From assembly GCA_902826885.1 (NCBI GenBank), contig CADEGL010000001.1, positions 163,006 through 227,005 of the forward strand: DNA of 64,000 bases, in the 5' to 3' direction. The DNA comes from an uncultured Alphaproteobacteria bacterium (GTDB taxonomy: Bacteria > Pseudomonadota > Alphaproteobacteria > CADEGL01). The notes beneath the pieces are model-generated. The model saw only the letters and a program-made list of their open reading frames with translations. It was not told the origin of the DNA and did not search any database. The first letter of the stretch is position 1. The number at the start of each line of letters is the position of its first letter. A program made the translations under genes and the position numbers. This document shows positions 1 through 64,000 of this stretch, piece by piece.

Positions 1-2
1 CT

Positions 3-299
3 TTGCGCTCGACCGAAATCCCGACCGCGGCGAACAACTATGCCGGCCAGAACTACACCGGCTTCAAGAACGCCGAGGCCGACACGCTGATCGATGCCAT
101 CGAGGTGGAGTTGGACAAGGAGGCGCGCCGCGCCCTTTGGTACAAGCTGCAAGCGATCTACGCGGACGAGCTGCCCGCCCTGCCGCTCTATGTCCGCTCC
201 GACGCCTTCATCATGCCGCTCTGGCTCAAGGGTGTGGAACCTACCGGCCATCAGTATCCCTCGACGCTGTGGGTCGAGAACTGGCGTGCGGATAACTGA
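3..299 (+). CDS. Dipeptide/oligopeptide ABC transporter substrate-binding protein, C-terminal end (partial)
   Basis: Only the last 98 or so residues are in the window; the reading frame is open to the left edge, so the start lies outside. The fragment reads like the C-terminal lobe of a family 5 solute-binding protein (DppA/OppA/NikA type): a helix rich in Asp/Glu/Arg, then LPLYVR, then a closing tryptophan-rich strand (LWVENW). Such proteins are periplasmic and pass peptides or similar solutes to a membrane permease pair. That pair follows directly, with the first permease ATG 4 nt after the TGA. The family call rests on the short tail plus context. Confidence 0.8.
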   Translation: MRSTEIPTAANNYAGQNYTGFKNAEADTLIDAIEVELDKEARRALWYKLQAIYADELPALPLYVRSDAFIMPLWLKGVEPTGHQYPSTLWVENWRADN

Positions 300-303
300 C
301 GCC

Positions 304-1269
304 ATGGGGCGCTACCTCGCCGGACGGTTGATCCAGACGGCGTTGGTCATGCTGGCCATGTCGCTTGCCGTCTATCTCGTGATCGGCCTGATGCCGGGCG
401 ACCCGATCGACCTGATGATCTCGGGCGATCCGCGCATCACACCCGCGGACGCCGAGCGCCTGCGTGCCCTGCACGGGCTGGATCGCCCGCTGTGGGACCG
501 CTATCTGGCCTGGCTCGGACCCGCGCTAGGCGGCGATCTGGGTTATTCGCGCCTGCATGCCCAGCCCGTGTTAAGCGTGCTGATGCCCTATCTCGGCAAC
601 ACCGCGCTTCTAATGGGGCTCAGCTTCCTTCTGGCCGTGACGCTAGCGCTGCCGCTCGGCATCTGGGCCGCGCGGCGCGAGGGCGAGCCGGCCGACCATG
701 CGATCAACCTATTCTGCTTCGCGGGCATTTCCGTGCCGCCATTCTGGCTGGCGCTGCTGCTGATGATGCTGTTCGCAGTCGCGCTGGGTTGGCTGCCGGC
801 AGGCGGGGTCGCGACCGTAGGCGACGGCGGATTCTGGGACCGGGCGGCGCATCTGGTCCTCCCCGTGGCGACGCTGACGCTCGCCAGCGTCGCGGGCTAT
901 GCACGCTTCATGCGCGCTTCAACCATCGAAGTGCTGCGCCGCGACTTCGTGCGCACGGCGCGCGCCAAGGGCGCGTCGGAATCCCGAGTCGTCTTGCACC
1001 ATGTCTTGCGCAACGCGCTTCTGCCCGTCATCACGCTGGTCGCGCTCAACTTCGGCGCCTTGTTCTCCGGCGCACTTATCACCGAGACGATGTTCTCGTA
1101 CCCCGGCATGGGCAAGATGATCTACGACGCGATCATGGCCAACGACTACAACCTAGCTCTGGCGGGGCTGCTGCTGGCCACGTTGCTGACGCTGTTGGCC
1201 AATCTGGCGGCCGACCTCGGCTATGCGGCGCTCGATCCGCGCGTCAGCCTGGAACGGGCGGCCGCCTGA
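304..1269 (+). CDS. ABC transporter permease, DppB/OppB type
   Basis: 321-residue inner-membrane permease of a peptide/nickel-type importer. It starts with the typical N-terminal helix (GRYLAGRLIQT), has several hydrophobic segments, and carries the family signature YxGNTALL-like region near residue 100 and the cytoplasmic EAA loop (RTARAKGAS, near residues 217-225) that contacts the ATPase. The ATG at 304 sits just after the binding-protein stop. An upstream in-frame extension is possible but would lie inside the preceding gene. It partners with the next gene. No ATP-binding subunit follows, so the ATPases are probably encoded to the left of the window or elsewhere. Confidence 0.93.
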   Translation: MGRYLAGRLIQTALVMLAMSLAVYLVIGLMPGDPIDLMISGDPRITPADAERLRALHGLDRPLWDRYLAWLGPALGGDLGYSRLHAQPVLSVLMPYLGNTALLMGLSFLLAVTLALPLGIWAARREGEPADHAINLFCFAGISVPPFWLALLLMMLFAVALGWLPAGGVATVGDGGFWDRAAHLVLPVATLTLASVAGYARFMRASTIEVLRRDFVRTARAKGASESRVVLHHVLRNALLPVITLVALNFGALFSGALITETMFSYPGMGKMIYDAIMANDYNLALAGLLLATLLTLLANLAADLGYAALDPRVSLERAAA

Positions 1270-1270
1270 C

Positions 1271-2215
1271 ATGATGCACGCGCTGACCGCGCCGTTGCTC
1301 CGCCATTCCGCCCATACGCGCGGCTGGCACCGTTTCCTGGAACACCGTCCCGCTGCGATTAGCGCCGCGATTCTGTTCGTGCTCGTCCTCCTAGCCCTTT
1401 GCCAGCCGCTGATCGTCGCCGCCATGGGGCAGAACCCCGACGCCGTCGATCTCTTGGCCCGCTTCGAGCCGCCCACCTGGGCCCATCCGCTGGGCACGGA
1501 CGAGTTGGGGCGCGACGTATTCCTGCGCCTGCTCGCGGGCGGGCGCGTCTCGCTCTTCGTCGGCGTGGTGGCAGCGCTAATCGGCACGATCGTCGGCACG
1601 CTGGTGGGACTCTGGGCGGGCTATTACGGCGGGCGCGTCGATTCGATCCTGATGCGCGTGACCGACGCGGTCATCGCCCTGCCCTTGCTGCCGGTCTTGA
1701 TCGTGGTCGCGGCCATCGATCCAGCCAAGCTCGGCATCCCCGAAGCCTGGCGTGGCGGCGACAGGGCGGATTTGACCCGCATTGTCGTCATCATCGCGCT
1801 GTTCGGTTGGACCACGGTGGCGCGCCTCGTGCGCGGCGCGGCCCTGGCCCTGCGCGAACAGGAGTTCGTGCGCGCGGCCACCGCGTTGGGCGCCACGCCC
1901 TTGCGCATCATGCGCGTGCATCTGTTGCCCAACATGGCCTCGCCCATCATCGTGGCGACGACGCTCTCGGTCGGGCATGTCATCCTGTTCGAATCGGTCT
2001 TGAGCTTCTTGGGCCTCGGCATCCAGCCGCCGCGCGCGAGTTGGGGCAACATGCTGACCGGCGCGCAGGAACTGATTTGGTCGGCGCCACTCTTGGTCGT
2101 CTATCCCGGCATGCTGATCTTTGTTACCGTGATGGCCTTCAATTTCCTCGGCGACGGACTGCAGCACGCGCTCGATCCGCGCGCGACCCAACGCGGAGAA
2201 CGGAGAACAGCATGA
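1271..2215 (+). CDS. ABC transporter permease, DppC/OppC type
   Basis: 314-residue partner permease. The N-terminal segment before the first membrane helix and the motif HPLGTDELGRDVFLR (about residues 74-88) are hallmarks of the DppC/OppC branch. The EAA loop reads RAATALGATPLRIM, and the C-terminal FLGDGLQHALDPR ending is also diagnostic. The ATG at 1271 begins 1 nt after the TGA of the DppB-like gene, so I prefer it to upstream in-frame starts. The stop overlaps the next start (ATGA). Substrate is not readable from sequence; the following racemase and the nearby peptidases suggest a peptide or N-substituted amino acid. Confidence 0.93.
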   Translation: MMHALTAPLLRHSAHTRGWHRFLEHRPAAISAAILFVLVLLALCQPLIVAAMGQNPDAVDLLARFEPPTWAHPLGTDELGRDVFLRLLAGGRVSLFVGVVAALIGTIVGTLVGLWAGYYGGRVDSILMRVTDAVIALPLLPVLIVVAAIDPAKLGIPEAWRGGDRADLTRIVVIIALFGWTTVARLVRGAALALREQEFVRAATALGATPLRIMRVHLLPNMASPIIVATTLSVGHVILFESVLSFLGLGIQPPRASWGNMLTGAQELIWSAPLLVVYPGMLIFVTVMAFNFLGDGLQHALDPRATQRGERRTA

Positions 2216-3000
2216 CGATGGCACGCGAGCCCTTTATGACCCGCAAGACCTGGCCCGACGGCCAGGCCACCGTGGGCATCCTCTTGCTCGATACGAAATT
2301 CCCGCGCGTCTTCGGCGATGGCGGCCAGCCGCTGACCTGGCCATTCCCCGTGCTCCTGAAGAAGGTGGAGGGCGCCACGCCTTTCCGCGTCGTCGACCAG
2401 CAGGCCGACGGGTTGCTCGATCCCTTCGTGGAGGCAGGCAAGGAGCTGGTCGCCAAGGGCGCCAACGGCATCACCACCACCTGTGGCTTCCTGGCCATCT
2501 ACCAACGCGAGCTGGCCGAGCGCATCGGCGTGCCGGTTGCGGCGTCGAGCGTCATCCAAGTGCCGCTGGTGCAGAAGCTTCTGCCCGCGAACAAGCGCGT
2601 CGGCATCATCACGGCGGATGCGCGCAACTTCACCAAGCGTCACATGGAAGGTGCCGGCGTGCCGACGGACACACCCGTAATCGGCACCGAGAACGGCGAG
2701 ATCCTGACCCGCGTCTTCACCGACAAGGCGACGGAATACGACTTCGCGCGCTGCGAGGCGGACCTGATAGCCGCCGGCAAGCAACTCCTGGCGAAGCACC
2801 CGGAGGTCGGCGCCTTCGTGCTGGAATGCACCAACATGCCGCCCTTCGCTCCAGCTTTGGCCAAGGCGACGGGGATGCCGGTCTACGACATATTCACGCT
2901 GATCTCGTGGTTCCAGATGGGGCTGCGCCCGACGCCGTTCCCGCGCCAGGAACATGTCCGCGCGGCCGACTGGCAGCCCAAGATCAACGCCGCCGAGTAG
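2212..3000 (+). CDS. Aspartate/glutamate racemase family protein
   Basis: 262 residues. Two cysteines sit where the Asp/Glu/hydantoin racemase superfamily places its acid-base pair: Cys91 in TTTCGF and Cys206 in LECTNMPP. Enzymes of this fold invert the alpha carbon of amino acids or hydantoins without a cofactor; some members are maleate isomerases or decarboxylases, so the reaction is not settled. The ATG at 2212 overlaps the permease stop by 4 nt, which supports translational coupling and a shared function with the transporter. The gene converges with an M24 peptidase homologue. Family call firm, substrate unknown. Confidence 0.85.
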   Translation: MTMAREPFMTRKTWPDGQATVGILLLDTKFPRVFGDGGQPLTWPFPVLLKKVEGATPFRVVDQQADGLLDPFVEAGKELVAKGANGITTTCGFLAIYQRELAERIGVPVAASSVIQVPLVQKLLPANKRVGIITADARNFTKRHMEGAGVPTDTPVIGTENGEILTRVFTDKATEYDFARCEADLIAAGKQLLAKHPEVGAFVLECTNMPPFAPALAKATGMPVYDIFTLISWFQMGLRPTPFPRQEHVRAADWQPKINAAE

Positions 3001-3006
3001 CTCCGC

Positions 3007-4164
3007 TCAGACCACGAACAGCTTCCGCTCCAGCGTGTGGAGCGGCTCGCATCCCGTCGCGGTCACGCGCAGGCCCGTCGAGATGCCCACCGCCGCCTTG
3101 CCTGGAATCTGCAGGAACGGGATCAGGTGGAAGCACATGTTCTCTTGGAAGAGTCGCGTGTCGCCCTGCTTGATGTCGATGATGTGGCCCTCGCCCCAGC
3201 CTGGCGTGCAGGCCGTGCCGATGCCGTAGCCGACGCGCGTGTATTGCGTCGCGCCGAAGCGATTGCGCGCGATCACCTTGCGACCCGCCGCGTCGGCCGC
3301 ACCCGTCGGCACCCCGGGCTTGATCGCGGCCTCGGCCGCCGCCATGGCCTCCAGCACCAGCTTCTCCGCCTCGCGCAGATCGGCGCTCGGCTCGCCCACC
3401 GAGATGGTGCGCATCATGGGTGCGTTGTAGCGGTGCACCGTGCCGCCGATCTCGAAGAAGACACAGTCGCCCTGCTCGATCGTCCGGCCGCGCCAGGTCG
3501 CGTGGCTGACAAAGGAACGCGGGCCGGAAACGACAAAGGGCTGCATCGAACAGTAGTGCCCGCCCGCGTGCAGCATGCCGCGATAGACCTCGGCGGCCAC
3601 CTCGTTCTCGGTCGCACCCGCCTTGACCGCCGCCACGCCCGCGCGCACACCGCCTTCGCTCGCCCGCGCCGCGCGGCGCATCATCGCGATTTCGGGCTCG
3701 GACTTGATGACCCGCCCTTCCTCGACGATGTGCGAGCAGTCGACGAAGGTCGCGTTCGGGCAGCGGGGGAACAACTGGTCCTGCTCGCTGGCACGGAAGA
3801 AATAGCTGGAGCGTTCGTAGCCGATCCGCTTATTGGCCAGGCCGAACTCGTTGAGCGCGGCGGCCAGCACCGCCATCGGCTCCTGGTTGTCCTGGAATGG
3901 GCGGCTGACTTCGATCCAGGTGTCGGATTCGACGACCGTGTCCTCGACCGCCCGCGTGCACATGAAGGGCTCGCCGGAGAGCGGCACGACCAGGCCGGCG
4001 AAGTACCACAGGCCTTGCGTCTCGTAGCCGGTCAAATAGTGGAGATTCTCCGGCGTGGTCACTAACATCGCATCGACACCGCGCTGGACCATGCGCTCGC
4101 GCAGGCCCTTGAGGCGACGCTCGTACTCGCCCATGGAGAACGCCAGGTCCGTGCGCGCTTTCAT
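3007..4164 (-). CDS. M24 (aminopeptidase P/creatinase fold) family protein lacking the metal ligands
   Basis: 385 residues with the two-domain creatinase/prolidase layout: an N-terminal alpha/beta domain (about 1-155) and a C-terminal pita-bread domain. The conserved His of the fold is present (His221 in VSHATW). The five dinuclear-metal ligands of active M24 peptidases are all replaced: Glu238 for the first Asp, Ala/Pro in YNAPMMRT for the second, Tyr in GYGIG for His, and no Glu in the last two strands. Creatinase and ectoine-hydrolase-type members work without metal, so this is more likely a C-N hydrolase of a small molecule than a proline peptidase. I chose the ATG at 4164; upstream codons are uncharacteristic. 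Confidence 0.82.
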   Translation of the reverse strand: MKARTDLAFSMGEYERRLKGLRERMVQRGVDAMLVTTPENLHYLTGYETQGLWYFAGLVVPLSGEPFMCTRAVEDTVVESDTWIEVSRPFQDNQEPMAVLAAALNEFGLANKRIGYERSSYFFRASEQDQLFPRCPNATFVDCSHIVEEGRVIKSEPEIAMMRRAARASEGGVRAGVAAVKAGATENEVAAEVYRGMLHAGGHYCSMQPFVVSGPRSFVSHATWRGRTIEQGDCVFFEIGGTVHRYNAPMMRTISVGEPSADLREAEKLVLEAMAAAEAAIKPGVPTGAADAAGRKVIARNRFGATQYTRVGYGIGTACTPGWGEGHIIDIKQGDTRLFQENMCFHLIPFLQIPGKAAVGISTGLRVTATGCEPLHTLERKLFVV

Positions 4165-4196
4165 GCCGCCCCCGTCAGCCGATTGTGGAACGTGCG

Positions 4197-5369
4197 TCAG
4201 CCCGCTTTGGCCAGGATCGTCTCGGCCAGCCGCGCCCAATAGCTCGCGCCCACCGGCAGAGCCTCATCGTTGAAGTCATAGTGCGGGCTATGCAGGCGCC
4301 GGTTGTTGGTGTCCGGGCCGTTGCCCATCCAGATATACGCACCGGGCTTGGCCTGCAGCAGGAACGCGAAATCCTCGGAACCCATGCTGGGCGTGGGATC
4401 GAGCACGACGTTCTTCTCGCCGACCACATCACCCGCGACGCGGGCGGCCACGGCGGCCTCTTTTTCCGTGTTGATGGTCGACGGATAGCGCCGCTCGTAA
4501 CGCCAGCTCATCGAAGCACCCATGGCCGAGCAGATGCCCTCGGCGACGCGCTTCATGTTCTCTTCGATACGGTCCTGCACCTCCGGCTTGAACGAGCGCG
4601 TGGTGCCGCGCAGCGTAATCTGCTCGGGAATCACGTTCCAGGCATCGCCACCGTGGATCTGCGTCACGCTGATGACGGCGGCGTCGAGCGGGTGCGTGTT
4701 GCGGCTGACGATGGTCTGGAAGGCTGTCACGATCTGCGCGCTCACGACCACGGGGTCGATGCCCTGGTGCGGCATGGCGCCGTGTGCGCCCTTCCCAGTG
4801 ACGACGATCTCGAAAATGTCGAAGGCGGCCATCTGCGGGCCGGGGCGGATGCCGAAGGAGCCCACCGGCATGCCGGGCCAGTTGTGCAGGCCATAGACCG
4901 ATTCGACCGGAAACTTCTCGAACAACCCCTGCTCCACCATCACCCGGCCGCCGCCCTCGTTCTCTTCGGCGGGCTGGAAAATAAAATGGACCGTGCCGTC
5001 GAAGTTCTTGGTCTCGGCCAGGTATTTCGCGGCACCCAACAGCATCACTGTGTGGCCGTCATGGCCGCAGGCATGCATGCGTCCTTGGTTCTTCGACTTG
5101 TGAGCAAAGCCGTTCTGCTCGTGAATGTGGAGTGCGTCCATGTCGGCGCGCAGGCCGACCGCGCGGTCGCCTTTCCGCCCCTTCAGCGTGCCGACCACGC
5201 CGGTACCGGCCAAGCCGCGATGTACCTCGATGCCGAACTCGGCCAGCTTCTTGGCCACGAACTCGGAGGTCCGCTCTTCCTCAAAGGCTGTCTCCGGGTG
5301 CGTGTGAATATCGCGCCGCCACTCGGTCATCTCGCCATGAAACTCGGCGATTCGGTTGATGATGGCCAT
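4197..5369 (-). CDS. M20 family metallo-amidohydrolase (hippurate/N-acyl-amino-acid hydrolase type)
   Basis: 390 residues. M20D amidohydrolases remove acyl groups from N-acylated amino acids such as hippurate. Visible motifs are LRADMDAL (about residues 73-80), MHACGHDGHT around residue 100, QPAEE (about 134-138) and a C-terminal SMGSEDFAF, which together provide the two-metal site. The start at 5369 has a good AGGAG about 9 nt upstream. The gene reads in the same direction as the metal-less M24 homologue, whose start is 32 nt beyond its stop, so the two probably form an operon for hydrolysis of imported amide-linked compounds. The exact substrate cannot be seen. Confidence 0.9.
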   Translation of the reverse strand: MAIINRIAEFHGEMTEWRRDIHTHPETAFEEERTSEFVAKKLAEFGIEVHRGLAGTGVVGTLKGRKGDRAVGLRADMDALHIHEQNGFAHKSKNQGRMHACGHDGHTVMLLGAAKYLAETKNFDGTVHFIFQPAEENEGGGRVMVEQGLFEKFPVESVYGLHNWPGMPVGSFGIRPGPQMAAFDIFEIVVTGKGAHGAMPHQGIDPVVVSAQIVTAFQTIVSRNTHPLDAAVISVTQIHGGDAWNVIPEQITLRGTTRSFKPEVQDRIEENMKRVAEGICSAMGASMSWRYERRYPSTINTEKEAAVAARVAGDVVGEKNVVLDPTPSMGSEDFAFLLQAKPGAYIWMGNGPDTNNRRLHSPHYDFNDEALPVGASYWARLAETILAKAG

Positions 5370-5514
5370 GTCCGGAACTCCTCGCACTGAAGGGGAAAAT
5401 CGGTTTCGGTCGGAAGCTTAGCAGCGCTGCCGGGCGGCGCGTCAAGGCGCGCTTGGTTGGACTTTTGCACGACGATTGGAGAAACTCCGCGCGCAAACTA
5501 GGGAAGCTCCGTTG

Positions 5515-6930
5515 GTGACCAAAATCCATCCCGTCGTCCTGTCGGGCGGCGCCGGTACAAGGCTGTGGCCGATGTCGCGGGCGCAGTACCCCAAGCAGCT
5601 TCTGCCCCTGGTTTCGTCCCAAAGCCTGATCGTCGAGACGGTGCGCCGCGTGATGGCGTCCGATCGTTTCGTGCCACCCACGGTCGTTTGCAACGAAGCG
5701 CACCGGTTCGTGATCGCCGAGCAGCTCCGCGCCGAAGGTGTCGCGCCGCGCGCGATCCTACTGGAGCCGGCCGCGCGCAATACAGCACCCGCCATCGCCG
5801 CCGCGGCCTATCAGATCGTCGACCCGAACGCCCTGCTGCTGGTGCTGCCGTCGGATCACGTGGTGCGCGACCATGCCGCCTTCATGGCCGCCGTCAACGC
5901 CGCCGCGCAGGCCGCCGAGGCCGGCGCCTTGGTCACCTTCGGCGTGACGCCGGACCGGCCCGAGACGGGCTATGGCTATATCCGGCGCGGCCGGCCCTTC
6001 GACCACGCGCCCGGGGTTTTCCGCCTGCGCGGCTTTGTGGAGAAACCCGATACACGCCGCGCCAAACGCTATCTCGGTGCCGGCGACTATTACTGGAACG
6101 CCGGCATGTTTTTGTTCAAAGCCGGTGCCTATCTGGACGAGCTGCGCCGCCTGCGCCCGGAGATGGCCGACGCCTGCCACCGGGCGGTCGAGCGCGGGCG
6201 CATGGATCTGGACTTCTTCCGCCTGGATGCCGAGGCCTTCGTCGCCGCTCCATCGGATTCGATCGACTACGCCGTGATGGAGCACACGGCGCGCGCGGCC
6301 ATGGTGCCGCTGGACGCGGGCTGGAGCGATGTCGGCGCCTGGTCGGCTTTGTGGGACATGGGCCAGAAGGATGGCGACGGCAACGTCGTGCTGGGCCCGG
6401 CCACGCTGGATGCGGCATCCGGCAGCTATATCCGCAGCGAGGGGCCGGTGGTGGCCGCGGTCGGGGTCGAGAACCTGGTCATCGTGGCGACCGAAGACGC
6501 AGTCCTGGTCGCCGGCAAGGACCAGGCCCAGAACATCAAGGGCGCGGTCGAGGCGCTGCGCCGCAAGGGCCGCACGGAGGCCGATTCCAGCCCCGTGGTC
6601 TACCGCCCCTGGGGCAGTTACCGGACCATCGATACGGGTACGGGCTTCCTGGTGAAGCGCCTGACCGTGAAGCCGCGCGCCAGCCTGTCGCTCCAGCGCC
6701 ATGCCCATCGGGCCGAGCACTGGGTCGTGGTCAGCGGCACGGCCGAAGTCACGCGCGGGACGGAGACCTTCCGTCTTCAGCCCAACGAATCGACCTACAT
6801 CCCCCTGGGCGAGGTCCATCGGTTGGCCAACCCCGGCGACCAGCCCCTGCACCTGATCGAGGTCCAATCCGGGGCCGTTCTGTCCGAGGACGACATCGAG
6901 CGGCTCGAGGACCGTTACGGCCGTTCCTGA
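5515..6930 (+). CDS. manC: Mannose-1-phosphate guanylyltransferase / mannose-6-phosphate isomerase
   Basis: 471-residue bifunctional enzyme that makes GDP-mannose for polysaccharide or glycan synthesis. The N-terminal nucleotidyltransferase domain opens with LSGGAGTRLWPMSRAQYPKQ and has FVEKP near residue 180. The C-terminal cupin is the type II phosphomannose isomerase (RPWGSY, then SLQRHAHRAEHW). Length matches the ManC/AlgA/XanB family. I use the GTG at 5515 because GGGAAG lies 8 nt upstream; the TTG at 5512 is the adjacent alternative, and a TTG at 5476 would add 13 residues with no family support. It stands alone here, with no other GDP-sugar genes nearby. Confidence 0.93.
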   Translation: MTKIHPVVLSGGAGTRLWPMSRAQYPKQLLPLVSSQSLIVETVRRVMASDRFVPPTVVCNEAHRFVIAEQLRAEGVAPRAILLEPAARNTAPAIAAAAYQIVDPNALLLVLPSDHVVRDHAAFMAAVNAAAQAAEAGALVTFGVTPDRPETGYGYIRRGRPFDHAPGVFRLRGFVEKPDTRRAKRYLGAGDYYWNAGMFLFKAGAYLDELRRLRPEMADACHRAVERGRMDLDFFRLDAEAFVAAPSDSIDYAVMEHTARAAMVPLDAGWSDVGAWSALWDMGQKDGDGNVVLGPATLDAASGSYIRSEGPVVAAVGVENLVIVATEDAVLVAGKDQAQNIKGAVEALRRKGRTEADSSPVVYRPWGSYRTIDTGTGFLVKRLTVKPRASLSLQRHAHRAEHWVVVSGTAEVTRGTETFRLQPNESTYIPLGEVHRLANPGDQPLHLIEVQSGAVLSEDDIERLEDRYGRS

Positions 6931-6964
6931 GGCCGGAATCCAGCCTCCAGGGGCCGGGATTCGC

Positions 6965-6993
6965 TTGAGGCGACCGGGGTTAAGTTGTTAGAT
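6965..6993 (+). promoter_or_regulatory. Candidate sigma70-like promoter upstream of the omega-aminotransferase
   Basis: TTGAGG (6965-6970) and TTAGAT (6988-6993) are separated by 17 bp, about 50 nt before the ATG at 7047. The -35 matches the consensus at 4 of 6 positions and the -10 at 3 of 6. The stretch is more AT-rich than its surroundings. This is pattern matching only. Confidence 0.3.
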
Positions 6994-7046
6994 TACGGTC
7001 GATTTTTCCGAACGGCGTCTCTCTCGTCCGAGCCAAGGAGCACCCC

Positions 7047-8429
7047 ATGGCCATCGCCCCCAATTCGCCCGCCGCACGCGACATCGCTTACCAGCTTCAT
7101 CCCTACACGAACCTGGAGGCGCACCAGAAGACCGGCTCGCTGATCATCCGCGAGGGCAAGGGCATCTACGTCTACGACGACAGCGGCAAGCAGTACATCG
7201 AAGGGCTGGCCGGCTTGTGGAGCATGTCGCTGGGGTGGAACCAGGAGCGCCTGATCGACGCCGCCACCAATGCGATGCGCAAGCTTCCCTTCTATCACCA
7301 GTTCGGCGCCAAGGCGCACGAACCGGGTATCGATCTGGCCGAAAAGCTGATCGGCATGGCGCCGGTGAAGATGTCGAAGGCCTTCTTCGCCAATTCCGGT
7401 TCCGAAGCCAACGACACCGCGATCAAGATCATCTGGTACTACAACGCCGTGCGCGGAAAGCCCGAACGCAAGAAGATCATCGCGCGCCTGCGCGGCTATC
7501 ACGGCGTGACTCTGGCGGCCGCCAGCCTCACCGGCCTGCCGCACCTTCACAAATATTTCGGCCTGCCGATCGCCGAGGTGAAGCATACGAGCTGCCCGTA
7601 CTACTACCGCAACGCGCAGCCCGGCGAGACCGAGGAAGAATTCTCCACCCGCCTGGCGGCGGAACTGGAGAAGTTGATTCAGGACGAAGGCCCGGAGACG
7701 GTCGCGGCCTTTTTCGCCGAACCCATCATGGGCGCCGGTGGCGTCCTGCTGCCGCCCAAGGGCTATTTCGAGAAGATTCAGGCGGTCCTGAAGAAGTACG
7801 ACATCCTGTTCGTGGCGGACGAGGTGATCTGCGGCTTCCACCGCACCGGCAACACCTGGGGTTCCGAGACCTACGGCCTCAAGCCCGACATCCTCACCTG
7901 CGCGAAGGCGCTGTCGTCCAGCTATCTCCCCATCTCGGGCGTGCTGATCAACGAAACGCTCTTCCAAGCTCTCGCCAAGGGCAGCGCCGAGGTCGGCAAC
8001 TGGGGCCACGGCTACACCTACAGCGGCCATCCGGTCGCGGCGGCGGTCGCGCTCGAAACGCTCAAGATGTACGAGGATTTGGACATCGGCGGCCATGCCA
8101 AGCGCATCTCGCCCACCCTGCAGAACGGCCTGCGCAAATTCGCCGACCATCCGCTGGTCGGTGAAGTGCGCGGCATCGGCCTGATCGGCGCGATCGAGCT
8201 GGTCAAGAACAAGAAAACCAAGGAAGCCTTCGATCCAAAAGCCTTCGTCGGCCTCTATCTGACCAACCGCGCGCAAGAGCACGGCTTGATCATCCGCGCC
8301 ATGGGCGACCATATCGGCTTCTGCCCGCCGCTCATCATCAAGAACGACGAAATCGAAAGCATGCTGAGCAAGTTCGGCAAGGCATTGGACGAGACCCACG
8401 CCATGGTCAAGGAAAAGGGCCTGGTTTAA
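7047..8429 (+). CDS. Class III PLP aminotransferase (omega-amino acid:pyruvate type)
   Basis: 460 residues. Fold-type I, class III transaminases move the terminal amino group of diamines or beta-/omega-amino acids to pyruvate or a keto acid. Seen here are the cofactor-phosphate region SGSEANDTA (about 112-120), the PLP aspartate in FVADEVICGFHRTG (about 255-268) and the Schiff-base lysine in CAKALSSSYLP. A GHGYTYSGHP segment follows, typical of the omega-transaminase branch. The ATG at 7047 follows CAAGGAGCACCCC, a good ribosome site. A dyad downstream probably ends the transcript. Putrescine, GABA or beta-alanine are all possible amino donors. Confidence 0.92.
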   Translation: MAIAPNSPAARDIAYQLHPYTNLEAHQKTGSLIIREGKGIYVYDDSGKQYIEGLAGLWSMSLGWNQERLIDAATNAMRKLPFYHQFGAKAHEPGIDLAEKLIGMAPVKMSKAFFANSGSEANDTAIKIIWYYNAVRGKPERKKIIARLRGYHGVTLAAASLTGLPHLHKYFGLPIAEVKHTSCPYYYRNAQPGETEEEFSTRLAAELEKLIQDEGPETVAAFFAEPIMGAGGVLLPPKGYFEKIQAVLKKYDILFVADEVICGFHRTGNTWGSETYGLKPDILTCAKALSSSYLPISGVLINETLFQALAKGSAEVGNWGHGYTYSGHPVAAAVALETLKMYEDLDIGGHAKRISPTLQNGLRKFADHPLVGEVRGIGLIGAIELVKNKKTKEAFDPKAFVGLYLTNRAQEHGLIIRAMGDHIGFCPPLIIKNDEIESMLSKFGKALDETHAMVKEKGLV

Positions 8430-8436
8430 GAGCGAT

Positions 8437-8478
8437 AGGGCGCAAGCCTCGCCCGGGACGGTGAGGCTTGCGCGCCCT
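8437..8478 (+). terminator. Stem-loop after the aminotransferase gene, probable terminator
   Basis: CGCAAGCCTC (8441-8450) is followed 12 nt later by its exact complement GAGGCTTGCG (8463-8472). The flanking AGGG and CCCT extend the dyad with a 2-nt bulge. It begins 7 nt after the stop codon. There is no T-run behind it, so intrinsic termination is uncertain; a 3'-end-stabilising hairpin is the alternative. Confidence 0.5.
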
Positions 8479-8528
8479 CTGGGGACTTAATGCGGCGCCG
8501 TTGGACGGCGGCGAGTAACGGGCGAGCG

Positions 8529-9740
8529 ATGGATTACGAAACGATCTTCAAGACAGCCACCGCCAAGGTTAAAGCGGAAGGCCGGTATCGCGTTTTCGCG
8601 GATCTGGAGCGGCAGGCGGGCAATTTCCCGATCGCCACCTGGCACGGCCCGAACGGCCCCCGCGACGTGGTGGTCTGGTGCGCCAACGACTATCTCGGCA
8701 TGGGCCAAAGTACGGTCGTGCGCACGGCCATGAAGGCAGCGATCGACAAATACGGCGCCGGGGCCGGCGGGACGCGCAACATCTCCGGCACCAACCACGT
8801 CCATGTCATGCTGGAGCGCGAGCTGGCCGACCTGCACGGCAAGGAGTCGGCTCTCTTGTTCACGTCCGGCTTCGTTTCCAACGAGGCCAGCATCCGGACC
8901 ATCGCCCAGCTTCTCGGCGATGTGGTCATCTTCTCGGATGAGATGAACCATGCCTCGATGATTCAAGGCATCCGCGACAGCCGGGCGGAAAAACGCATCT
9001 TCCGCCACAACGATCTGGCGCACCTGGAAGAGCTCCTGGCCGCCGTGCCCCGGGGCCGGCCCAAGCTGATCGCCTTCGAATCCGTCTATTCGATGGACGG
9101 CGACATCTCGCCCATCGGCCGCATCTGCGACCTCGCGCAGAAATACGGCGCCATGACCTATTTGGACGAAGTCCATGCTGTCGGCCTCTACGGCCCGCGC
9201 GGCGGCGGCGTGGCCGAGCGCGAAGGCTTGATGCATCGCCTGGACGTCATCGAAGGCACGCTGGGCAAAGCGTTCGGTGTGGTCGGCGGCTATATCGCCG
9301 GTTCGGCGGCGCTGATCGACGCCGTGCGCCTTCATGCACCGGGCTTCATCTTCACGACCGCCCTGCCGCCCGCCATCGCGGCCGGCGCGCTGGCCTCCGT
9401 GCGCCACCTGAAATCCAGCAATGCCGAGCGTGAACGGCATCAGGAGCGCGCCGCGCGCCTCAAGGCGATGCTGCGCCGCGCGGGCATCCCGTTCCTCGAT
9501 TCCGTCAGCCACATCGTCCCGGTGATCGTGGGCGATGCGCGCCTGTGCAAGGCAGCGACCGATGAGTTGTTGAGCCGCCACGGCCTCTATGTCCAGCCGA
9601 TCAACTATCCAACCGTGCCGCGCGGCACGGAGCGGCTGCGGCTGACGCCGACGCCCTTCCACACCGACGCGATGATGGAAGCCCTGGTCTTGGCCCTCGG
9701 CGAGATCTGGGACCGCCTGCACCTGCAGCGCGCGGCGTAA
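8529..9740 (+). CDS. hemA: 5-aminolevulinate synthase
   Basis: 403 residues, the normal length for the C4-pathway enzyme that condenses succinyl-CoA and glycine to 5-aminolevulinate, first step of tetrapyrrole synthesis in alphaproteobacteria. Evidence includes DYETIFKTA at the start, [10 protein letters not shown] (about 54-63), [12 protein letters not shown], the aspartate of [15 protein letters not shown] and the PLP lysine in [17 protein letters not shown]. The ATG at 8529 gives an N-terminus that matches the family; an upstream TTG/ATG start would add an Arg-rich tail with no support. It converges on a cation-efflux gene with only 3 nt between stops. Confidence 0.96.
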
Positions 9741-9743
9741 ACC

Positions 9744-10667
9744 TTACCCGACCGGGAAGGTCTGCCGGGGCTCGTCGAGCCCTTCCGGGTCCTGGTGGAT
9801 GATGACTTCGGCGGCAGGGAACGCTTCCCGCAGCCTGGCTTCGACCGCATCGGAAACCTCGTGCGCGCGCGCTAGGGTGGCTCCGCGATCCAGCTCGATA
9901 TGAAGTTGGATAAAGATGTCCCGGCCCGATGCGCGTGTGCGCAGATCATGCACGGACTTCACCTCCGGATGGGACTGGGCGATTTCGCGGATACGCTTCC
10001 GATCCTCGTCCGGCAGTTCGCGGTCCATGAGCTGATTCAGGGACTGCCGGATAATTTGCCAAGCACTCCAGACGATGTAGACGGCGATGACGCCTCCGAA
10101 AACCGGGTCAGCCCAATGCAAACCGAATTGCGTGGCTAGAACCAGTGCCACCGCCACGGCGGCGTTCGCCAACATATCCCCCAGGTAGTGGAGCTTGTCG
10201 GCCGAGATCGCCAAGGACGCGGTTTTGCGCACGACGTAGCGCTGGAACGATACCAGCCCCAGCGTCATCACGACGGAAATCCCCATTACGACCAGGGCCA
10301 GGACGCCTTTCTCGACCGGATGCGGGTCGATCAGGCGGCGCGCCACCTCGACGAACAAGAACAACGCCGAGCCCGCGATGAAGGCCGACTGGATCAGCCC
10401 GGCCAGCGGCTCCGCCTTGCCATGGCCAAAACGATGTTCGCGGTCGGCGGGCGTCAACGCCTGGCGTACGGCAAACAGATTCACCAGCGAAGCGGCGGCG
10501 TCGAGCATGGAGTCGACCAGTGTCGCCAGCATCGCCACCGAACCGGTCGCCAGCCATGCCGCGAATTTGAGCGCGATCAGGACCGCCGCGACAGACACCG
10601 AGGCATAGGTCGCCTGGCGCATCAGCCGCCCAGGATCGTCCCTCGCGTCCGGCGGCTGCAACGTCAT
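9744..10667 (-). CDS. Cation diffusion facilitator, FieF-like divalent-metal efflux pump
   Basis: 307 residues, with six hydrophobic segments and a cytoplasmic C-terminal domain. CDF proteins export Zn, Fe, Cd or Co in exchange for protons. The transport site residues are visible as D52xxxD56 (VDSMLDAA) and H160xxxD164 (HYLGDMLA), the same DDHD pattern as FieF. The C-terminal metal-sensing domain includes HDLRTRASG and HIELD. The start at 10667 lies 4 nt past the stop of pdxH, so the two genes are probably one transcript, with pdxH first. No metal regulator is seen nearby, so specificity is open. Confidence 0.92.
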   Translation of the reverse strand: MTLQPPDARDDPGRLMRQATYASVSVAAVLIALKFAAWLATGSVAMLATLVDSMLDAAASLVNLFAVRQALTPADREHRFGHGKAEPLAGLIQSAFIAGSALFLFVEVARRLIDPHPVEKGVLALVVMGISVVMTLGLVSFQRYVVRKTASLAISADKLHYLGDMLANAAVAVALVLATQFGLHWADPVFGGVIAVYIVWSAWQIIRQSLNQLMDRELPDEDRKRIREIAQSHPEVKSVHDLRTRASGRDIFIQLHIELDRGATLARAHEVSDAVEARLREAFPAAEVIIHQDPEGLDEPRQTFPVG

Positions 10668-10671
10668 GGGA

Positions 10672-11262
10672 TCAGGGATAAAGCTGTTCGGTCTGCCAGC
10701 CGCTGCCCGTGCGATGGAACATCAGACGGTCATGCAGGCGAAACGTGCCATCCTTCCAGAACTCGATTTCATCGGGCACCAATCGGAAGCCCGACCAGTG
10801 AGACGGGCGCGGCACCTTGCTCAGGCCGAACTTGGCGGCGAACTGCGCCACCTTTTTCTCCAACACGAAGCGGCCCTCGAGCGGCCGGGACTGATCGGAA
10901 GCCCAAGCTCCGATCTGGCTGCCACGCGCCCGGGTGGCGAAGTAAGCGTCGGCTTCCGCGTCCGACACCTTCTCAATCCGCCCCACCGCCCGAACCTGCC
11001 GGCGCAGCGATTTCCAGTGAAACAACAGCGCCCCTTGCGGGTTTGCCAGCAGTTCCTGTCCCTTGCGGCTCTCATAATTGGTGAAGAAGGTGAAGCCGCG
11101 TTCGTCGGCGTCCTTCAACAACACCATGCGCGCCGAGGGCCGCCCCGCCGGCGTGGCGCTGGCCAACGTCATGGCATTCGGGTCGTTCGGCTCACTCTTC
11201 TGCGCTTCTGCGAACCACTCGCGGAAAAGTCCGATCGGGTCGGCCTTGCGTTCGTCGTCCAT
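10672..11262 (-). CDS. pdxH: Pyridoxamine 5'-phosphate oxidase
   Basis: 196 residues. This FMN enzyme makes pyridoxal 5'-phosphate from pyridoxine- or pyridoxamine-phosphate, final step of vitamin B6 synthesis and salvage. Recognisable blocks are RMVLLKDAD (about 45-53), [32 protein letters not shown] and the C-terminal RLHDRLMF and GWQTEQLYP; the last motif is the family terminus. The length is slightly short against the E. coli enzyme, which is normal for alphaproteobacteria. It leads a probable two-gene unit with the cation efflux gene, and diverges from the glycine-zipper lipoprotein gene. Confidence 0.95.
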
Positions 11263-11320
11263 CGGTGTTGGTCCTGCTTTCGTTTCGTGGCTCAGAGTAC
11301 TCGACCGGCACCAGTCTTTT

Positions 11321-11349
11321 TAGACAGGAATCCCGGGCTGCGACATAAT
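11321..11349 (+). promoter_or_regulatory. Strong sigma70-type promoter for the glycine-zipper lipoprotein gene
   Basis: TAGACA (11321-11326) and CATAAT (11344-11349) are 17 bp apart; each matches consensus at 5 of 6 positions, the best such pair I found in the window. Transcription would start near 11356, leaving a leader of about 100 nt before the ATG at 11457. Confidence 0.6.
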
Positions 11350-11456
11350 TTGTGCTCCCGAGGGGGCCGGGAAAAGGGCCTGGAGAATGGCGCCATCGTG
11401 TTTCGCGTGGTGATCGGATTCCGGGCACGGGGATCATTCCGAACGGAGACAGCACC

Positions 11457-11939
11457 ATGATCACCAAGAAAATGGGGGTTGCCCTGATCGCCGTCGCGGC
11501 ATTGGCCGCCTGCGCACAGCAAGACGACGGCGGAAGCGGACTTGGCACTAAGACCACCATCGGCGCGCTTGGCGGCGCGGCTGGCGGTGGCTTGATCGCG
11601 GCTGCGGCCGGCGGCGGCGGCGCGGCCATCGCGGGCGGCGTCATCGTCGGCGGCCTCTTGGGCGGTGCGATGGGTAGCTATCTCGACAGTCAGGACAAAA
11701 AGACCGCGAACGAGACCGCCAATAAGGCGCTGGAAACCTCGCCCACCGGCCAGACATCGACCTGGAAGAACCCCGATAACGGCAACAGCGGCACCGTCAC
11801 CCCGACCAGGACCTTCAAGAACGCCCAGGGCCAGGACTGCCGGGAGTATCAGCAGACCATCACCGTCAGCGGCAAGACCGAGCAAGGCTACGGAACGGCC
11901 TGCCGGGACGCCGAGGGCAACTGGCGCATCGTCAGTTAA
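11457..11939 (+). CDS. Glycine-zipper outer-membrane lipoprotein (17 kDa surface antigen-like)
   Basis: 160 residues. A short basic start and hydrophobic stretch end in the lipobox LAAC, with the lipidated cysteine at residue 19. Residues about 30-65 are a Gly/Ala-rich double hydrophobic segment of glycine-zipper type (GALGGAAGGG and GGVIVGGLLGGAMG). The C-terminal part is polar with two cysteines (QDCREY, TACRD) and ends in NWRIVS. This resembles the Rickettsia 17-kDa antigen/SlyB-like group, which sits in the outer membrane and is linked to envelope integrity. The ATG at 11457 is the only start that places the signal at the N-terminus. Confidence 0.8.
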   Translation: MITKKMGVALIAVAALAACAQQDDGGSGLGTKTTIGALGGAAGGGLIAAAAGGGGAAIAGGVIVGGLLGGAMGSYLDSQDKKTANETANKALETSPTGQTSTWKNPDNGNSGTVTPTRTFKNAQGQDCREYQQTITVSGKTEQGYGTACRDAEGNWRIVS

Positions 11940-12073
11940 CCCCGGAGGCCGCCGGAAGATCGGGGCGCAAGCGGCCGCGTCCCCGTCGATTCGCAGCCCT
12001 TCGCCTTCCTCGTTTGCCGGTATTTGTGTAGGATGCCGCTCCCTCGTTACCGGACGTCAAGGAGACAAGGCGA

Positions 12074-12916
12074 ATGACCGAAGCGCGCGGCCTCATGGCC
12101 GGAAAGCGCGGCCTCATCATGGGGGTCGCAAACGAGCGCTCGATCGCTTGGGGCATCGCCAAGGCGGCGGCCACCCACGGCGCGGAACTGGCTTTCACCT
12201 ATCAGGGCGAGGCGCTGGAGAAGCGCGTGCGGCCGCTGGCCCAGTCCATCGGCTCCGACATCCTGGAGCCCTGTGACGTGACCGATGCGGCCAGCGTCCA
12301 GGCTCTGTTCGAAACACTGGGCAAGAAGTGGGGTAAACTGGACTTCGCCGTCCACGCCATCGCCTTCTCGGACAAAGACCAACTCAAGGGCCGCTACGTC
12401 GACACGACGCGGGATAACTTCGTCCGCACGATGGACATCTCCTGCTACTCTTTCACCGAGATGTGCCGCTTCGCCGCGCCGCTGATGACCGGCGGCGGCA
12501 GCCTGCTCACCCTCACCTACTACGGCGCTGAGCGCGTGATGCCGCATTACAACGTCATGGGCGTGGCCAAGGCCGCGCTGGAGGCCAGCGTGCGTTATCT
12601 TGCCGCCGACCTGGGCAAGCAGGGCATTCGCGTCAACGCGATCTCGGCCGGCCCGATCAAGACGCTGGCCGCGTCGGGTATCGGCGATTTCCGCCATATC
12701 CTGAAGTGGAACGAGCTTAACTCCCCGCTCCGCCGCAACGTGACGACGGAGGAGGTTGGCGGCTCGGCGCTCTATCTTCTGAGCGATCTGGGCAGCGCCG
12801 TTACGGGCGAGATTCACCATGTGGACAGCGGCTACAACGTCATCGGCATGATGGCCGTGGACAACGCGGCCGAGGTTTCCGCCATGCTGGCGGACTTCAG
12901 TAGCACCAAGTCCTGA
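12074..12916 (+). CDS. fabI: Enoyl-[acyl-carrier-protein] reductase (NADH)
   Basis: 280 residues. FabI reduces trans-2-enoyl-ACP in the last step of each fatty acid elongation cycle. Seen are the SDR-type nucleotide start [18 protein letters not shown] (about 16-33), [10 protein letters not shown], and the catalytic Tyr-x6-Lys in [11 protein letters not shown], then [13 protein letters not shown], the family's substrate-loop region. The ATG at 12074 follows AAGGAGACAAGG. aroC starts 2 nt after the stop, so the two are very likely co-transcribed. This is a housekeeping gene and the usual target of triclosan-type inhibitors. Confidence 0.96.
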
Positions 12917-12918
12917 GG

Positions 12919-14001
12919 ATGGCCGGCAACAGCCTCGGCCAGATCTTCCGCTTCACGACGTGGGGTGAAAGCCACGGTCCGGCGATTGGCTGCGTTGTCG
13001 ACGGCGCACCGCCGCGTATTCCCCTGGCCGAAGCCGACATCCAATCCTGGCTCGACCGCCGACGCCCCGGCCAGTCGCGCTTCACCACCCAGCGCCAGGA
13101 ACCGGATCAAGTCAAAATCCTCTCCGGTGTCTTCGAAGGCGTTACCACGGGGACCCCGATCTCGCTCCTGATCGAGAACGTGGACCAACGCTCCAAGGAC
13201 TATTCCGACATCAAGGACAGGTTCCGCCCCGGTCACGCGGACCATACCTACTGGGCAAAGTACGGCGTTCGCGACTATCGCGGCGGCGGACGCTCGTCCG
13301 CGCGCGAGACGGCCTCGCGTGTCGCGGCCGGCGCCGTCGCGCGCAAGATCCTCGCCCAGGCTTTGGGCAGCGCCTTTCGTGTGCGCGGCGCCTTGGTCCA
13401 GATCGGCCCGCATGCGATCGATCGCGGCCGCTGGGATTGGGCCGAAATCGAGAACAACCCCTTCTGGTGCCCCGACGCCAAGACGGCGGAGAAGTGGGCG
13501 GCTTACCTCGATGAGGTTCGCAAGGAAGGCTCCTCGGCCGGCGCCGTCATCGAAGTGGTGGCCGAAGGCGTTCCGGCGGGTCTGGGCGAGCCGATCTACG
13601 GCAAGCTGGACGCCGATCTGGCCGGCGCCATGATGAGCATCAACGCGGTCAAGGGTGTGGAGATCGGCAGCGGTTTCGCCGCCGCCGCCATGCGCGGCGA
13701 GGATGCCCATGACGAAATGCGCATGAAGGATGGGCGCATCAGTTTCCTGTCCAATCACGCGGGCGGCATCCTGGGCGGCATCTCGAACGGTGAGCCCCTA
13801 GTGGCGCGGTTCGCCGTCAAGCCGACCAGCTCGATCTTGACACCCCGCCGCGGGGTGACCGTGGACGGCAGGGATGTGGACGTACGCACCACGGGCCGGC
13901 ACGACCCGTGCGTCGGTATCCGCGCCGTGCCGGTGGGCGAAGCCATGATGGCCTGCGTCCTGGCGGACCATTGGATGCGCCACAAAGCGCAGTGCGATTA
14001 A
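12919..14001 (+). CDS. aroC: Chorismate synthase
   Basis: 360 residues. It eliminates phosphate from 5-enolpyruvylshikimate-3-phosphate to give chorismate, using reduced FMN. The three family signatures are present: [14 protein letters not shown] near the N-terminus, the run RPGHADHTY followed by [13 protein letters not shown] (about 95-130), and the C-terminal [17 protein letters not shown]. The N-terminal [17 protein letters not shown] is also typical. It sits 2 nt downstream of fabI with an SD-like TGAGG, and precedes an AhpD-like gene by 16 nt, so a three-gene operon is likely. Confidence 0.97.
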
Positions 14002-14017
14002 AAATTTCGGAGCGGAC

Positions 14018-14590
14018 ATGCCCCAGCCCAAGCACGTGATGGCGTTGAAGGTCCCTAAATCGCCCAAGCTCGACAAGGAGATGCAGGCTTACTTCAAGCT
14101 GTGCGAGGAGAAGCTGGGCTTCGTCCCCAACGTGCTGAAGGCCTACACGCTGCGTCCGGAAAAGCTGCGCAACTTCGTGGCCACCTACAACACGCTGATG
14201 CTGGGCGATTCGGGCCTGTCCAAGCTCGAACGCGAGATGATCGCGGTCGTCGTCTCCTGCGTGAACCATTGCTACTACTGCCTGGTCGCGCACGGTCAGG
14301 CCGTGCGGCATCTCTCCGGCGATCCGGAACTGGGTGAGATGCTGACGCGCAACTACCGCGTGGCGAAGCTGTCCAAGCGCCACCGTGCCATGCTGGACTT
14401 CGCCTGGAAACTGACCGAGACGCCGACCAAAGTCGAAGAGCCTGACCGCCAGGCTCTGCGCAAGGTTGGCTTCAGCGACGAAGATATCTTCGATATCTGC
14501 GACGTGGCCGCGTTTTATAACGCGTCGAATCGCATGGCTATCGGCACCGACATGATGCCGAACGCCGAGTACCACAAGCGCAGCCGCTAG
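14018..14590 (+). CDS. AhpD/carboxymuconolactone decarboxylase-like peroxidase-related protein
   Basis: 190 residues, all-helical AhpD-like fold. The redox motif Cys-x-x-Cys followed by a histidine is clear (NHCYYCLVAHG, about 85-95). Members labelled peroxidase-related use this pair in alkylhydroperoxidase-type chemistry. The N-terminal KLGFVPNVLKAY block and the C-terminal FYNASNRMAIG are family features. CGGAGCGG precedes the ATG at 14018 at good spacing. It is 16 nt behind aroC, so likely shares that transcript, but nothing in the sequence ties it to chorismate synthesis. The physiological substrate is unknown. Confidence 0.85.
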   Translation: MPQPKHVMALKVPKSPKLDKEMQAYFKLCEEKLGFVPNVLKAYTLRPEKLRNFVATYNTLMLGDSGLSKLEREMIAVVVSCVNHCYYCLVAHGQAVRHLSGDPELGEMLTRNYRVAKLSKRHRAMLDFAWKLTETPTKVEEPDRQALRKVGFSDEDIFDICDVAAFYNASNRMAIGTDMMPNAEYHKRSR

Positions 14591-14599
14591 ACCCCGCCC

Positions 14600-15868
14600 T
14601 TACCGCTTGAACAGCGCCGCGAGTTCCACGTGCGGTGACCAGAGGAACTGGTCCACCGGCAGGACACGCACGAGCTTGTAGCCGCCGTCCACCAAGATGC
14701 GCGCATCGCGGGCGAAGGTGCCGGGCTCGCAAGAGACCGCCAGCACGGTCGGCACGCGAGACTTGGCTAAAGCCATCGACTGCGCCTGGGCGCCCGCGCG
14801 CGGCGGATCGAACACGACCGCGTCGTAGGCGCCCAGTTCGTTCGGCGCCAAAGGCTTTGTCATCAGGTCGCGCACCTTGGTGCTGATACGCGTCATCCGC
14901 CCGGTCTTGGCGGTCTGCTCCACGGCCTGCACCAGCCGCGCGTTGTCGTCGAACGCGGCGACCGACGCACCGCCATGGGCCAGCGGGAACGTAAAGGTGC
15001 CGCTACCGGCGAACAGGTCGGCCACACGCTTGGCGCCGCCTACGCCCGCCATCACCACCTCGGTCAGTGCCGCCTCGCCCGCCTTGGTCGCCTGCAGGAA
15101 AGCGCCCGGCGGCACCTCGACCGCCACGCCGCCGAAAGTCACGCGCACCGGGCGACGCTCCACCAGCGCTTCGGCGCGCGATTCGGCCGGATGGCGGCGC
15201 GAGACGCGCGCGATGTCGTGCTGCTCGGCCAGAACGCCGAAGCGCTTTTTGCCTCCCTGCCCCAGCGAGACCGTGGTGATCAGCAGAAGGTCCAGGCCGT
15301 TGTCGGTCGCGTTGACCACCACTTCGGCCTTCTCGCCCGGGCGCAGCAACGCGGTCAGGCACGCGCGCAGAGGCGCGATCAGCCCGGCGATCTCGGGCAA
15401 GACGACGTGGCATTCTTTGAGGTCGATGACCCTGTGGCTGCCGCGCGCGTTGAAGCCGAACAGCATGTCCTCATCGCGCCGGATGGCGGTGAAGTCGGCG
15501 CGGCGGCGCGTGGCCCGGGCGGCCGGGCGAATCGGCTCGAGGCGTTCGACCGGCAGGTTCCGGCGCTTGAGCGCCGAACGCACCAGGTCCTGCTTCCATG
15601 CGAGATACGCCTCGTCGGACAGATGCTGAAGCGCGCAGCCCCCGCATTCGCCGAAATGGCGGCAGGGTGGCTGGGCCCGGCCGGGACCGGGCTCGACCAG
15701 TTTCACCAGATGCGCCGCGAAGCCGTCGCCCTGGGCCTCGCTCACGCGCGCGACGACGCGGTCGCCCGCCGTCGTGAACGGGATATAGAGGCGCTTGTCG
15801 CCCGCACGGCCAACGCCGTCGCCGCGCGCGGCGATCTCTTCGACCTTCACTTCGACTTCGTGACGCAT
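14600..15868 (-). CDS. TrmA/RumA-family RNA (uracil-5-)-methyltransferase
   Basis: 422 residues. The N-terminal part looks like a TRAM RNA-binding domain, then a cysteine cluster CRHFGECGGC (about 68-77) plus a later Cys suited to bind 4Fe-4S as in RumA/RlmD. The C-terminal SAM-dependent domain has DLFAGSGTFTFPLA, FDPPRAGA and the catalytic cysteine in VLAVSCEPGTFARD. These enzymes make 5-methyluridine in 23S rRNA or tRNA. The ATG at 15868 overlaps the tlyA stop by 1 nt (TGATG), a translationally coupled arrangement. Which base is modified is not readable; RlmC/RlmD-like 23S activity is most likely. Confidence 0.9.
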   Translation of the reverse strand: MRHEVEVKVEEIAARGDGVGRAGDKRLYIPFTTAGDRVVARVSEAQGDGFAAHLVKLVEPGPGRAQPPCRHFGECGGCALQHLSDEAYLAWKQDLVRSALKRRNLPVERLEPIRPAARATRRRADFTAIRRDEDMLFGFNARGSHRVIDLKECHVVLPEIAGLIAPLRACLTALLRPGEKAEVVVNATDNGLDLLLITTVSLGQGGKKRFGVLAEQHDIARVSRRHPAESRAEALVERRPVRVTFGGVAVEVPPGAFLQATKAGEAALTEVVMAGVGGAKRVADLFAGSGTFTFPLAHGGASVAAFDDNARLVQAVEQTAKTGRMTRISTKVRDLMTKPLAPNELGAYDAVVFDPPRAGAQAQSMALAKSRVPTVLAVSCEPGTFARDARILVDGGYKLVRVLPVDQFLWSPHVELAALFKR

Positions 15869-16635
15869 CAGCCGTCCTTCCGCGCGGCGACAAGAAATTC
15901 CTTGTTGCCGTCCTGTCCCTCGATCGGACTGTCGATCACGTCCTCGACCGTCCAGCCCACCGCCGCAAGCCACGACCGGATACGCGCGCAGACCTCATTA
16001 TGCAAGACCGGGTCGCGCACGATGCCGCCCTTGCCCACCTGACTCTTGCCGACCTCGAACTGGGGCTTAATCAAAGCAGCCAGGCGCGCGCCCGATTCGG
16101 CCAGCGCCAAGGGTGCCGGCAGCACAACCTCAAGCCCGATGAAGCTGGCATCGCAGACAACCAGGCCGATCGTCTCCGGCACCTCGGCGCGCGTCAGATG
16201 CCGGGCGTTGGTCCGCTCCAGCACCGTCACGCGCGGGTCTTGACGCAGCTTCCAGGCCAGTTGCCCATGCCCCACGTCAACCGCATAAACCCGCGCCGCG
16301 CCGCGCGAAAGCAGCACGTCGGTGAAGCCGCCGGTCGAAGCCCCCACGTCCAGGCAAATCAGACCCGCGGGATCGATGCGAAAATGGTCCAGCGCCCGCG
16401 CAAGCTTGAGCCCTCCCCGCGAAACCCAGGGATGATCCGGCTCCTTGAGGGCAAGCGGTATGTCCGAGGCCAGCATCTGGCCCGGCTTTTCCACGCGCTT
16501 GTCGCCCGTCATCACCTTGCCGGCAATGATGAGGGCTTGGGCGCGGGCGCGGCTTTCCACCAAGCCCCGCGCTTGAACCAGCGCGTCCGCCCGCATGCGG
16601 CGCGGTCCCTCCGCTTTCGTGTCTCTATCCGTCAT
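15868..16635 (-). CDS. tlyA: TlyA-family rRNA (cytidine-2'-O)-methyltransferase/hemolysin-like protein
   Basis: 255 residues. An N-terminal S4-like RNA-binding region (LVESRARAQALIIAGKV, about 21-37, and VSRGGLKLARAL) is followed by an FtsJ-type Rossmann methyltransferase domain with LDVGASTGGFTDVLL and VVCDASFIGLEVVLP. TlyA proteins methylate the 2'-OH of cytidines in 16S and 23S rRNA; the haemolysin label is historical. The ATG at 16635 (MTDRDTK) removes a non-homologous extension. The start lies 19 nt downstream of a strong hairpin behind dxs, so tlyA may need its own promoter or read-through. It is coupled to the downstream RNA methyltransferase gene. Confidence 0.92.
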   Translation of the reverse strand: MTDRDTKAEGPRRMRADALVQARGLVESRARAQALIIAGKVMTGDKRVEKPGQMLASDIPLALKEPDHPWVSRGGLKLARALDHFRIDPAGLICLDVGASTGGFTDVLLSRGAARVYAVDVGHGQLAWKLRQDPRVTVLERTNARHLTRAEVPETIGLVVCDASFIGLEVVLPAPLALAESGARLAALIKPQFEVGKSQVGKGGIVRDPVLHNEVCARIRSWLAAVGWTVEDVIDSPIEGQDGNKEFLVAARKDG

Positions 16636-16653
16636 CGCCCGGTCCCAAACAGA

Positions 16654-16677
16654 AACGGCGGCCTGCCGGCCGCCGTT
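16654..16677 (-). terminator. Perfect 10-bp stem-loop between dxs and tlyA
   Basis: AACGGCGGCC (16654-16663), a 4-nt loop and GGCCGCCGTT (16668-16677) form a perfect GC-rich hairpin. Read on the minus strand it follows dxs by 28 nt, and the bases after the stem are T-rich (TTTCTGTTT). This fits a rho-independent terminator or an attenuator limiting read-through into tlyA. Confidence 0.7.
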
Positions 16678-16705
16678 CTTGTGCATCGCCGACGTTGTGT
16701 TTGCG

Positions 16706-18631
16706 TTACGCCCGCGCCGATCCGCTCTGGCTGGCGCGCCCCAAAGCGGTCAAAGCCGTGGCCGCGATGTTCTTGGCCGTCAGGCCCGCGATCTCGAGCT
16801 GTTTCTCCGGCTTGTCGTGCTCGAAGAAGAGGTCGGGGAAATGGACCGTGCGGACCTTGAGCCCAGCGTCCAGCAACCCGTCGCTGGCCAGGAAATGCAG
16901 CACATGGCTACCGAAGCCGCCGATCGAGCCTTCCTCGACCGTGACCAGGACCTCGTGCTCGCGCGCCAAACGACGAACCAAGTCCGTGTCCAGCGGTTTG
17001 GCAAAGCGGGCATCGGCCACCGTCGTCGAGAGGCCGTGGGCAGCCAATTCCTCGGCCGCCTTGATGCACTCGTTGAGACGCGCGCCGAAGCTGAGAAGCG
17101 CGATCGACGTCCCTTCCTTGACGATACGGCCCTTACCGATGGGCAGCAGAGAGCCCTGGGCGGGCAATTCCACGCCCAGGCCTTCGCCACGCGGGAAACG
17201 GAACGCGCTCGGGCGATCGTCGATCTGCGCGGCCGTGGCGATCATGTGCACCAGTTCGGCCTCGTCCGACGCGCCCATCATCACCATGTTGGGCAGGCAG
17301 GACAGATAGGCGACATCGAAGGAGCCGAAATGGGTCGCGCCGTCGGCGCCCACGCAGCCCGCGCGGTCGATGGCGAAGCGCACCGGCAGTTTTTGGATCG
17401 CCACGTCGTGCACGACCTGGTCATAGGCGCGCTGCAAGAACGTGGAATAGATGGCGGCGAACGGCTTCATGCCCTCGCAAGCCAGGCCCGCGGCGAAGGT
17501 CACCGCATGCTGCTCGGCGATGCCGACATCGAAGGTGCGCTTCGGAAAGCGCTTCTCGAAAATATTGAGGCCCGTGCCATCCGGCATGGCGGCGTGGATG
17601 GCGACGATGCGGTCGTCCTTCTCCGCCTCCTTGATCAGCGCTTCGGCGAAGACCTTGGTGTAAGTCGGCGCCTTGGCGGCCGGCTTAGCCTGGACGCCGG
17701 TGACGATATCGAACTTCGCGACCGCATGCCCCTTGTCCGGTGCATTCTCCGCAGGGCCATAGCCATTGCCCTTCTTGGTCACCACATGGACCAGGATCGG
17801 GCCTGGCTCCTTGGCGTCGCGCACATTGCGCAACACGGGCAGAAGATGATCGATATCGTGGCCATCGATCGGGCCGATATAGAAGAAGCCAAGCTCCTCG
17901 AACATCGTGCCGCCGGTAACCAACCCGCGCGCATATTCCTCGGCACGCACCGCGGCCTGCTCGATCGGGCGCGGGAACTTCTTGGCGATCTCGCGGCCCA
18001 GGTGGCGCATGGAGCGGTAGGGCTTGGACGACACCAGGCGGGACAGGTAGTTGTTAAGCGCGCCCACGGCCGGCCCGATCGACATGTCGTTGTCGTTCAG
18101 GATGACAATCAGCTTGGTGTCACGCGCGCCTGCGTTGTTCATGGCCTCATAGGCCATACCCGCGCTCATGGAGCCGTCGCCGATGACGGAGATGACGGTG
18201 TTCTTCTTGCCCTTGAACTCGCTGCCGACGGCGAAGCCGAGGCCGGCCGAGATCGAGGTGGAACTGTGGGCCGCGCCAAACGGGTCGTAAGCGCTTTCCG
18301 AACGACGGGTGAAGCCCGAGGGGCCCCCGGCCTGCCGAATCTTGCGCAGCGCTTCACGGCGCCCGGTCAGGATCTTGTGGGGATAGGCCTGGTGGCTGAC
18401 GTCCCAAATCAGGATGTCGTCCGGGGTGTTGAAGACGTGGTGTAGGACCGTGGTCAACTCGACCACCCCCAGACTGGCGCCGAAATGACCGCCGATGCCG
18501 GAAACCGCATCGATCAGATCAGAGCGCACCTCGTCCGCGAGCTGCTTGAGCTGCTCGGGAGTCAGATTCTTCATGTCAGCCGGGCTCTTGATCGTATCGA
18601 GCAACGGCGTTCGGTTGCTTATTGATGACAA
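16706..18631 (-). CDS. dxs: 1-deoxy-D-xylulose-5-phosphate synthase
   Basis: 641 residues, the usual size. This thiamine-diphosphate enzyme condenses pyruvate with glyceraldehyde-3-phosphate, the entry step of the MEP isoprenoid pathway. Diagnostic pieces are [13 protein letters not shown] near residue 50, [16 protein letters not shown], the ThDP motif starting [13 protein letters not shown] and ending in NDNDMSI, the glutamate in [16 protein letters not shown], and [13 protein letters not shown]. It lies directly downstream of ispA (9-nt gap) and xseB, a conserved alphaproteobacterial order that feeds isoprenoid synthesis. A perfect hairpin follows its stop. Confidence 0.97.
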
Positions 18632-18640
18632 GAAAGGCTC

Positions 18641-19537
18641 CTAAGTTCGCCGATCGACGACGAAACGAGCGACTTGCGCCAAAAGATCGCCCTTTTTTCC
18701 AAATGAATCAAGATGTTTGACCGCACGGTCCGAGATCTCCCGGGCCTTCCGGCGGGCCCCGTCGGTACCTAGGATTGATACGAAAGTGGCTTTTCCGGCG
18801 GCCGCATCCTTGCCCACCTTCTTACCCACCTGTTCTTCGGTGCCCTCGGCGTCCAGAAGGTCGTCGGCGATCTGGAAGGCCAAGCCCATATCCCTGGCAT
18901 AGTCCCGTAGCGCCTTCCGGGCGCTGTCCGGGGCCTGGCCCAGGATCGCGCCGGATTCGCACGCAAACCGAAACAGCGCCCCGGTTTTCATGGATTGGAG
19001 CCGGGTAATCGCGTCCAGGTCGAGGGAGCCGGTCCTGAGAGCCTCGGCCTGGAGGTCGAACATTTGCCCCCCAACCATGCCCTCCATGCCAGCCGCGCGG
19101 GCCAGACTCAGCACCAGTTCGGTCCGCACCTGGGCCACGTCGTGAGTCTCCGGCTCGGCCAGCACCTCGAAGGCCAAGGTCAGAAGCCCATCACCCGCCA
19201 GGATGGCCGTGGCCTCGTCGAACTGGATGTGGGTGGTTGGCTTGCCCCGGCGCAAATCATCGTCATCCATGGCCGGCAGGTCGTCATGGACCAGGGAATA
19301 GCAATGGACATATTCGAGGGCGATCGCGACCCGCATCGCGCGGCTGCGCGGTACGCCGAACAAGTCGGCGCTGGTCACCACGAGGAACGGCCGCAGGCGT
19401 TTGCCGCCATTGAGCGAGCCATAGGCCATGGCTTCGCGCACCCGCGCCTCGGGCCCGGTCATCGCCGGCATCAAGGCGTCCAGCGTGCGGTTGACCTCCG
19501 CCGCGGTCGCGGCGAGAGCAGTTTCGAGCGCCGTCAT
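18641..19537 (-). CDS. ispA: Polyprenyl (farnesyl) diphosphate synthase
   Basis: 298 residues. It elongates DMAPP/GPP with IPP, mainly to farnesyl diphosphate. The first Asp-rich motif is LVHDDLPAMDDDDLRRG (about 84-100) and the second is FQIADDLLDAEG (about 227-238). GGKRLRPFL near residue 45 binds IPP. The ATG at 19537 is chosen because the N-terminus then matches the family and because it lies 7 nt after the xseB stop. The order xseB-ispA-dxs is typical of Proteobacteria. Product chain length is inferred from length and context; a geranylgeranyl product cannot be excluded. Confidence 0.93.
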   Translation of the reverse strand: MTALETALAATAAEVNRTLDALMPAMTGPEARVREAMAYGSLNGGKRLRPFLVVTSADLFGVPRSRAMRVAIALEYVHCYSLVHDDLPAMDDDDLRRGKPTTHIQFDEATAILAGDGLLTLAFEVLAEPETHDVAQVRTELVLSLARAAGMEGMVGGQMFDLQAEALRTGSLDLDAITRLQSMKTGALFRFACESGAILGQAPDSARKALRDYARDMGLAFQIADDLLDAEGTEEQVGKKVGKDAAAGKATFVSILGTDGARRKAREISDRAVKHLDSFGKKGDLLAQVARFVVDRRT

Positions 19538-19544
19538 GGAAACC

Positions 19545-19796
19545 TCAGTCGATGTCCGCGGACTTGACCCCAACCGATCCATCGGGCCCCAGCGCGATCT
19601 GCTGGATCTTGGCCTCGGCCTCGCGCAGCTTGGTCTCGCAGTGGCGCTTTAGCGCCGCGCCGCGCTCGTAAGCCTTGATCGAATCCTCAAGCTTGCCTTG
19701 CCCATCCTCGAGCTTGCGCACGATGCCTTCGAGTTCGGCCAAAGCCGCTTCGAAGCTCATTTTTGCGATGTCCGGAGGGATCGTCGGGGCAGCCAT
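19545..19796 (-). CDS. xseB: Exodeoxyribonuclease VII small subunit
   Basis: 83 residues, with the signature FEAALAELEGIVRKLEDG (about 13-30), then a helical hairpin with SIKAYERGAALKRHCETKL. XseB proteins coat the long arm of the XseA large subunit in a nuclease that degrades single-stranded DNA. No xseA is in the window. The ATG at 19796 gives the normal family length; an upstream start would add a non-homologous tail. It heads the xseB-ispA-dxs block. The gap to the HDAC-like gene upstream (63 nt) leaves room for its own promoter. Confidence 0.93.
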   Translation of the reverse strand: MAAPTIPPDIAKMSFEAALAELEGIVRKLEDGQGKLEDSIKAYERGAALKRHCETKLREAEAKIQQIALGPDGSVGVKSADID

Positions 19797-19859
19797 GGGT
19801 GACCTGAATTGGGAAGGCGGCAGTCTAGGGAAGCAGGTCCCGTGCGGCAAGCCGCCGGG

Positions 19860-20789
19860 TCAGGCCGCCATCAGCGCACGGACATGGGCAGCGGCGGATT
19901 CGGCTAAAGCCGCAAGGTCATAGCCGCCCTCCAGCGTCGAGACCAGCCGCCCGCCGCAAGCCTTCCGCGCCACCTCCGCCAACCGCTCCGTTGCCCAGCC
20001 AAAATCCTCGGTCGTCAAATTCAGATTCGCCAGCGGATCGTCCGCATGGGCATCAAACCCGGCGGAGATGAAAACCATTTCCGGCCGGAACGCTTCCAAC
20101 GCAACCAGGACGCCCTTTTCCATCGCCAAACGGAACAGATCGGAATCTCCACCCGGCGGCAGCGGCAAATTCAAAATGTTGTTCGCCACGCCGCGTTCGT
20201 CCATCGCGCCCGTGCCGGGATAGAGCGGAGATTGATGGGTCGAGGCATAGAACAGGTCGGCGTCGCGTTCGAATGCGGCCTGGGTGCCGTTGCCATGATG
20301 GACGTCGAAATCGATCACCGCTACGCGGCGCAGATCATGTTTCTTCCGGGCATGCAGCGCGCCGACGGCCACGTTGTTGAACAGGCAAAAGCCCATGGCG
20401 CGGTTTGGCTCCGCGTGATGTCCCGGAGGGCGTACCGCGCAAAATGCGTTCTTCCCCTCGCCCGCCACCACCGCGTCGACCGCGGCGCAGACGGCCCCCG
20501 CCGCGCGCAACGCGGCTTCGCCCGAACCCGGCGACAATGCCGTATCGGCGTCGATACGCGTGCGCCCCTGGGGCGGCACGGCCCCCAACACGCGCTGCAC
20601 GTGGAGCGCGGGATGGACGAGCGTGAGTTGCGCGTCGTCCGCAAGCGGTGCCTCTCGACGGTCAAGCGCGGCGAAGTCCGGTCCATCCAATGCGTTCAGG
20701 ATCGCGGCCAGGCGCGCGGGGCGCTCCGGATGCTGGGGACCGGGGTCATGATCGAGACAGGCCGGATGGGTGAACAGAAGCGTCGTCAC
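19860..20789 (-). CDS. Histone-deacetylase-like Zn amidohydrolase (AcuC/acetylpolyamine amidohydrolase family)
   Basis: 309 residues. The zinc deacetylase core is intact: RPPGHHAEPNRAMGFCLFNN with its two adjacent histidines, the metal ligands of VIDFDVHHGNGTQ, and GFDAHADDPLANLNL with the third Asp, followed by LEGGYD. Bacterial members remove acetyl groups from polyamines, small amides or proteins. The GTG at 20789 overlaps the stop of the TusA-like gene upstream (GTGA), implying translational coupling. The shared transcript with sulfur-trafficking genes is unusual and not explained by the known activity. Substrate unknown. Confidence 0.9.
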   Translation of the reverse strand: MTTLLFTHPACLDHDPGPQHPERPARLAAILNALDGPDFAALDRREAPLADDAQLTLVHPALHVQRVLGAVPPQGRTRIDADTALSPGSGEAALRAAGAVCAAVDAVVAGEGKNAFCAVRPPGHHAEPNRAMGFCLFNNVAVGALHARKKHDLRRVAVIDFDVHHGNGTQAAFERDADLFYASTHQSPLYPGTGAMDERGVANNILNLPLPPGGDSDLFRLAMEKGVLVALEAFRPEMVFISAGFDAHADDPLANLNLTTEDFGWATERLAEVARKACGGRLVSTLEGGYDLAALAESAAAHVRALMAA

Positions 20790-21022
20790 TGCGTTGCCGC
20801 CTTGCGCAGCAAGAAACTGAAGACGCCATCCGTCTCGTTCCACTCCAGCAGCGAATGGCCGGTGGACTGGGCGAAGGTCTGGAAATCCTTGATCGCGCCA
20901 GGATCGGTGGCCAATACCTCCAGCTCGTCCCCGGCATTGAGGCGCCGCAACGCACGGCGCGCCTTAAGAACGGGCAACGGGCAATTCAGGCCGGTGGCGT
21001 CGAGAGTCTGCCGGTCGGGCAC
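20786..21022 (-). CDS. TusA-like sulfurtransferase/sulfur-carrier protein
   Basis: 78 residues, small alpha/beta TusA fold. The key motif is DATGLNCPLPVLKARRAL, with the sulfur-carrying cysteine at position 14 followed by the invariant Pro. TusA relatives carry persulfide sulfur for tRNA thiolation, molybdenum-cofactor synthesis or sulfur oxidation. Its position 7 nt after a persulfide-dioxygenase-like gene points to sulfane-sulfur metabolism rather than tRNA thiolation, though that is inference. Its stop overlaps the GTG start of the HDAC-like gene. Confidence 0.88.
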   Translation of the reverse strand: MPDRQTLDATGLNCPLPVLKARRALRRLNAGDELEVLATDPGAIKDFQTFAQSTGHSLLEWNETDGVFSFLLRKAATQ

Positions 21023-21029
21023 GAATACC

Positions 21030-21893
21030 TCAGAAGCGGTTGATCGGAATTTTCAGATAGCGCGTGCCATTCTCTTCCGCCGCGGGCAAGACGCCGCCGC
21101 GCACATTGACCTGGACCGCGGGCAACAGAAGTTCCGGCAGGGGCAATGTCTTGTCCCGCTCGGTACGCAATTTCACGAACTCTCCTTCCGTCACGCCGTC
21201 ATGAACATGGACGTTGTTTGCCCGCTGCGCCGCCACGGTCGTCTCCCACGCGAGAGCACGCTCATGCGGCATATAGTCATGGCACATGAAAAGACGAGTC
21301 TGGCCGGGCAATTCGAACAACCGGCGGATCGAACGGTAAAGCGTGGCCGCGTCGCCACCAGGGAAATCCACCCGCGAAGTGCCGTAATCCGGCATGAACA
21401 TCGTGTCGCCGACCCAGGCGCAATCTTCCACGACATAGGTGATGCAGGCCGGGGTATGGCCAGGCGTGTGCATCACGCGCGCGGATAGACCACCGATCTT
21501 GAACGTCTCGCCGTCGCGGAAGCGGTGATCGAATTGGGACCCGTCGACCGGAAAATCCGGCGCTAGATTGTAGATGCCTTTCCAAGTCGACTGGACTGTC
21601 GTGACGTGTTCGCCGATGGCCAGTTTGGCGTTCTTCAGCTTATCCCGCAGATAACCGCCTGCCGACAGATGATCGGCGTGGACGTGTGTCTCCAGAATCC
21701 AATCGACCGTCAGCCCTTCGGCGCGCACGAAAGCGCAAATCTCATCTGCAAGGACCGTCGAGGTGCGGCCCGAGCGCGCCTCGTAATCGAGCACGGGATC
21801 GACGATCGCGGCCCGGCGGCTGGCCGGATCGGCCACCACATAGGACAACGTCGAGGAATGCTTGTCGAAAAAGGCTTTGACGGCGGAAATCAT
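21030..21893 (-). CDS. MBL-fold persulfide dioxygenase-like protein (ETHE1/Blh family)
   Basis: 287 residues. The metallo-beta-lactamase core shows HVHADH (His70-His75 region), MHTPGHTPACITYV and WVGDTMFMPDYGTSR, the arrangement of mononuclear-iron glutathione-persulfide dioxygenases. These oxidise the sulfane sulfur of GSSH to sulfite, and in bacteria Blh-type members are linked to biofilm-related sulfide detoxification. A TusA-like carrier starts 7 nt after its stop, which supports the sulfur role. No rhodanese domain is fused at the C-terminus. An ArsR/BigR-type regulator, often adjacent, is not present here. Confidence 0.85.
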   Translation of the reverse strand: MISAVKAFFDKHSSTLSYVVADPASRRAAIVDPVLDYEARSGRTSTVLADEICAFVRAEGLTVDWILETHVHADHLSAGGYLRDKLKNAKLAIGEHVTTVQSTWKGIYNLAPDFPVDGSQFDHRFRDGETFKIGGLSARVMHTPGHTPACITYVVEDCAWVGDTMFMPDYGTSRVDFPGGDAATLYRSIRRLFELPGQTRLFMCHDYMPHERALAWETTVAAQRANNVHVHDGVTEGEFVKLRTERDKTLPLPELLLPAVQVNVRGGVLPAAEENGTRYLKIPINRF

Positions 21894-21952
21894 GGGACAG
21901 GACCGATTGTACCGGCTTCACCCCCCGGAACGGTAGGGCGGAGTCACGCGCG

Positions 21953-21982
21953 TTGATGGAACCGCCGGGCCCGTGGCATATT
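21953..21982 (+). promoter_or_regulatory. Candidate promoter for the CDP-alcohol phosphotransferase gene
   Basis: TTGATG (21953-21958) and CATATT (21977-21982) lie 18 bp apart, each matching the sigma70 consensus at 4 of 6 positions, within the divergent gap before the ATG at 22022. The local AT-rich stretch CATATTTTATTTG stands out. If real, it argues for the 22022 start over upstream in-frame codons. Confidence 0.35.
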
Positions 21983-22021
21983 TTATTTGTCGCCGGGGCG
22001 CTTCTCCAAGGGGCTTGCGTA

Positions 22022-22654
22022 ATGGCGAACCTGATCACATTGAGCCGGTTTTTGCTGCTCTTCGTGCTGGTAGCCCTGGCGCTCAAGGCGCCGCCTGCCT
22101 GGCAGTTGGCTAACGCGCCCCTTCTCGTCCTCATCATCGCGCTCGACGGCATCGACGGCTACGTGGCCCGCCGGCGCGGCGAAACGTCCACATTCGGCTC
22201 CGTATTCGACATCATGGTCGACCGCGTGGTCGAGAACGTCACCTGCCTCGTGCTGGCCTACTTGAATTTGCTTCCGCTCTGGGTCGCCATCCTCTTTCTG
22301 ACGCGCGGCATCATCGTCGATTCGATTCGCTATCGAGCCGTGGCCGAAGGCGAGAGCGTCTTCGGCATGATGCGCTCGCGCTGGGGGCGCTTGCTGGTGG
22401 CCGGCCGATTCGCGCGCGGTCTTTATGGCGCGCTCAAGCTGGCGGCCTTCGGTTGGCTGTTTCTCATACAGCCTTGGCCCGCGTTGTATCCCGAGCTGTG
22501 GAACGCCTGGAAGGCAACCCTTGCGGCGGCTGGCGATATCCTCGTCTTCGCGACGGTGATCATGTGCGTCGCGCGGGCGGTACCCGTGGTCATCGAATAT
22601 CTATGGGCCGAGGGAGTCGTCGCCCGGCCGAAGATCATGCGAGAGGCGCGCTGA
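22022..22654 (+). CDS. CDP-alcohol phosphatidyltransferase family membrane protein
   Basis: 210 residues with several hydrophobic segments. The complete catalytic signature is visible around residues 41-63: D-G-x-x-A-R, eight residues, G-x3-D-x3-D (DGYVARRRGETSTFGSVFD continuing to D). These integral membrane enzymes transfer a phospho-alcohol from a CDP-linked donor to an acceptor, as in PgsA, PssA or Cls-type synthesis. The ATG at 22022 starts right before the first helix (ANLITLSRF, as in PgsA). The next gene, a HAD phosphatase, starts 1 nt after the stop. The two together resemble phosphatidyl-X-phosphate synthase and phosphatase steps, but the lipid is unknown. Confidence 0.88.
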   Translation: MANLITLSRFLLLFVLVALALKAPPAWQLANAPLLVLIIALDGIDGYVARRRGETSTFGSVFDIMVDRVVENVTCLVLAYLNLLPLWVAILFLTRGIIVDSIRYRAVAEGESVFGMMRSRWGRLLVAGRFARGLYGALKLAAFGWLFLIQPWPALYPELWNAWKATLAAAGDILVFATVIMCVARAVPVVIEYLWAEGVVARPKIMREAR

Positions 22655-22655
22655 C

Positions 22656-23297
22656 GTGGCCGTCGTGCTGGTGGACGTCGACGGCACGCTTATCGACGGC
22701 CCCAGTTGCGAACGGCGCTTCATCGGCGAACTGTTCAAGCGCGGCATTATCGGCATCCGTCAATGCATCGCGGTGGCTTGGTTCGCCGTGCGTTGGGCTC
22801 CGCGCCACGGGCGGCATGTCTTCAAGAAAAATAAAGCCTATCTCGCGGGCCTGGAGGTCGAACGCGTGGCATCGGCCGCCGAGATGTTCGCGCGGAGCAC
22901 CATCGTCCCGAAGCTGCGCCCATCCGTTCTTTCGCGCATCGCCACACACCGCGCGCGTGGCGACCAGATCGCCTTGCTGACTGGAACGCCGGATTTTCTC
23001 GCCCGTCCCCTCGCGGCCGCCATTGGTGTCGCCCACTGGAGCGCCACGCGCTGCGCTATCACCGATGGCCGATTCACCGTCGCCCCGCCGGCCGTGCATC
23101 CGTTCGATCGCGACAAGCCGGTACTGGCCCGGGCTCTTTGCGAAAGTCTGGGCAGCTGCCTGGAAAACGCGGTCACCTATGCGGACAGCGCGCACGATCT
23201 GCCGCTACTACATGCCGCGGGCCGGGCCGTCGCGGTTGCCCCGGATGCGCGGCTGCGCGCGGTCGCGGAGCGGGAAGGATGGGAGGTCCTGGAGTAA
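22656..23297 (+). CDS. HAD-superfamily phosphatase (HAD-IB, PSP-like)
   Basis: 213 residues. Motif I is VDVDGTLIDGP (nucleophile Asp at about 7, acid Asp at about 9), motif II threonine is in LLTGTPD, and motif III/IV is YADSAHDLPLLHAAG. A cap domain lies between motifs I and II. The family dephosphorylates phosphoserine-like small phosphates or lipid phosphates. The GTG start is 1 nt after the CDP-alcohol phosphotransferase stop, so the pair is surely co-transcribed. I infer that it removes phosphate from that enzyme's product, but this is not proven by sequence. Confidence 0.85.
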   Translation: MAVVLVDVDGTLIDGPSCERRFIGELFKRGIIGIRQCIAVAWFAVRWAPRHGRHVFKKNKAYLAGLEVERVASAAEMFARSTIVPKLRPSVLSRIATHRARGDQIALLTGTPDFLARPLAAAIGVAHWSATRCAITDGRFTVAPPAVHPFDRDKPVLARALCESLGSCLENAVTYADSAHDLPLLHAAGRAVAVAPDARLRAVAEREGWEVLE

Positions 23298-23359
23298 GCG
23301 CCTGGATTGACTCACCCGGCGGCCTATAAGACTTTGGCCGTCACGCGCCGCAGAAGGAC

Positions 23360-24148
23360 ATGCCCGTGACGGCCTACACCGATATCCTGGTCGATACGCC
23401 GAAGCCGGGCGTCCGCCTCATCACTCTCAACCGTCCAAAGGTCCTGAACGCCCTGCGCTCCACCTTGCTGGAGGAACTGGCGGCGGCCATTGCCTTGGCG
23501 CGCGACGATACCGACGTGCGCGCCGTCGTGCTGACGGGCAACGAACGCGCCTTCGCCGCGGGTGCCGACATCGCCGAGATGGCCGACCGGACAGCGGTCG
23601 AAGTGGTGGGCATGGACCGGCGCATGGCCGGCTGGCATACGCTGCGCAGTTTCCCCAAGCCGCTGGTCGCCGCGGTTAACGGCTTCGCCCTGGGAGGCGG
23701 CTGCGAATTGGCCATGTGCGCCGACATCATCGTCGCGGGCGAAGGCGCCCGCTTCGGTCAACCCGAAATCAACCTGGGCCTCATCCCCGGCGCGGGCGGC
23801 ACGCAGCGCCTCACGCGCGCGGTCGGCAAGTCGCGCGCCATGAAGATGGTGCTGACCGGCGAAGCCATCGACGCACGCGCCGCGCTGGCCGCGGGCCTGA
23901 TCGCCGAGATCGTGCCGCCCGAACTCGCGCTCGACCGCGCGCTCGAACTGGCCGAGATGATCGCGGCCAAGCCGCCCGTCGCCGTGCGCCTGGCCAAGGA
24001 AGCCGTTTTGAAAGCGCAGGAGATGACGCTCGAGGCCGGGCTCGACTACGAGCGCAAGGTTTTCGCCCTGCTGTTTGCGACGGAGGACCGGCGCGAAGGC
24101 GTCCAGGCTTTCCTCGAAAAGCGCAAACCCGTGTTCAAGGGGCGCTGA
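23360..24148 (+). CDS. paaF: 2,3-dehydroadipyl-CoA hydratase (enoyl-CoA hydratase family)
   Basis: 262 residues of the crotonase fold. The two catalytic glutamates are Glu116 (LGGGCELAM) and Glu136 (GQPEINLGLIPGAGGTQRL), and the oxyanion-hole segment AFAAGADIAEMA is intact. The C-terminal EDRREGVQAFLEKRKPVFKGR matches PaaF closely. In the phenylacetate pathway PaaF hydrates 2,3-dehydroadipyl-CoA to 3-hydroxyadipyl-CoA. The ATG at 23360 follows AGAAGG. It leads a tight run paaF-paaG-paaH-paaJ, all on this strand with gaps of 0-2 nt. Confidence 0.9.
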   Translation: MPVTAYTDILVDTPKPGVRLITLNRPKVLNALRSTLLEELAAAIALARDDTDVRAVVLTGNERAFAAGADIAEMADRTAVEVVGMDRRMAGWHTLRSFPKPLVAAVNGFALGGGCELAMCADIIVAGEGARFGQPEINLGLIPGAGGTQRLTRAVGKSRAMKMVLTGEAIDARAALAAGLIAEIVPPELALDRALELAEMIAAKPPVAVRLAKEAVLKAQEMTLEAGLDYERKVFALLFATEDRREGVQAFLEKRKPVFKGR

Positions 24149-24149
24149 C

Positions 24150-24941
24150 GTGGCCTACGAGACGATCCTGTTCGACAAGAAGGACGGCGTGGCCACGATC
24201 ACGCTGAACCGTCCCAACCAGCTCAACGCCTTCACTGCGAAGATGCACGAGGAGTTGCGCGCGGCCCTGGGCGAAATCGCCAAGGACGGCGAGATTCGCG
24301 CCGTTCTTTTGACCGGCTCGGGGCGCGGTTTCTGCGCGGGCCAGGACCTGCAGGAAGTGAAGCCGTCCGACGTCGGCGCCGGCCGAGATCTGGCCCAGCG
24401 GTTGGACCGCAACTACAACCGGCTGATCCGCGCTGTGCGCGGCTTGGAGAAACCGGTGCTGGCCGCCGTCAACGGCGTGGCCGCGGGCGCGGGCGCGAAT
24501 CTCGCGCTGGCCTGCGACATCGCGCTGGCCGCGCGCTCGGCCAGCTTCATCCAGGCCTTCGCGCGTATCGGCCTGGTGCCGGATTCGGGCGGTAGCTACA
24601 CGCTGCCGCGCAAAATCGGCCAAGCGCGCGCGGCCGCTCTATTCATGCTTGGCGATTCCGTCAGCGCCGAACAGGCCGAAGCCTGGGGCATGATCTGGAA
24701 ATGCGTCGATGACGCGGCATTGGCCACCGAGGCACAAAGCATGGCCGCGCGCCTCGCGGCCGCGCCGACCAAATCGCTGGGCCTCATCAAACGGCTGCTG
24801 AACGCCTCGGCCACCAATACGCTGGACCAGCAGCTTGACTTGGAGCGCGACCTGCAGCGCATCGCGGGCGGTTCCGAGGACTACCGCGAGGGCGTCACGG
24901 CCTTCCGCGAAAAGCGCAAGCCCGCGTTCAAGGGGCGCTGA
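24150..24941 (+). CDS. paaG: 1,2-epoxyphenylacetyl-CoA isomerase (PaaG-type enoyl-CoA isomerase)
   Basis: 263 residues. PaaG converts the ring epoxide of phenylacetyl-CoA to oxepin-CoA and also shifts double bonds in the later beta-oxidation steps. It is crotonase-fold but lacks the first hydratase glutamate (GAGANLAL instead), while the isomerase aspartate is present (Asp145 in LVPDSGGSYTLPR). SVSAEQAEAWGMIWKCVDD is the PaaG-specific stretch. The GTG at 24150 is 1 nt after the paaF stop. Its TGA overlaps the next ATG (TGATG). Confidence 0.92.
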   Translation: MAYETILFDKKDGVATITLNRPNQLNAFTAKMHEELRAALGEIAKDGEIRAVLLTGSGRGFCAGQDLQEVKPSDVGAGRDLAQRLDRNYNRLIRAVRGLEKPVLAAVNGVAAGAGANLALACDIALAARSASFIQAFARIGLVPDSGGSYTLPRKIGQARAAALFMLGDSVSAEQAEAWGMIWKCVDDAALATEAQSMAARLAAAPTKSLGLIKRLLNASATNTLDQQLDLERDLQRIAGGSEDYREGVTAFREKRKPAFKGR

Positions 24942-26479
24942 TGTCCGGCCTTCCCTCCACCACGCCCGTTGCGGTCATCGGCGCCGGCACCATGGGCGCG
25001 GGCATCGCACAGGTGGCCGCCGCCGCCGGCCATCCCGTGCTGTTGTTCGACGCGCGCGCCAATGCACCGGCACATGCGATCGAACTGATGAAAGGCGGCC
25101 TGGCTCGCTTGGTCGAACGCAAGCGCATGAGCGAGGCGGACGCGGCCGCCCTGACTGCCCGCATTCGGCCGTGCGGGTCGATTTCAGAGCTCAAAGATGC
25201 CGGCCTGGTCATCGAAGCCATCGTCGAGGACATGGCGGTGAAGAGGGCGTTGTTCGCGGAGCTGGAAGAGCTTCTGAAGCCCGATGCAATTCTGACGACC
25301 AACACCTCGTCCCTGTCCATCACGGAACTCGCGGGCGGCCTGAAGCGGCCCGAGCGGATCGCGGGAATGCATTTCTTCAACCCCGCGCCCATCATGCCGT
25401 TGGTCGAGATCATCCGGGGCTTCGCGACCGAGGCCGGCGTGGCGCAAATCGTATTCGATACGGCCAAGGCCTGGGGCAAGAAGCCCGTCCACGTGAAGTC
25501 CACGCCGGGTTTTCTCGGCAACCGCGTGGCCCGGCCGTTCTATGGCGAGGCACTGCGCACGCTGGAGGAAAGCGCGACCGATGTCGCGACCTACGACGCG
25601 TTGATCCGCGAAGCGGGCGGGTTTCGCATGGGCGCATTCGAGCTGCTGGATCTGGTCGGTATCGACGTGAACTGGGCGGTCACCAATTCGGTCTACGGGG
25701 CGTATTTTCAAGATCCGCGCTACAAGCCGTTCCGCATCCAGGGCGAGATGGTCGCGGCCGGCCGGTTGGGCCGTAAAACGAAGCTCGGTTTCTATGATTA
25801 CCGCGAGGGCGCTGGCCCGCCCCGGCCGCAGGAAGCGGCGCCTACCGCTGTTCCCGCCCATGTCTCCATCGAAGGCGACCTGGGCGTCGCCGCGGCGCTG
25901 GAAGGCCGCGCCGGACGCGCGGGCATCGCCGTCCGCCGCTTGCCGGGTACTGGCGCTCTGGTCCTGCCGGAATGCCGGCTTGCTCTATCCGACGGACGGA
26001 CAGCCACGGAGCGCATGGCACAGGAGAATACGCTTCCCCTCGTCCTGTTCGACCTCGCGCTCGATTACGCGGTGGCCCCACGCATCGCCATCACGGCGGC
26101 AGATCAGGCTCCGCGCGCGGCGCTGGCCGCCGCGACCGGCTTCTTCCAGGCGCTCGGCATGAAAGTCTCGACGGTCGACGACATTCCCGGCCTGATCGTG
26201 CTGCGCACCGTGGCGATGCTGGCCAATTTCGGCTTCGACGCGGTTCATGCCGGGATCGCCGATGCGGCCGGCGTCGATCTGGCCATGCAGGCCGCGTTCA
26301 ATTATCCGCTCGGCCCCGTGGCGTGGGCGGAGCGGATCGGCCTGCCGCACGTGACGGTCACGCTCGACAACATCGCCCGCGCCTATGGCGAGGACCGTTA
26401 TCGCGCGTCGCCCCTTCTGCGCCGCCGCGCAGCCGCCGGACTGACGCTGAGCGGTACGACCTTCCCTGCCTCGAGGTAA
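24941..26479 (+). CDS. paaH: 3-hydroxyadipyl-CoA dehydrogenase
   Basis: 512 residues, the normal length for PaaH. The N-terminal Rossmann domain begins VAVIGAGTMGAGIAQVAA; the catalytic His is in GMHFFNPAPIMPLVE, and FLGNRVARP marks the start of the dimerisation domain. A second, C-terminal 3-HCDH half follows a linker (about 290-320). The enzyme oxidises 3-hydroxyadipyl-CoA with NAD in phenylacetate breakdown. The start overlaps paaG by 1 nt and paaJ begins 2 nt after the stop, so the four genes form one unit. Confidence 0.93.
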   Translation: MSGLPSTTPVAVIGAGTMGAGIAQVAAAAGHPVLLFDARANAPAHAIELMKGGLARLVERKRMSEADAAALTARIRPCGSISELKDAGLVIEAIVEDMAVKRALFAELEELLKPDAILTTNTSSLSITELAGGLKRPERIAGMHFFNPAPIMPLVEIIRGFATEAGVAQIVFDTAKAWGKKPVHVKSTPGFLGNRVARPFYGEALRTLEESATDVATYDALIREAGGFRMGAFELLDLVGIDVNWAVTNSVYGAYFQDPRYKPFRIQGEMVAAGRLGRKTKLGFYDYREGAGPPRPQEAAPTAVPAHVSIEGDLGVAAALEGRAGRAGIAVRRLPGTGALVLPECRLALSDGRTATERMAQENTLPLVLFDLALDYAVAPRIAITAADQAPRAALAAATGFFQALGMKVSTVDDIPGLIVLRTVAMLANFGFDAVHAGIADAAGVDLAMQAAFNYPLGPVAWAERIGLPHVTVTLDNIARAYGEDRYRASPLLRRRAAAGLTLSGTTFPASR

Positions 26480-26481
26480 TC

Positions 26482-27687
26482 ATGGCCGACGCTTTCATCT
26501 GCGACGGAATCCGCACGCCCATCGGCCGCTATGCCGGCGCGCTCTCCTCCATCCGGACGGACGATCTGGCCACTCTCCCGATCAAGGCGCTGATGGCGCG
26601 GACACCAACCACCGATTGGGGCCAGCTCGACGACGTCTATCTCGGCTGCGTCAACCAAGCCGGCGAGGACAACCGCAATGTGGCGCGCATGGCCGTACTG
26701 CTGGCGGGCCTGCCGGTCGAGGTGCCGGGCGCGACCGTCAATCGCCTCTGCGGCTCGGGGCTGGAAGCGGTCGCCGCGGCGGCGCGTTCGATCATGGGCG
26801 GCGATAACCAGTTCCTTCTGGCCGGCGGTGTCGAAAGCATGTCGCGCGCACCGTTCGTGATGTCCAAGGCAACAGAGGCTTTTTCCCGTCAAGCGACCGT
26901 CGAAGACACGACCATCGGCTGGCGCTTCGTCAATCCAGCCATGAAGGCGAAGTACGGCACCGATGCTATGCCGGAAACGGCGGAGAATTTGGCGGCGGAG
27001 CTTCAAATCTCCCGGGCGGACCAAGATGCCTACGCGCTTCGTAGCCAACAACGCGCGGCAAAGGCGCAGGCCGACGGTGTGTTCGCGGCCGAGATCGTCG
27101 CCGTGCCAGTCAAGAAAGGCCGCGCGGAAACGGTGCTGGTGGACAAGGACGAACATCCACGCCCCGACACAACGATGGATATGCTGACTAAGTTGAAGGC
27201 GCCGTTCCGCGAAGGCGGCTCGGTCACCGCCGGCAATGCCTCGGGCGTGAATGACGGCGCGGCGGCGCTGATCGTGGCGTCGGAGGCCGCGATCAAACGC
27301 CATGGGCTCAAGCCCCGCGCGCGCGTGCTGGGCACCGCCACGGCCGGTGTGCCGCCGCGCACCATGGGCATCGGCCCCGCGCCCGCCACGCGCAAGGTGT
27401 TGGATCGCCTCGGCCTCAAGCTTTCCGCCATGGACGTGATTGAAGTGAACGAAGCCTTCGCGGCGCAGGTGCTGGCGGTCACGCGCGATTTGGGTCTGCC
27501 CGACGATACGCCGCAAGTGAACCCGAACGGCGGCGCCATCGCGCTGGGCCATCCGCTGGGGATGAGCGGCGCGCGCCTGGCCTTGACCGCCGTCAACCAG
27601 CTTGAGCGCGCGAAGGCGCGTTACGCCCTGATCAGCATGTGCATCGGCGTGGGCCAGGGTATCGCCATGGTGGTCGAGCGAGTCTGA
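26482..27687 (+). CDS. paaJ: 3-oxoadipyl-CoA thiolase
   Basis: 401 residues. PaaJ/PcaF thiolases cleave 3-oxoadipyl-CoA (and the dehydro form in the paa route) with CoA to succinyl-CoA and acetyl-CoA. The nucleophile is Cys90 in NRLCGSGLEA; His357 (NGGAIALGHPLG) and Cys387 (MCIGVGQG) complete the triad. FICDGIRTPIGRYAGAL at the N-terminus is the 3-oxoadipyl-CoA thiolase form. The ATG at 26482 has GAGGTAAT in front. Its TGA overlaps the GFA-like gene start by 1 nt. pcaF-type use in beta-ketoadipate catabolism is equally possible. Confidence 0.92.
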   Translation: MADAFICDGIRTPIGRYAGALSSIRTDDLATLPIKALMARTPTTDWGQLDDVYLGCVNQAGEDNRNVARMAVLLAGLPVEVPGATVNRLCGSGLEAVAAAARSIMGGDNQFLLAGGVESMSRAPFVMSKATEAFSRQATVEDTTIGWRFVNPAMKAKYGTDAMPETAENLAAELQISRADQDAYALRSQQRAAKAQADGVFAAEIVAVPVKKGRAETVLVDKDEHPRPDTTMDMLTKLKAPFREGGSVTAGNASGVNDGAAALIVASEAAIKRHGLKPRARVLGTATAGVPPRTMGIGPAPATRKVLDRLGLKLSAMDVIEVNEAFAAQVLAVTRDLGLPDDTPQVNPNGGAIALGHPLGMSGARLALTAVNQLERAKARYALISMCIGVGQGIAMVVERV

Positions 27688-28076
27688 TGCCCGCGCCTTA
27701 TCGCGGCGGCTGCTTGTGCGGCGCGATTCGCTATGAAGCAACGGCGGCTCCTCTGGGCGCGGGGTACTGCCATTGCAGCCTGTGCCGCCGCGCGACGGGC
27801 GCGCCGATTTTCCTAGGTGTTGCGTTCCCTCGCGTTTCGTTTCGGATGCTACAGGGCACGACACACACCCATGCCAGTTCAGCGCGCGGCATCCGCCACT
27901 TCTGCGGCGATTGCGGCAGCGCCCTGTTCTTCGAGTTGCTCGATAAGCCCCATCAATGGGAAGTGATGATCGGTTCTCTGGATGACGCCAGCGACATCGA
28001 ACCCAGCATCCATGTCTGCGTATCGAGCGGCGTCGGCTGGCTCCAGATCGCCGACGGGTTGCCACGCCGCCCTTGA
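27687..28076 (+). CDS. GFA family (glutathione-dependent formaldehyde-activating-like) Zn protein
   Basis: 129 residues. The zinc-binding cysteines of the GFA/CENP-V fold are visible: GGCLCGAIRYE near residue 9, CHCSLCRR near residue 30 and HFCGDCGSALFF near residue 75. Members were named for spontaneous glutathione-formaldehyde conjugation, but most have no proven activity. The ATG at 27687 overlaps the paaJ stop by one base, so it is part of the same transcript. A role in phenylacetate catabolism is not known; the overlap is the only link. Confidence 0.87.
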   Translation: MPAPYRGGCLCGAIRYEATAAPLGAGYCHCSLCRRATGAPIFLGVAFPRVSFRMLQGTTHTHASSARGIRHFCGDCGSALFFELLDKPHQWEVMIGSLDDASDIEPSIHVCVSSGVGWLQIADGLPRRP

Positions 28077-28162
28077 TGATCCCTCTTGCTCAAAAGACCT
28101 ATGCGTCCTTCTCATGTTTAAGGGTTTAGACTGAAGGGCATTCCGAAACACGGAGCGCTGCC

Positions 28163-29119
28163 ATGCCGCTGAAAACCAAACTGACCGACATGCTCGGCAT
28201 CGAGCATCCTCTTTTGCTGGCTCCCATGGGCATGGTGTCCGGTGGCGCGTTGGCCGCGTCGGTCACGCGCGCGGGTGGCTTCGGTCTGATCGGCGCCGGT
28301 TACGGCGACCCCGCCTGGATCGAGCGTGAGTTCGGCGCCGCGGGCAACACGCCTGTCGGTATCGGCTTCATCACGTGGAGCCTGGCCAAGCAACCGCAGT
28401 TGCTGGACATGGCGCTGGCGCGGAAGCCGCGCACGGTGATGCTATCCTTCGGCGATGCCGCGCCCTTCGCCAAGAAAGTGAAGGACGCCGGCGCGCTCTT
28501 GATTTGCCAGGTGCAGAACGTGAAGGATGCCAAGACCGTCGCCGCCCTGGGCGCCGACATCGTGGTGGCGCAGGGCACCGAGGCAGGCGGCCACGGCGCG
28601 GGCCGTGCGACCTTCACGCTGGTTCCAGCGATCGCGGATGCCGTGAAGGTGCCGGTGGTGGCCGCGGGCGGCATCGCGGACGGGCGGGGCATGGCCGCCG
28701 CGTTGATGCTGGGCGCGGCGGGCGTGCTGGTCGGAACGCGCTTCTCCGCTTCGCAAGAATCCCTGACACACCCCAATCTGAAGAGGAAGATCGTCGAGTC
28801 CGACGGCGATTCGACCACACGAACGAAGGTGTTCGACACGGTGCGCGGCTACACCTGGCCCCATCCCTATGACGGGCGCGCGATCCGCAATGCGTTCCTC
28901 GAACGCTGGCACGGCAACGATTCCGGGCTGCAGGCGGCCATGGAAACCGAGGGCCCGCGCTATAAGGACGCCGCCGCCCAAGGCGATACGAACACGATGG
29001 TGATGTTCGCCGGCGAAAACATCGACCTCATCCATGACCTGCCGCCCGCGGCGGAGATCGTGGCGCGGATCACGAAGGAAGCCGAAACTCTTCTGTCGCG
29101 CCCGCCCGGCTTTCGCTAG
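28163..29119 (+). CDS. Nitronate monooxygenase (2-nitropropane dioxygenase family)
   Basis: 318 residues, an FMN TIM-barrel. The N-terminal HPLLLAPMG (about 15-23) lies in the FMN site, the catalytic His is in TEAGGHGAGRATF near residue 140, and VVAAGGIADGRGMAAALMLGAAGVLVGTRF binds the FMN phosphate. These enzymes oxidise alkyl nitronates such as propionate-3-nitronate to keto or aldehyde products. CACGGAG precedes the ATG at 28163. The stop shares a CTAG tetranucleotide with the convergent beta-lactamase gene (29116-29119). Confidence 0.9.
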   Translation: MPLKTKLTDMLGIEHPLLLAPMGMVSGGALAASVTRAGGFGLIGAGYGDPAWIEREFGAAGNTPVGIGFITWSLAKQPQLLDMALARKPRTVMLSFGDAAPFAKKVKDAGALLICQVQNVKDAKTVAALGADIVVAQGTEAGGHGAGRATFTLVPAIADAVKVPVVAAGGIADGRGMAAALMLGAAGVLVGTRFSASQESLTHPNLKRKIVESDGDSTTRTKVFDTVRGYTWPHPYDGRAIRNAFLERWHGNDSGLQAAMETEGPRYKDAAAQGDTNTMVMFAGENIDLIHDLPPAAEIVARITKEAETLLSRPPGFR

Positions 29120-29973
29120 ATCGCGGCGGCCAGTCGGCCGACCTCGGCCAGCACGGCGTTTCGCTGATCGCCGGACGCATCGGCTCCGATGTAATAAGCC
29201 GTGACGACAATTGGCGCTCGGTCGGGCGGCCAGATGACGGCGACGTCATTCGTCGCGTTGCGGCCGCCGCCGCCGGTCTTGTCCCCAAGCCGCCATGCTT
29301 TTGGTACGCCCGCCCGCAAACGTTTGTCGCCGGTCTTACTGGAAAGAATCCAATCGGCCAGTTGCGCGCGTGACGAAGGCGACAATGCCGCACCAAGAAC
29401 GATTTTGCGCATGGTCTCGAGCATCGCTTCGGGCGTGGTGGTGTCGCGCGGATCGCCGGGCGCGGCCTCGTTCAGGGCCGTTTCCCGCCGGTCGAGCCGC
29501 GTAACATCGTCACCGAGCGAGCGCATATACGCCGTGAGCCCAGCAGGTCCGCCGAAACTATCGAGCAGCAGGTTGCCCGCCGTGTTATCGCTAAGGGTGA
29601 CCGCCGCTTCGCAGATACCCGCGACTGTCATGCCACCTTCGACGTGCTTTTCCGTCACGGGCGAATAGGTGACCAGATCGGATTTCGAATACAGAACACG
29701 GCGGTCCAGCCTTTCCTCGCCGCGGTCAACCCGCGCCAACACAAAAGCGGCCGCCAGGAACTTGAAGGTGCTGCAGAGCGGGAAGCGCTCGCCACCGCGA
29801 TACGTGCGCAGCTTGCCGTTCGCCGTATCGAGCATCGCCACGCCCAGGCGGCCGCCATGGCGCCGTTCGAGCGCGGCCAGGACATTCTCGAAATCGTCCG
29901 CCCAGGCCCGAAACGTCCAGCAGGCCGGCGCCGCAAGCAGCGACGCCGCCAATACCGTCCGGCGCGAAATCAC
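29116..29973 (-). CDS. Class A beta-lactamase
   Basis: 285 residues. The four active-site elements of a working class A serine enzyme are present: Ser68-Thr-Phe-Lys71, Ser128-Asp-Asn130, Glu164 of the omega-loop (ETALNEA) and Lys232-Thr-Gly234. The last reads DKTGGGGRNATND, a CTX-M-like TND form. Cys67 precedes the nucleophile, but the 238-equivalent is Gly, so the carbapenemase-type disulfide is not expected. The signal region SRRTVLAASLLAAPA looks twin-arginine. The start is GTG at 29973, overlapping the flavoprotein stop. No mobile element or resistance cassette is nearby, so it appears to be chromosomal and resident. Confidence 0.93.
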   Translation of the reverse strand: MISRRTVLAASLLAAPACWTFRAWADDFENVLAALERRHGGRLGVAMLDTANGKLRTYRGGERFPLCSTFKFLAAAFVLARVDRGEERLDRRVLYSKSDLVTYSPVTEKHVEGGMTVAGICEAAVTLSDNTAGNLLLDSFGGPAGLTAYMRSLGDDVTRLDRRETALNEAAPGDPRDTTTPEAMLETMRKIVLGAALSPSSRAQLADWILSSKTGDKRLRAGVPKAWRLGDKTGGGGRNATNDVAVIWPPDRAPIVVTAYYIGADASGDQRNAVLAEVGRLAAAI

Positions 29974-31190
29974 CCGCCGATCTTGCGCAAATTAACCGCC
30001 GGATCGGCCAACTGATCCGGCGTGACGGAAACCCCCGATGCCATCAGGCGTTCCAGGGTGCGCACCTCGCGCCCGTTGTTGATCGCGTTGATACCGACGA
30101 TCTTGCCGCCGTGCAGATAGAAGGCCGTGAAGCTGCCAGACGCGGAGTCGCCGCGATAAGCCAAGCGATCCCAGGCCGAAGGCGCGCCGATCATCTGTAG
30201 ATTGGTTTCATACTGGTCCGACCAGACCCACAACCGGTCGTTGTGGATATGGCTCTCGCCCGCCATGTTGCGGCCCACCGCCATGCCCTGGTCCTGGGCG
30301 TTTTGGTAGGACTCGAGACGCAACCGGCGGCCGGCCCAGGCGTTGGGTTGGTTAGCCACGTCTCCGGCCGCGAAGATGTCGGGGTCCGAGGTGCGGCCGT
30401 GCTCGTCAACGACGATACCGTTGTCAACGACCAGGCCCGCTTCGGCAGCCAGTTCCACATTCGGAACGATGCCGATGCCGATGATCAGAAGATCGCAGGC
30501 AAGCGACGTACCGTCGGCGAACAGGATGCGCTCGATCTTCCCCGCACCCTCGAAGCGCACGATCTGGGCGCCCAAGCGCACATCGGTCCCATGCTTGCGA
30601 TGCAATTCGACGAAATGGGCACCGACCTCGGGGGCGATGGCGCGTCCCATCAGACGGTCGGCGGCTTCCAAGACCGTGACCTCGCAGCCACAGGCACGCG
30701 CGCTCGCGGCCGCCTCCAGACCGATGAAGCCGCCACCGACCACGACCACGCGCGGCTGGGCCTTCAGGCGCGCCCGGATGGCATGCGAGTCCTGGATCGT
30801 TCGTAGATAGAATACGCCCGGCAGATCGGCGCCCGGCAGCGGCAGCTTGCGCACGCGCGCGCCCGTGGCGAGAAGCAACCGGTCATATTTGACGACCTCT
30901 CCGCCCACGCGTACCTGGCGCGCGCCGCGGTCGATACCGGTCACGGGCGTACCTAGCTTCAGCTCGATGCTTTTCTCTTCGTAAAACGACCGCGGATGAA
31001 GCTGGACGCGCTCGATTCCCTCGTCGCCCTTGAGAAGTTGCTTGGACAAAGGCGGCCGCTCGTAGGGAATCCATTCTTCTTCGCCGATCAACACGATACG
31101 GCCGTCAAACCCCGCCCCGCGCGCGGCTTGAGCGGCGCGACCGCCGGCCTGCGAAGCACCCACGATAACCAAACTGTCCAAAGACGACAT
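29970..31190 (-). CDS. Ferredoxin/rubredoxin reductase-like FAD oxidoreductase
   Basis: 406 residues. The FAD-binding start is LVIVGASQAGGRAA, the NAD-binding dinucleotide fold is VVVGGGFIGLEAA near residue 150, and IFAAGDVANQPN near residue 280 closes the FAD site. The C-terminal reductase domain carries LMASGVSVTP. Relatives such as putidaredoxin or rhodocoxin reductase pass electrons from NADH to a ferredoxin that feeds a P450 or dioxygenase, yet no such partner is in the neighbourhood. The ATG at 31190 is preceded by GGAGAGG; an ATG at 31202 is the alternative. Its TGA overlaps the beta-lactamase GTG (GTGA). Confidence 0.9.
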   Translation of the reverse strand: MSSLDSLVIVGASQAGGRAAQAARGAGFDGRIVLIGEEEWIPYERPPLSKQLLKGDEGIERVQLHPRSFYEEKSIELKLGTPVTGIDRGARQVRVGGEVVKYDRLLLATGARVRKLPLPGADLPGVFYLRTIQDSHAIRARLKAQPRVVVVGGGFIGLEAAASARACGCEVTVLEAADRLMGRAIAPEVGAHFVELHRKHGTDVRLGAQIVRFEGAGKIERILFADGTSLACDLLIIGIGIVPNVELAAEAGLVVDNGIVVDEHGRTSDPDIFAAGDVANQPNAWAGRRLRLESYQNAQDQGMAVGRNMAGESHIHNDRLWVWSDQYETNLQMIGAPSAWDRLAYRGDSASGSFTAFYLHGGKIVGINAINNGREVRTLERLMASGVSVTPDQLADPAVNLRKIGG

Positions 31191-31276
31191 CGGCCTCTCC
31201 ATCCGCGACTTGCGCACGATAGCGGCCCGTGCGAAGTAGCTTCAAGCGGCAAGAACGAGCGCGAGTACCGTTCCCC

Positions 31277-31711
31277 ATGATGAACCGTCAATACCCCGAC
31301 CGGCCCTTTTGCGGTGTCGGCGTGGTGGTCTGGCGCGGCGATGCGGTCCTGCTTGTGCGCCGGGGCCGTGCGCCCCGCAAAGGCGACTGGAGCATTCCAG
31401 GCGGGTTGCAGGAGTTGGGCGAAACGGTCGGCGAAACCGCGCTGCGCGAGGTGCGGGAGGAAACCGGCCTGACCGTGCACTTGACCGACCAATTGGGCGT
31501 GGTCGATTCGGTACGCCGCGACGATGCGGGGCGTGTCGAATACCACTACACATTGATCGAGTTCGCCGCCGAATGGGTCTCCGGCGAACCTGTAGCCAGC
31601 GACGACGTGGACCGGGCGCTCTGGGTGTCGCAGGACGAGTTGGACAACTATGCGCTTTGGACCGAAACGCGGCGCATCATCGCGCTGTCGCAATCGCTGC
31701 GCCGGCGCTAG
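31277..31711 (+). CDS. Nudix hydrolase
   Basis: 144 residues. The Nudix box is complete (GGLQELGETVGETALREV followed by REETGL), giving the G-x5-E-x7-R-E-x2-E-E-x-G-x pattern that binds Mg and hydrolyses nucleoside diphosphates linked to another moiety. The N-terminal part (RPFCGVGVVVWRGDAVLLVRRG) resembles ADP-ribose pyrophosphatase/MutT relatives. Either ATG at 31277 or 31280 could start it. The stop shares CTAG with the convergent cyclase gene. Substrate cannot be assigned from sequence. Confidence 0.9.
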   Translation: MMNRQYPDRPFCGVGVVVWRGDAVLLVRRGRAPRKGDWSIPGGLQELGETVGETALREVREETGLTVHLTDQLGVVDSVRRDDAGRVEYHYTLIEFAAEWVSGEPVASDDVDRALWVSQDELDNYALWTETRRIIALSQSLRRR

Positions 31712-33108
31712 GCCGCGCGCGGCAGAACCCACACGTTGACCGGCTCGCCGCGCCCGCGGATCGGTTGTGGCTCGCCGGGCCGAAAGTCCGGCAAGCCGAC
31801 TTCGGGCGCCCCTCCCTGCCCTATGACCGCATCGACCAGTTCCTGGCTGGCCACCACGGCCACGTTCAACTTGCGCGTGAGCGCCTCCAGTCGCGCGGCG
31901 ACGTTCACGGTGTCGCCAATCACGGCGAATTCCAAGCGCCGCTCATCGCCGATATCGCCCAAAACCACCGGACCATAGTGAAGTCCGACGCCTATGCGGA
32001 TAAGCGCTTCCCCACGCGCGGCACGCTGCGCACTCCATTTCTCTACTTCGCGCACCATGTCGCGCGCGCAACCCAAGGCCCGCGAGGCATCGTCCGGACG
32101 CGGCCAAGGCGTACCGAACGTGGCCATCACGCAATCGCCGATATACTTGTCCAACGTACCGTCGTGGCGGAACACCACATCCGCCATGAGGCCATGGAAT
32201 TCCCGCAGCATCATAATGACTTTTTCCGGCGCCCGATTTTCAGCCAGCGTGGTGAACCCCACGATATCGGCGAACAGCACGGCTGCGTTCTGCGAGCGCA
32301 CCTCGCCGAACGGTTCGTCCATCTTGGCCAGTTCTGTCGCCATATCGGGGGAGAAATAACGCGCGAGATTTGCCCTCTCGCGCGCGGCCTCCACTTGCTT
32401 ACGCACCAGTCGCCGCGTCCGCCACACACCCACGGCCATGGTTACCGTCACGATCAGGAACAGCAAGATCTGGATGGTCTGCTGCAGAAGATCGACGAAA
32501 TGCGAGTCGAGATAGCCGGCGAGATCCAGATTGGGATTGGTACGGAGGCCGAAATAGACGATCGAATCCGAGCGAAATGAGATCGCTATCACGGTCGCCC
32601 CCCAGACCAGGGCGGTGACGAAGCCGGTCCACAAGACTCGGCCTGGCGCGTAGCTAAGAGCCGTGAAAGCCAGAAACAGATAAAAGAATGGGAAGGTCTC
32701 GGCCCGCAACGCCATCTGGATAGGATATGTCTTGTCCGACAGCGGATTCGGCAGCAGCAGCGCATGGGCCACCGTCAGCACGTTGAGAGTCACGAAGACA
32801 TAGCTTTGCCATGGCCGGTAGAGCGCGCTCCGGCGTAGCCGGTCGTGGATCGCCCCGAACAGGACCAAAAGCAGGATGATTCCGACGTAATAGAGCTGGG
32901 TGAGTTCGGGCTGCAGAAGGAAGAACATGACCGCGAGCCCGCACAGGGCGGCCGTGCGGATGCGGAATGCCAACGCGGCGGAACTGCGCTCCTCTTCCGT
33001 AAAGGCCTCGTGGATGCGTCCGCTGATACGCTCGTCTAGCCGGTAGCGGCGAATCGTATCCCGCAGCGCGCGCGGCCACGCCAGAAAACCGGCGGTTTTA
33101 TCAGGCAC
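31708..33108 (-). CDS. Membrane-anchored class III adenylate/guanylate cyclase
   Basis: 466 residues. The N-terminal half has about six hydrophobic segments (roughly 50-66, 73-87, 102-120, 139-154, 158-177 and 210-228). A short linker with an Arg-rich helix then leads to a cyclase catalytic domain from about 270. Metal aspartates are in LFADIVGFTTL (Asp281) and KYIGDCVMATFG (Asp325); EFAVIGDTVNVAARLE carries the transition-state-stabilising Asn and Arg. The residue set favours cAMP but does not exclude cGMP. It overlaps the amidotransferase gene upstream by 8 nt. Confidence 0.92.
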   Translation of the reverse strand: MPDKTAGFLAWPRALRDTIRRYRLDERISGRIHEAFTEEERSSAALAFRIRTAALCGLAVMFFLLQPELTQLYYVGIILLLVLFGAIHDRLRRSALYRPWQSYVFVTLNVLTVAHALLLPNPLSDKTYPIQMALRAETFPFFYLFLAFTALSYAPGRVLWTGFVTALVWGATVIAISFRSDSIVYFGLRTNPNLDLAGYLDSHFVDLLQQTIQILLFLIVTVTMAVGVWRTRRLVRKQVEAARERANLARYFSPDMATELAKMDEPFGEVRSQNAAVLFADIVGFTTLAENRAPEKVIMMLREFHGLMADVVFRHDGTLDKYIGDCVMATFGTPWPRPDDASRALGCARDMVREVEKWSAQRAARGEALIRIGVGLHYGPVVLGDIGDERRLEFAVIGDTVNVAARLEALTRKLNVAVVASQELVDAVIGQGGAPEVGLPDFRPGEPQPIRGRGEPVNVWVLPRAA

Positions 33109-33808
33109 TGTTGCGGCGGGACCGGCCGATCCAGGATTCGAGGAAGGCGCGCGTCCAGTCCTCCACGGGCGGGTCGTAAGCTTCGGCGGCGGCGAGCTGC
33201 TGTTCTCCCGGCTGCGCTTCGGGGCGTCGTATGTTCACCGAATCGGAAATCCAGCGCGCCATGATGGGTTTGGTCACTTCCGGATGGAACTGCAGGCCGT
33301 AGACATTGCCGTCCATCCGGAACGCCTGGTTGGGAAACGTGTCACCCGTGGCCAACAACGTCGCGCAGCGCGGCACCTCGAAGCCCTCGCAGTGCCATTG
33401 GTAGAAGACATGCGGTGCATCGAGCGTGTCGCGCCACTCCTTCGTCGGGCGAATGGTCGAATAACCGATCTCATGAATTTCAGCCGGATGGCGTGACACC
33501 CGGGCACCCAGCGCATGGGCCAGCATCTGGGCGCCCAGGCAGATGCCCAGGAACGGCTTGCCCGATTCCAACGCGCGCGGAATCCAATCGATCTCGGCCT
33601 GGATGGGCGGAAGGGTCGTGCGATCGTGAACGCTCTGCGGTCCACCAAAGATGGCCGCACCGGCATGACCGTCCATCGTGTCGGGCAAAACGTCGCCGTG
33701 CAGCGGACAGCGAATATCGGAGGTGTAGCCCAATTCGCCAAGAATGCGGCCCACTCGGCCCGTATCCGAGGTTCGCGAGTGGACGACGAGAAGTACTTTG
33801 TCGCTCAT
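33101..33808 (-). CDS. Class I glutamine amidotransferase-like protein
   Basis: 235 residues. The amidotransferase triad is visible: the nucleophilic elbow FLGICLGAQMLA with Cys near residue 90, and the His/Glu pair in FHPEV near residue 175. This stand-alone GATase1 family resembles GuaA-like or gamma-glutamyl hydrolase relatives that hydrolyse glutamine or gamma-glutamyl amides. The C-terminal 50 residues are an extra helical tail. Its stop overlaps the cyclase start by 8 nt, so they form a transcription unit, although no functional relation is known. Confidence 0.85.
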   Translation of the reverse strand: MSDKVLLVVHSRTSDTGRVGRILGELGYTSDIRCPLHGDVLPDTMDGHAGAAIFGGPQSVHDRTTLPPIQAEIDWIPRALESGKPFLGICLGAQMLAHALGARVSRHPAEIHEIGYSTIRPTKEWRDTLDAPHVFYQWHCEGFEVPRCATLLATGDTFPNQAFRMDGNVYGLQFHPEVTKPIMARWISDSVNIRRPEAQPGEQQLAAAEAYDPPVEDWTRAFLESWIGRSRRNSA

Positions 33809-33881
33809 CAGGAGATGCGACAGGCTCCGTTAAGCATGCCGGCAGAATAAGCCTGTCCCGGAATCACGGCAAGAATTCCCT

Positions 33882-36209
33882 TCACGCGATCTTACCGCCA
33901 TGGATCGAACGCCAGACGCGCTCCGCCGTCAGCGGCATATCCAGATGGGTGACGCCATATTCCGCCAACGCATCCACCGCGGCGCCCACGAGCGCGGGCA
34001 TGGAACCGGTCGTCCCAGCCTCGCCCACGCCCTTCACACCCAGCGGATTGGTCGCGCAGGGAATCTCGTTGAAGGAGATCTTGAGGTTGGGGAAGTCCGA
34101 TGCGCGCGGCAGACAATAATCCATCAGCGAGCCGGCCAAAAACTGTCCCGACTCGGAATCATAGGCCGTATGTTCCATGAGCGCTTGGCCCAGCCCCTGC
34201 GCGAGGCCGCCATGGACTTGGCCCTCCACCAACATGGGGTTCATCACCCGCCCGACGTCATCGACGATCGTGTAGCGCATGACTTCAAGACTGCCCGTTT
34301 CCGGATCAATCTCCACCTCGCAGATATGGCAGCCATTGGCGAAGGTCTTGCCCTTCTGCTGGTAAAACATACGCTCGGCCAGGCCAAAGCCGGTTTCCTG
34401 GCTCCACGGTCCGGCGCGGAACGCCGCGCGCGCCACCTCGGTCATAGGCACGCTGCGATCGGTGCCCGCGATCGTGTAGCGGCCCGCGGCGAAGGTCAGG
34501 TCGGCCGGTGCCGCCTCGAGAAGATGGCCCGCGATCCTCTTGCCGGACTCGATCACTTTTTCGATGGCGCCGTTCACGGCCGAACCGCCCACGGACAGAA
34601 AGCTCGATCCCCCCGTGCCGTTGCCATAGGGCACCTGATCGGAATCCCCCTGGACAAGTTGGATGGATTCAAACGGCACGCCCAGCCTATCGGCGACCAG
34701 CTGGGCGAAAGACGTGGCATGCCCTTGCCCGTTGGCCTGGGTGCCGATGATGACAGCCACCCGGCCACCGCCATCGAAGCGAATTTCCGCCATCTCGTCG
34801 GGCGAGCCGCCATTGATCTTCACATACGCGGAAATCCCGATACCCAGACGCTTGCCACGCGCGCGCGCCTCCGCCTTGCGCCGCGCGACGGTGGCGGCGT
34901 CGGCATTGGTCAGCGCATCCCCCAGATTGCGCGCGAACTCGCCGCTGTCGAAGATTTCAGCGGTTGGAGTCTTATGCGGCATGGATGCGGGCGGAATGAA
35001 ATTGCGCAGGCGGATCTCCTCGCGGCTCAAGCCCAACTTCTTCGCCGCCAGATCGGTCAGCCGCTCGATCACATACAGCGCCTCGGGCCGGCCCGCGCCG
35101 CGATAAGCCTCGGTCGGCACCGTGTTGGTGAACATCGCTCGCACACGCAAATGCGCCGCGGGGATGGCATAGAGGCCGGTGATGCCGGCGCCATAAGATT
35201 TGGTCGGAATCAACCGTCCGTGCGGCGTCACATGGGCACCGAGGGCCGCCAAGGTATCCACCCGCACGGCTAGCATCGTGCCCTTCTCGTCGAGGGCCAG
35301 TGAAGCGCGCGTCCAATGGTCGCGCGCATGGGGGTCGACCAGCATGGTCTCGCCACGCGTCGAGACCCATTTGACCGGCCGCCCAACGCGCTTCGACGCC
35401 CACAGGACCAACGCATGCTCCGGCAAGGCCGACACGCGCACGCCGAAGCCGCCACCCACGTCCGCCGAGGTCACCACGCGCAGCTCGTGCCCCGGAACAG
35501 CCAGCACATGGGCCAGCGCCGCACGAACCTTGTTCACGCCTTGGCTCGGCGCATGGAGCGTATAGCGGCCCTCGTCGCGATCGAAGGCACCGATCATCGC
35601 CAGCGGCTCCATGGGGAAGCCAATGACGCGGTTGCTCTCCAATTCGATGTCGACCACATGCGTTGCACGGGCGAAAGCCTGCTCGGTCGCCGCCGCGTCG
35701 CCGATATCCCAGTCGATCGCGACATTACCGGGCGCCTCGTCCCAGAGAAGCTGGGCGCCGTCCGCCGCCGCGTCACGAACCGAGACGGCGCATGCAAGCG
35801 TTTCATAGGAAACGTCGATCAGGTCCGCCGCCTCGCGCGCGGCGGCTTCGGTTTCCGCAACCACCAGGGCAATCGGCTCGCCCACATAGCGCACCCGCCC
35901 TTGCGCCAGCACGGGGCGCGGCACGGCGACCGCCGACGAGCCGTCGCGGTTCTTGAGCGTGTCGTCGACCTCGATACCTCGAAGCCCGTCCGACGCGGCG
36001 TCATCACCCGTGAGTACGGCCAGGACGCCGGGCGACCTACGCGCGGCGTCGGCATCGATACCGGTGACCGCGGCATGGGCATGGGGCGAGCGTGCGATGG
36101 CCAGCCAGGCTTGGCCCGGCAGATTCATATCGTCCGCGAAGCGGCCTCGGCCGGTGAGCAGACGCGGGTCCTCGTTGCGCGGGACCGATTGACCGAAACC
36201 AAAGCGCAT
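33882..36209 (-). CDS. Molybdenum hydroxylase large subunit (xanthine dehydrogenase/CoxL form II family)
   Basis: 775 residues, full length for a molybdopterin-cytosine-dinucleotide large subunit. Conserved blocks are FGQSVPRNEDPRLLTGRGRF at the start, DVGGGFGVR near residue 250, TEAYRGAGRPEA near 365, ANGQGHATSFAQL near 490 and the catalytic glutamate in GVGEAGTTGSMPALV near 725. The active-site loop reads AYRGAGR, not the AYRCSFR of true aerobic CO dehydrogenase, so the substrate is probably an aldehyde, purine or N-heterocycle. The usual FAD and 2Fe-2S subunit genes are not adjacent. A LysR regulator is divergent upstream. Confidence 0.92.
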   Translation of the reverse strand: MRFGFGQSVPRNEDPRLLTGRGRFADDMNLPGQAWLAIARSPHAHAAVTGIDADAARRSPGVLAVLTGDDAASDGLRGIEVDDTLKNRDGSSAVAVPRPVLAQGRVRYVGEPIALVVAETEAAAREAADLIDVSYETLACAVSVRDAAADGAQLLWDEAPGNVAIDWDIGDAAATEQAFARATHVVDIELESNRVIGFPMEPLAMIGAFDRDEGRYTLHAPSQGVNKVRAALAHVLAVPGHELRVVTSADVGGGFGVRVSALPEHALVLWASKRVGRPVKWVSTRGETMLVDPHARDHWTRASLALDEKGTMLAVRVDTLAALGAHVTPHGRLIPTKSYGAGITGLYAIPAAHLRVRAMFTNTVPTEAYRGAGRPEALYVIERLTDLAAKKLGLSREEIRLRNFIPPASMPHKTPTAEIFDSGEFARNLGDALTNADAATVARRKAEARARGKRLGIGISAYVKINGGSPDEMAEIRFDGGGRVAVIIGTQANGQGHATSFAQLVADRLGVPFESIQLVQGDSDQVPYGNGTGGSSFLSVGGSAVNGAIEKVIESGKRIAGHLLEAAPADLTFAAGRYTIAGTDRSVPMTEVARAAFRAGPWSQETGFGLAERMFYQQKGKTFANGCHICEVEIDPETGSLEVMRYTIVDDVGRVMNPMLVEGQVHGGLAQGLGQALMEHTAYDSESGQFLAGSLMDYCLPRASDFPNLKISFNEIPCATNPLGVKGVGEAGTTGSMPALVGAAVDALAEYGVTHLDMPLTAERVWRSIHGGKIA

Positions 36210-36373
36210 TACGTCAAAACCCTTGTGAGCTGGGGAAAAGAGAGCGCAGACACATAGCAGATTTCACCATCGAAAACCGGCGAAAATCCCGGCGCTTGAA
36301 GCCGGCGGGAACCGATGTTATCCCCGCTTTCCTGCAAGTGGGCATGCGATATCCGCAAGCCGTGGAGGCGTAA
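36210..36373 (+). promoter_or_regulatory. Divergent control region between the Mo-hydroxylase and LysR genes
   Basis: 164 bp without a gene. It holds three CCGGCG hexamers at 36277, 36289 and 36302 (12 and 13 nt apart), with CCGGC-N7-GCCGG inside them (36289-36305). LysR-type regulators often control the divergently transcribed neighbour from such a site. I cannot point to confident -10/-35 boxes, and CCGGCG is common in this GC-rich DNA. Confidence 0.35.
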
Positions 36374-37234
36374 ATGCAGGCCACAGATTGGGACGACATG
36401 CGCTTCGTTCTGGCAGTCGGACGCACGCAATCCTATGCGGCGGCGGCTCGGCAATTGCGCGTGAACGAAAGCACCGTCGCGCGTCGCGTGGCCCAATTCG
36501 AGCGCCGCTTGTCCGCGCGCTTGTTCGAACGCAGCGACGGAATTCTACAGCCCACCGAGGCCGGGGTTGAAACCATCGCGCGGGCCGAGCGGATCGAACT
36601 GGAAATCCAGGCCGCCGAAGGCCGCCTCTCCGGCATCAACGACCGCGCGGCCGGTAACGTTCGCGTCACGGCGGCCTGCCTGTTCACCAACCACGTCCTG
36701 GTGCCCGCCCTGCCGCGCCTGCTGAATAAACACCCGCAATTGCGTATCGAACTGGTCGCGGACGGGCGCGACCTGAGCTTGACCAATCGCGAGGCGGATG
36801 TGGCCGTGCGTCTGGCACGCCCCGAAAGCGATTCCCGGGCCATCGCCAAGCGCGTGGGGAAACTGAGCTATGCCGTCTATGCCGCCGCAGGGCAAACGAA
36901 CAAAAACCTGCCTTGGATCGCCTATGACGATCGGCTACGAGACCTGCCCCAAGCCAAATGGATCGCGGACGAAATGGCGCAAGATGGTGCAGCGCGACCA
37001 CAGCTTCTCATCAACGACGCCGAGACGCTGCTGAAATGCCTGGTGCTGGGGTTGGGCAAGTCGCTTCTGCCCATCGAAGTTGGCGACAGGACACGCGGCC
37101 TCGTCCGCCTTAGCGGCGGCTCCAAGCCGATGGCGCGCGAGGTCTGGTTGCTTGTCCACCCGGAACTGCGCGAGCTGACGCGGGTGAAAGCAGTGATGAG
37201 CTGGCTGCAAGAGACCGCCGGAAAATTGGCCTAA
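36374..37234 (+). CDS. LysR family transcriptional regulator
   Basis: 286 residues. The N-terminal winged helix-turn-helix covers about residues 5-65 (FVLAVGRTQSYAAAARQLRVNES and RVAQFERRLSARLFERS). An effector-binding domain follows (about 90-280) with VRVTAACLFTNHVLVPALPRL and READVAVRLARP. Regulators of this kind usually bind the intergenic region with a divergent target gene and respond to a pathway metabolite. Here the divergent gene is the Mo-hydroxylase large subunit, the natural candidate target. The stop overlaps the convergent PLP enzyme gene in CTAA (37231-37234). Confidence 0.92.
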   Translation: MQATDWDDMRFVLAVGRTQSYAAAARQLRVNESTVARRVAQFERRLSARLFERSDGILQPTEAGVETIARAERIELEIQAAEGRLSGINDRAAGNVRVTAACLFTNHVLVPALPRLLNKHPQLRIELVADGRDLSLTNREADVAVRLARPESDSRAIAKRVGKLSYAVYAAAGQTNKNLPWIAYDDRLRDLPQAKWIADEMAQDGAARPQLLINDAETLLKCLVLGLGKSLLPIEVGDRTRGLVRLSGGSKPMAREVWLLVHPELRELTRVKAVMSWLQETAGKLA

Positions 37235-38376
37235 CCGAGCTTGGCCAAGGCCTGCTCCAGATCGGCGATCAAATCCTCGACCCGCTCGATGCCGATGGAG
37301 AAACGCAGCAGATTCTTGGGCACCACACTGTGCGGCCCTTCGACCGAAGCGCGGTGCTCGACCAAGCTCTCCACGCCGCCCAGGGACGCCGCGGCCAAGA
37401 ACAGCTTCAAGCTGGACGCGGCTTTTTGAGCCTCCGCCTCGCCGCCCCGGACGCATAACGACAGCATGCCGCCGAAGCCGTTGGTCATCTGGCGCTTGGC
37501 GATCGTGTGGCCGGGGTGACTTTCCAGGCCCGGATAGAGCACCGAATCCACGCCCGGATGACACTCGAAGTGTCGTGCGATGCGCAGCGCGTTGTCCGAC
37601 GCGCGCTCGAAACGCAGGAACAGGGTCCGCAAGCCGCGGATGAGCAGCCACGCCTCGAAGGCGCCTAGCACGCCACCCATCAAACCACGCACCAGGCCGA
37701 TCTCCTTCCAGCGTGCGTCGGCCACGCGCGTGACAAGAACGCCCGCCAGAACATCGCCATGGCCGTTGAGATACTTGGACGCCGAGTGGAAAACGATGTC
37801 GGCGCCCAACTCCAAGGGCCGGGTGGTAACGGGCGGGGCCACGGTGCTGTCCACACACAAGATTGCGCCCGCGCGGTGCGCTGCGTCCGCGGCAGCCGCG
37901 ATATCGATGACGTCCCAGGTCGGATTGACCGGCGATTCGATCCAGACCAACGTCGCGCCCGGTGCGACGGCGGCGGCCAGCGCCGCCGGATCGGATTGAT
38001 CGAAAAAGGCCAGGTTGATGCCGCGTTCCTTGGCCAGACGGCGCATCCAATCCTGCAGCCCGTGATACATGACCTGGGGCGCCACGATCCGGTCGCCGGT
38101 TTTCAGCGTCTCCAGCAGGCTCGCGCAGGCCGCCAAGCCCGAGCCGAACACCCGCGCCTCCGCCCCGCCCTCCAGCTTGGCCAGTAGACTCTCGGCTTGG
38201 ATGCAGGTGGGATTGCCGTAGCGGCTGTAGCGCAGACCGCCGATCAGCTCATAGTTCGAATCGCGCGCGAAGGTAGTGGAGGGCTGAAGAGGCGGCACCA
38301 CGCCGCCCGTGCGCGGATCGATGAAGTGATCCGCCTGCACCACCAAGGATTCGAGTGAGTTTGGATTCGTGCCCAT
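37231..38376 (-). CDS. Cys/Met-metabolism PLP enzyme (cystathionine gamma-synthase/beta-lyase family)
   Basis: 381 residues. The fold-type I PLP site has the Schiff-base lysine in SASKYLNGHGD near residue 198 and the aspartate in ILCVDSTVAPP near residue 175. YSRYGNPTCIQAESLLAKLEGG near residue 55 and the C-terminal SLGGVESLVEHRAS plus LLRFSIGIE are family signatures; the latter contains the arginine that holds the substrate carboxylate. Members perform gamma- or beta-elimination/replacement on sulfur amino acids. The exact reaction (MetB, MetC, MetZ or methionine gamma-lyase) is not distinguishable here. Confidence 0.9.
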   Translation of the reverse strand: MGTNPNSLESLVVQADHFIDPRTGGVVPPLQPSTTFARDSNYELIGGLRYSRYGNPTCIQAESLLAKLEGGAEARVFGSGLAACASLLETLKTGDRIVAPQVMYHGLQDWMRRLAKERGINLAFFDQSDPAALAAAVAPGATLVWIESPVNPTWDVIDIAAAADAAHRAGAILCVDSTVAPPVTTRPLELGADIVFHSASKYLNGHGDVLAGVLVTRVADARWKEIGLVRGLMGGVLGAFEAWLLIRGLRTLFLRFERASDNALRIARHFECHPGVDSVLYPGLESHPGHTIAKRQMTNGFGGMLSLCVRGGEAEAQKAASSLKLFLAAASLGGVESLVEHRASVEGPHSVVPKNLLRFSIGIERVEDLIADLEQALAKLG

Positions 38377-38474
38377 CGCCCCGCCTTTCTGTTAGCCGGG
38401 CCATACGATAGGCGGGGCGAGCGCTCTCAAGCGGCGGATTTATTGCCGGAAGCGGCGGCAAAAATGCGAGCCGG

Positions 38475-39230
38475 TCAGAATACCAGCGGCGCGTTGTCAT
38501 AGATCAGCTTGGCGCCCGATATCAGCACGAAGCCATAGCAGATGCGATAAAACGGGATAGGCGGAATTTTGCTGTGAAGCCAGATTCCCAGCCCCATGCC
38601 GATAGGCGCGACCGGAGCCAGAACCAGCGAGGTCATCACGTTCTGGAAACTGAACAGGCCTAGAATCCCATAGGGCACGAACTTCATCCAGTTCACGACG
38701 GTGAAGAACAGCACCATGGTGGCGACATAGGCGCGGCGGTCCAGCCGCTGCGGCAGCAGATAAACGGCGATGGGCGGCCCGCCCGCGTGCGCCACGCAAC
38801 TGGTGAAGCCGGACAGCGCCGACCAGAACAGGCCGCGACCCACACGCGGTTTGGACGGCGGCCGTTCCGCGCCACGCCGCAACCACCATTCCAACCCAAA
38901 CACGAAGGCCAGGATGCCGATCAGAAGCCCGACCGCGTGATCGTCCAGCACGCCGAACAGAAGCCCGCCGGCCGCGATGCCGATGGCAGCACCCGGCACG
39001 ATGACGCGCATCTGGCTGCGGTCCCACTGGCCGCGATAGCCCCAGATCCCGGTCAAATCCATGAGACATAGGATAGGTAGCGTGATGGCCGCCGCGACCG
39101 GCGCGGGCACGGCCAAGGCCATCAGCGGCGTTGAAAGCGTACCGACGCCCTGGCCGAACGCGCCTTTGGACACGCCCATGAGCAGGAGCGCCGGCACCGC
39201 CAGCATGTAGAAGAAAGGATCGGTGATCAT
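38475..39230 (-). CDS. TauE/SafE family sulfite/organosulfur exporter-like membrane protein
   Basis: 251 residues, about eight hydrophobic segments. The N-terminal repeat has LLLMGVSKGAFGQGVGTLSTPLMAL and the second repeat has SGFTSCVAHAGGPPIAVYLLP, the paired signatures of the family. TauE/SafE proteins are thought to move sulfite, sulfoacetate or related anions across the inner membrane. The ATG at 39230 overlaps the stop of the upstream FAD oxidoreductase gene (TGATG). It is the last gene of a run of three tandem FAD oxidoreductases, which suggests that they share a substrate pathway. Confidence 0.87.
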   Translation of the reverse strand: MITDPFFYMLAVPALLLMGVSKGAFGQGVGTLSTPLMALAVPAPVAAAITLPILCLMDLTGIWGYRGQWDRSQMRVIVPGAAIGIAAGGLLFGVLDDHAVGLLIGILAFVFGLEWWLRRGAERPPSKPRVGRGLFWSALSGFTSCVAHAGGPPIAVYLLPQRLDRRAYVATMVLFFTVVNWMKFVPYGILGLFSFQNVMTSLVLAPVAPIGMGLGIWLHSKIPPIPFYRICYGFVLISGAKLIYDNAPLVF

Positions 39231-40552
39231 CACGCCCCGGTGTGGTGGCGGGGCAGCATGTCCTTGATCGCGTAGCTCAGCATGGTCGGGGCGACGAACC
39301 ACGGGCGGCCCGTATAGAGCGGGCGGGTCTCGAAGGGCAGATCGTCGAACGGCGTCGCGTTCTCCGCGCTGCGTCCGTTGAGGATGCGCAACGCGGCCGT
39401 ATGGCCCAGATGGGTGCCAACCGCTATGCCCGAGCCGCAGCAGCCCAGCACGAAATGCGCGCCATCGTTCCGCACGCCGATATGGGGCAGGTATTGGAAG
39501 GTGAAGGCCACGAAGCCGTGCCACGTGTGGGTGACGCGCACGCCTTCCAACGCCGGAAATACCTGAAGCAGGCGGCGGTGCAAGCGCGGCGCGGTGCGGG
39601 CCGGATCGGTTTCGGATAAGGAGGCCCGGCCGCCGAACATGATGCGGTTGTGCTCGGGTGTCAGGCGCATCCCGAAGATCAACTTGCGCGTGTCGTGCAA
39701 AGCGCGCGGCGTGGGCATCACCTGTTTGACGCGCTCCGGCGACAACGGCTCGGTCGCGATGATATAGGCACCCAACGGAATGACGCGGCGGCGCAAATCC
39801 GGCGTCACGTCGCCGGTATAGGCGTTGGTCGCGATGAACAGATCGCGCGCCGTCAGCGTGCCGCGCGGCGTGGTGATGCGGAACAGCCCGCCGTCGCGTT
39901 CCAGATGCGTGACCGGCGTATGTTCGGCAATACGCGCACCGGCCGACAAGACGCGGTCGATCAGCCCCTGCTGGTACTTCGCGGGCTGGATGGTCGCGTC
40001 GATATGGCGCAGCTGGCCGCCGAAATAGAAATCCGTGCCGATATGTTTGGTTTGCTCCGAACGCGGCACCATGTCGCCCGCGAAGCCGACCTCGCGCTTC
40101 AGGATTTCCAGCTCCCGCCCCATCGCATCGTAATCTTCCTGGCGATAGGCGGCGACGAAGCGGCCGTTCCGCTCCAGGTCGCAGGAAATCTGCTCGCTCT
40201 CAATCAAGTTCTGGGTGAACTCGATGGCGCCGCGCCCCGATTTCATGATCGCAACGGCCTTGTCGCGCCCGTAGCTTTCGGTGAGCTGGCTGAAGCTGCG
40301 CTTGAACACCGCGCCCATCTGGCCCTGGTTGCGTGAGGCACCCCCGTTGGTGACCGCGCCCATCTCGCAGACCAGCACGTCGCGGCCACCGCGCGCGAGC
40401 GTCAGCGCGGCCGACAAGCCAACATAACCCGCGCCCATCACCACCACGTCGACGGATTTCGGCAGGTCGACTGTGGGCAACGGCCGATACGGCGCCGCGT
40501 CCCACCAATAGGGCTGGAACTTCACATCCGGCGTGAAAACCGATTCAACCAT
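39230..40552 (-). CDS. FAD-dependent amine oxidoreductase (DAO/PuuB family), paralogue 1
   Basis: 440 residues. The N-terminal WWDAAPYRPLPTVDLP leader is followed by the FAD dinucleotide fold VVVMGAGYVGLSAALTLARGG. A conserved SRNQGQM near residue 75 and the closing YLPHIGV plus GCCGSGIAVG (flavin site) place it in the DAO family (OrdL/PuuB type). Such enzymes oxidise secondary amines or N-methyl/gamma-glutamyl amines. It is the most divergent of three tandem paralogues and, unlike the other two, has a GAVTNGGASRN rather than a GWGCSTRN segment. The stop overlaps the TauE start. Confidence 0.88.
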   Translation of the reverse strand: MVESVFTPDVKFQPYWWDAAPYRPLPTVDLPKSVDVVVMGAGYVGLSAALTLARGGRDVLVCEMGAVTNGGASRNQGQMGAVFKRSFSQLTESYGRDKAVAIMKSGRGAIEFTQNLIESEQISCDLERNGRFVAAYRQEDYDAMGRELEILKREVGFAGDMVPRSEQTKHIGTDFYFGGQLRHIDATIQPAKYQQGLIDRVLSAGARIAEHTPVTHLERDGGLFRITTPRGTLTARDLFIATNAYTGDVTPDLRRRVIPLGAYIIATEPLSPERVKQVMPTPRALHDTRKLIFGMRLTPEHNRIMFGGRASLSETDPARTAPRLHRRLLQVFPALEGVRVTHTWHGFVAFTFQYLPHIGVRNDGAHFVLGCCGSGIAVGTHLGHTAALRILNGRSAENATPFDDLPFETRPLYTGRPWFVAPTMLSYAIKDMLPRHHTGA

Positions 40553-40558
40553 GGCCGA

Positions 40559-41884
40559 CTACGCCCTCCTTCCGCCGCCGGAAGGCAGGCGGTCCAAGAA
40601 CTTGTAGTACATGACCGCCGCGCCCAAAAACCATGGCGATCCCGAATAAAGCGGCCGCGTCTGGAATTGCAAGTCGTCGTAAGCCGTGGCGGCATCCGCC
40701 GTTCGGCCCAGGACCTTCAGCGCGACCTTGTGGCCGAGATAGGCCGCCAAGTGCACGCCCGAGCCACAATAGCCCATGGCGTAATGAATGCCGTCATGCA
40801 CGCCGATATGAGGCAGCGAATCGAAGGTATAGGCCACGAACCCCATCCACGAATGGGTGATCTTGTAGCCCTTCACCTCCGGGAAAATGTTGGTCAGCGC
40901 ATCGTGCAGAAGCGGGCCCGAGACCGCCGGGTCCGTCTCGTTGGCCACCACGCGGCCGCCGAAGACGAAGCGGGTGCCATCCGGAGAGGCCCGGTAGTAG
41001 TAGACGACCTGCCGCGTTTCGATGACGACGCGCATCTTGGGCATCAACCGCTTCATCAGATCGGACGGCAATTTCTCGGTCGCCATGACATAGCTTCCAA
41101 TCGGAATGACGCGGCGGCGAAGCTCGGGCGATACCTCCGTGCTTCTGGTGTAGCCATTGGTCGCCATGACGACGTTCTTCGCGCGGATCGTGCCGCGCGC
41201 GTGGGTGACGACGAACCCAATGCCGTCCTTTTCCACCTTGGTGACTGGACAATGGGCGGCGATTGTCACGCCCGCCTTGACGGCGCGATCCAGCATGCCC
41301 GCATGGAACAGGCCAGGATGAAGGCTCGCGTTGTTATGCACCAACAAGCCGCCGTAATACGCGTCGGTGCCGATTTCCTTATGCTGCTCCGCGCGCGGCA
41401 CCATGTCGGCGTCGATGCCGCATTCGCGCTGATAGACTGGCATCTCGGCCGCCAACCCGTCATAGGCGTCCGGGCGGTGCGCGCCAACAAAAAGGCCGCA
41501 CACATTCCAGTCGCAGTCGAGAGCCTCGTTTTTGATCAGGCCTTCGACATAGTTGCGCGCGTTGGTCACCTCTCTGACCATGGCGACTGCGCGGTCCCTG
41601 CCGTGGATTTTGGTCAGAACATCCAAGCTCAGGCGCAACTTGGTGTGAACCTGGCCGCCGTTGCGTGTGCTGCAGCCCCAGCCCGCATCCTCCGCGTCGA
41701 AGGCGACGACTTCACGCCCCTCACGCGCCAAGGTCAGCGAGGCCGAAACACCAGTATAGCCGCAGCCGACAACAACCACGTCGGTACGTGCGGGCAGCGC
41801 CGGCTCGGGAAAGCTAGGGCGCGGCGCGGCTTCCCACCAATAGGGCTCGTATTTCGCATCCGCGGTGAAAACGCCCGCCGTCAT
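40559..41884 (-). CDS. FAD-dependent amine oxidoreductase (DAO/PuuB family), paralogue 2
   Basis: 441 residues. PYWWEAAPRPSFPEPALP leads to the FAD motif VVVVGCGYTGVSASLTLARE, GWGCSTRNGGQ near residue 72 and SLPHIGV plus GYCGSGVHLAAYLGH near 385-400. It is about four-fifths identical by eye to the gene upstream (paralogue 3), so the pair arose by a fairly recent tandem duplication. The start at 41884 follows the preceding stop after 7 nt. Conserved residues differ at only scattered positions, so the two may act on related amine substrates; the ligand cannot be predicted. Confidence 0.88.
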   Translation of the reverse strand: MTAGVFTADAKYEPYWWEAAPRPSFPEPALPARTDVVVVGCGYTGVSASLTLAREGREVVAFDAEDAGWGCSTRNGGQVHTKLRLSLDVLTKIHGRDRAVAMVREVTNARNYVEGLIKNEALDCDWNVCGLFVGAHRPDAYDGLAAEMPVYQRECGIDADMVPRAEQHKEIGTDAYYGGLLVHNNASLHPGLFHAGMLDRAVKAGVTIAAHCPVTKVEKDGIGFVVTHARGTIRAKNVVMATNGYTRSTEVSPELRRRVIPIGSYVMATEKLPSDLMKRLMPKMRVVIETRQVVYYYRASPDGTRFVFGGRVVANETDPAVSGPLLHDALTNIFPEVKGYKITHSWMGFVAYTFDSLPHIGVHDGIHYAMGYCGSGVHLAAYLGHKVALKVLGRTADAATAYDDLQFQTRPLYSGSPWFLGAAVMYYKFLDRLPSGGGRRA

Positions 41885-41891
41885 GGCCGAT

Positions 41892-43211
41892 TTAAGGGCG
41901 CCGGCCACTGCCCGACGGCAGACGGTCCAGGAAGTTGTAGTACATGACCGCGGCACCCAAAAACCAAGGCGCGCCGGAGTAGAACGGACGCGTCTGGAAT
42001 TCCAGGCCATCATAGGCCGTCCGCGCGTCCTGTTCGCGGCCCAGCACCTTCAGCGCGATCTTGTGGCCGAGATAGGGCGCCATGTGCGCGCCCGAGCCGC
42101 AATAGCCCATGGCGTAGTGGATACCGTCATGGACTCCGATGTGCGGCAGTGAATCGAAGGTGTAGGCGACAAAGCCCATCCAGGAATGCGAGATCTTCGC
42201 ATCCTTCACCTCGGGGAAGATGCCCGAGAGCACGTCGTGCAAGAGCGGGCCGGAAATGGCGGGGTCGGTCTCGCTGGCCGCGACGCGCCCGCCGAACACG
42301 AAACGCCGCCCGTCGGGAGAGGCGCGGTAGTAGTAGACGACGCGGCGCGTATCGCTGATGACGCGCATCTTGGGCATCAGCCGCTTCATCAGATCGACCG
42401 GCAATTCTTCCGTCGCCATGACATAGCTGCCGATGGGGATCAGCCGACGGCGCAAATCCGGCGCGACGCCGTCCGTGTAGCCATTGGTCGCCATGATGAC
42501 GTTCTTAGCGCGGATCGTGCCACGCGCATGGGTGACGACAAACTCGTTGCCGTCCTTCTCGACCTTCGACACCGGGCAGTGAATGGCGATCTTCACGCCC
42601 GCCTTGATGGCACGGTCCAGCATCTCGGCGTGGAACTGACCGGGATGGAGGCTGGCGTTGTTGTGAACCAAAAGCCCGCCGTAGTAGGCGTCAGTGCCGA
42701 TCTGCGCATGCTGTTCGGAACGCGGGATCATGTCGGCATCGATGCCGCACTCGCGCTTGTAGACCGGCATGTCGGCGGCCAACCCGTCGTAATCGCCGGG
42801 GCGATGTGCGCCGACGAAGCGGCCGCACACCGACCACTGGCAGTCGAGCGCCTCACGCTTGATCAGGTCTTCGATGTAATTGCGCGCGTTGGTCACTTCC
42901 TTGACCATCGCGGCCGCGCGGTCCTTGCCATACTTGGCGGAGAGATCGCCGAGGCCCAGGCGCAGCTTGGTTCCGATCTGACCGCCGTTGCGTGTGCTGC
43001 AGCCCCAGCCCGCATGCTCGGCGTCGAACGTGACAACCTCCCGCCCCTCGCGCGCCAAGGTCAGCGAGGCAGAAACGCCAGTGTAGCCGCAGCCCACCAC
43101 GACCACGTCGGTGCGCCCGGGCAGCTTGGGTTCGGGCAGGACTGGCCGCGGCGCGGCCTCCCACCAATAGGGTTCCATCTTGGCGTTGGGCGCGAAACGG
43201 GAATCGGTCAT
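41892..43211 (-). CDS. FAD-dependent amine oxidoreductase (DAO/PuuB family), paralogue 3
   Basis: 439 residues, first gene of the three-copy run on this strand. It carries MEPYWWEAAPRPVLPEP, FAD motif VVVVGCGYTGVSASLTLARE, GWGCSTRNGGQ, SLPHIGV and GYCGSGAHMAPYLGH. GGAGG lies 5 nt before the ATG at 43211. The promoter of the run is probably in the 81-nt gap to the sirtuin gene. Together with paralogues 1 and 2 and the TauE gene it looks like an operon for oxidising an amine or amino-sulfonate, with the exporter removing an anion. That last point is inference only. Confidence 0.88.
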   Translation of the reverse strand: MTDSRFAPNAKMEPYWWEAAPRPVLPEPKLPGRTDVVVVGCGYTGVSASLTLAREGREVVTFDAEHAGWGCSTRNGGQIGTKLRLGLGDLSAKYGKDRAAAMVKEVTNARNYIEDLIKREALDCQWSVCGRFVGAHRPGDYDGLAADMPVYKRECGIDADMIPRSEQHAQIGTDAYYGGLLVHNNASLHPGQFHAEMLDRAIKAGVKIAIHCPVSKVEKDGNEFVVTHARGTIRAKNVIMATNGYTDGVAPDLRRRLIPIGSYVMATEELPVDLMKRLMPKMRVISDTRRVVYYYRASPDGRRFVFGGRVAASETDPAISGPLLHDVLSGIFPEVKDAKISHSWMGFVAYTFDSLPHIGVHDGIHYAMGYCGSGAHMAPYLGHKIALKVLGREQDARTAYDGLEFQTRPFYSGAPWFLGAAVMYYNFLDRLPSGSGRRP

Positions 43212-43292
43212 GGCAGCCTCCGGGCGGGAACCGGAATTGTTACACGACAGCGATGCCCGCAGCCAGCAACGACCGCTCGCTATCCGATACTC

Positions 43293-44042
43293 CTAATTGA
43301 CGCCGACCGCGTCACCCAGAACGGAGCCGATTTCACCCTGGACGGTCAGACGCGCCATCCCGTCCAACGGGGTCGGTTCGCGGTTGACGATCACCAGGCT
43401 AGCGCCGCGCTCGTGGGCCAAGGCCGGGAAACCGGCGGCCGGATAGACGACCAAGGACGAGCCCACGGAAATGAAGAGGTCGCAGGCGACGGTTTCGATC
43501 TGGGCCTGGTGCATGGGGCCCGGCGGCATGGCCTGGCCGAAGGCGATCGTGGCCGGCTTGATGATGCCCATGCACTCGGCGCACTCCGGCAGCGTGCCGT
43601 CGGCCACGAAGGCCTGCTTGATCGGCTCCAGCTCATAACGCTCGCCGCAGTCGAGGCAGGTGGCATAGGTCGTGTTGCCGTGCAGTTCGATCACCTTGCC
43701 CGCCGGAATGCCGGAGGCTTGGTGCAGCCCGTCGATATTCTGGGTGATGACGGCGGAGGCCTTCCCGGTTTCGATCAGCTTGGCGATGGCGCGATGGCCC
43801 CGATTGGGCTGGGCCGTCAGCAAGACCTTGTCGGTCTCGATCTTGCGCCGCCAATATTCCTTCCGCGCCTCGGCCGAAGACATGAACTCGCTAAAGTCGA
43901 TGGGCCGGTACTTGCTCCATAACCCGCCAGGGCCGCGGAAATCTGGGATGCCGGATTCCGTGCTGACCCCCGCGCCGGTGAAAAACACGACGCGGCGGCT
44001 CTCGGCCAATAGTTTCCGCAGTTCCGACATTCCATCCGCCAT
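43293..44042 (-). CDS. cobB: Sirtuin NAD-dependent protein deacylase
   Basis: 249 residues. NAD-binding motifs are GAGVSTESGIPDFRGPGGLW near residue 22 and TQNIDGLHQ near 100, with the catalytic His in IELHGNTTYATC near 118. The zinc cysteines are CLDCG and CAECMG. SVGSSLVVYPAAG and IVNREPTPLD complete the fold. These enzymes remove acetyl, succinyl or other acyl groups from lysines, using NAD. The start is ATG at 44042; a second ATG 4 codons later is possible. No adjacent acetyltransferase or acyl-CoA synthetase gene shows a specific target. Confidence 0.92.
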   Translation of the reverse strand: MADGMSELRKLLAESRRVVFFTGAGVSTESGIPDFRGPGGLWSKYRPIDFSEFMSSAEARKEYWRRKIETDKVLLTAQPNRGHRAIAKLIETGKASAVITQNIDGLHQASGIPAGKVIELHGNTTYATCLDCGERYELEPIKQAFVADGTLPECAECMGIIKPATIAFGQAMPPGPMHQAQIETVACDLFISVGSSLVVYPAAGFPALAHERGASLVIVNREPTPLDGMARLTVQGEIGSVLGDAVGVN

Positions 44043-44171
44043 CGCTTCACCGCCTCGTCCAATCACCACTGAAGTCTAGACCACAAGCACGCCTTGCCGA
44101 AGCCGCGGTCGTAGGGGCAACATTCCAGGCAACCGACGCGGACGACGCCGGAGCTTTGAGGAGGGGATGCC

Positions 44172-45272
44172 ATGAAAATCCGAGAGATCGAGGCCATTCC
44201 GGTTCAGGTGCCGCGCCTCCAGATCGACGCCGCGCACGCGACCTTCACCTTCTCCAAGTTCACCATCGTTCTCGTGCGCACGGACAACGGCATGGAAGGG
44301 CTGGGCGAGGCCAGCATCGAATCGCCCTGGACCGGTGAAGATCCCCACGCTTGCGCGCATATCATCCGCACCTATCTAGCGCCCGCCCTGAAGGGGCATG
44401 ACGTGCGCCGCATTCAGGATGCGAACCGGATCATGGACCGTGCCATTGCGGCCAATCCCTATGCCAAGGCCGCCATCGAGATGGCGCTGTGGGACCTGGC
44501 GGGCAAGGCCGCGAAGATGCCGCTGCACGATTTGTGGGGCGGCAAGGTACGCGAGCGCGTCGCGATCAAGTTCGTGGTCAGCGGCTCGCCCGCCAAATCG
44601 GCGGCCATGGCCAAGCGCGCGCTCAAGCGCGGCTTCCGCTACATCAAGATCAAGACCGGCCACGATTTAGTGGAAGACATCGGGCGCGTGCGCGCGGTGC
44701 GCAAGGCCGTGGGTCCGAAGGTGCCGGTGGGCATCGATTCGAACCAGGGTTGGTCCTTCACCGACACGATGAAAGCCCTGCCCGCGCTGGAGGCGGCCAA
44801 CATCGGCTTCATCGAGCAGCCGTTCAACCGGTATCCGATGGAAGCATGGGCCGATCTGCGCCGCCGCACGCGCATTCCACTGGTCGCGCACGAAAGCCTG
44901 TTCACGGTGGATGATGCGCGCGAGCTGGCCAAGCACAGGCTGGTCGACGTCTTCGCGGTGACGCCGCCGACCCATGGCAGCTATGTCGCCACGCGCGACA
45001 TCCTGGCCATTGCGCAAGCCAACCAGATCCCGTGCCTCCTGGGCAGCACGATCGAGCTGGGCATCACCTCGGCCTTCATGGCCCATATCGGCGTGTCGCA
45101 CCCGTGCTTCGACGGCACGGTGCCATCCGACATCGTCGGGCCCTTCTATCACGACGAGGATATCGTGAATGAGACGTTCCCCCTGGTGGACAGCGGCGTG
45201 GCGCCGCCGCGCGGACCGGGGTTGGGCGTCACCTTGAATCGCAAGGTGCTGAAGAAGTACCGTTCCGATTGA
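44172..45272 (+). CDS. Enolase-superfamily (mandelate racemase/muconate lactonizing) enzyme
   Basis: 366 residues. The N-terminal capping domain is followed by a TIM barrel with Lys159-x-Lys161 (YIKIKTG), metal ligands Asp189 (GIDSNQGWS), Glu215 (GFIEQPF) and Glu241 (VAHES). The general-base lysine expected on the opposite side is replaced by Thr (Thr264 in FAVTPPTHGS), so the chemistry differs from muconate lactonizing enzyme. The start has GGAGGGGATGCC upstream. Substrates in this superfamily range from sugar acids to dipeptides and betaines; none can be named here. Confidence 0.88.
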   Translation: MKIREIEAIPVQVPRLQIDAAHATFTFSKFTIVLVRTDNGMEGLGEASIESPWTGEDPHACAHIIRTYLAPALKGHDVRRIQDANRIMDRAIAANPYAKAAIEMALWDLAGKAAKMPLHDLWGGKVRERVAIKFVVSGSPAKSAAMAKRALKRGFRYIKIKTGHDLVEDIGRVRAVRKAVGPKVPVGIDSNQGWSFTDTMKALPALEAANIGFIEQPFNRYPMEAWADLRRRTRIPLVAHESLFTVDDARELAKHRLVDVFAVTPPTHGSYVATRDILAIAQANQIPCLLGSTIELGITSAFMAHIGVSHPCFDGTVPSDIVGPFYHDEDIVNETFPLVDSGVAPPRGPGLGVTLNRKVLKKYRSD

Positions 45273-45388
45273 AGCTCCGCGATCACGGCTTGTTGATCGC
45301 AAGCGGGTTGCGCGGCGTATTTCCGCGCCCCATCTCTTGAGAAGACCGGGCCTTAGCGGGCCCCCACCTTCGACCCAGGAGGCAGGCC

Positions 45389-46048
45389 ATGTGGATGTTC
45401 GAGAAGAAGCTGCGGATGCCGACGCGCGAGGAGGCCCTGCCGGGCCGCTCCAGCGCCATGCGCGTGCCCAAGGCCCATTTCGTCAACGGCCAGACCCTGA
45501 CCCCGCCCTTCCCGGCCGGGACGGAGGTCGCCATGTTCGGCATGGGCTGTTTCTGGGGCGTGGAACGCAAGTTCTGGCAAGCGCCGGGCGTGGTCACCAC
45601 GGCGGTCGGCTACGCCGCCGGCGTGACGCCCAACCCGAGCTATGAAGAGGTCTGCTCGGGCCGCACCGGCCATAACGAGGTGGTTCTGGTCGTGTTCGAC
45701 TCGAAGGTCACCAGCTACGAAGCGCTGCTGAAAATCTTCTGGGAAGGCCACGATCCGACCCAAGGCATGCGCCAGGGCAACGACATGGGCACGCAGTACC
45801 GCTCGGGCATCTATGTCACTTCGCCCAAACAGCGCGAGGCGGCCGAGCGCTCGCGCGACATGTACCAGGCTCAGTTGAGCACGGCCCATTACGGCCCGAT
45901 CACGACCGAGATCCTCGACGCGCCGAAGTTCTTCTACGCCGAGGATTACCATCAGCAGTACCTGGCCAAGAATCCGGGCGGCTATTGCGGTGTGGACGGT
46001 ACGGGCGTGTCTTGCCCCATCGGCCTGCCGGAACTGGCCACGGCCTGA
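45389..46048 (+). CDS. msrA: Peptide methionine sulfoxide reductase A
   Basis: 219 residues. MsrA reduces the S-epimer of methionine sulfoxide in proteins and peptides. The catalytic cysteine is in [14 protein letters not shown] near residue 54, and YSGIY-like [10 protein letters not shown] plus [17 protein letters not shown] near the end are family marks; the last holds a resolving cysteine candidate (also CPIG at the tail). The N-terminal 35 residues ([18 protein letters not shown]) are a familiar extension in proteobacterial MsrA. AGGAGG precedes the ATG at good spacing. No msrB is adjacent. Confidence 0.95.
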
Positions 46049-46052
46049 CGGG

Positions 46053-46760
46053 CTACGCTGGCGCCCGGTAACGGCGCCAGCCTTCCGCCCTCAAATCGCA
46101 CGCGGGACATTTGCCGCAGCCATAACCCCAAGCATGGCTGTGTGCGCGATCGCCCATGTAGCAACTGTGGCTGTGTTCGCGGATTGCTTCGACCAGCTTT
46201 GATCCGCCGAGCGATTCGGCGAGACGCCACGTCTCAGCCTTGTCGATCCACATCAGGGGCGTGTGCAGCACGAAGCGCCGCGCCATGCCCAGGTTGAGCG
46301 CGACCTGCATGACCTTGATCGTGTCGTCGCGGCAATCGGGATAGCCGGAATAATCCGTCTCGCACATGCCGCCCACGATGTGGCGCAGGCCGCGCCGGTA
46401 AGCGACCGCCGCGGCATAGGTGAAAAACAGAAGATTGCGGCCCGGCACGAAAGTGGAGGGCAGCCCTTCCTCCGTCATGCGGATTTCGGCATCGCGCGTC
46501 AGCGCCGTCTCGCTGATGGAGGACAGCGACGACAAGTCGACCAGATGATCCTCGCCCAGCCGCTCCGCCCAATCCGCGTTCAGCGCGCTTAGCGCGCGCC
46601 GCACCACGTGGCGGCACTCCAGTTCGACCGCATGACGCTGGCCGTAATCGAACGCAATGGTCTCGACCTTGTCGAAGCGTGCCAGGGCCCAGGCCAGGCA
46701 CGTGGCCGAGTCCTGCCCGCCCGAGAACAGAACCAATGCGCCTTCGCCGTGCTCAGCCAT
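46053..46760 (-). CDS. queC: 7-cyano-7-deazaguanine synthase
   Basis: 235 residues. QueC turns 7-carboxy-7-deazaguanine into preQ0, with ATP and ammonia, for queuosine tRNA modification. The PP-loop ATP motif is [18 protein letters not shown] near residue 10, and the C-terminal zinc site is HSCYMGD plus [28 protein letters not shown] is also family-specific. The ATG at 46760 gives the standard length. queD and queE, the other preQ0 genes, are not in this window. It runs in the same direction as the TauE-like gene, whose stop is 8 nt away. Confidence 0.95.
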
Positions 46761-46768
46761 GAGCGCCC

Positions 46769-47455
46769 TCAGAAGAAACCCTTGTCCATCAGCTTCACGC
46801 CGATGGCCAGCAAAGCCAACAGGACCAGCTTCCGGAACAGCGCCTGCGGCACGCGGCGGCGCAACCTCTGACCGACCCACAAGCCTAGGAACGACGGCAC
46901 GACCGCCGCGATCGCGGTGGGCAGCATGCCGCCCGTGAACATCTGCCGGCCGGTGACACCCAGCATGAGCGGCACGGTGATGGCGGTCGCGACCATGCCC
47001 GTGAACTGGACGAAGCGCTCCTTATCGAAACGCAGCCCGTCGATATAGATCATCAGCGGCAAGGCCAACGAGCCGGTGGCACCGGTGACGATGCCGGTCG
47101 AGATTCCCGTCAGCGGTCCCAGGATTTTCTCCCACCGGCGCGGAATCGTGACGGGCACGGTCACCATGCCCAGAAGAGCGTAGAAACATAGGATGATGCC
47201 CAGCACGCCGCAGAGCAGGTCCGGGTCTACGCTGAACAGGATCATGGTCCCGATGACGACGCCAATGGCGGCCGCCACGAACAGCGACCAGTGGCGCCGG
47301 AGCAGTTCCCAAAACGCGCCGCCTTGCACGCTTTGGTAGATGTTGGTCATGGCGGCCGGCACGGCCATCAGGCCGATGGCCGTGCGCAAATCCATGGAAG
47401 CGGACAGAATCGCCAGCGAGACGGTCGGCAAGCCGAGCCCGATCGTGCCTTTCAC
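46769..47455 (-). CDS. TauE/SafE family membrane protein, apparently missing its first helix (start probably frameshifted)
   Basis: 228 residues from the first usual start codon (GTG 47455). The sequence begins [18 protein letters not shown], which is the second half of the first TauE/SafE repeat, so a helix is missing. In the same frame the codons upstream encode [14 protein letters not shown], a good membrane segment, but no ATG/GTG/TTG occurs before a TGA at 47527. A GTG at 47528 in the neighbouring frame would reach it if one base of the GGGG at 47517-47520 were absent, giving MRFPISLDTHHILIAL. Either a sequence error, a true frameshift, or a rare start is involved. Function is presumed anion export, as for the family. 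Confidence 0.75.
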
Positions 47456-47578
47456 CAGGCCGCCGATCAGGAACGCGGCCAGCGCGATCAGGATGTGGTG
47501 CGTGTCGAGAGAAATGGGGAAATCTCACGCCGATGAATGGCGGGCACCCTCGGCGACGGGCCGCGCCGCGTCAAGACG

Positions 47579-48769
47579 TCAGCCGGACAAGGCTATCTTG
47601 CTTTTACGGTAGGGAACCAGGGACAGGACCAACAGCACGGCCAGGAAGGCAAACATGATCGCATAGGCCTGGGCGTGCGAGAGGCCCGCGCTCAGGCTAT
47701 GCTCGATCACCTCGCCGGTCGCCACCTGCATGATGGCGGCGCCGATGAAGTTGAAGAAATTGAGCAGCGTGGCGCCCCGCCCCTCTTTCCCGGCCGGAAA
47801 GAAGACGCGGCCGTGGGCGATAGCCAGGCCATAGGCGGCGCCGAACAGGCCGACCACGATCATCAGCACCACCGCCAGCGTCACCGACGCGGACGGCCAG
47901 ATGGTCATCGTGATCAGCGCCACCGCTGTTACCGCCGACACGATCATGACCAAAGGACGCGGCGAGCCTGCCCAACGTTCCAGCGGCCCGATCGCGTAGT
48001 TGAGCGCGGAAGCCGCGAGCACCATGCCGACCAAAACATTGCCACGGTCGACCGGCCCCATCCCGAAGACATCGGCGAGATAGGGTCCGCCCCACAAGGC
48101 GCGCACCGCCATGATGACGCCGCTGCACACCAGAACGAAGGGCAGCAACGGCCATAGTTCGCGCACGCCCATCACCACGGCGATACCGCGCACCGCCTGG
48201 CGCATGCTTTCGCGCGCTTGCGCGGGCGCATCCTTGCCGACCGCCAAGACAATGTAGAGCGCGAGGAAGAAGGTCGCCGCCGCCATGCCCCACATGGCGC
48301 CGCGCCAGCCCAGCCATTCGGACATTGCCGCCAATGGCGTCGCGGCCAAGATCGCGCCCATGTTGCTGGTCGCCAGCACGATCGCCATCACCGACAGGAA
48401 CCGTTCGCGTGCCCAGGTGCGGGCGATATAGACGACCGTGGCCATAAACAAGGGCGCGCAGGCCAGCCCCAAAAGGATCTGCGCGAGGATGGCGGCGGAG
48501 ATCGAAGGCGCGGCGGCGAACAAGCACGCGCCCACGACACCGATGCTCAGCCCCACGGTGACGGTCAGGCGCGGCCCCCACCGGTCGAGCGCAACACCCA
48601 CCGGCACTTGCGCCAGCGCGAACGAGAAGAACCAGACCCCGGACAGCGTGCCGAGGTCGGACGCGGTCGCGCGCAGATCGGCCGACAACTCCGGCGCTAG
48701 CACCGCGAGGTTGCTGCGGAAGAAAACGCTCAGCACGACGCCGAGCGTGTACGCCACCAAATCCCTCAT
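47579..48769 (-). CDS. MFS transporter
   Basis: 396 residues with about 12 hydrophobic segments. VALDRWGPRLTVTVG near residue 60 is the MFS loop 2-3 motif (GxxxDRxGRR form), and ERFLSVMAIVLATSNMGAIL near 130 is characteristic of the anion/metabolite-efflux branch. The ATG at 48769 lacks an obvious Shine-Dalgarno; a TTG at 48799 in frame is possible. The gene diverges from the alpha/beta hydrolase across an AT-rich palindromic region, so the two may be jointly regulated. Substrate unknown. Confidence 0.88.
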   Translation of the reverse strand: MRDLVAYTLGVVLSVFFRSNLAVLAPELSADLRATASDLGTLSGVWFFSFALAQVPVGVALDRWGPRLTVTVGLSIGVVGACLFAAAPSISAAILAQILLGLACAPLFMATVVYIARTWARERFLSVMAIVLATSNMGAILAATPLAAMSEWLGWRGAMWGMAAATFFLALYIVLAVGKDAPAQARESMRQAVRGIAVVMGVRELWPLLPFVLVCSGVIMAVRALWGGPYLADVFGMGPVDRGNVLVGMVLAASALNYAIGPLERWAGSPRPLVMIVSAVTAVALITMTIWPSASVTLAVVLMIVVGLFGAAYGLAIAHGRVFFPAGKEGRGATLLNFFNFIGAAIMQVATGEVIEHSLSAGLSHAQAYAIMFAFLAVLLVLSLVPYRKSKIALSG

Positions 48770-48781
48770 GGGCCGGGACTG

Positions 48782-48856
48782 TATGGATAACACCTTCAAA
48801 TACCTACGTATTTTCCAATATCCATAATAACCTTTTATAGATATTTAGAAGGTTAT
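48782..48856. promoter_or_regulatory. AT-rich palindromic divergent operator/promoter region
   Basis: In strongly GC-rich surroundings this stretch is AT-rich and holds three dyads: TATGGATA (48782-48789) with TATCCATA (48819-48826), ATAACCTT (48827-48834) with AAGGTTAT (48849-48856), and the palindrome TACGTA (48805-48810). It separates the divergent MFS and alpha/beta hydrolase genes, so it is the likely site of both promoters and of a dimeric repressor or activator. No regulator gene is adjacent. Confidence 0.6.
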
Positions 48857-48891
48857 ATAGTCGTGACAACAATCCAGCGGAGCACACGGCT

Positions 48892-49713
48892 ATGACGTCT
48901 TGGAATTTGAGCAAACGGTTCGATTTCGCGGGCAATGAGATCGCCTACGAGGTGATGGGTAACGGCCCCCCGCTGGTCCTGGTCCACGGGTTTCCCGGCA
49001 ATTCCTTCTCGTGGCGCCATGTGGCGCCCGCCTTGGCGCGCAAGCACCGCGTCCACGTCTACGACATGCTGGGCTTCGGCCAGTCGGCCATGCGCGAAGG
49101 GCGCAAGGTCTTCGGGGATTCGCAGACCGATCTTCTGGCCGCGCTGCTGGAACACTGGAAACTGGATGCGCCGCTGATGGTGGCCCACGACATCGGCACC
49201 GCGCCCGCGCTCGGCGCCCATCTGTTCAAGTACCGTCAATACGGACGCCTGATCCTGCTGAGCGCGGCGGTGCTGAATCCATCCGTCTCGGCGAACTCCA
49301 TGCATGCGCGCGCGCATCTCAAGGCCTATCAGACCATGCCGGCCAAGCTGTACGCCCAAATCATGCGCGCCCATATCCCCACCACCATGCACACGGGCAT
49401 GAGCGAAGAGATTTTCCAGGGCTATTTCGGGCCGTGGAGCACGCCGGAAGGTCAGGCCGCCTATTACCGCTTTCTCGGCGATTTCGAGGAATCCTATCTC
49501 GACCGCGTCGAAGCGCATATGCATCAGGTCTTGCCCGAAACATTGATCCTTTGGGGCGACGACGACACCTGGATTCCCCTGGCACGCGGGGAAAAGCTGC
49601 AAAAGCTGATTCCACGCGCGGAACTGCGCCTGATCCCCAAGGCAGGGCACTTTCTGATGGACGATGCGCCGGAGGCCGTGACCCGCGAGATCGAAGCTTT
49701 CGCGATCAAATAG
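48892..49713 (+). CDS. Alpha/beta hydrolase with Asp nucleophile (haloalkane dehalogenase/epoxide hydrolase type)
   Basis: 273 residues. The oxyanion segment is VHGFPGNSFSWR near residue 31; the nucleophile elbow reads VAHDIGTAPA with Asp100, not the usual Ser or Cys. This H-D-x-G elbow is typical of haloalkane dehalogenases and epoxide hydrolases. The catalytic His is in KAGHFLMDDAP near residue 254 and the acid is probably in LWGDDDTWIPL. The Trp that follows the nucleophile in haloalkane dehalogenases is Ile, so epoxide hydrolase or a related ester/dehalogenase activity is more likely. It is the first gene after the AT-rich divergent promoter. Confidence 0.86.
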   Translation: MTSWNLSKRFDFAGNEIAYEVMGNGPPLVLVHGFPGNSFSWRHVAPALARKHRVHVYDMLGFGQSAMREGRKVFGDSQTDLLAALLEHWKLDAPLMVAHDIGTAPALGAHLFKYRQYGRLILLSAAVLNPSVSANSMHARAHLKAYQTMPAKLYAQIMRAHIPTTMHTGMSEEIFQGYFGPWSTPEGQAAYYRFLGDFEESYLDRVEAHMHQVLPETLILWGDDDTWIPLARGEKLQKLIPRAELRLIPKAGHFLMDDAPEAVTREIEAFAIK

Positions 49714-49765
49714 GCCTAAATCGCGAACCTAGGCGGGGGTAGGACAGCCCCGTCTCCCTAGCTAC

Positions 49766-49796
49766 AATCCCCTCGACGTGAGCCGTTGAGGGGATT
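49766..49796 (+). promoter_or_regulatory. Stem-loop that sequesters the ribosome site of the proline-racemase-family gene
   Basis: AATCCCCTCGAC (49766-49777) and GTTGAGGGGATT (49785-49796) pair over 12 bp with one G-U, leaving a 7-nt loop. The right arm contains the Shine-Dalgarno GAGGGG, which ends 6 nt before the ATG at 49800. In the folded RNA the ribosome site is fully paired. Because TTTT follows the stem, it could also act as an intrinsic terminator for the hydrolase gene 53 nt upstream. The dyad is seen directly; the regulatory role is inferred. Confidence 0.65.
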
Positions 49797-49799
49797 TTC

Positions 49800-50810
49800 A
49801 TGCTGAAGAATCGTTTCATCGACTGTATCTACACGCACACCGAGGGCGAGCCGACCTGCATCGTCCATCACGGCATCCCCTATCCTGCGGGCCTCGATAT
49901 CCTGGGCAAGCGCGCGTTCCTGGAGAAGAACTATGACTGGCTGCGCCAGTCGCTGATGCGCGAGCCGCGCGGACACCAGGATATGTTCGGCGTCTTCGTC
50001 ACACCGCCCTCCTCGTCCGATTACGACGCCGGCATGATCTGGATGGACGGCACCCATTTCCATGACATGTGCGGTCACGGCACCATCGCGCTCAGCATGG
50101 CGCTGGTCTCGCACAATCTGGTCCCGGTGACCGGCAACCGCACCAAGATCCGCTATGAAACCACCGCGGGCGACGTGACGGCCGAGGTCGCGTCCAACGA
50201 CCAGGCCGCGGAATGGACCCGCTTCGAGAACGTGCCCGCCTATGTGGCTGAGCGCGACATTCCTCTCGACGTGCCGGAGGTCGGGCGCGTGAGCGTCGAC
50301 CTCAGCTTCGGCGGCAACTATTTCATCCAACTAAACTGGGGCGACCGCCAGCCGCGCATCGCGCCGGAGAACGCGTCCTATTTCTCGCGGCTGGGCCTGC
50401 TCGTGAAGAAGCTATTCAACGAGAAGGTGAAAGTGGTGCATCCGACGAAGCCGCACATCAAGCATGTGGATTTCGTCACCATCTATCACGACGGCACCCT
50501 GCCCGGCGCCTTTTACCGCAACGTCCACGTCTTCTCGGACGGCAAGATGGACCGCTCGCCCGGCGGCACCGGCACCAGCGCCATGCTGGCCATGCTGGAG
50601 TCGCACGGACGGATCAAGATCGGCCAGACGATCAAATCCGAAGGCCTGTTAGGCAGCGGCACGTTCGAAGGCTGCATCGTGCGCGAGACCAAACTCGGCA
50701 ATCACCGCGCGTTCGTGCCCACGGTGAAGGGCACGGCCAACGTGATCGGCTATGCCAAGTGGCTGATGAGTCCCGACGACCCTGTCAGCAAGGGCTTCGT
50801 GATCTCTTGA
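49800..50810 (+). CDS. Proline racemase-family protein (hydroxyproline epimerase/dehydratase-like), second Cys replaced by Gly
   Basis: 336 residues. The proline racemase fold is shown by DMCGHGTIALSMAL with the first catalytic Cys91, FGGNYFIQL and the second catalytic loop DRSPGGTGTSAML. In proline racemase and 4-hydroxyproline 2-epimerase this loop is SPCGTG; here Gly255 stands where the second Cys (or Thr in trans-3-hydroxyproline dehydratases) would be. So a two-base racemisation is unlikely, and a dehydratase or an inactive or one-base enzyme is more probable. The codon is GGC, one base from TGC. The ribosome site is inside a strong stem-loop. Confidence 0.87.
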   Translation: MLKNRFIDCIYTHTEGEPTCIVHHGIPYPAGLDILGKRAFLEKNYDWLRQSLMREPRGHQDMFGVFVTPPSSSDYDAGMIWMDGTHFHDMCGHGTIALSMALVSHNLVPVTGNRTKIRYETTAGDVTAEVASNDQAAEWTRFENVPAYVAERDIPLDVPEVGRVSVDLSFGGNYFIQLNWGDRQPRIAPENASYFSRLGLLVKKLFNEKVKVVHPTKPHIKHVDFVTIYHDGTLPGAFYRNVHVFSDGKMDRSPGGTGTSAMLAMLESHGRIKIGQTIKSEGLLGSGTFEGCIVRETKLGNHRAFVPTVKGTANVIGYAKWLMSPDDPVSKGFVIS

Positions 50811-50814
50811 CGCG

Positions 50815-51225
50815 CTAGGCCAGGCGGAACGTCGGCAGCGGATAGCGCGCGGCGTCGGGCATCGCCACAAGCCCGACCGCTGCGCCACTGCGCGTTTTCT
50901 CCCGGTCGTCGCCCACCACGCGCGACAGCATCAGCGGCCCCTCCGCGAGCTGAACCTCGACCAGCACCACCGGCACCTCGGGCTGGAAAGATTCGTGGTT
51001 GGGCCGCCAGACCACGCCATAGCCGACGACGGTGCCCTTGCCGCTGGCCTCGAACCACTCCAAATCCGCCGACCAGCAATGCGGGCACATGGGACGCGGG
51101 TAATAGATGGCCTTGCTGCATCCCTTGCAGCGCTGGAGCGCCAGCACGCCCTTGCGCCAGGCGGCCAGGAACGGCGCGTTGTCGGCATCCTCATAGGGCT
51201 GGGGATAGCCCGGCTGCGCGCTCAT
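50815..51225 (-). CDS. Zn-ribbon/OB-fold (DUF35-type) acyl-CoA-associated protein
   Basis: 136 residues. An N-terminal rubredoxin-like zinc ribbon (CKGCSKAIYYPRPMCPHCWS, about residues 34-53) leads to an OB-fold domain (GKGTVVGYGVVWRPNHESF). DUF35-type proteins bind tightly to thiolase-fold partners, form retro-aldolase or acyltransferase complexes and may shield acyl-CoA. The ATG at 51225 overlaps the upstream thiolase stop by 4 nt (ATGA), so the two are translationally coupled. This is the last gene of the nine-gene minus-strand cluster. Confidence 0.88.
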   Translation of the reverse strand: MSAQPGYPQPYEDADNAPFLAAWRKGVLALQRCKGCSKAIYYPRPMCPHCWSADLEWFEASGKGTVVGYGVVWRPNHESFQPEVPVVLVEVQLAEGPLMLSRVVGDDREKTRSGAAVGLVAMPDAARYPLPTFRLA

Positions 51226-52373
51226 GCCACGTTCTCCAGAATCACGGCGCTGGCGCCCAATCCATGGCCGTAGCCGACCATGCCGTAGCCCGCGACGAGG
51301 CCGCGCGAAACGCCGGGAATCTGCCGCGCGCCGGCCTCGCCGCGCAGTTGGCAGACGGCCTCCCACAAGCCGATCATGCCGCCGCCCGCGCCGGTCTGGC
51401 CGCAGGAAAGCTGGCCGCCGCCCGTGTTGACCGGGAAGCTGCCGTTCCACGCCATCTCGTGACGCGCGAGGAACGGGCCGACCTCGCCTTTGGCGCAGAA
51501 GCCCAGATCCTCGAGTTGGATCGCCACCATGATCGGATAGTCGTCATAGGATTGGACGAATTGCATGTCCCGCGGCCCATAGCCCGCATCGGCATAAAGC
51601 CGGTCGCGGAACAGAGCCCAGCCACCCTCCAACGGCGCGATCTCGCCCGGCGGATGATTGTGCCGCTCGTACCCCGACAGCACGCGCACCCGCTTTTCCT
51701 TCGGCACGCGATCCAATGCCGTGACCAGCACGGCCTCGGCACCGATGCAGGGCAGCACGCAATCGTAGAGGCGCAGCGGGTCGGCGATCATGCGCGCGTT
51801 GAGATAATCGTCCATGGTCATCGGCGTCCGCAGCAGCGCATTTTCGTTCAGCATCGCGGAGGCGCGCTGGCCGACACAGACGCGGCCCAGTTGCTCGCGC
51901 GTGGTGCCGTAGCGCTCCATATGTTTGCGCGTGACGATGGCGAACAGACCGTTGGGACCGCCGAACCCATGCGGCACGGCATAGTTAGACAAGGCGTGGT
52001 TGAAGTTGCCCATCAGCTTGTAGTGGGCGTTCACGTCATAGAGATCGCCCGCGATGCAGAGCACGGCATTAGCCTGCCCTGCCTCGATAGCCTGGATCGC
52101 CGCCAGGACCGAGGACAGCGAGCCCGCGCCGCCCGCCGTGAAATACCAGGCCCAGGAAACGGACAGGCCGAACTGGTCGCACAGCGTCACGGCATTGTCG
52201 GGGGGAAGCTGGAACGAACTGATGGCGAGCCCGTCGATGTCCTTCTTCTGCATCCCTGCGCTTTCGAGCGCGCGCCGGCCCGCCTCGGCCAGATAGCCGA
52301 TCAGGGTGCCGTCGGGTTTCTTGGAGTATTTCGTCTGGCCCAGGCCGACGATACCGATCTCGCGCGACGCCAT
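51222..52373 (-). CDS. Thiolase-fold protein (lipid-transfer/Ltp2-like), classical catalytic residues absent
   Basis: 383 residues. The overall thiolase pattern is visible (GLGQTKYSKKPDGT at the start, GPNGLFAIVTRKHMERYG near 140, NTGGGQLSCGQTGAGGGM near 330). The nucleophile site reads YFTAGGAGS near residue 80 with no Cys, the GHP histidine is replaced by CGQTG, and the final C-x-G-x-G is GYGHG. Such proteins with a DUF35 partner include Ltp2-type retro-aldolases and the BbsAB-type thiolase pair. A retro-aldol or unusual thiolytic cleavage of a CoA ester is the best guess. It lies 1 nt from the CoA-transferase gene. Confidence 0.88.
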   Translation of the reverse strand: MASREIGIVGLGQTKYSKKPDGTLIGYLAEAGRRALESAGMQKKDIDGLAISSFQLPPDNAVTLCDQFGLSVSWAWYFTAGGAGSLSSVLAAIQAIEAGQANAVLCIAGDLYDVNAHYKLMGNFNHALSNYAVPHGFGGPNGLFAIVTRKHMERYGTTREQLGRVCVGQRASAMLNENALLRTPMTMDDYLNARMIADPLRLYDCVLPCIGAEAVLVTALDRVPKEKRVRVLSGYERHNHPPGEIAPLEGGWALFRDRLYADAGYGPRDMQFVQSYDDYPIMVAIQLEDLGFCAKGEVGPFLARHEMAWNGSFPVNTGGGQLSCGQTGAGGGMIGLWEAVCQLRGEAGARQIPGVSRGLVAGYGMVGYGHGLGASAVILENVA

Positions 52374-52374
52374 A

Positions 52375-53559
52375 TCAGATCACCCCGGCCTTGCGCATCC
52401 CGTCGATCGTCTGGACGCTGAGGCCAAGCACTTCGCGGAAAACATGATCGTTGTCGCGGCCCGGCTCGCCGCCCGTCCAGCGCACCGAACCCGGCGTCTC
52501 GCTCAGCTTCGGTACCGGCGCCGGCAGTCGCATCGGGCCGAATTGCGGGTCCATCACGGTGGTCAGCGCCTCGCGCGCGGTCATGTGCGGATCGGCGAAG
52601 ACATCCGCCATGTCGTTGATCTTTCCAGCAACCACTTTGTTCGCCTCGAAAGCCTTCAGGGCTTCCGCCGTCGTCCGCTCGGCCAGCCAGTCCCGCACCA
52701 GCCCGTCCGTCGCGTCACGATGCTCGGCGCGCGCATCCTGGCTGGAGAAGCGTGGATCGCTTTTCAAGTCCGCGCGCTCCATGGCATCCAGCAGATTGTT
52801 AAAGATGGCCTGGGAACCAACACTGATCGCCACGTGGCCGTCGCGCGTGGCGTAGATGTTGCGCGGGACGTCCTCTTCCATCTGGTTGCCTAGAAGCGGC
52901 TTCTTCTTGCCTGTCTGGTCGTAACGGACGATGGCCGATTCCAGGATGCGCAGGAACGGCTCGAACAGGCTGACATCGACCACCTGGCCGCGGCCCGTCT
53001 GCCGCCGTGCATTGATCGCCGCCATAGCGCCGAAGGCCGCATAGGTGCCCGCCACGTAATCGCCCAACGGGAAAGCGGAAACCATCGGGCCGCGGTCGGG
53101 AAAGCCGGTGAAGGAAGCCAGACCCGAATAGGCCTCGGCAATGGTCGCGTAGCCGCCGCGCCCGCTATAGGGGCCGGTCTGGCCATAGCCGCTGACGCGC
53201 ACCCAGACGATATGCGGAAATCTGGCCGCCAAATCACCCGGGCCCAGGCCCCAGCGCTCCAGCGTGCCTGGGCGGAAATTCTCGACCACGATATCGCTGC
53301 GCCCAATCAGGGCCAGCGTGGCCTCGCGCGCCTCTGGGCGCGAGATGTCGAGTGTCGCCAACCGCTTGTTACGCGCCATGGCCTTCCACCAGAGCGGCTG
53401 ACCATCCTTGAAGGGCGGCCACTCGCGCAGCGCGTCGGGCTTGCCCGGCTTCTCCAGCTTGATCACTTCCGCGCCGAAATCGCCGAGCAGCGTGCCGCAG
53501 AACGGCCCCGCAAGCATCGAGCCGGTTTCGAGCACCTTGATGTCAGAGAGAGCCGTCAT
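52375..53559 (-). CDS. CaiB/BaiF family (class III) CoA-transferase
   Basis: 394 residues. Class III CoA-transferases move CoA from one acyl-CoA to a carboxylic acid. Signs are VLETGSMLAGPFCGTLLGDFGAEVIKLEKP at the start, the NKR-containing RNKRLATLDI near residue 65, SGYGQTGPYSGRGGYATIAEAYSG and the catalytic Asp in PLGDYVAGTYAAFG near residue 167. The gene lies between the ABC permeases and the thiolase-like gene (27 nt and 1 nt), so it most likely activates the imported acid as a CoA ester. No acyl-CoA synthetase is in the cluster. Confidence 0.92.
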   Translation of the reverse strand: MTALSDIKVLETGSMLAGPFCGTLLGDFGAEVIKLEKPGKPDALREWPPFKDGQPLWWKAMARNKRLATLDISRPEAREATLALIGRSDIVVENFRPGTLERWGLGPGDLAARFPHIVWVRVSGYGQTGPYSGRGGYATIAEAYSGLASFTGFPDRGPMVSAFPLGDYVAGTYAAFGAMAAINARRQTGRGQVVDVSLFEPFLRILESAIVRYDQTGKKKPLLGNQMEEDVPRNIYATRDGHVAISVGSQAIFNNLLDAMERADLKSDPRFSSQDARAEHRDATDGLVRDWLAERTTAEALKAFEANKVVAGKINDMADVFADPHMTAREALTTVMDPQFGPMRLPAPVPKLSETPGSVRWTGGEPGRDNDHVFREVLGLSVQTIDGMRKAGVI

Positions 53560-53586
53560 CGGTCCACCTCGCGCATTGACGGCCTA

Positions 53587-54393
53587 CTATTCGCGCCGCG
53601 TCGTGGCCTTTTCGATGCCGACCGTCACATCGATCAGCAGCACGGCGACGATAGCCACATAGATCGTGATGGCTGACACGGCCGCGATGATCGGGTCGAC
53701 GTTGAACTGGATGTAATTGAACATCTTGACCGGAATCGTGATCAGCTCCGGCGTCGAGTTGAAGACCGCCACCTCGACATCGATCCACGAGATGATGAAA
53801 GCGAACAAGGCGCCCGCGATGACGCCCGGCTTGATCTGCGGCAGCGTCACCAAGAAGAACGTCTGCAATGGCGTCGCGCCCAGATCCTGCGCGGCCTCTT
53901 CCTGCGCGATATCGAACCCCGACAGCGAAGCCAGCGTGGTCCGCATGACATAGGGCATGACCAGCACGACGTGGCCGACGAACAGCGCCCAGAATGTGCG
54001 CGCGAAGCCCATGGTGCTGGCGTATTGCAGGATGGCCACACCCAGCACGATGGTCGGCAGCACGAGCGGCGAGAGGAACAAAGCGCTGATGGCCTGCCGG
54101 CCGGGGAAGCGCTTGCGCGCCAGCACGAGGCCCGCCGGCACGCCCAGAAGCAACGCACCGGCCGTGGCCGACAAGGCCAGCTTGGCGCTGGTGAAAAGGG
54201 ATTCGACGAAGGATGTGTCGTGGAAGAAGCGCGCATACCATTTCCACGTCAGGCCGACAGGAGGAAAGCGCAGATATTCCGTGGTCGTGAACGAGATGCC
54301 GATGACGACCAGGAGCGGGAACGCCAGGAAGATCAGCGCCAGGATACTGATGCCTGACAGTGAAGCGCGGCCGAGAGAGTCGGAAAGCCGCAT
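53587..54393 (-). CDS. ABC transporter permease, PotC type
   Basis: 268 residues with six hydrophobic segments. The EAA loop is AAQDLGATPLQTFFLVTLPQI near residue 165, and GVPAGLVLARKRFPGR near 85 is typical of polyamine/Fe/thiosulfate-type inner-membrane permeases. Together with the upstream gene it should form the heterodimeric channel of a family 1-type importer. It begins 3 nt after the upstream permease stop and ends 27 nt before the CoA-transferase, so it belongs to the same transcript. Confidence 0.9.
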   Translation of the reverse strand: MRLSDSLGRASLSGISILALIFLAFPLLVVIGISFTTTEYLRFPPVGLTWKWYARFFHDTSFVESLFTSAKLALSATAGALLLGVPAGLVLARKRFPGRQAISALFLSPLVLPTIVLGVAILQYASTMGFARTFWALFVGHVVLVMPYVMRTTLASLSGFDIAQEEAAQDLGATPLQTFFLVTLPQIKPGVIAGALFAFIISWIDVEVAVFNSTPELITIPVKMFNYIQFNVDPIIAAVSAITIYVAIVAVLLIDVTVGIEKATTRRE

Positions 54394-54396
54394 CGC

Positions 54397-55236
54397 CTAC
54401 CCCTTCGCGTGGCGTTCGATCACCAGCAGATATCCGGCGATCAGCAGCAGGGTCGAAACAAGCAACGCGACGGCCAGTGTCGCGCCGAAGGGGAAGTTCA
54501 GCGTCGCGGCATATTGCTGATAGATCAGCATCGACATGACGGTTTTCTTGCCGCCCGACAGGATGCTGGGCGTGACGTAAGCGCTGACGCTCAACGTGAA
54601 GACGATCAGCGAACCGGCAATGACGCCGGGCAAACTCAACGGAAAGGTGACCTTGAGGAACGCCACGATGGGATGCGCACCCAGATCGCGCGCGGCTTCC
54701 AGCAACGACGTGTTGATGTTCTGCAGGATACTGGCCACCGTCAGAACCATGAACGGAAGCATGATATAGGCCATGCCGATCACGATGCCGCCCTCGGTGA
54801 ATAGGATCTGGACCGGCTTATCCACGAAATCGAGAGCGACCAGGGTATCGTTGACCATGCCCTTGCGTCCAAGCAGGACCAGCCAGCCGAAGGCGCGCAC
54901 GATGCTGCTGGTGAACAACGGCGTCACGATGACGATGTAGATGATGCGGCGAAGCAGCGTGCTGCGCACGTTATAGGTGATCGTATAGGCCAGCGGATAG
55001 CCGACCACGAGGACCAGCAGCGTGACCCACAGCGCGATCTTGAAGGTCAGATAGAGGGCGCCCCAGTAATAACCGTCCGTCGCGATCTTCACATAGTTGG
55101 CGGCGCTCCAGCCGCCGTCCGCGGGCATGCGGAAGCTAGCCACCGCCACGGTCCCAAACGGCACGATGAAGAAGATGAACAGGAAGGCGACCGGCACGCC
55201 CAGTAGGAGCACGGCACTCCAGGGGTTGATGCGCAT
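54397..55236 (-). CDS. ABC transporter permease, PotB type
   Basis: 279 residues, six hydrophobic segments. The EAA loop reads EAARDLGAHPIVAFLKVTFPL near residue 180. The N-terminal segment SAVLLLGVPVAFLFIFFIVPFGTVAVASFR is the membrane start of PotB/CysT-like subunits. It follows the ATPase gene by 45 nt. It pairs with the PotC-like protein. The importer class (spermidine/putrescine-type) covers polyamines, thiosulfate, Fe(III) and various carboxylates, so the class name does not give the substrate. Confidence 0.9.
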   Translation of the reverse strand: MRINPWSAVLLLGVPVAFLFIFFIVPFGTVAVASFRMPADGGWSAANYVKIATDGYYWGALYLTFKIALWVTLLVLVVGYPLAYTITYNVRSTLLRRIIYIVIVTPLFTSSIVRAFGWLVLLGRKGMVNDTLVALDFVDKPVQILFTEGGIVIGMAYIMLPFMVLTVASILQNINTSLLEAARDLGAHPIVAFLKVTFPLSLPGVIAGSLIVFTLSVSAYVTPSILSGGKKTVMSMLIYQQYAATLNFPFGATLAVALLVSTLLLIAGYLLVIERHAKG

Positions 55237-55281
55237 CGCCCGCGCCTCAGCCGGCCGTGACGGCGTGGACCGGACAGCGCG

Positions 55282-56337
55282 TCATTGCGCCAGCACCCGG
55301 CCCCGGTCGCGGGGCCACCACAGTTCGATCGCCGCGCCCTTCGCGGCATAGTCCACGGCTTCGCCCGAGGCGGAATGGGCCGCGATCTCCTGTCCCGAGG
55401 GCAGGGCCGCATAGACGCGCCATGCGCTGCCCAAAAACACCTTGTCCCGGACCGTGGCCTTGAGCACCACCGGCGTCCCGCCCGAGGGCGGTGCGCCAAG
55501 CTGGATATCTTCGGGCCGGATCATCAGCGTGGCGTGCGCGCCGGCACCCGCAGCGTCATAGGGAAGCGCGGCATCACCCAGCGCGAGGCGGCCATCCTTG
55601 ACCGCGCACTCAATGAGATTGGCCTCGCCGATGAAATCGGCGACATAGCGCGAATTGGGCGCGCGGTAGATATCTTGTCCCGTGCCAATCTGGGCGACCT
55701 TGCCTTGGTTCATCACCGCGATGCGGTCGGCCATGGCCAGGGCTTCCTCCTGGTCGTGGGTGACATAGATGAACGTGATGCCGAGCTGGCCGTGCAGCCG
55801 CTTCAGCTCCACCTGCATCCGCTTGCGCAGCTTCAGGTCGAGAGCACCCAGCGGCTCGTCCAGCAAAAGCACCTGCGGCTGGTTCACAATGGCACGCGCC
55901 AGCGCGATACGCTGCTGCTGACCGCCCGAAAGCTGACGCGGATAACGTTCGCCGTAGCCATCCATGCCGACCATGGCCAGCACTTCGGCCACCTTCTTCG
56001 CGATTTCGGCCTTGGGCATCCCCTTGCGTCGCGGACCGAAAGCCACGTTTTCGGCCACCGTCATATGCGGGAACAGGGCGTAGTTTTGAAACACGGTGTT
56101 CACCGGCCGCTCGTGGGGCGGAACGTCATTGATCACCTTGCCGCCGATGCGGACTTGCCCTTCTGTCGGCTCGACGAAGCCCGCGATCGAGCGCAAGAGC
56201 GTGGTCTTGCCGCAGCCGCTCGGCCCCAGAAGCGCCAGGAATTCGCCCTGGCGCACGTTGATGGAGACGCCGTCGAGCGCCGCGACGGCGCCGTAGCGTT
56301 TCACCAGCCCGACAATTTCGATCAGATCGCCTGCCAT
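55282..56337 (-). CDS. ABC transporter ATP-binding protein, PotA type
   Basis: 351 residues. Walker A is [16 protein letters not shown] near residue 36, the signature is [17 protein letters not shown] near 132, Walker B is [12 protein letters not shown] near 155 and the switch His is in THDQEEAL near 190. The C-terminal domain from about 240 is the regulatory TOBE region found in PotA/FbpC/MalK-type subunits. It lies between the binding-protein gene (63 nt) and the permeases (45 nt). It powers import of the same unknown solute. Confidence 0.93.
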
Positions 56338-56400
56338 GGCGGAAGCGTTCCGCGCCCCGGGAATGCCGCCCCGGGGCGCTCGACGCGATGGATCGCCGGC

Positions 56401-57438
56401 CTACTTACCCGCGACCTGTTTGTTCCAGATCTCCGTCAACCGGTCGCGGTTGGCGTTGACCTCCTCCCAATTCGGCAGGAACAGACTCTTGACCGAGCCA
56501 TTGGGCCCCCAAGGCATGCGCGCCTTGGCCTTGTCGGTGAGCGTCACACCCTTGGTCGCCGGGCCGACATAGAGATTTTCGCTGAGGCAGGTCGCGGCTT
56601 CCTTGCTGATCGCGAAGTTGATCAGCTTCTCAGCCGACTCCTTCTTCTTCGTGCCTTCCACCAGATGGATGCGGATGTCGGAGGACGGCGCGCCTTCCTT
56701 GGGAACCGCATAAGCAATCGGCAGCCCCTGGTCCGCCAAGCCCCACGCCGCCGTCGCATAGTGCGCGCCGATGATGGCTTCGCCGCTCTGGAAGTTGCTA
56801 GCGCCCTGGCCTGAAGCGTCGTAGTAGGACGACACTTTCAAGGTCTTCAGGCGGTCCACGCCCGGCTGGACATTCTTTATGTCGCCGCCGGCGGCCTTAT
56901 TGATGGTGAGGAAGAACGGAATGCCGGCCGCGTTGACCGGGCTCGGGATGATCACCTTGCCTTCGTATTCCTTTTTCCAGAGGTCCCACCAGGACGATGG
57001 CGCTTCTTTCACTTCCTTGGTGTTGTAGGTCAGGCCCACGGCGTAGAAGCCCGTGCTGGCCGCGTAGATCGAGCCATCTTTGCGCTTGTAAACGCCTTCA
57101 TCGATCACGTTGGCGATGTTTGGGACCTTTTTCGGATCGATCGTGCCGACGGTGCCATCGGCCATGGCCAGCTCGGAAATGCCGCCGTCGATCCACACCG
57201 CGTCGAGCGCCGGGTTGCCTTTCTGCTGCTGCAACTTGGAGCGCGTCACCGTGGACACGCTGGGCTCCGACGTCACGCCGATACCGGTCGCCGCCGTGAA
57301 CGGTTGGAAGACGCATTTTTCGATGGCCGTACCCCAATTGCCGCCATAGATGGCGACGACCAACTTTTCCTGCGCGAACGATGGCGCGGCGAGCGCGACG
57401 CCAGCGGCTGTGACGCCCAACATCAAGATGCGACGCAT
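56401..57438 (-). CDS. ABC transporter periplasmic substrate-binding protein, PotD/polyamine-like
   Basis: 345 residues. A Sec signal (RRILMLGVTAAGVALAAPSFAQ) precedes a family 1-type binding protein: EKLVVAIYGGNWGTAIEKCV, then VWIDGGISELA, PSSWWDLWKKEYEGKV and the ATAAWGLADQGLPIAYAVPKEG region. This sort binds small cationic or anionic solutes; several hits in this class bind carboxylates. AAGGAGACC is upstream of the ATG at 57438. It is the first transport gene of the cluster and is 156 nt from the DUF4387 gene; that gap may hold a second promoter. Ligand unknown. Confidence 0.9.
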   Translation of the reverse strand: MRRILMLGVTAAGVALAAPSFAQEKLVVAIYGGNWGTAIEKCVFQPFTAATGIGVTSEPSVSTVTRSKLQQQKGNPALDAVWIDGGISELAMADGTVGTIDPKKVPNIANVIDEGVYKRKDGSIYAASTGFYAVGLTYNTKEVKEAPSSWWDLWKKEYEGKVIIPSPVNAAGIPFFLTINKAAGGDIKNVQPGVDRLKTLKVSSYYDASGQGASNFQSGEAIIGAHYATAAWGLADQGLPIAYAVPKEGAPSSDIRIHLVEGTKKKESAEKLINFAISKEAATCLSENLYVGPATKGVTLTDKAKARMPWGPNGSVKSLFLPNWEEVNANRDRLTEIWNKQVAGK

Positions 57439-57594
57439 ATCCTAGGTCTCCTTCCCTGTTGGGGGGCCCGCATGTGCCCGCGAGACCCCATCCCCCTACA
57501 AACCGAGTGCCGCCTCCCGAGCGACTTTTCTAATCATGCGATGGTCCGCAGGTGCGGCGCAACGTCCCTTCCCAGCTCTAGGTAGACCCGCCTA

Positions 57595-57912
57595 TCAGGC
57601 GACCAAGAGCTCCATCAACGGCACGTGCTGTTGGCAACCGTAGACGTCGCTTTCGCCGATGTCGCTCTGACCCACCTGGCGCCGGATCGTGACCTTGAAG
57701 GCATGGGCCGATTCCAACTCGAACAACGAAGTCACCTCGGACGGCTTCAAGGACAGCGCCTTGGCCACGGACTCGCGCCCGAGAACGCCTGACGCCTTCA
57801 CGCGCTTGAAGGTCGCGGCATCGGGCAGCAGCACGTCGAAGGTCAGCCGGTACGGCCCCGCGTTCTTGCTGCGGATGATGACGGCCAAGTCGGCCAGGCG
57901 CGCGGCTTCCAT
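57595..57912 (-). CDS. DUF4387-like small protein
   Basis: 105 residues, probably cytoplasmic, mixed alpha/beta. Recognisable parts are RLADLAVIIRSKNAGPYRLTFDVLLPD at the start and ESAHAFKVTIRRQ plus SDVYGCQQHVPLMELLV at the end. In many genomes such proteins follow AtuA-like genes, as here, with 1 nt between. The family has no established enzyme activity. The ATG at 57912 removes an upstream extension that belongs to the AtuA gene. It is most likely a partner or domain-equivalent of AtuA. Confidence 0.75.
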   Translation of the reverse strand: MEAARLADLAVIIRSKNAGPYRLTFDVLLPDAATFKRVKASGVLGRESVAKALSLKPSEVTSLFELESAHAFKVTIRRQVGQSDIGESDVYGCQQHVPLMELLVA

Positions 57913-57913
57913 G

Positions 57914-59263
57914 TCAGACGTCCTCATAATGGATCGGGAAGGCCTCATAGGGATCGCGCACTTTCATCAAATGATAGGCCGAGAAGGCGTAAGCAGGCCC
58001 CGCGTCCAGTTCCGACGGCGAATACGGGAAGGCCAGATTGCCCGAAGTGTTGAGCTGACCTTTGTAATGGGTGTGCAGCAAGCCGCCGCTGATGTGATGG
58101 CAGGCCGCGTGGGCTAGATCCATCTCCGACGCCACCACTTCGATAATCAGGCCCAGTTCGTGCGACGCGATTTTCTTCTGCGGCTCCAGCGCACGCATCA
58201 CACCGTCTTTGCCGTATACATGGAACGTGACCTGAACGTCGTGCGGCTTCATGTAGCGCACGGCCTCTTCCTTCGCCGCAGCCAGGATTTCGTCGATGCG
58301 TGTGATCATGGTTGGACAGCGGACGCCCGCGACACAAATGCTGCGGAACCCCATTCGCCGCGCGCCCTCCAGCTTGATCCAGCATTCGCTCTCGGGAATG
58401 AACTTGGCGCCGGAGACGCGCACGCGCCTCTCGCCCGCCTGCTCGAAGCGGCAGTCATTAAGGTCGACCCGGTAGCCAGGCCCGTGCTGGTCGAACGGAT
58501 TCTCGCGCTCGTAAAGCGTATGGGCGGCGACCGACGTCAGCGACGCCCGGCGGCCGATACTGCCCGGCTCCAGTTCGAACGCATCGCCCTTCAGGAATCC
58601 CATCATCACGTCCATGGCGAAAGGCACGGCGGAAAACGCGCCGCACTCCAGGATCTTGCCCATGTGCATGGCCAAGCCCTTGTGGCCGCCTTGCATGATC
58701 GGATAGGCCGCGATGGCGGCGTCATCACAAGCACGACCCGCGATCACCACGTCGGCGCCGGACTGAAGCGCCTTGATGATCGGCTCGAAACCCATCTGCG
58801 CCACGATGTGGGTCGAGGAATCGACCAGGTCGGCGGTCAACGCGAAGCCGGCTTCGAAATCCTTCACCTCGCCCGCCGCGATGGCCTTCTTGATACGGGC
58901 AGGCTCGATGTCGGCGTAGATCCAAGCCAATTTGAAACGGTTGAGGCGCAGATCGCGCGCCACCTCGCGCACGATCTCCACCAGGAAGTCGACATGGGGA
59001 CGAGAGCCCGAGCCACCCGCGCTGCCAACCACCAGCGGTATGCCGGCCGCGCGGCTGGCCGCCATCAACTCGGTCAGCTCCTTCTTGTAACTGAAGCGTG
59101 ACACCAGCACCTCGCCGGACCCCAGGTAGTGCGGGCCGGGGTCGGTCGAGCCGGCGTCGACGGCGATCACGCCAGGCTTGAAGTCCATGCCACGCTTGAG
59201 CGCATCGGCGCCGAAGCCGTAGCCGAGGGTCCCCGTGGGGGCCAAAACGGTGATGGCTGTCAT
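57914..59263 (-). CDS. AtuA-like (acyclic terpene utilization, DUF1446) family protein
   Basis: 449 residues. The DUF1446/AtuA profile is suggested by APTGTLGYGFGADALKRGMDFKP at the N-terminus, DAGSTDPGPHYLGSG, VGSAGGSGSRPHVD, VIAGRACDDAAIAAYP and SGAKFIPES. AtuA-family proteins occur in acyclic terpene (citronellol/geraniol) catabolic clusters, but their reaction is not known. It is the first gene of the minus-strand cluster, so its promoter should lie in the roughly 100 nt before 59366. The other Atu enzymes, including geranyl-CoA carboxylase, are not in this window. Confidence 0.85.
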   Translation of the reverse strand: MTAITVLAPTGTLGYGFGADALKRGMDFKPGVIAVDAGSTDPGPHYLGSGEVLVSRFSYKKELTELMAASRAAGIPLVVGSAGGSGSRPHVDFLVEIVREVARDLRLNRFKLAWIYADIEPARIKKAIAAGEVKDFEAGFALTADLVDSSTHIVAQMGFEPIIKALQSGADVVIAGRACDDAAIAAYPIMQGGHKGLAMHMGKILECGAFSAVPFAMDVMMGFLKGDAFELEPGSIGRRASLTSVAAHTLYERENPFDQHGPGYRVDLNDCRFEQAGERRVRVSGAKFIPESECWIKLEGARRMGFRSICVAGVRCPTMITRIDEILAAAKEEAVRYMKPHDVQVTFHVYGKDGVMRALEPQKKIASHELGLIIEVVASEMDLAHAACHHISGGLLHTHYKGQLNTSGNLAFPYSPSELDAGPAYAFSAYHLMKVRDPYEAFPIHYEDV

Positions 59264-59365
59264 GGGACGGGCATGATGGAAGCCACCCCCGGCGCGGTCA
59301 ACCTAGGGGATGGGAACCAAATCGGTACGAAGGCGTTGGTACGGCGACCATGAGGGGAGATCGCC

Positions 59366-59521
59366 ATGCTCAGCACGATCCTTCTAATCGTACTCATCGT
59401 CCTTCTGATCGGTGCCGTTCCGGCTTGGCCGTACAGCCGTGGCTGGGGCTATTACCCCAGCGGCCTGCTCGGCATCGTCCTGATCGTCGTCTTGATCATG
59501 CTGCTGATGGGACGAATCTAA
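59366..59521 (+). CDS. DUF3309-like small membrane protein
   Basis: 51 residues. A hydrophobic segment (STILLIVLIVLLIGAVP), a turn rich in Trp/Tyr/Gly (WPYSRGWGYYPSG) and a second hydrophobic segment (GIVLIVVLIMLLMGRI) make a two-helix hairpin of the DUF3309 type, common in alphaproteobacteria. GAGGGGAGA is a good ribosome site before the ATG at 59366. It diverges from the AtuA-like gene. No function is known. Confidence 0.75.
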   Translation: MLSTILLIVLIVLLIGAVPAWPYSRGWGYYPSGLLGIVLIVVLIMLLMGRI

Positions 59522-59536
59522 CCGCCGCCGTATGAC

Positions 59537-59560
59537 CCGGGCGGCCCCCAAGCCGCCCGG
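59537..59560 (+). terminator. Stem-loop after the small membrane protein gene, candidate terminator
   Basis: CCGGGCGGC (59537-59545) and GCCGCCCGG (59552-59560) are exact complements with a 6-nt loop, 15 nt after the stop. No T-run follows on +, so its strength as a terminator is unclear. The dyad also lies just after the end of the minus-strand small ORF at 59568 and could serve both. Confidence 0.5.
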
Positions 59561-59567
59561 CATGCGC

Positions 59568-59681
59568 TTAACAATTCGCGCCGCAACCCCGCCCCATATC
59601 GCCCCGGGGTTCCGCCGCTGTTTGACCGATGCCCGACGCGGATACGGCAATCAAGGCCAATAACAGTAATACGCGTATCAT
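59568..59681 (-). CDS. Possible 37-aa secreted peptide
   Basis: The reading frame begins with ATG at 59681, has CGGAG 8 nt upstream as ribosome site, and encodes a classic short signal peptide (IRVLLLLALIAVSASG) followed by a 20-residue polar tail with two cysteines (Cys33, Cys37) before TAA. I cannot name it. Alphaproteobacteria carry many such entericidin- or lipoprotein-like microproteins, but the Cys context here is not a lipobox. It lies alone in the 263-nt gap between the small membrane protein and the FAD monooxygenase. Confidence 0.5.
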   Translation of the reverse strand: MIRVLLLLALIAVSASGIGQTAAEPRGDMGRGCGANC

Positions 59682-59784
59682 CCGAACAACTCCGATAGGG
59701 ATTCTTCATTTTACCTGATGAAGTCTTGCACGCGCGTTTTTTCGCTCTGCTAAACTGACTGTCCAAACCAGATGGGGGCGTTGC

Positions 59785-61026
59785 ATGGCAGCCGAGGCGA
59801 TCAGGACGCGGTGTTGCATCGTGGGCGGCGGCCCAGCAGGCATGATGCTGGGTTTTTTGCTGGCGCGCGCGGGCGTGAAAGTCGAGGTCCTCGAGAAACA
59901 CGCGGACTTCCTGCGCGACTTCCGCGGCGACACGATCCATCCATCCACGCTTGAATTCATGTACGAGTTGGGGCTGCTCGACGAGTTTCTGAAGTTGCCG
60001 CACGAGAAAGCGCTCCACCTCTACGGACAAGTGGGTGACGAAACCTTCACCGTCGCCGATTTCACCCACTTGCCGACCCACGCCAAGTTCCTGGCCGTGA
60101 TGCCGCAGTGGGATTTTCTCGATTTCTTGGCCCGTCAAGGCGCGCGCTATCCGAACTTCTCGCTGCGCCAGCGCACCGAGGCCACCGACCTGATCGCCGA
60201 AGGCGGCCACATCGTCGGCGTCAGGGCCACGGCGCCGAGCGGTCTGCTCGAAATCCGCGCCGACTTGGTGGTGGGAACCGACGGCCGTCACTCGCTGGTG
60301 CGCGAGAAGGCGGGCCTCCAGGTCGAAGATTTAGGCGCGCCGATGGATGTCTTGTGGTTCCGCATCTCGCGCCGCGCGAGCGACCCAGCGGAAACGATGG
60401 GGCGTTTCGCCAAGGGCGGCATGTTCGTCCTCATCAACCGGGGCGAGCATTGGCAATGCGGCCTTGTCATCGCCAAAGGCTCGATCGAGCGCATTCACGC
60501 CGCGGGCCTTCCCGCCTTTCGCGCGGATGTGGCCGAGAGATGCCCCTTCACCGCCGACCGGATCGGGGAGATCCGCGACTGGGATGACGTGAAGCTGTTG
60601 ACCGTTGCCGTCAATCGCTTGCCGCTCTGGCACAAACCGGGCGTGCTGTGCATCGGAGACGCCGCCCACACCATGTCGCCGGTTGGCGGCGTGGGCGTGA
60701 ACCTGGCTGTCCAGGACGCCGTAGCTACGGCCAATATCCTGGCCACGCCGTTGCGCGAAGGCCGCGTGACGGAAGCGGATCTGGCCCGCATACAGAAGCG
60801 CCGCACCTTCGCGACGCGAATCATTCAGCGATTCCAGATCGCGGTGCAAAACCGAGTCGTCGTCAGTGTGTTAGGCAGCACGGGACCGCTCAAAGCCCCG
60901 TTTGCCTTGCGTCTGCTGGGGAGCTGCCCGTTCCTCCAGCGCCTGCCCGCGCGCATGCTGGGCCTGGGTGTCCGGCGGGAGCGGGTCGCGCCGGAGATCG
61001 CCAACGCCCGTCCGCCGGCAGACTAA
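59785..61026 (+). CDS. FAD-dependent aromatic-ring-type monooxygenase (PHBH family)
   Basis: 413 residues. The FAD start is CCIVGGGPAGMMLGFLLARAG near residue 10, the second motif DLVVGTDGRHSLVRE near 165, and the closing site GVLCIGDAAHTMSPVGGVGVNLA near 290 is complete. Members hydroxylate phenolic or other activated substrates using NAD(P)H and O2. A C-terminal region lacks any added domain. The ATG at 59785 is the first in-frame methionine. It is followed 9 nt later by a second flavoprotein gene, so they may be co-transcribed. Confidence 0.87.
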   Translation: MAAEAIRTRCCIVGGGPAGMMLGFLLARAGVKVEVLEKHADFLRDFRGDTIHPSTLEFMYELGLLDEFLKLPHEKALHLYGQVGDETFTVADFTHLPTHAKFLAVMPQWDFLDFLARQGARYPNFSLRQRTEATDLIAEGGHIVGVRATAPSGLLEIRADLVVGTDGRHSLVREKAGLQVEDLGAPMDVLWFRISRRASDPAETMGRFAKGGMFVLINRGEHWQCGLVIAKGSIERIHAAGLPAFRADVAERCPFTADRIGEIRDWDDVKLLTVAVNRLPLWHKPGVLCIGDAAHTMSPVGGVGVNLAVQDAVATANILATPLREGRVTEADLARIQKRRTFATRIIQRFQIAVQNRVVVSVLGSTGPLKAPFALRLLGSCPFLQRLPARMLGLGVRRERVAPEIANARPPAD

Positions 61027-61035
61027 AGACGCCGC

Positions 61036-62286
61036 GTGCCCAACCCACGGTCCCCACGCGCCGCCGTCATCGGCGGCGGCCCTGCCGGTTTGATGGCTGC
61101 CGAGATGCTGGCCGGGGGCGGCGTTACGGTCGATCTTTACGATTCCATGCCCTCCGCCGGACGCAAATTTCTCATGGCCGGCAAGGGCGGACTCAACATC
61201 ACCCATTCCGATCCGCGTGACTTATTTCTTTCGCATTACGGCGCGCGCGCCGCATTCATCGCGCCGCATGCAGCCGATTTCGGCCCCGAGGCATTGCGCG
61301 CATGGATGAAAGATTTGGGCGTCGACAGTTTCGTCGGCACGTCCGGCCGTGTCTTTCCCGCCGAGATGAAGGCCGCGCCGTTGTTGCGCGCTTGGCTGCA
61401 CCGGCTGCGCGCGGCGGGGGTTCGGTTCCATATGCGTCACCGCTGGCTCGGCTGGACGCGCGATGACGGCCGTTTCGCCCTGCGATTCCACGCACCGGAC
61501 GGCGAAAGCATCCATCAGGTCGATGCCGTCGTGCTCGCGCTCGGCGGTGGAAGCTGGCCGCGGCTCGGCTCCGACGGAGGCTGGGCGTCGCTGCTGACGG
61601 AGGCCGGCATCACCGTTGCGCCCCTGCGCGCCGCGAACAGCGGCTTTGATATCGCGTGGAGCGAACATTTCCGCGTGCGTTTCGCCGGCCACCCGGTCAA
61701 GCCGGTGGTCGTCCGTTTCACGGATATGAATGGGACGACCCATCGCAAGCAAGGCGAGTTCGTGGTGACGGAGAACGGTGTCGAAGGCGGGCTGATCTAC
61801 GCCTTGTCCGCGCTCTTGCGCGACGGAATCGCGCGCGACGGAACGGCGATCCTCCATCTCGACCTATCCCCGGGCCGCGAGGAGCCGCGTTTGGCCGACG
61901 CCCTCACGCGACCGCGCGGCAAGGAGTCGCTGGCGAACGTCTTGCGCAAACGCGCGAGCATCGAAGGCGTGAAAGCGGGCTTGCTGCGCGAACTGGCGCC
62001 AGATGCGATGGCCGAGCCCCCACGCCTCGCCCGCGCCATCAAAAACCTGCCTCTGACCCTCCTGGCCCCCCGGCCATTGGAAGAGGCCATCAGCAGCGCG
62101 GGCGGCGTGGCGTTCGAAGCCCTGGACGAACGCCTGATGGCGCGCGCCGTGCCGGGCCTCTTCTGTGCCGGCGAGATGCTGGACTGGGAAGCGCCAACCG
62201 GCGGCTATCTCCTGACCGCGTGCTTCGCCACGGGCCGGGCCGCCGGATTGGGTGCCCGGACCTGGCTGGCGGGGCGGCAACGATAG
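61036..62286 (+). CDS. HI0933-like (TIGR03862-type) FAD flavoprotein
   Basis: 416 residues. The dinucleotide motif is AVIGGGPAGLMAAEMLAGGG near residue 10, then AGRKFLMAGKGGLNITHSDP, VVLALGGGSWPRLGSDGGW, and the closing FCAGEMLDWEAPTGGYLLTACFATG. This is the HI0933/YhiN-type conserved flavoprotein, whose reaction is unknown. The GTG start at 61036 is required to include the FAD motif fully. It is 9 nt after the monooxygenase stop. Confidence 0.87.
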   Translation: MPNPRSPRAAVIGGGPAGLMAAEMLAGGGVTVDLYDSMPSAGRKFLMAGKGGLNITHSDPRDLFLSHYGARAAFIAPHAADFGPEALRAWMKDLGVDSFVGTSGRVFPAEMKAAPLLRAWLHRLRAAGVRFHMRHRWLGWTRDDGRFALRFHAPDGESIHQVDAVVLALGGGSWPRLGSDGGWASLLTEAGITVAPLRAANSGFDIAWSEHFRVRFAGHPVKPVVVRFTDMNGTTHRKQGEFVVTENGVEGGLIYALSALLRDGIARDGTAILHLDLSPGREEPRLADALTRPRGKESLANVLRKRASIEGVKAGLLRELAPDAMAEPPRLARAIKNLPLTLLAPRPLEEAISSAGGVAFEALDERLMARAVPGLFCAGEMLDWEAPTGGYLLTACFATGRAAGLGARTWLAGRQR

Positions 62287-62356
62287 ACCTCGCCCTTGCC
62301 GCTTCCTAGGCGAAGCCCCATGCTCCGCCCAGCTTCCTCCCGCCCGGCTTAACGTC

Positions 62357-63256
62357 ATGAGCCTGCCCACTGCCGCCGCACACGCCCACGCGATGCGCGG
62401 CATTTTCTACATGCTGCTGGGCATCGTGATCTTCTCGATCATGGATGGCTTGGCCAAGGAAGTGTCGGACAAGTATCCGACGGCCATGATTCTGTGGGTG
62501 CGGAATCTGGCGCAGGCCGCGTTCGTGCTGGGCGTGGTTCTGCGATTTCGCCGTTTTCGCGTCGGCCGGTCGAAACGGCCCGGATTGCAGATCGGCCGCT
62601 CCGTTTGCAACCTGGCCCAGGCCTTCCTGTTCATCTTCGCCTTGGGCATGGTGCCGTTGGCCGACGCGGTGGCGATCGGCATGACCGGGCCCTTGATGCT
62701 GACGGCCATGTCGGCGCTTTTTCTGGGGGAGCAAGTCGGAGTTCGGCGCTGGAGCGCGGTCGCCGTCGGCTGTGTCGGCGCGCTCATCATGATCCGCCCG
62801 GGACTTGGCGTCGTCCACTGGGCAGCCACGCTGGTCATCGCGGCGGCGTTCATCAACGTTCTGTCGCAGATCGGCACACGCATGGTCAGCGAGTACGACG
62901 ACATCCTGACCACCCTGTTCTATACGACCGTCACCGGCGTAGTGATCACCACGGCCATGGTGCCGTTCGTCTGGGTCGCCATGCCCTGGGACGCCTGGGC
63001 CATGATGATCGCCATGGGGCTTCTTGGCGGCTGCGCGCATCTGGCCACCAACAAGGCTTTCGCCGACGCGCCGGCCTCGATCCTGGCGCCCATGAGCTAT
63101 GCAGCCATCCCGATCGCGGCTGTGGTCGGCTACATCTGGTTCCACCAGTTTCCCGACCGCTGGACGATCGCAGGCGCCGTCATCGTGGTAGGATCGGGGC
63201 TGTACGTGATTTACCGGGAACGCGTGCGCCGGCGGGAACGCGAGGCGGCCGCATGA
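62357..63256 (+). CDS. EamA-family (DMT) transporter
   Basis: 299 residues with about ten hydrophobic segments in two EamA repeats; the first contains RNLAQAAFVLGVVL and the second AHLATNKAFADAPASILAPMSYAAIPIAAVVGYIWF. These are inner-membrane exporters of metabolites (amino acids, sugars, drugs). The ATG at 62357 is preceded by a weak ribosome site; the end carries a basic tail (YRERVRRREREAAA). Substrate unknown. Confidence 0.9.
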   Translation: MSLPTAAAHAHAMRGIFYMLLGIVIFSIMDGLAKEVSDKYPTAMILWVRNLAQAAFVLGVVLRFRRFRVGRSKRPGLQIGRSVCNLAQAFLFIFALGMVPLADAVAIGMTGPLMLTAMSALFLGEQVGVRRWSAVAVGCVGALIMIRPGLGVVHWAATLVIAAAFINVLSQIGTRMVSEYDDILTTLFYTTVTGVVITTAMVPFVWVAMPWDAWAMMIAMGLLGGCAHLATNKAFADAPASILAPMSYAAIPIAAVVGYIWFHQFPDRWTIAGAVIVVGSGLYVIYRERVRRREREAAA

Positions 63257-63269
63257 GGGAGAATTCGCC

Positions 63270-63941
63270 ATGACCCCGATTCGCCGAGCCGCGTTCCGCG
63301 CACTGGCGTGGGCAGCCATTTCCATGGCCATCGTCTGGACCGCCGCCGCGCCGCGCGCCGCGGACGGCGAGCAGAACCGCGTGCTCAACTACAAAGCCGT
63401 GCATGCGAAGTACGGCGATATCGGCACCTACAGCAACATCATCGCGGTGAAGGACGGGATCACCACCATAACCAACCAGGTCCGGCTGCGCGTGCGCGTC
63501 CTAGGAATTACCGCCCACCGCGAGGAGGGCGATCGGACCGAACGGTGGAAAGACGGGCGCCTCATCGCCTTTCATGGGATCACCACGGTTAACGGGGATA
63601 GCACCGAGATACGGGGCGAGGCCAAAGGCGATGTCTTCGCCATCACGACGCCATCCGGCACTGTCGATGCCCCGGCCAATATTCGGCTGTCCAATCCCTG
63701 GTCGAACAATTTCATCGGCGCCACGTCGATGATGGCGGTGGATAGCGGCCGAGTTCAGCCGGTCAGCATTGGCAAGGGGGAAAAGGCGTCCGTGAAGATC
63801 GGCGGGACCATGGACGAAACCCTTCGCTACGACATCGTGTCGAATCCGCCGTATAAAGTGTGGCTGGACGCCGGAAACGTGCCTGTCATGTTCAACGTGG
63901 ACGATGAATCTGGTATAGTCACGTTCACCTTGGTCAAATAG
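63270..63941 (+). CDS. Secreted protein of unknown function
   Basis: 223 residues. A signal peptide (RALAWAAISMAIVWTAAAPRAAD) is followed by a mainly beta-strand protein with an alternating pattern (DIGTYSNIIAVKDGITTITNQVRLRVRV, RYDIVSNPPYKVWLDAGNVPVMF). A C-terminal lipobox is absent, so it should be periplasmic. It vaguely resembles DUF6134-type proteins but I am not certain. It begins 13 nt after the EamA gene and has GAGGGAGAATT upstream, so likely shares its transcript. The last 59 nt of the window after it hold no recognisable feature. Confidence 0.6.
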   Translation: MTPIRRAAFRALAWAAISMAIVWTAAAPRAADGEQNRVLNYKAVHAKYGDIGTYSNIIAVKDGITTITNQVRLRVRVLGITAHREEGDRTERWKDGRLIAFHGITTVNGDSTEIRGEAKGDVFAITTPSGTVDAPANIRLSNPWSNNFIGATSMMAVDSGRVQPVSIGKGEKASVKIGGTMDETLRYDIVSNPPYKVWLDAGNVPVMFNVDDESGIVTFTLVK

Positions 63942-64000
63942 TCTCCAAGGGCCCGTTTCGTGATCGAGCCGTTTGGGGGAACGCGCTCGCCACCAATAGC

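Follow-up and report, generated by a model that had tools for sequence, protein, structure and literature searches.

A stem over the ribosome site of a proline-racemase-family gene: a possible insulator against upstream transcription

Genes and hairpins at the locus

The window analyzed is a stretch of 64,000 nucleotides from the genome of an uncultured Alphaproteobacteria bacterium; the features considered here are listed in Table 1. A gene coding for an alpha/beta hydrolase is followed, on the same strand, by a gene of the proline-racemase family, and two hairpins are found between them. The start codon of the second gene is sound: the N-terminus it defines is common to the orthologues at 98% (sister species) and 74% (next genus) protein identity.

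Table 1. Features of the hydrolase/racemase-family locus, in positions of the window
Feature	Position	Strand	Remarks
Hydrolase promoter-like sequence TTTTAT-17-TATAGT	48833..48861	+	10.6 bits; roughly in the top quarter among sampled divergent genes
Alpha/beta hydrolase gene	48892..49713	+	likely read-through source; 52 nt between stop codon and stem
Upstream hairpin GGCGGGG...CCCCGTC	49731..49755	+	between the hydrolase stop and the Shine-Dalgarno hairpin; GC-rich, without T-run
Promoter-like sequence TAGGAC-17-TACAAT	49740..49768	+	4.9 bits, weak; -10 at 49763-49768; predicted start near 49775
Hairpin left arm AATCCCCTCGACG	49766..49778	+	its first 3 bases close the TACAAT element
Hairpin loop TGAGC	49779..49783	+	sequence and folding
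Hairpin right arm CGTTGAGGGGATT	49784..49796	+	sequence and folding
Shine-Dalgarno sequence GAGGGG of the racemase-family gene	49788..49793	+	6 nt before the ATG
Proline-racemase-family gene, 336 aa	49800..50810	+	PF05544, E = 2e-91

In the racemase-family protein, at about 50549-50582, the motif DRSPGGTGTSA corresponds to DRSPCGTGTSA in the solved proline racemase 7pb3, so that a glycine occupies the position of the second catalytic cysteine; the 74% orthologue features the same glycine. NCBIfam equivalog scores are all below cut-off, so that the protein is probably not a proline racemase. A literature search returned no known leader RNA for genes of the family.

An AT-rich inverted repeat, ATAACCTTTTATAGATATTTAGAAGGTTAT, is present at 48827-48856, in the divergent promoter region of an MFS gene and the hydrolase gene, and looks like a repressor operator. 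Most of it is retained in the sister species, unlike the adjoining flank on the hydrolase side, which has diverged.

The hairpin at 49766-49796, separated from the ATG at 49800 by the bases TTC, is an uninterrupted stem of 13 bp, including one G-U pair, closed by a loop of 5 nt. Sequence and coordinates had been correctly given by the sequence-only reading, as had the position of the Shine-Dalgarno sequence in the right arm and the single wobble; the stem, reported there as 12 bp long, gains an extra pair at the loop. The isolated hairpin has a folding energy of -21.5 kcal/mol and, in the context of the leader, a z-score of -2.4 to -2.8, relative to dinucleotide shuffles. By folding prediction, the Shine-Dalgarno sequence is about 0% unpaired on transcripts starting up to 49760, and its opening would cost 11-18 kcal/mol when transcription starts upstream of 49766. 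The ribosome site is thus predicted to be fully paired, and thereby sequestered, on any transcript entering from upstream, in agreement with the earlier description of a stem hiding it.

The hairpin in its genome and in relatives

The genomic background was sampled over 767 kb, where 690 genes were called by a home-made gene caller and 674 leaders were folded. The leader of the racemase-family gene ranks 19th of the 674 in folding energy (top 3%); given this rank and the GC-richness of the genome, stability alone is not remarkable. An uninterrupted stem of at least 11 bp over the Shine-Dalgarno sequence is found at two of the 674 sampled starts, versus 0.0 in shuffles: the hairpin did not arise by chance from base composition.

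The second of these stems (G000 C13:61343-61372, corresponding to L071 1343-1372) carries GCAACC/GGTTGC repeats, and related GCAACC/GTTGC repeats are found just upstream. GCAACC/GGTTGC palindromes are repeated across C13:61298-61372 (L071 1298-1372); an SRPBCC/AHSA1 gene, whose ribosome site and start codon are covered by one of them, is followed, in the same operon, by an ArsR-type HTH regulator. As the motif is repeated upstream and such a regulator belongs to the operon, the stem is read as a probable operator; the region is likely to represent an autoregulated operon with a tandem protein operator.

Neither the 147-bp leader of the racemase-family gene nor the palindrome AATCCC-N12-24-GGGATT contained in its hairpin has a second copy in the genome, and the hypothesis of a repeat element or of a regulon was discarded on these grounds. 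A single 17-base match to the leader (C53) is a chance match within coding sequence.

Only three relatives were found among 385 genomes of the class, a close one (98%), another at 74% and a third at 52%. Scans of further contigs produced only a 98% match in genome contigs, and none in viral contigs. The block of the sister species (G001, L010/L085) reads AATCCCGCCAGCGCAAGCCATTGGGGGATT: the stem is rebuilt there with a bulged G and an extended outer end (ACAATCCC/GGGATTGT), reaching about -16 kcal/mol. Leaders of the next genus (G002, 74%) and of the most distant relative (G123, 52%) are of other sequence, and contain no such stem. In the comparison of related leaders, as proposed by the sequence-only reading, the sister species thus retains a modified stem, which neither the next genus nor the more distant relative shares.

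The hairpin stretch differs between the sister species at 9 of 34 positions (about a quarter), close to the 27-29% divergence of fourfold sites, and hence at an approximately neutral rate; 82% of intergenic windows show no greater difference than this. When random mutation of equal extent was simulated, an equally stable stem was left in 3-5% of the trials, with or without ACAAT and GGGATT held fixed. A reverse calculation (0.06%) was discarded as biased, the stretch having been picked for its stem. Since three others, among 13 intergenic hairpins examined likewise, show retention at or below 3%, the retention of the stem beyond what mutation alone would leave, marginal and derived from one species pair, is to be taken as suggestive only.

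Candidate promoters and read-through

Promoters were called by a two-box model (TTG-17-TATAAT-like), for which 191 divergent genes of the genome served as training set. Read-through from the hydrolase gene into the racemase-family gene is plausible, because of the strong promoter call upstream of the former and of the 86 nt separating its end from the ATG of the latter. The last hydrolase ribosomes, halting 52 nt short of the stem, would not be expected to open it.

Within the leader itself, the best call is weak: its score falls short of the 25th percentile for divergent genes and is comparable to the wrong-strand median, and the candidate -35, TAGGAC, is without the usual TTG. The best call in the leader of the sister species is TAGCAC-17-TACAAT (5.8 bits), while next-best calls, in either leader, score 1.2-1.5 bits. 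The distance from the end of the -10 to the ATG is 31 nt here and 30 nt in the sister species; in the genome, the -10-to-start distance peaks at 30-40 nt. The call amounts to a hint of an own promoter for the racemase-family gene. Conservation of the promoter block was rejected as support, since 25% of intergenic windows are equally conserved.

The candidate -10 overlaps the left arm of the hairpin, and a transcript from there would lack most of that arm: that something must open the stem, as had been argued from the sequence, does not follow. For a start at 49775, the predicted cost of opening the Shine-Dalgarno sequence is about 6.6 kcal/mol, versus the 11-18 of longer transcripts; in the sister species, the predicted values are 3.8 kcal/mol for the internal start, versus 9-12.5 for longer transcripts. 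A moderate cost is retained without the left arm, by predicted pairing of the Shine-Dalgarno sequence with the coding region.

The explanation judged best, which is advanced tentatively, is that the hairpin may be a passive insulator, silencing messages which run in from the hydrolase gene. Transcripts from the hydrolase promoter, running on, would carry the whole hairpin, and the ribosome site of the racemase-family gene would be shut on them. The gene would be translated, instead, from its own promoter, whose transcript, starting near 49775 without most of the left arm, would leave the ribosome site more accessible. All three components are our inference: that the gene has an internal promoter with this start, that hydrolase transcripts read through, and that translation is affected. 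The comparison with relatives is consistent with such a role: the sister species, which keeps a rebuilt hairpin, also has the hydrolase neighbour, and a different gene takes the place of this neighbour in the next genus, where the hairpin is absent.

Similar layouts are documented in phages. In phage T4 gene e (lysozyme), a helix hides the Shine-Dalgarno sequence on the long transcripts coming from upstream, while the gene's own promoter encodes the 5' strand of the helix, so that its transcripts are without it (PMC3014915). In the leaders of T4 I-TevI, I-TevII, I-TevIII and segB, and of Aeh1 mobE, the ribosome site is hidden only on read-through transcripts; these homing endonucleases are under phage late promoters, and the late transcripts lack part of the stem, with experimental proof for I-TevI (PMC2988022). 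The locus described here resembles gene e in the predicted helix over the Shine-Dalgarno sequence on long transcripts, and would resemble it, if the candidate promoter is used, in the location of an own promoter in the 5' strand. It differs from it in that the gene is a bacterial metabolic one, the promoter is predicted and weak, and no temporal programme is known. With the I-TevI type it would share a ribosome site hidden on read-through only, and a promoter placed to drop part of the stem; what is proven by experiment for I-TevI is, however, a prediction in our case. Should the internal promoter prove real, the hairpin would work like those of gene e and of the I-Tev endonucleases.

Tn10/IS10 is also guarded against external promoters, as read-through transcripts fold over the Shine-Dalgarno sequence of the transposase; the fold corresponds to the terminal inverted repeat of the mobile element. 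Read-through transcripts would similarly fold over the ribosome site of the racemase-family gene, but no mobile element is seen at its locus.

Alternative explanations

Most stems of such length in the genomic sample are located from a few to about 60 nt past a stop codon, as terminators do, and many of them share a form in which an A-rich segment, a GC core and a T-rich segment follow each other. The hairpin, 52 nt past the hydrolase stop and with TTTTC at its 3' side, could belong with them, as an intrinsic terminator or attenuator acting on the hydrolase transcript, overlapping the next ribosome site by happenstance. This is, on balance, unlikely. The four T after the stem, indicated by the sequence-only reading as compatible with a terminator, are present (49795-49798), but two of them sit inside the stem, and the run is lost in the sister species, where ATTGTC, with TTGT in place of TTTT, accompanies a bulged stem. 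Moreover, all other intergenic stems of this kind in the sample keep a distance of 21 nt or more to the next start, with the exception of the ArsR-linked one, and the hairpin is not listed by a consensus terminator scan.

It is rather unlikely that the hairpin has no function, the G-rich Shine-Dalgarno sequence facing a run of C by accident, in a pairing tolerated at low expression. The near-neutral change of the stretch, at least as large as in about 80% of intergenic windows, would fit this possibility, as would the absence of the stem beyond the genus and an energy only within the top 3% of leaders. Shuffles, however, never yield an uninterrupted stem of this length over the Shine-Dalgarno sequence, and the stem of the sister species survives about nine changes, as would happen in 3-5% of cases under mutation alone. 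The hairpin structure is probably functional.

A conditional translational switch, where only transcripts with the whole hairpin are made and a ligand, a protein or a small RNA opens it, appears improbable. The nearly complete occlusion predicted for the Shine-Dalgarno sequence speaks for it, together with the weak score of the own promoter versus the strong one of the hydrolase; so does the upstream hairpin, which the sister species retains, one G-U pair being changed to G-C, and whose G-run would be able to pair with the left arm instead. The corresponding alternative duplex (49731-49741 / 49762-49772) is predicted at -12 kcal/mol here and at -21.6 kcal/mol in the sister species; here, however, it falls far short of the stability of the hairpin that would have to give way, and pairing between a G-run and a C-run comes cheap in this sequence. 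An Rfam scan of the window detected no riboswitch or cis-regulatory RNA above gathering score, the leader featuring only a chance-level match to a CRISPR repeat (E = 2.5). In addition, the stem is absent beyond the genus and no conserved unpaired core for ligand binding is present, as both loop and inner stem differ between the sister species. Of the devices suggested from the sequence alone, known riboswitch families were discarded for lack of an Rfam match, and a thermosensor because the stem is far too stable: in folding predicted at all temperatures to 85 C, less than 2% of the Shine-Dalgarno sequence is open at 85 C.

Quite improbable, too, is a palindromic DNA operator, where a repressor would cover the -10 and the transcript start, RNA pairing being incidental. 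The only other stem of at least 11 bp over a Shine-Dalgarno sequence, among the 674 starts, is the probable operator of the ArsR-type operon, and the sister species retains the outer half-sites AATCCC/GGGATT. Their spacing, however, changes there from 19 to 18 bp, and no regulator is found among the neighbouring proteins scanned; the 1-bp change, along with the uniqueness of the palindrome in the genome, disfavours the protein-bound operator also contemplated by the sequence-only reading. Finally, a two-hairpin switch confined to the genus, in which the upstream GGCGGGGGTAG strand pairs with the left arm and frees the Shine-Dalgarno sequence, in response to an unspecified signal, is very improbable.

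The passive insulator, which we tentatively prefer, would be ordinary in kind and local in its effect, with no sign of a new kind of switch or of a new class of regulators. If true, it would provide a chromosomal case, in a metabolic gene, of a strategy for which phage T4 offers the best documentation, and would show how genes in dense bacterial clusters can stay deaf to the transcription of a neighbour.
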